8,267 nt of DNA from an uncultured Desulfobacterales bacterium (lineage in GTDB: Bacteria > Desulfobacterota > Desulfobacteria > Desulfobacterales > JAFDCJ01). Position 1 is the first letter of the stretch. Every line of letters starts with the position of its first letter. The stretch is from NCBI GenBank assembly GCA_945787595.1, contig CALZJV010000510.1, forward strand, positions 1-8,267. The letters run 5' to 3'. Under the pieces are notes generated by a model. That model saw only the letters and a program-made list of their open reading frames with translations. It ran no database searches and was not told where the DNA came from. Of the stretch, positions 1 to 8,267 are shown one piece after another. Both the position numbers and the translations under genes were made by a program.

Positions 1-2
1 CT

Positions 3-221
3 TTAAATATTTCAGTGGGAGCCCCAACTGCAATTGACTGCCACCGTTTGGCACAGAGGGAAGATTGTAAATTTACAGTTATGACAAAAAGAAAAAAGAC
101 TTTTTCCCCTGAAATTAAAAGAGTGATTTTGGACTATGAGTATGTGGAAACACCAAAAGGTTTCCATATCAATGTTGTTTCCAACATTTTGAAAAATGAT
201 CAATCTTGCTCAACGGCATAA
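3..221 (+). CDS. Possible 3' end of an unrecognised gene (open at left edge)
   Basis: The frame is open from the left edge to a TAA at 219-221, so this may be the last 72 codons of a gene that begins outside the window. Internal starts are possible at a GTG (15) and an ATG (81); neither has a convincing ribosome binding site. The product is lysine-rich, with a basic patch (TKRKKTF) followed by a hydrophilic stretch, and I recognise no domain. It lies just upstream of a transposase relative, so it could be a remnant disrupted by mobile DNA. An overlapping reading frame on the opposite strand looks no better. Low confidence that it is expressed. Confidence 0.25.
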   Translation, partial: LNISVGAPTAIDCHRLAQREDCKFTVMTKRKKTFSPEIKRVILDYEYVETPKGFHINVVSNILKNDQSCSTA

Positions 222-240
222 TCTGTTGGTTAGGTGCCTC

Positions 241-260
241 TGATAAAACGTCTTTTATCA
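241..260. repeat. Perfect 8-bp inverted repeat with a 4-nt loop
   Basis: TGATAAAA, loop CGTC, then TTTTATCA. It sits 44 nt before the ATG chosen for the HUH transposase relative. IS200/IS605-type elements carry subterminal hairpins recognised by their Y1 transposase, so this may be a left-end hairpin. It could also be a weak AT-only terminator for the preceding gene, since a T-rich stretch follows. Confidence 0.4.
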
Positions 261-303
261 CATTTTCTTCATCCTATTCGTTTTGAAAATTCAAATAGAA
301 AAT

Positions 304-960
304 ATGCCGACTTCAATCGAAATACCTAAAAAATGTCATGAATGTAGAAAGTATTCCAGACCAACCACTCATGGTCAATGCACTTTTTGCCAAACTTTAG
401 CAATCCAAGAAAGAATATTATGTGATTTAAACCGGCGAGTACAACACCCTGAAAAATTTCAGTGTTTTGCCTTTATGCCCACCCTGAAATTGGTTGGATC
501 ATCAAAACAAGATGAATTGTGCGCTTCAAATGGATCCACGCAACCTTTTCAAAATTTTTTTGAATCCGATCGATTTAAATATCAGCGGGCATTGGCAGTT
601 CAGAAAATGAAAAATGACCCGGATGCCGTTTTTATTGATATTAAATATCATTTGGCCTGGAATGTCGTCCATAGGAGGTCATCCTTTCCTGACCCTCAAA
701 ACGCATTTAAAATGGTAAATGACGCTTTCTTCGACAGTAGTTCGTCGGTGGGTTCTTTTGTCAGTCTACTCTGGCTGGCTCCTGATCATGTACACGTATA
801 CCTTGAGTCAGACGGAGAAAAACCGGTAGAGACCCTAGCTCAGGAGATCAAAAGATTATCAGAATCTTCAATTATTGTAAGCGCCTCCGAAATGGTGTTA
901 AATGCGGTCGCCGGCAATGATTTATGGGACAAGGCGTATTTTGCAGAAACCATAGGTTGA
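304..960 (+). CDS. IS200-like (Y1, HUH) transposase relative with an N-terminal Cys4 motif; C-terminus probably truncated
   Basis: The C-terminal half resembles the Y1_Tnp (IS200/RAYT) fold: a first strand like 'YHLAWNVVHRRSSF', the metal-binding HUH motif in 'PDHVHVYLES' (His162 and His164 from ATG 304), a helix 'ETLAQEIKRLSE' and the typical end strand 'LWDKAYFAETIG'. In IS200 transposases that strand is followed by a helix with the catalytic Tyr (YIxxQ type). Here a TGA follows directly, and no such helix appears in the two other frames. The N-terminus carries a zinc-ribbon-like C-x2-C (Cys11, Cys14) and C-x2-C (Cys26, Cys29) pair, absent from minimal IS200 enzymes. The ATG at 304 was chosen; an in-frame TTG at 283 would add 7 residues, and neither has a clear Shine-Dalgarno. 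Probably an inactive or domesticated transposase. Confidence 0.65.
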   Translation: MPTSIEIPKKCHECRKYSRPTTHGQCTFCQTLAIQERILCDLNRRVQHPEKFQCFAFMPTLKLVGSSKQDELCASNGSTQPFQNFFESDRFKYQRALAVQKMKNDPDAVFIDIKYHLAWNVVHRRSSFPDPQNAFKMVNDAFFDSSSSVGSFVSLLWLAPDHVHVYLESDGEKPVETLAQEIKRLSESSIIVSASEMVLNAVAGNDLWDKAYFAETIG

Positions 961-1073
961 CATAACCCTTCTATATTATAAAGGAGAATATTTTCATCGT
1001 CTGGCTATCCATGGTTTCACACACCGTCACCAAATAAATTAGCTGTTAAAACACTGCAAAGAGATTGCTTTTT

Positions 1074-2018
1074 ATGGGGAAGTTAAAGCGAAAAATTTCT
1101 GGGTATAGTCCAATATCAAGGAAAGTACTTTCCAGTTTACGAAAAACAATTAACAGGAAGGTAATAGATATTTCTGAATTAAAAAATGCCAAAATACATG
1201 CTGAAAATTTAGAAAAGTCTGTGATAACAGAAAAAGAGCTTTCCGAACTAGATCCATTACATGGTGTTTATGCTTATAGCCAAAACAAAATTTCAGTTTT
1301 CGTTGAACAGTTGACTGAGCTACCGGCACTTTTAAAACTGACGAATGCCTATGCTGATGCCGAGGACATTTATATGCCCTCGGGACCTCCCATGAGCCCT
1401 CTTACCAAGTCTTATTTTTTGTGCTGGGGCTTTTTTGATCTTTGCGTGGGGATTAAAAAAGAATCGTTTGTTACCGTTATAATCGATATATGTAGATCGT
1501 TAAACGTGGACCGGGGGTTGATAAAGATCTTTGAATGCATGCAAAATTCAAGAATGGGCTTCTATATTCATGAGGGAGTTTCCGAAGGATTTGTCCATTT
1601 AAGGGAGTTAATCACTCAGAACCAAATTAAAGCTATTGTACCAAGCGGATATATGGGTAGCCAGGGTGAAATATGGTTTGCCAGAATAATGCCGGAGCCC
1701 TTTGCCAAGTTAAATTACGGGTATTCGGTTGTTTTTACAACCCCGTATATTATTTCGGAAATGCGAAATGGACGATTTGTATCCTCGAATGAAAAGAGCT
1801 GGAACCTCTTTTTTGAAAGAAATCTTGGGAAAACGAAAATTGAAGATAAAAATCGTGCTTATGAGTTTCTTATGAAATTTGGGCTAAACCGGCATTACTG
1901 GAATGAGTATATATTTGAGGGTTATGTCAACCATCAAGATGATATGATATTACTTGCCGGATTTCCCGATATCCCTTTGAGCAGACCGCATTCGGATGAA
2001 AACAGTGAAAGATTTTAA
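1074..2018 (+). CDS. Conserved hypothetical protein, 314 aa, no recognised function
   Basis: The ATG at 1074 was chosen because a purine-rich AAAGAGA lies about 9 nt upstream; an in-frame TTG at 1065 is less likely. The first 25 residues are strongly basic (MGKLKRKISGY...). The rest looks like a soluble globular protein, with no signal peptide or clear membrane segment. Striking stretches are 'MPSGPPMSPLTKSYF', 'SRMGFYIHEG', 'IMPEPFAKLNYGYSVVFTTP', 'LNRHYWNEYIFEGYVNHQDD' and a C-terminal 'GFPDIPLSRPHSD'. They read like a conserved family of unknown function, but I cannot name it or point to a catalytic site. A small Sel1-repeat gene follows after 20 nt, which suggests co-transcription. Both products begin with MGK and a lysine/arginine-rich run. 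Confidence 0.75.
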   Translation: MGKLKRKISGYSPISRKVLSSLRKTINRKVIDISELKNAKIHAENLEKSVITEKELSELDPLHGVYAYSQNKISVFVEQLTELPALLKLTNAYADAEDIYMPSGPPMSPLTKSYFLCWGFFDLCVGIKKESFVTVIIDICRSLNVDRGLIKIFECMQNSRMGFYIHEGVSEGFVHLRELITQNQIKAIVPSGYMGSQGEIWFARIMPEPFAKLNYGYSVVFTTPYIISEMRNGRFVSSNEKSWNLFFERNLGKTKIEDKNRAYEFLMKFGLNRHYWNEYIFEGYVNHQDDMILLAGFPDIPLSRPHSDENSERF

Positions 2019-2038
2019 ATAAATACGCAGTAATCGAG

Positions 2039-2389
2039 ATGGGAAAGAAACGAAAAAAAAAGAAGCGAAGCATTGCGACTGACGTCAAAGCCATCTATCA
2101 GCGGGGAATGCAACTGTATCTTGAAGAAGAAAATTATGTTGCAGGATTAAAATATTTATTTAGGGCTGCCAAAGCAGGCTATAAGAAGGCTTATGGAGAG
2201 ATAGGAATAATTTTGTATCGAGAGAAAAATGAAACAGACAAGGCTGAAGTGTGGTTTAAGAAAGCGGAGGAGGCTGGTTGTCTGCACGCACCGCATGCAT
2301 ATGATTATGGGATGCTTTTAATCGAAGAAAGAGGCGATATTGAAAGAGGGAATCGATATTTGGACAAGGCTGCTGAAGATGGATATTAA
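2039..2389 (+). CDS. Small Sel1-like repeat (SLR) protein, 116 aa
   Basis: Begins MGKKRKKKKRS, a very basic tail, then about three Sel1/TPR-like helical repeats: residues about 33-60 (YVAGLKYLFRAAKAGYKKAY), 65-97 (DKAEVWFKKAEEAG) and 99-116 (DIERGNRYLDKAAEDGY). Each has the family's 'A..W/Y..KAAEAG' pattern. Sel1 repeats generally act as protein-protein scaffolds, and no catalytic domain is present. The protein stops in the middle of a repeat unit, right after 'AAEDGY', and the downstream frames do not continue the repeat. It is therefore either a naturally short SLR protein or a truncated one. The start ATG has only a weak upstream signal and lies 20 nt after the previous stop, so translational coupling is plausible. 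Confidence 0.75.
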   Translation: MGKKRKKKKRSIATDVKAIYQRGMQLYLEEENYVAGLKYLFRAAKAGYKKAYGEIGIILYREKNETDKAEVWFKKAEEAGCLHAPHAYDYGMLLIEERGDIERGNRYLDKAAEDGY

Positions 2390-2950
2390 AAATCTCAAAA
2401 CATTAACATAGCCAATTACATCCGACCCCTGGATGGGTTGATTATTAAATCTTGCAAACGCTATTAGGAAATGGACAATTATTTTCAGCCGTCATGATTA
2501 TCATAGGGAGCACTGGTGGTCCAGTCCGTTCAATTAAAGTATCAAAGATTTTCAAGGTTTTTACTAAAATGGGCGGACAGATTTAAGGTTATCTGTACAA
2601 ATATACAATAGAATCAGAATATTGGCAGGATTTGACTAAGGCACGAAATGTAAACTTTGCCCTTTATGTGGATTGGCCAGGGGAAATCTACAACTTCCAG
2701 GAATTTTAGATTTGGCCGGCTAACCTAAAGCATCGTGGTTCAATTTTTTGGTTGATTAAAAAAAGCAATCTACATACTGCAAAAAGAATAGACCAGGTTC
2801 GGATTTTTACAAAATTTTTGAGGTTAAAAAATGGTTGAATATGAACTCCAAACCGGATAATAAGTGTGAAAGAGGTGGTGATATCATTTAGCTAACTGAA
2901 ATAATTACTAATTCCATATACTGGCAGCTATATTTAACTAAGCATGAGAT
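2390..2950. other. AT-rich gap with no solid gene
   Basis: No convincing gene, RNA or terminator seen. Many short T- and A-runs and scattered stops in all frames. An ATG at 2569 opens a frame that stops after five codons (TAA 2584-2586) and then stays open to TAG 2707-2709. That second part contains a protein-like stretch (YWQDLTKARNVNFALYVDW), so it may be a decayed small gene. Confidence 0.4.
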
Positions 2951-2958
2951 CTCAAATT

Positions 2959-2971
2959 ACTACAATGTAGT
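2959..2971. promoter_or_regulatory. Palindromic operator candidate ACTAC-N3-GTAGT (copy A)
   Basis: ACTACAATGTAGT is a perfect odd palindrome. It lies 14 nt upstream of a TTGACA box. A second copy (TACTACATAGTAGTA, 6359-6373) lies at almost the same place before the MerB-like gene. With the predicted start point its centre falls near -56, a position more typical of an activator than a repressor. The regulator is not in the window. Confidence 0.6.
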
Positions 2972-2985
2972 GTTTTTGTAATTTC

Positions 2986-3014
2986 TTGACAATGATAACA
3001 ACTTCAAGTAAACA
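2986..3014 (+). promoter_or_regulatory. Putative sigma70-type promoter before the phosphodiesterase unit
   Basis: A perfect -35 TTGACA (2986-2991), a 17-nt spacer and a weak -10 TAAACA (3009-3014). The weak -10 fits a promoter that needs activation. The parallel promoter at 6388-6416 has the same -35, the same spacing and a similar -10 (TAACAA). Transcription from here would give a leader of more than 400 nt before the ATG at 3448. Confidence 0.5.
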
Positions 3015-3213
3015 AATAAAAAATCCTTGACCAAATGTTTCGTGTTGCCTGGTACCGGAACGTTGAACCTCAACTCTTTCTAACTTCTGGTCTCATTCTG
3101 AACCTCATTACAGGCGGAGTCTCATCTTGATCCGAAATTCATATTGCTGGTAGTTTTTCAATTTTTTATTTTCTTATTGTTATGAAATAGAACTAGTTTT
3201 TCTTAAAACTTAA

Positions 3214-3303
3214 CCTAAAAATCAGGCAAAGATTCAATGGAGATTCCCCTCAAACTATGCATACCTTGCTCCCGACAGGACGTGGCTGTTCTGGAAGGAG
3301 CCT
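3214..3303 (+). promoter_or_regulatory. Conserved leader element, copy A
   Basis: Shares a gap-free core with 6557-6640: ATGGAG, CCCCTCAA, then GCTCC(C/T)GACAGG, followed by GGAGC. GCTCC (3268-3272) can pair with GGAGC (3297-3301), and ACAG (3275-3278) with CTGT (3286-3289), giving an interrupted hairpin. It lies in the 5' leader of the broken phosphodiesterase, between the shared promoter type and the gene. It may be a structured RNA, a small coding sequence, or both. Confidence 0.55.
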
Positions 3304-3401
3304 ACCGAAAATCAAAAATTACAATAGATCTCACTCGAAAAAGTAAATTCTTATCATTATTATCATTTAAGCCTGAGAAGCCCTCAAAGAAAGGAGGGTG
3401 A
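3237..3401 (+). CDS. Possible small leader ORF, 54 aa, starting MEIPLKLC
   Basis: ATG at 3237, preceded by AGGCAAAG about 6 nt away, opens 54 codons ending in TGA 3399-3401. The product starts MEIPLKLCIPCSRQ, with a C-x2-C pair at residues 8 and 11, and becomes lysine- and serine-rich at the C-terminus (KPEKPSKKGG). The other leader (6578 onward) encodes M-E-C-P-L-K-L-C in the same alignment. The codons differ silently at K (AAA/AAG), L (CTA/TTG) and C (TGC/TGT), which suggests that the protein sequence matters. The second copy stops after 12 codons. No known family recognised. It could be a small regulatory or leader peptide, or the remains of a duplicated gene start. Confidence 0.35.
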   Translation: MEIPLKLCIPCSRQDVAVLEGAYRKSKITIDLTRKSKFLSLLSFKPEKPSKKGG

Positions 3402-3447
3402 AGATAAGAGGTGTGAATCAACCTAATGTCAAAAAAAGGGGGGAAAC

Positions 3448-4666
3448 ATGAAGAACAAGAAACTTTTTGAGTTGGCTTCTATGATCGGGGTGTTGGTCCT
3501 TGGCTTGGTGGTTATGACAGCCTTTGCGTTCGCTGGCGAGAGAACCCCGAAAGGAAATGCCTTTGGATGGCACGGGGATCGCGGCCATAGCATTCAGCTC
3601 GGTCCGCGTCCGTACTTCCTCGTCGAAGATATGGATGAGAGTAAGCTCAAGACCAAACTCCAGCAGTGCTCCGAGGGCCCATTCAAGAGGACCGACTTCT
3701 CGATCGGAGTGCGACGTGACTTTCACCGCGGACAGGGAGTTGGTGTGCCGCCACTCACAGTGCGATCTTCATACGACGACGGACGTTGTCGCCCGCGAAG
3801 ACCTGCGTTGGAAGTGCACCACCCCCCCAGAATTCTCCCCGGACGACGAGCTGCTTAACGCTGCTGATATCAGGTGCTGCACCAGCGATTTCACGCTTGA
3901 GGAGTTCAAGTCGCTTTGCGGCAAGATGGATGCGGCAAACCGCAACGCGACCACCATAGAGGAATACATGGATGCCACCGCGAACTGGCGCACCGACCTT
4001 TATGCAACCTGCGGCACTTTGCTCAGTCACGCAGAGAGCATCGAGCTCTTCAAGGACTTGGGTGCGAAGATGACCCCTGAGCTCAAGGCTCCAAGCGTGG
4101 AAATGCCATATGAAGGCGATTATACCCAAGAGGACTATGCCCAACAGATGATCGACGAATACAAAGCAGCCCGTGTTAATCCCAAAAAGGTGTTTGCGCA
4201 GTCCTTCAACCTCGATGATGTGCTCTACTGGATCGAAAACGAGCCGCGGTTCGGCAGGCAGGCCGTGTTTCTCGATGGTCGCTACAACGTTCCTGGTTTC
4301 GACCATACCGACCCAACCACATGGTCGCCTACCATGGAGGAACTAGTTTCCGAGGGCGTGAACATTATTGCACCGCCCATGTGGATGCTCATGGCGCTCG
4401 ACGGGAATAATAAAATTGTACCATCCACGTACGCTAAGGAAGCTAAGGCTGCTGGCCTCGACATCATCACATGGACACTTGAGCGCTCCGGCCTTTTGAA
4501 GAACGGTGGCGGCTTTTACTATCAGACAGTTACCGATGTGATCAACAACGACGGCGACGCGTATGTTGCGCTCGACGTGCTGGCGCAGGACGTGGGAATT
4601 CTAGGTATTTTCTCTGACTGGCCAGCCACGGTAACCTACTATGCTAACTGCATGCGCCTCAAATAA
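3448..4666 (+). pseudogene. Exported glycerophosphodiester phosphodiesterase, broken by internal deletion and frameshift
   Basis: Starts at ATG 3448 behind a strong AGGGGGG site (3437-3443). Residues 1-29 form a signal peptide (KNKK, hydrophobic core, cleavage after AFA), followed by '[15 protein letters not shown]' and 'TDFSIG'. GDPD enzymes continue here with the catalytic HRG...PEHT segment. Instead the sequence jumps, around 3706-3709, into the next frame at '[18 protein letters not shown]', which carries the ExD metal-binding pair and the later His. From there GDPD homology runs to the natural C-terminus ([17 protein letters not shown], stop 4664-4666). The missing part is about 27 codons. 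The frame change fits a deletion of about 80 nt, joined at CGATCGGAGTGCG. The 'HR' and following Glu are lost, so restoring the frame would still not give an active enzyme. Intact relatives hydrolyse glycerophosphodiesters in the periplasm or outside. Start, signal peptide and distal part are well preserved, so the lesion looks recent; an assembly error is the main alternative. Confidence 0.85.
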
Positions 4667-4676
4667 CCATAATCCG

Positions 4677-4707
4677 GGCAGGTGGACTGACATGATACCC
4701 GCCTGCC
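4677..4707 (+). terminator. Strong hairpin after the phosphodiesterase remnant, no U-tract
   Basis: GGCAGGTGG (4677-4685) pairs with CCGCCTGCC (4699-4707): a 9-bp stem with one G-T pair and a 13-nt loop, starting 11 nt after the stop. No T-run follows, so it may stabilise the mRNA end or act as a factor-dependent terminator rather than a classical intrinsic one. Confidence 0.45.
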
Positions 4708-4771
4708 TATCGCTCCCAAGGATTGACAAGAATTTCATTTGTTAGATTGCATGTAACTGCCAATCTTGCAT

Positions 4772-4801
4772 TTGACAACACACTACGTCATGGCATTTAA
4801 G
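4772..4801 (+). promoter_or_regulatory. Putative promoter directly before the alpha/beta hydrolase
   Basis: TTGACA (4772-4777) with an 18-nt spacer to a weak TTTAAG (4796-4801). The predicted start point falls within a few nucleotides of the ATG at 4813, which fits the lack of a ribosome binding site. A 6-bp inverted repeat AGATTG/CAATCT (4744-4766, 11-nt spacer) lies just upstream and could bind a regulator. Confidence 0.35.
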
Positions 4802-4809
4802 TATGCCAT
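4790..4809. repeat. 7-bp inverted repeat at the hydrolase start
   Basis: ATGGCAT (4790-4796), loop TTAAGT, ATGCCAT (4803-4809). It ends 3 nt before the start codon and covers the predicted -10 region, so it could be an operator, or a hairpin controlling translation if the transcript starts further upstream. Confidence 0.4.
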
Positions 4810-4812
4810 TAG

Positions 4813-6099
4813 ATGACCGTCTGCTCACATCTCGGACGATTATGTTTATTCACGAATGTAAAACAACCACTAAGCAAACTTAATGGAGTTCCTCATCAAG
4901 ATAGTTTTTATGGTGACGCACGTGCCGATGCGCCTGAATTGGCTTATCGAGGCTCTTTTAGCGTCGGCGTGCGGACTCTGGAAGTTATTAATCCCAACCA
5001 AATTGATATTTTAAATTATAGCGAAGATAACACGGATCCCAGGTATGATCGTCCTTTGACGCTTGAGGTGTGGTACCCGGCGATCCGCCCTGGCAAAAAA
5101 CCTGAGGTTACAACCTATTCAGATGTATTAGGCAGTGGCCCTGGCAACCCAGATCGACCCTTGATACCATTTGAATTCGCCGGGCGCGCATTGCGGAATG
5201 CAAAACCCGACTTCGGAGGTTCTTATCCTTTGGTAATCGTCTCACACGGCTATCCAGGCTCACGAGTTTTGCTGACTTATTTGACAGAAAATTTAGCATC
5301 CAAAGGCTATGTAGTGGTCGCAATAGATCACACAGATTCCACTCATGCAGATGCCACTGGTTTTTCCAGTACCCTTCTCAACCGTGCAATTGATATTAAT
5401 TTCGTGCTTAATTACATGACTGAAAGCTTTTTAACAGCTGTTGTCGATGCTGAGCGAACTGGGGTCATAGGTTATTCGATGGGCGGCTATGGGGCACTCA
5501 TTGCCGCAGGGGCAGGGGTCAGTGAGTTCGGTTGGGTTTATTGGGGGGGTGTGCCCGGAAATTTCATGGAAATGTTTCGAGCAGGTAATACAGATTACCA
5601 GGACTTTTTAGATCCACGCATTAAGGCGATCGTACCGTTTGCTCCCTGGGGCGGTCAATATGGAACCTGGGATCTTGTAGGACTTGAAGGACTCAAGGTT
5701 CCTTCCTTTTTTATCGTAGGGAATCAGGATCGCACTGCCGACTACGATGGGGTAGATTTTCTGTTTAAAAATGTCGTAAATTCAGATCGCTATATTCTAA
5801 TCTATCAAAACGGCATTCATGAAGTGGCGGTCAATCCGCCGCCGCCGATCGCAGAAAACTACTTTCGCGAATACATACACTACCAGGAACCCGCCTGGGA
5901 TAACCGGCGGTGCAACAATATCAACCAGCATTTTATTACGGCTTTTTTGGGCGTACACCTGAAAGGAATAGAAGAATATAGAGCATATCTGGATTTAATC
6001 CCAATTTCTAATGATGCGGATCCCTTTACGCCTGAATATTGGAAAGGCTTCAAAGAATGGACCGCTGTAGGATTGGAACTGCACCACATGGAACCATAG
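4813..6099 (+). CDS. Alpha/beta hydrolase, dienelactone hydrolase / PAF-acetylhydrolase type, 428 aa
   Basis: The catalytic triad is visible: nucleophile Ser222 in 'GYSMGG', Asp306 in 'GNQDRTADYDG' and His336 in 'NGIHEVAV'. The oxyanion-loop region is 'PLVIVSHGYPGSR' (His145). The N-terminal part ('ARADAPELAYRGSFSVGVRT', 'LTLEVWYPAIRPG') is typical of the COG4188 predicted dienelactone hydrolases, which include PAF-acetylhydrolase-like esterases. No signal peptide or membrane segment is seen, so a cytoplasmic esterase is likely; the natural substrate is unknown. ATG 4813 is the first start after an in-frame TAG (4810-4812) and has no Shine-Dalgarno. No ATG, GTG or TTG follows in frame before the conserved part, so this start is forced. 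It is a single-gene unit between a hairpin and a strong terminator. Confidence 0.85.
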   Translation: MTVCSHLGRLCLFTNVKQPLSKLNGVPHQDSFYGDARADAPELAYRGSFSVGVRTLEVINPNQIDILNYSEDNTDPRYDRPLTLEVWYPAIRPGKKPEVTTYSDVLGSGPGNPDRPLIPFEFAGRALRNAKPDFGGSYPLVIVSHGYPGSRVLLTYLTENLASKGYVVVAIDHTDSTHADATGFSSTLLNRAIDINFVLNYMTESFLTAVVDAERTGVIGYSMGGYGALIAAGAGVSEFGWVYWGGVPGNFMEMFRAGNTDYQDFLDPRIKAIVPFAPWGGQYGTWDLVGLEGLKVPSFFIVGNQDRTADYDGVDFLFKNVVNSDRYILIYQNGIHEVAVNPPPPIAENYFREYIHYQEPAWDNRRCNNINQHFITAFLGVHLKGIEEYRAYLDLIPISNDADPFTPEYWKGFKEWTAVGLELHHMEP

Positions 6100-6111
6100 T
6101 TCCTTAAAATA

Positions 6112-6132
6112 TATCCTCAAGTTTAGGGGATA
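6112..6132 (+). other. Small hairpin between the hydrolase and its terminator
   Basis: TATCCTC (6112-6118) pairs with GGGGATA (6126-6132), one G-T pair, 7-nt loop. No T-run follows. It probably protects the mRNA end just ahead of the true terminator. Confidence 0.35.
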
Positions 6133-6156
6133 AATAATTATTCTTCTAGAAATGCC

Positions 6157-6194
6157 AGCAGGGTCGTACAGTCGTACTTGGCCCTGCTTTTTTT
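6157..6194 (+). terminator. Intrinsic terminator of the alpha/beta hydrolase
   Basis: AGCAGGGTC (6157-6165) pairs with GGCCCTGCT (6180-6188), a 9-bp GC-rich stem. The 14-nt loop contains GTAC twice. A run of seven T (6188-6194) follows. It lies about 58 nt after the stop codon and separates the hydrolase from the MerB-like unit. Confidence 0.85.
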
Positions 6195-6358
6195 ATTGCT
6201 TTATTGCAGTTCTGCTATCAATCAAATTTTTGACAACTCTAATAATTTTATGATATTCGAATATTATAATCGTAGATTTCGATAATCTTCGAATTAAAGA
6301 TCAATCAAGATAGCATAACCCAAACATCCATCTACAAAGCTCACAAAGCTCATTTGAT
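6195..6358. other. AT-rich gap with a 12-bp palindrome
   Basis: No gene seen. ATATTCGAATAT (6253-6264) is a perfect palindrome, and related TTCGA cores recur at about 6278 and 6288. A TTGACA near 6230 has no good -10 partner. The region leads into the operator and promoter of the MerB-like unit. Confidence 0.35.
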
Positions 6359-6373
6359 TACTACATAGTAGTA
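6359..6373. promoter_or_regulatory. Palindromic operator candidate TACTAC-N3-GTAGTA (copy B)
   Basis: TACTACATAGTAGTA, arms of 6 bp around 3 nt. It is the counterpart of 2959-2971, sits in the same ATTACTAC context, is followed by a T-rich spacer and lies 14 nt before TTGACA. Predicted centre about -57 from the start point. Confidence 0.65.
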
Positions 6374-6387
6374 CTTTTTCTTTTCTC

Positions 6388-6416
6388 TTGACATAAAAAT
6401 TTCTATAAAGTAACAA
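6388..6416 (+). promoter_or_regulatory. Putative promoter of the MerB-like / DUF6351 unit
   Basis: TTGACA (6388-6393), 17-nt spacer, weak -10 TAACAA (6411-6416). It matches the promoter at 2986-3014 in -35, spacing and the surrounding AAGTAA-CAAA. Transcription from here gives a leader of nearly 300 nt. Confidence 0.5.
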
Positions 6417-6556
6417 AACTCGATAATTTTGCCTAATGGGCACCATCTCAAGCTGAATCTGAACTATATTGGGCAATATCGATTCCGCTATCTCGGTTAG
6501 TTGCACGTCTTAAAGATCACTTTTGGAAAAGATTCTGTTTTCCACCTAACGTTAGC

Positions 6557-6640
6557 TATAAAAATGGTGAAATTACGATGGAGTGCCCCCTCAAGTTGTG
6601 TCCTCTCCGCTCCTGACAGGGTATTTTCTGTTAGGAGCTT
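6557..6640 (+). promoter_or_regulatory. Conserved leader element, copy B, with 11-bp hairpin and 12-codon mini-ORF
   Basis: Counterpart of 3214-3303. GCTCCTGACAG (6609-6619) pairs over 11 bp (one G-T) with CTGTTAGGAGC (6628-6638) around an 8-nt loop. A mini-ORF starting at ATG 6578 encodes MECPLKLCPLRS and stops at TGA 6614-6616, inside the left arm of the hairpin, so a ribosome translating it would open the stem. That is the geometry of an attenuator or translational switch. The mini-ORF could instead be a decayed copy of the longer one at 3237. Confidence 0.55.
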
Positions 6641-6703
6641 AATTCATCTCGCCACGCCGAAACTTTGAAAATACAATTCTTGCGAACCTATCCAACAAAC
6701 AAC

Positions 6704-6710
6704 AGGAGGT
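6704..6710 (+). promoter_or_regulatory. Strong Shine-Dalgarno AGGAGGT deciding the MerB-like start
   Basis: A full AGGAGGT 7 nt before ATG 6718. It fixes the start at 6718 rather than the in-frame GTG at 6709, which overlaps the site itself. Confidence 0.85.
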
Positions 6711-6717
6711 GGCAATT

Positions 6718-7416
6718 ATGAGTGAGACTAGCCAGTTGGACAGAACCTTTCAAATCATTATGAAGCACCTGATGGAAACCGGTCAAGCACCTCACTACAC
6801 AGAGATTGCGGTCGAATTGGATGTTCCGATAGAAGAGGGGCGTAAAGCCTTGCATGAGCTATTTTCACCCGGTTTTCCTGCCTGGTTGTTTCCTAATACT
6901 GACTACATCTGCTCGTTTCCGCCATTTAGCAGCCTTCCCACCCAACACCGTATCACTATCGATGGTCAACAAAAGTGGTTCGGGCAATGAGGGTTCGAAT
7001 CGCTGGCGGTCAGCTGGCTTTTCCTGGGAAAAACAGTGCAAATTGATACTCTCTGTCTGGATTGTGGTTCTCCGATCAGAGTCGAAATGAAGGATGGAGC
7101 AATCCTGAACGCTGAACCGGAAGGTATCATGGGATATACATCTGTACCTTTTAAGGATTGGTTCAACGATCTGCCCTATGCCTGAAGTACCATGAACCTC
7201 TTCCGGTCGGAAGAACATGTTCGCAACTGGAGCGGATATAAGACCGATACTGATGAAGGGATCAATAAGCTTTCTGATGTACTTGGCCTTTTTTCCATAA
7301 ATTTTTTTTCCAAACGGTTGGATCCTGATTACGCTACCCGGATGCAGGATTATCTGATGGAATTAATCGAAATCCTAAAAGGGATGGGCTCTTTTTGGCA
7401 ACCGCCTGAGCAATGA
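6718..7416 (+). CDS. MerB-like (alkylmercury lyase superfamily) selenoprotein with two selenocysteines (Sec91, Sec156), 232 aa
   Basis: One continuous frame from ATG 6718 to TGA 7414-7416, reading TGA at codons 91 (6988-6990) and 156 (7183-7185) as selenocysteine. Residues about 7-50 form a helical, HTH-like N-terminal domain (HYTEIAVELDVPIEEGRKAL), as in MerB. The C-terminal part follows MerB: 'RITIDGQQKWFGQ-U-GFE' aligns with the segment holding MerB Cys96 and Asp99, 'CLDCGSPIRVE' (Cys113, Cys116) with the Cys117 region, and 'PYA-U-STMNLFRSEEHV' with the Cys159 segment. Spacing between the two U is 65, against 63 in MerB. Asp99 is replaced by Glu94. MerB cleaves carbon-mercury bonds by paired cysteine thiolates plus Asp; selenolates would bind soft metals or metalloids even more strongly. 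The actual substrate is unknown. Each TGA is followed by a SECIS-like hairpin, and translation outside these codons is uninterrupted. A pseudogene with two nonsense mutations is the alternative, but both would have to hit exactly the catalytic positions. Confidence 0.85.
6988..7014 (+). promoter_or_regulatory. Sec codon 91 and bSECIS-like hairpin 1
   Basis: TGA 6988-6990, 11 nt, then GCTG (7002-7005), loop GCGGT, CAGC (7011-7014). The 11-nt spacing equals that in Escherichia coli fdhF, and the loop is G-rich as SelB prefers. The stem is short (4 bp); a weak GAA/TTC lower pairing (6997-6999 with distal TTC) could extend it. Confidence 0.6.
7183..7214 (+). promoter_or_regulatory. Sec codon 156 and bSECIS-like hairpin 2
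   Basis: TGA 7183-7185, 13 nt, then TCTTCC (7199-7204), loop GGTC, GGAAGA (7209-7214): a perfect 6-bp stem. The GGUC loop is the same tetranucleotide found in the apical loop of the E. coli fdhF element, and the loop starts 20 nt after the UGA. Confidence 0.7.
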
Positions 7417-7456
7417 TTATCCATTATCTACTTAAGAATTACGGAAAGGGGGAAAA

Positions 7457-8267
7457 ATGAAGCATCGACAAGAATCAAATAACCGATCATTAGCTACACG
7501 CACGAATACTTGGGCCGTTTGGTTCGCGGGCGCTTTAGTTTTGGCCGTTATACTGGCGGTGGCGACGCCGCTTCCAGCAAGTGCAGGTGGTCAACTGGCG
7601 CTGGAGACGCTCTCGAATCGTCCCGACAAGCTCAGCGGCAGCGATGCGCTGGTGCACGTTAACGCTCCACCGGGTGTGGCGCTTGATGAGGTGACAGTGA
7701 GACTCAACGGTGTCGATGTCACCGGCCTGTTCGCCGCCGACGGCAGTGGTGGTCTCATAGGGCTGATCGAGGGGCTGGCGATAGGCAAGAACCTACTGCA
7801 GGCGAAAGCCAAGGGAGCTGGTACCGCCACGCTGCAACTGGTCAATCATCCACTCGAGGGACCGGTTTTCTCGGGGCCTCACGAGCAGCCTTTCTTCTGC
7901 CAGACGCAGTCATTCGAGATCTACCCAGGCGGTGAGACCCTGGGGCCGGCGCTGGACGAAAACTGCTCGGTGCCGAGGCGTGTAGACTATGTCTACCGTT
8001 CCACGGACGGACAGTTCAAGGATTTGGACTTAACTGATGATCTTCCGGATGATCTAGCCTCAACCACCACCACCGAAGGCGTTGAGGTACCGTACATCGT
8101 GCGATTGGAAACTGGGGTGATCAATCGCGCGATTTACCAGACGGCGATCCTGGACGATCCGGATGTGCCGGGGCCAGATTTGCAGGGCTCGGACGGGGCG
8201 TGGAACGGGAGGATAGTTTACAATTTTGGCGGAGGCTGTCGTGCGGGTTGGTACGCACAGGGGGAAT
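7457..8267 (+). CDS. DUF6351 family exported protein (5' part; runs off right edge)
   Basis: ATG 7457 with GAAAGGGGG just upstream, 40 nt after the MerB-like stop and with no terminator between, so probably the same operon. Residues 1 to about 43 form a signal peptide (basic start, hydrophobic WAVWFAGALVLAVILAVA, cleavage near ASA). The mature part shows the marks I associate with DUF6351, a tannase-like alpha/beta hydrolase family: 'LSNRPDKLSGSDALVHV' near the N-terminus, 'GPVFSGPHEQPFFCQT' (residues about 135-150), 'DYVYRSTDGQFK', 'ASTTTTEGVEVPYIVRLETG' and 'WNGRIVYNFGGGC' (about 248-261). The catalytic serine region would lie beyond the window. 270 codons are visible. GC content and codon use are much higher in G+C than in the AT-rich left half. 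Likely a periplasmic or outer-surface esterase; substrate unknown. Confidence 0.8.
   Translation, partial: MKHRQESNNRSLATRTNTWAVWFAGALVLAVILAVATPLPASAGGQLALETLSNRPDKLSGSDALVHVNAPPGVALDEVTVRLNGVDVTGLFAADGSGGLIGLIEGLAIGKNLLQAKAKGAGTATLQLVNHPLEGPVFSGPHEQPFFCQTQSFEIYPGGETLGPALDENCSVPRRVDYVYRSTDGQFKDLDLTDDLPDDLASTTTTEGVEVPYIVRLETGVINRAIYQTAILDDPDVPGPDLQGSDGAWNGRIVYNFGGGCRAGWYAQGE

Follow-up and report, generated by a model that had tools for sequence, protein, structure and literature searches.

A MerB-fold protein with predicted selenocysteine at both catalytic cysteine positions of organomercurial lyase in an uncultured Desulfobacterales bacterium

The stretch of DNA that we analyzed (8,267 nucleotides from an uncultured Desulfobacterales bacterium, referred to as the window) contains a gene that, when two in-frame TGA codons are read through, would encode a MerB-fold selenoprotein in which selenocysteine (Sec) stands at both catalytic cysteine positions of organomercurial lyase; the gene lies outside any conserved operon. 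Judged from the sequences, Sec at both sites is very nearly certain. The assignment as an organomercurial or related organometal lyase, which we favor somewhat, rests on the predicted fold and on the positions of the residues, and we lean to a similar degree towards the combined reading of Sec at both sites together with organometal lyase chemistry. Organomercurial lysis is the likeliest function suggested by these features, and a specific link to the mercury methylation gene hgcA is tentative. We take the catalytic residues of MerB to be Cys96, Asp99, and Cys159. The features of the gene are as follows, where counts refer to an alignment of 29 frames described below.

6718..7416, + strand: MerB-like coding sequence including the terminal TGA; 232 residues, with Sec for TGA codons 91 and 156
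6704..6709, + strand: Shine-Dalgarno-like AGGAGG, 8 bases 5' of the ATG, read from the sequence
6988..6990, + strand: TGA codon 91, aligned with MerB Cys96 and predicted to encode Sec; TGA in 29/29 frames
6997..6999, + strand: Glu94, at the position of MerB Asp99; Glu in 29/29 frames, Asp in the further locus L059
7054..7065, + strand: Cys113-Leu-Asp-Cys116 motif, both Cys in 29/29 frames as well as in rows from SaoL and the second subfamily
7183..7185, + strand: TGA codon 156, aligned with MerB Cys159 (±1 residue) and predicted to encode Sec; TGA in 29/29 frames
7414..7416, + strand: terminal TGA, taken as a true stop from closing-stop usage across the 29 frames

The initial annotation had described a 232-codon frame in which codons 91 and 156, 65 codons apart, are TGA. 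Both the frame and the spacing were confirmed; these two TGA codons are the only internal stops between 6718 and 7416.

A scan of species genomes returned 10 loci, of which nine were full length with both TGA codons and one (L009) was partial with the TGA at 156. When a sample of 395 genomes from the phylum of one relative was searched with a profile, 40 genomes matched at E 1e-10, and all 27 matches with E < 1e-60, in 23 genomes, had exactly two TGA codons and no other stop. An order sample (146 genomes, partly the same ones) gave nine matches with two TGA codons, among them those in G001 and G004, which were already known, and two partial matches with one TGA each. The window and 28 full-length relatives from the species scan and the phylum sample were aligned as 29 frames, leaving out same-locus duplicates, matches without a returned locus, and aligned pieces shorter than about 200 residues. 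Although the relatives are only 43-87% identical, TGA was found at codon 91 in 29/29 frames, at codon 156 in 29/29, and nowhere else, and the frames contained neither TAA nor TAG, which bears out the earlier suggestion that chance did not place the two stops. Nine further frames (L041, L053-L059, and L074) have the identical two TGA codons, including L041, which is short of about 17 residues. Some genomes (G093, G010, G087, and G005) carry two or three dual-TGA copies; L074 of G005 is a second copy of this first subfamily. A scan of viral contigs found no relative, and a plasmid search with the Cys91 protein P0060 returned one distant protein of the alkylmercury lyase family (27%).

A protein search found 150 proteins, 120 of them among the matches listed. 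We examined 109 rows, namely P0003-P0110 and the row of the window (P0001, put into the Sec class by hand), and excluded P0111-P0122, in which the alignment stops at residue 90. Among these matches listed, 49 of the 109 rows had Trp at both 91 and 156 and one had Trp and then ended; we take the rows with two Trp to be TGA read as Trp under code 4 by gene callers. Another 55 rows had Cys at 91 and ended about where 156 would fall. These are known from the protein only, with the stop codon deduced from the protein end, and they probably represent forms with Cys at 91 and Sec at 156. Cys was present at both positions in three rows (P0015, P0039, and P0050), and one row was unaligned at 91. Further, each of seven Cys-type loci, of which L048 and L049 are near-identical, carries Cys at the two aligned sites, and where the DNA of homologues was read, the codons at these sites were TGA or Cys codons, never TGG. 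The initial annotation had called for homologues with Cys or Sec at 91 and 156, and across the 109 rows (one unaligned at 91) the sites were indeed TGA or Cys, with no unrelated residues. Thus, an in-frame TGA aligns with Cys of homologues (three rows with Cys at both sites) and is kept across species (29/29 frames). In a FastTree tree of 107 rows with uneven branch supports, residue 91 changed 16 times by parsimony.

These data bear on two explanations in which the TGA codons do not encode Sec. The gene might be a pseudogene with two nonsense mutations, as six incomplete or frame-broken copies in other genomes would suggest: L044 and L046 are split between frames, the match of L045 covers residues 1-82 only, L060 begins at residue 92, L009 begins at about residue 118-124, and L061 has an internal deletion. 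No contig end was visible as the cause of these six breaks, which may reflect either decay or assembly error. However, 29/29 frames have exactly these two TGA codons and no other stop, and the mean pN/pS of intact copies was 0.29 before, 0.37 between, and 0.40 after the TGA codons; the intact copies are under purifying selection in all three segments. The conservation of two TGA codons together with pN/pS led us to reject the pseudogene, to which we assign a negligible probability. As to whether the locus is decaying in related strains, which the initial annotation had named as evidence against Sec, the answer is divided, since purifying selection on the intact copies speaks against decay and the existence of six broken copies speaks for it. 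Alternatively, the host might use TGA for a standard amino acid, and the 49 of 109 protein rows with Trp at both sites, as code-4 callers write, would agree with this. In contrast, the DNA of homologues has TGA or Cys codons and not TGG at these sites, and TGA closes the gene in 8/29 frames as well as a transposase-like ORF in the window (283-960). The first stop past the aligned region was TAG in 12 frames, TAA in nine, and TGA in eight, so that TGA apparently still acts as a stop at the gene end. Reassignment was rejected on this ground, and we consider it hardly credible.

Hairpins resembling bacterial SECIS elements follow both TGA codons, in agreement with the selenoprotein reading.

6997..7023, + strand: predicted bacterial SECIS hairpin 1, with pairing in 99.2% of cells and without compensatory change
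7198..7215, + strand: predicted bacterial SECIS hairpin 2, 98.4% of cells paired, two pairs with compensatory changes

In hairpin 2, the stem CTCTTCC/GGAAGAA encloses the loop GGTC at 7205-7208. GGTC was found at nucleotides 23-26 after TGA 156 in 29/29 frames, closed by a 7-pair stem, of which the outermost pair in the window copy is a C-A mismatch. The pairing of 98.4% compares with 44-61% when the partner was slid, and only 1 to 12 of 500 shuffles reached the observed values. GGTC at SECIS distance after the second site was absent from all seven Cys-type loci. In hairpin 1, the apical stem pairs 7002-7007 with 7013-7018 around the loop GGTCA (7008-7012), and G and U at nucleotides 22 and 23 after TGA 91 are invariant. 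Its pairing of 99.2% compares with 27-62% when slid; the shuffle control was uninformative for this hairpin because all 500 shuffles reached the observed values. In the control element, E. coli fdhF, GGTC lies at 22-25, and, by sequence, the loops of both predicted hairpins are placed as in fdhF. The hairpin energy was below the mean of synonymous shuffles in 28/29 frames for hairpin 1 (mean z -1.23) and in 29/29 for hairpin 2 (mean z -2.59). Further, the identity of codons for the same residue was 0.58 in codons 92-105 and 0.69 in codons 157-170, compared with 0.36-0.48 in seven other segments. RNAalifold applied to ten 96-base pieces missed hairpin 1, which was seen in most single-sequence folds, and Rfam gave no match in 6680-7460. 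A SECIS-like hairpin is thus present at both TGA codons, with covariation in hairpin 2 and none in hairpin 1.

The initial annotation had proposed a check for selB and selC, which we ran on the genomes of 10 relatives. The selB gene was above the cut-off in nine of them, G003 having fragments, and tRNA-Sec was above the cut-off in nine, G007 being the exception; the best 150 tRNA-Sec candidates were scored per genome (in G007, the best 150 of 412). None of the 10 genomes was without both. In the phylum sample, selB was present in 353/395 genomes and is therefore not a discriminating marker; it was found in 22 of the 23 dual-TGA genomes, with no match at E 1e-60 in G019. Taken together, the conserved TGA codons, the Cys homologues, the SECIS-like hairpins, and the Sec machinery of the relatives support the earlier selenoprotein reading well.

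The read-through protein is predicted to have the MerB fold. It scored 77.5 bits against the Pfam family MerB (PF03243), above the gathering cut-off of 27. It missed the cut-offs of the NCBIfam MerB models (NF033555, 29.7 versus 200 bits; NF009710, 36.5 versus 193 bits) and the equivalog cut-off of SaoL (NF040728, 44.8 versus 140 bits). In profile alignments, codon 91 fell on MerB Cys96 in all five matched PDB sequences, and Glu94 fell on Asp99. Codon 156 fell on Cys159 in 3f2g and on the equivalent Cys of MerB2 (5c17). In the alignments of the other three PDB sequences, codon 156 faced a one-residue gap, Cys159 being placed at residue 155 and Cys160 at residue 157, and the register of the second site is therefore sure only to one residue; note that the homologues with Cys at both sites have Cys exactly at 156. 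The initial annotation had placed the two TGA codons exactly on Cys96 and Cys159. Its first placement stood (5/5 PDB sequences), whereas the second held only within one residue (exact in 2/5). The catalytic triplet Cys96/Asp99/Cys159 itself is not matched, and the corresponding residues are Sec, Glu, and Sec.

In the phylum sample, hgcA was above the cut-off in 17 of the 23 genomes with the dual-TGA gene and in 97 of the other 372 (one-sided Fisher p = 5e-6, without phylogenetic correction and with many incomplete assemblies). Two of the six genomes without it (G067 and G087) have matching fragments just below the cut-off. Among 15 genomes of this sample with another or a broken MerB-like match, hgcA was found in four. 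The enrichment in dual-TGA genomes exceeds that of the control gene dsrA (15/23 versus 175/372, p = 0.07, counted at E 1e-60). In the 161 genomes of at least 3.2 Mb, transcribed by hand from the 373 phylum-sample genomes with a given size, hgcA was present in 16/21 dual-TGA genomes versus 57/140 others (p = 0.002, kinship ignored), and when only the dsrA carriers of those 161 were counted, in 13/15 versus 30/76 (p = 0.0008, kinship ignored). The contrast was weaker in the order sample (6/9 dual-TGA genomes versus 51/146 overall). Five of the seven hosts from the species scan had hgcA, G001 and G007 being without it. Since G001, the closest relative (a Desulfosarcina assembly whose protein is 87% identical), has no hgcA match, the link with hgcA need not hold for the host of the window. 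The merA gene was above the cut-off in 2/30 host genomes, where the 30 count in G009, which has a partial gene.

We found no conserved neighborhood of the gene. The displayed non-overlapping ORFs occurred in at most 4 of 11 sequences (the window and 10 relatives), and the window had none of the neighbors common to the relatives; the candidate of a shared operon was dropped for these reasons. In the relatives, the selected ORFs scanned included ComEC, an AMP-binding ligase, a tRNA-editing domain, and an Adenosine_kin protein. Among the ORFs scanned beside the MerB-like gene, none was recognized as a mercury or selenium gene. In the window, the downstream gene (7457-8267) is a tannase-like DUF6351 gene (250 bits) and 4813-6099 encodes a PETase/alpha-beta hydrolase-like protein; both look like hydrolases and not metal genes. 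A GDPD-like gene at 3448-4666 is apparently split over two overlapping frames, with a signal-peptide-like start in 3448-3858 and the GDPD match in 3524-4666, which suggests a frameshift or a sequencing error. The transposase-like ORF at 283-960 is of the IS200/Y1 type and ends in TGA, and about 1 kb of the window (2390-3417) has no ORF of at least 60 residues in the list.

In the established MerB scheme, a pair of cysteines holds the organomercurial, and Asp99 supplies the proton to the carbon. Compared with thiolates, selenolates bind Hg more tightly; they are deprotonated at neutral pH, and Se-Hg bonds are very strong. In the protein of the window, SelB and Sec-tRNA would decode both UGA codons. 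By analogy with MerB, Sec156 (at the position of Cys159) and Sec91 (at that of Cys96) would capture an organomercurial such as methylmercury, and Glu94, at the position of Asp99, could act as the proton donor to the carbon leaving group. Hg(II) would then stay bound between the two selenolates. Given the deprotonation and the tighter binding of selenolates, capture should improve and product release should become harder than with thiolates. Because Se-Hg bonds are so strong, the conserved CxxC or a cellular dithiol may be needed for removal of the metal, and Cys113-x-x-Cys116 is a candidate for this release. The likely setting would be internal handling of methylmercury in anaerobes, many of them with hgcA and seemingly without merA. 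A broader proposal, that dual-Sec organomercury enzymes partner HgcAB in mercury-methylating anaerobes and cleave or hold methylmercury without MerA, strikes us as rather doubtful.

Two other functions of a dual-Sec protein have to be weighed against organomercurial lysis. The protein might not cleave carbon-metal bonds at all, its selenolates instead tightly trapping a soft metal(loid), such as Hg(II) or methylmercury, as a sink or for hand-off. Hg(II) held by two selenolates would be bound so tightly that turnover seems difficult; further, Asp99 is replaced by Glu, the CxxC is kept in 29 frames, and merA was above the cut-off in only 2/30 host genomes, all of which would suit such a trap. 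However, the MerB fold is retained, as is an acidic residue at 94, and the frequent exchange of Cys and Sec at 91 on the tree fits a retained catalytic role, so we regard simple trapping as unlikely. A dual-Sec lyase might also act on another organometal(loid), such as an organoarsenic, organotin, organolead, or organoselenium compound. The related SaoL carries the name of an organometallic lyase and not of a mercury lyase, and no mer gene was recognized among the neighboring ORFs scanned, but the enrichment of hgcA in the hosts points to mercury, and a substrate of this kind seems to us improbable.

Mercury has a well-known strong chemical affinity for selenium. In the portions of the open-licence literature available to us, we found no enzyme in which both catalytic ligands for organomercury are selenium. 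If the present reading is true, the forms with Cys at both sites, with Sec at both sites, and probably with Cys and Sec in one family would constitute a natural test of Sec over Cys. In that case, surveys of merB that depend on standard gene calling could overlook or truncate a dual-Sec class in anaerobes, including carriers of hgcA, and the class would bear on the production and removal of methylmercury in sediments.

SaoL (NF040728, a MerB-like organometallic lyase) is a known selenoprotein and is associated with a sao transporter neighborhood; no member of the sao family was found among the selected ORFs scanned in the window and relatives. Like SaoL, the protein of the window belongs to PF03243 and has Sec at the position of codon 156 and a CxxC, but SaoL has Cys at the position of codon 91 and a single Sec. 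The SaoL of one relative (L064 of G008, minus strand, 165 bits) carries Cys at the 91 position, and its Sec falls on the 156 position, where it reads SCU and then NVMNFF; thus, the protein of the window has the Sec site of SaoL and a second one at the Cys96 position. In the table of a 2026 selenoprotein inventory, as far as that source was available, SaoL is the sole MerB entry, with one Sec and the motif CU (PMC13188914), unlike Ala-Sec at 155-156 of the window protein. The same table also has a metal-binding protein with two Sec (UxxU) named putative mercuric reductase (PMC13188914), which is mercury-related and has two Sec like the window protein but is not a MerB. An 'Organic mercuric lyase MerB2' among the predicted selenoproteins of a 2020 list is, like the window protein, a MerB-type selenoprotein and was named before; the number and place of its Sec are absent from the passage available (PMC7435645). 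In the accessible parts of open-licence papers, including PMC9312934, no description of a MerB with two Sec was found, and the available passages of PMC2398784, PMC5029168, and PMC12013277 do not mention MerB.

Matches to the SaoL profile beyond the main gene in the 30 host genomes led to further MerB-like genes. Six loci (L065, frame from 1306, and L068-L072; genomes G001, G057, G087, G151, G321, and G394) form a second, divergent MerB-like subfamily. Its members carry TGA at both positions, and their residue at the Asp99 position is Asp, as in MerB. The second TGA is followed by GGTC at 23-26 in 6/6 loci; after the first TGA a hairpin is present and GGTC was not found. Both of the members checked (two of the six) passed the Pfam MerB cut-off. 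A further MerB-like gene in G051 is of the Cys type. Cys113 and Cys116 were also invariant when SaoL and the second subfamily were included in an alignment of 8 rows.

Compared with MerB (PDB 3f0o, 3f2f, and 3f2g), the window protein has Sec at both sites, Glu in place of Asp99, an additional Cys (CxxC), and a predicted C-terminal helix (205-221) that is mostly outside the aligned range, and its gene is without a visible mer operon. MerB2 (5c17) is 20% identical and has Cys where the window protein has Sec and Ser at the Asp99 position. Predicted Sec at both catalytic sites is a new variant of the MerB family, seen in two divergent MerB-like subfamilies.
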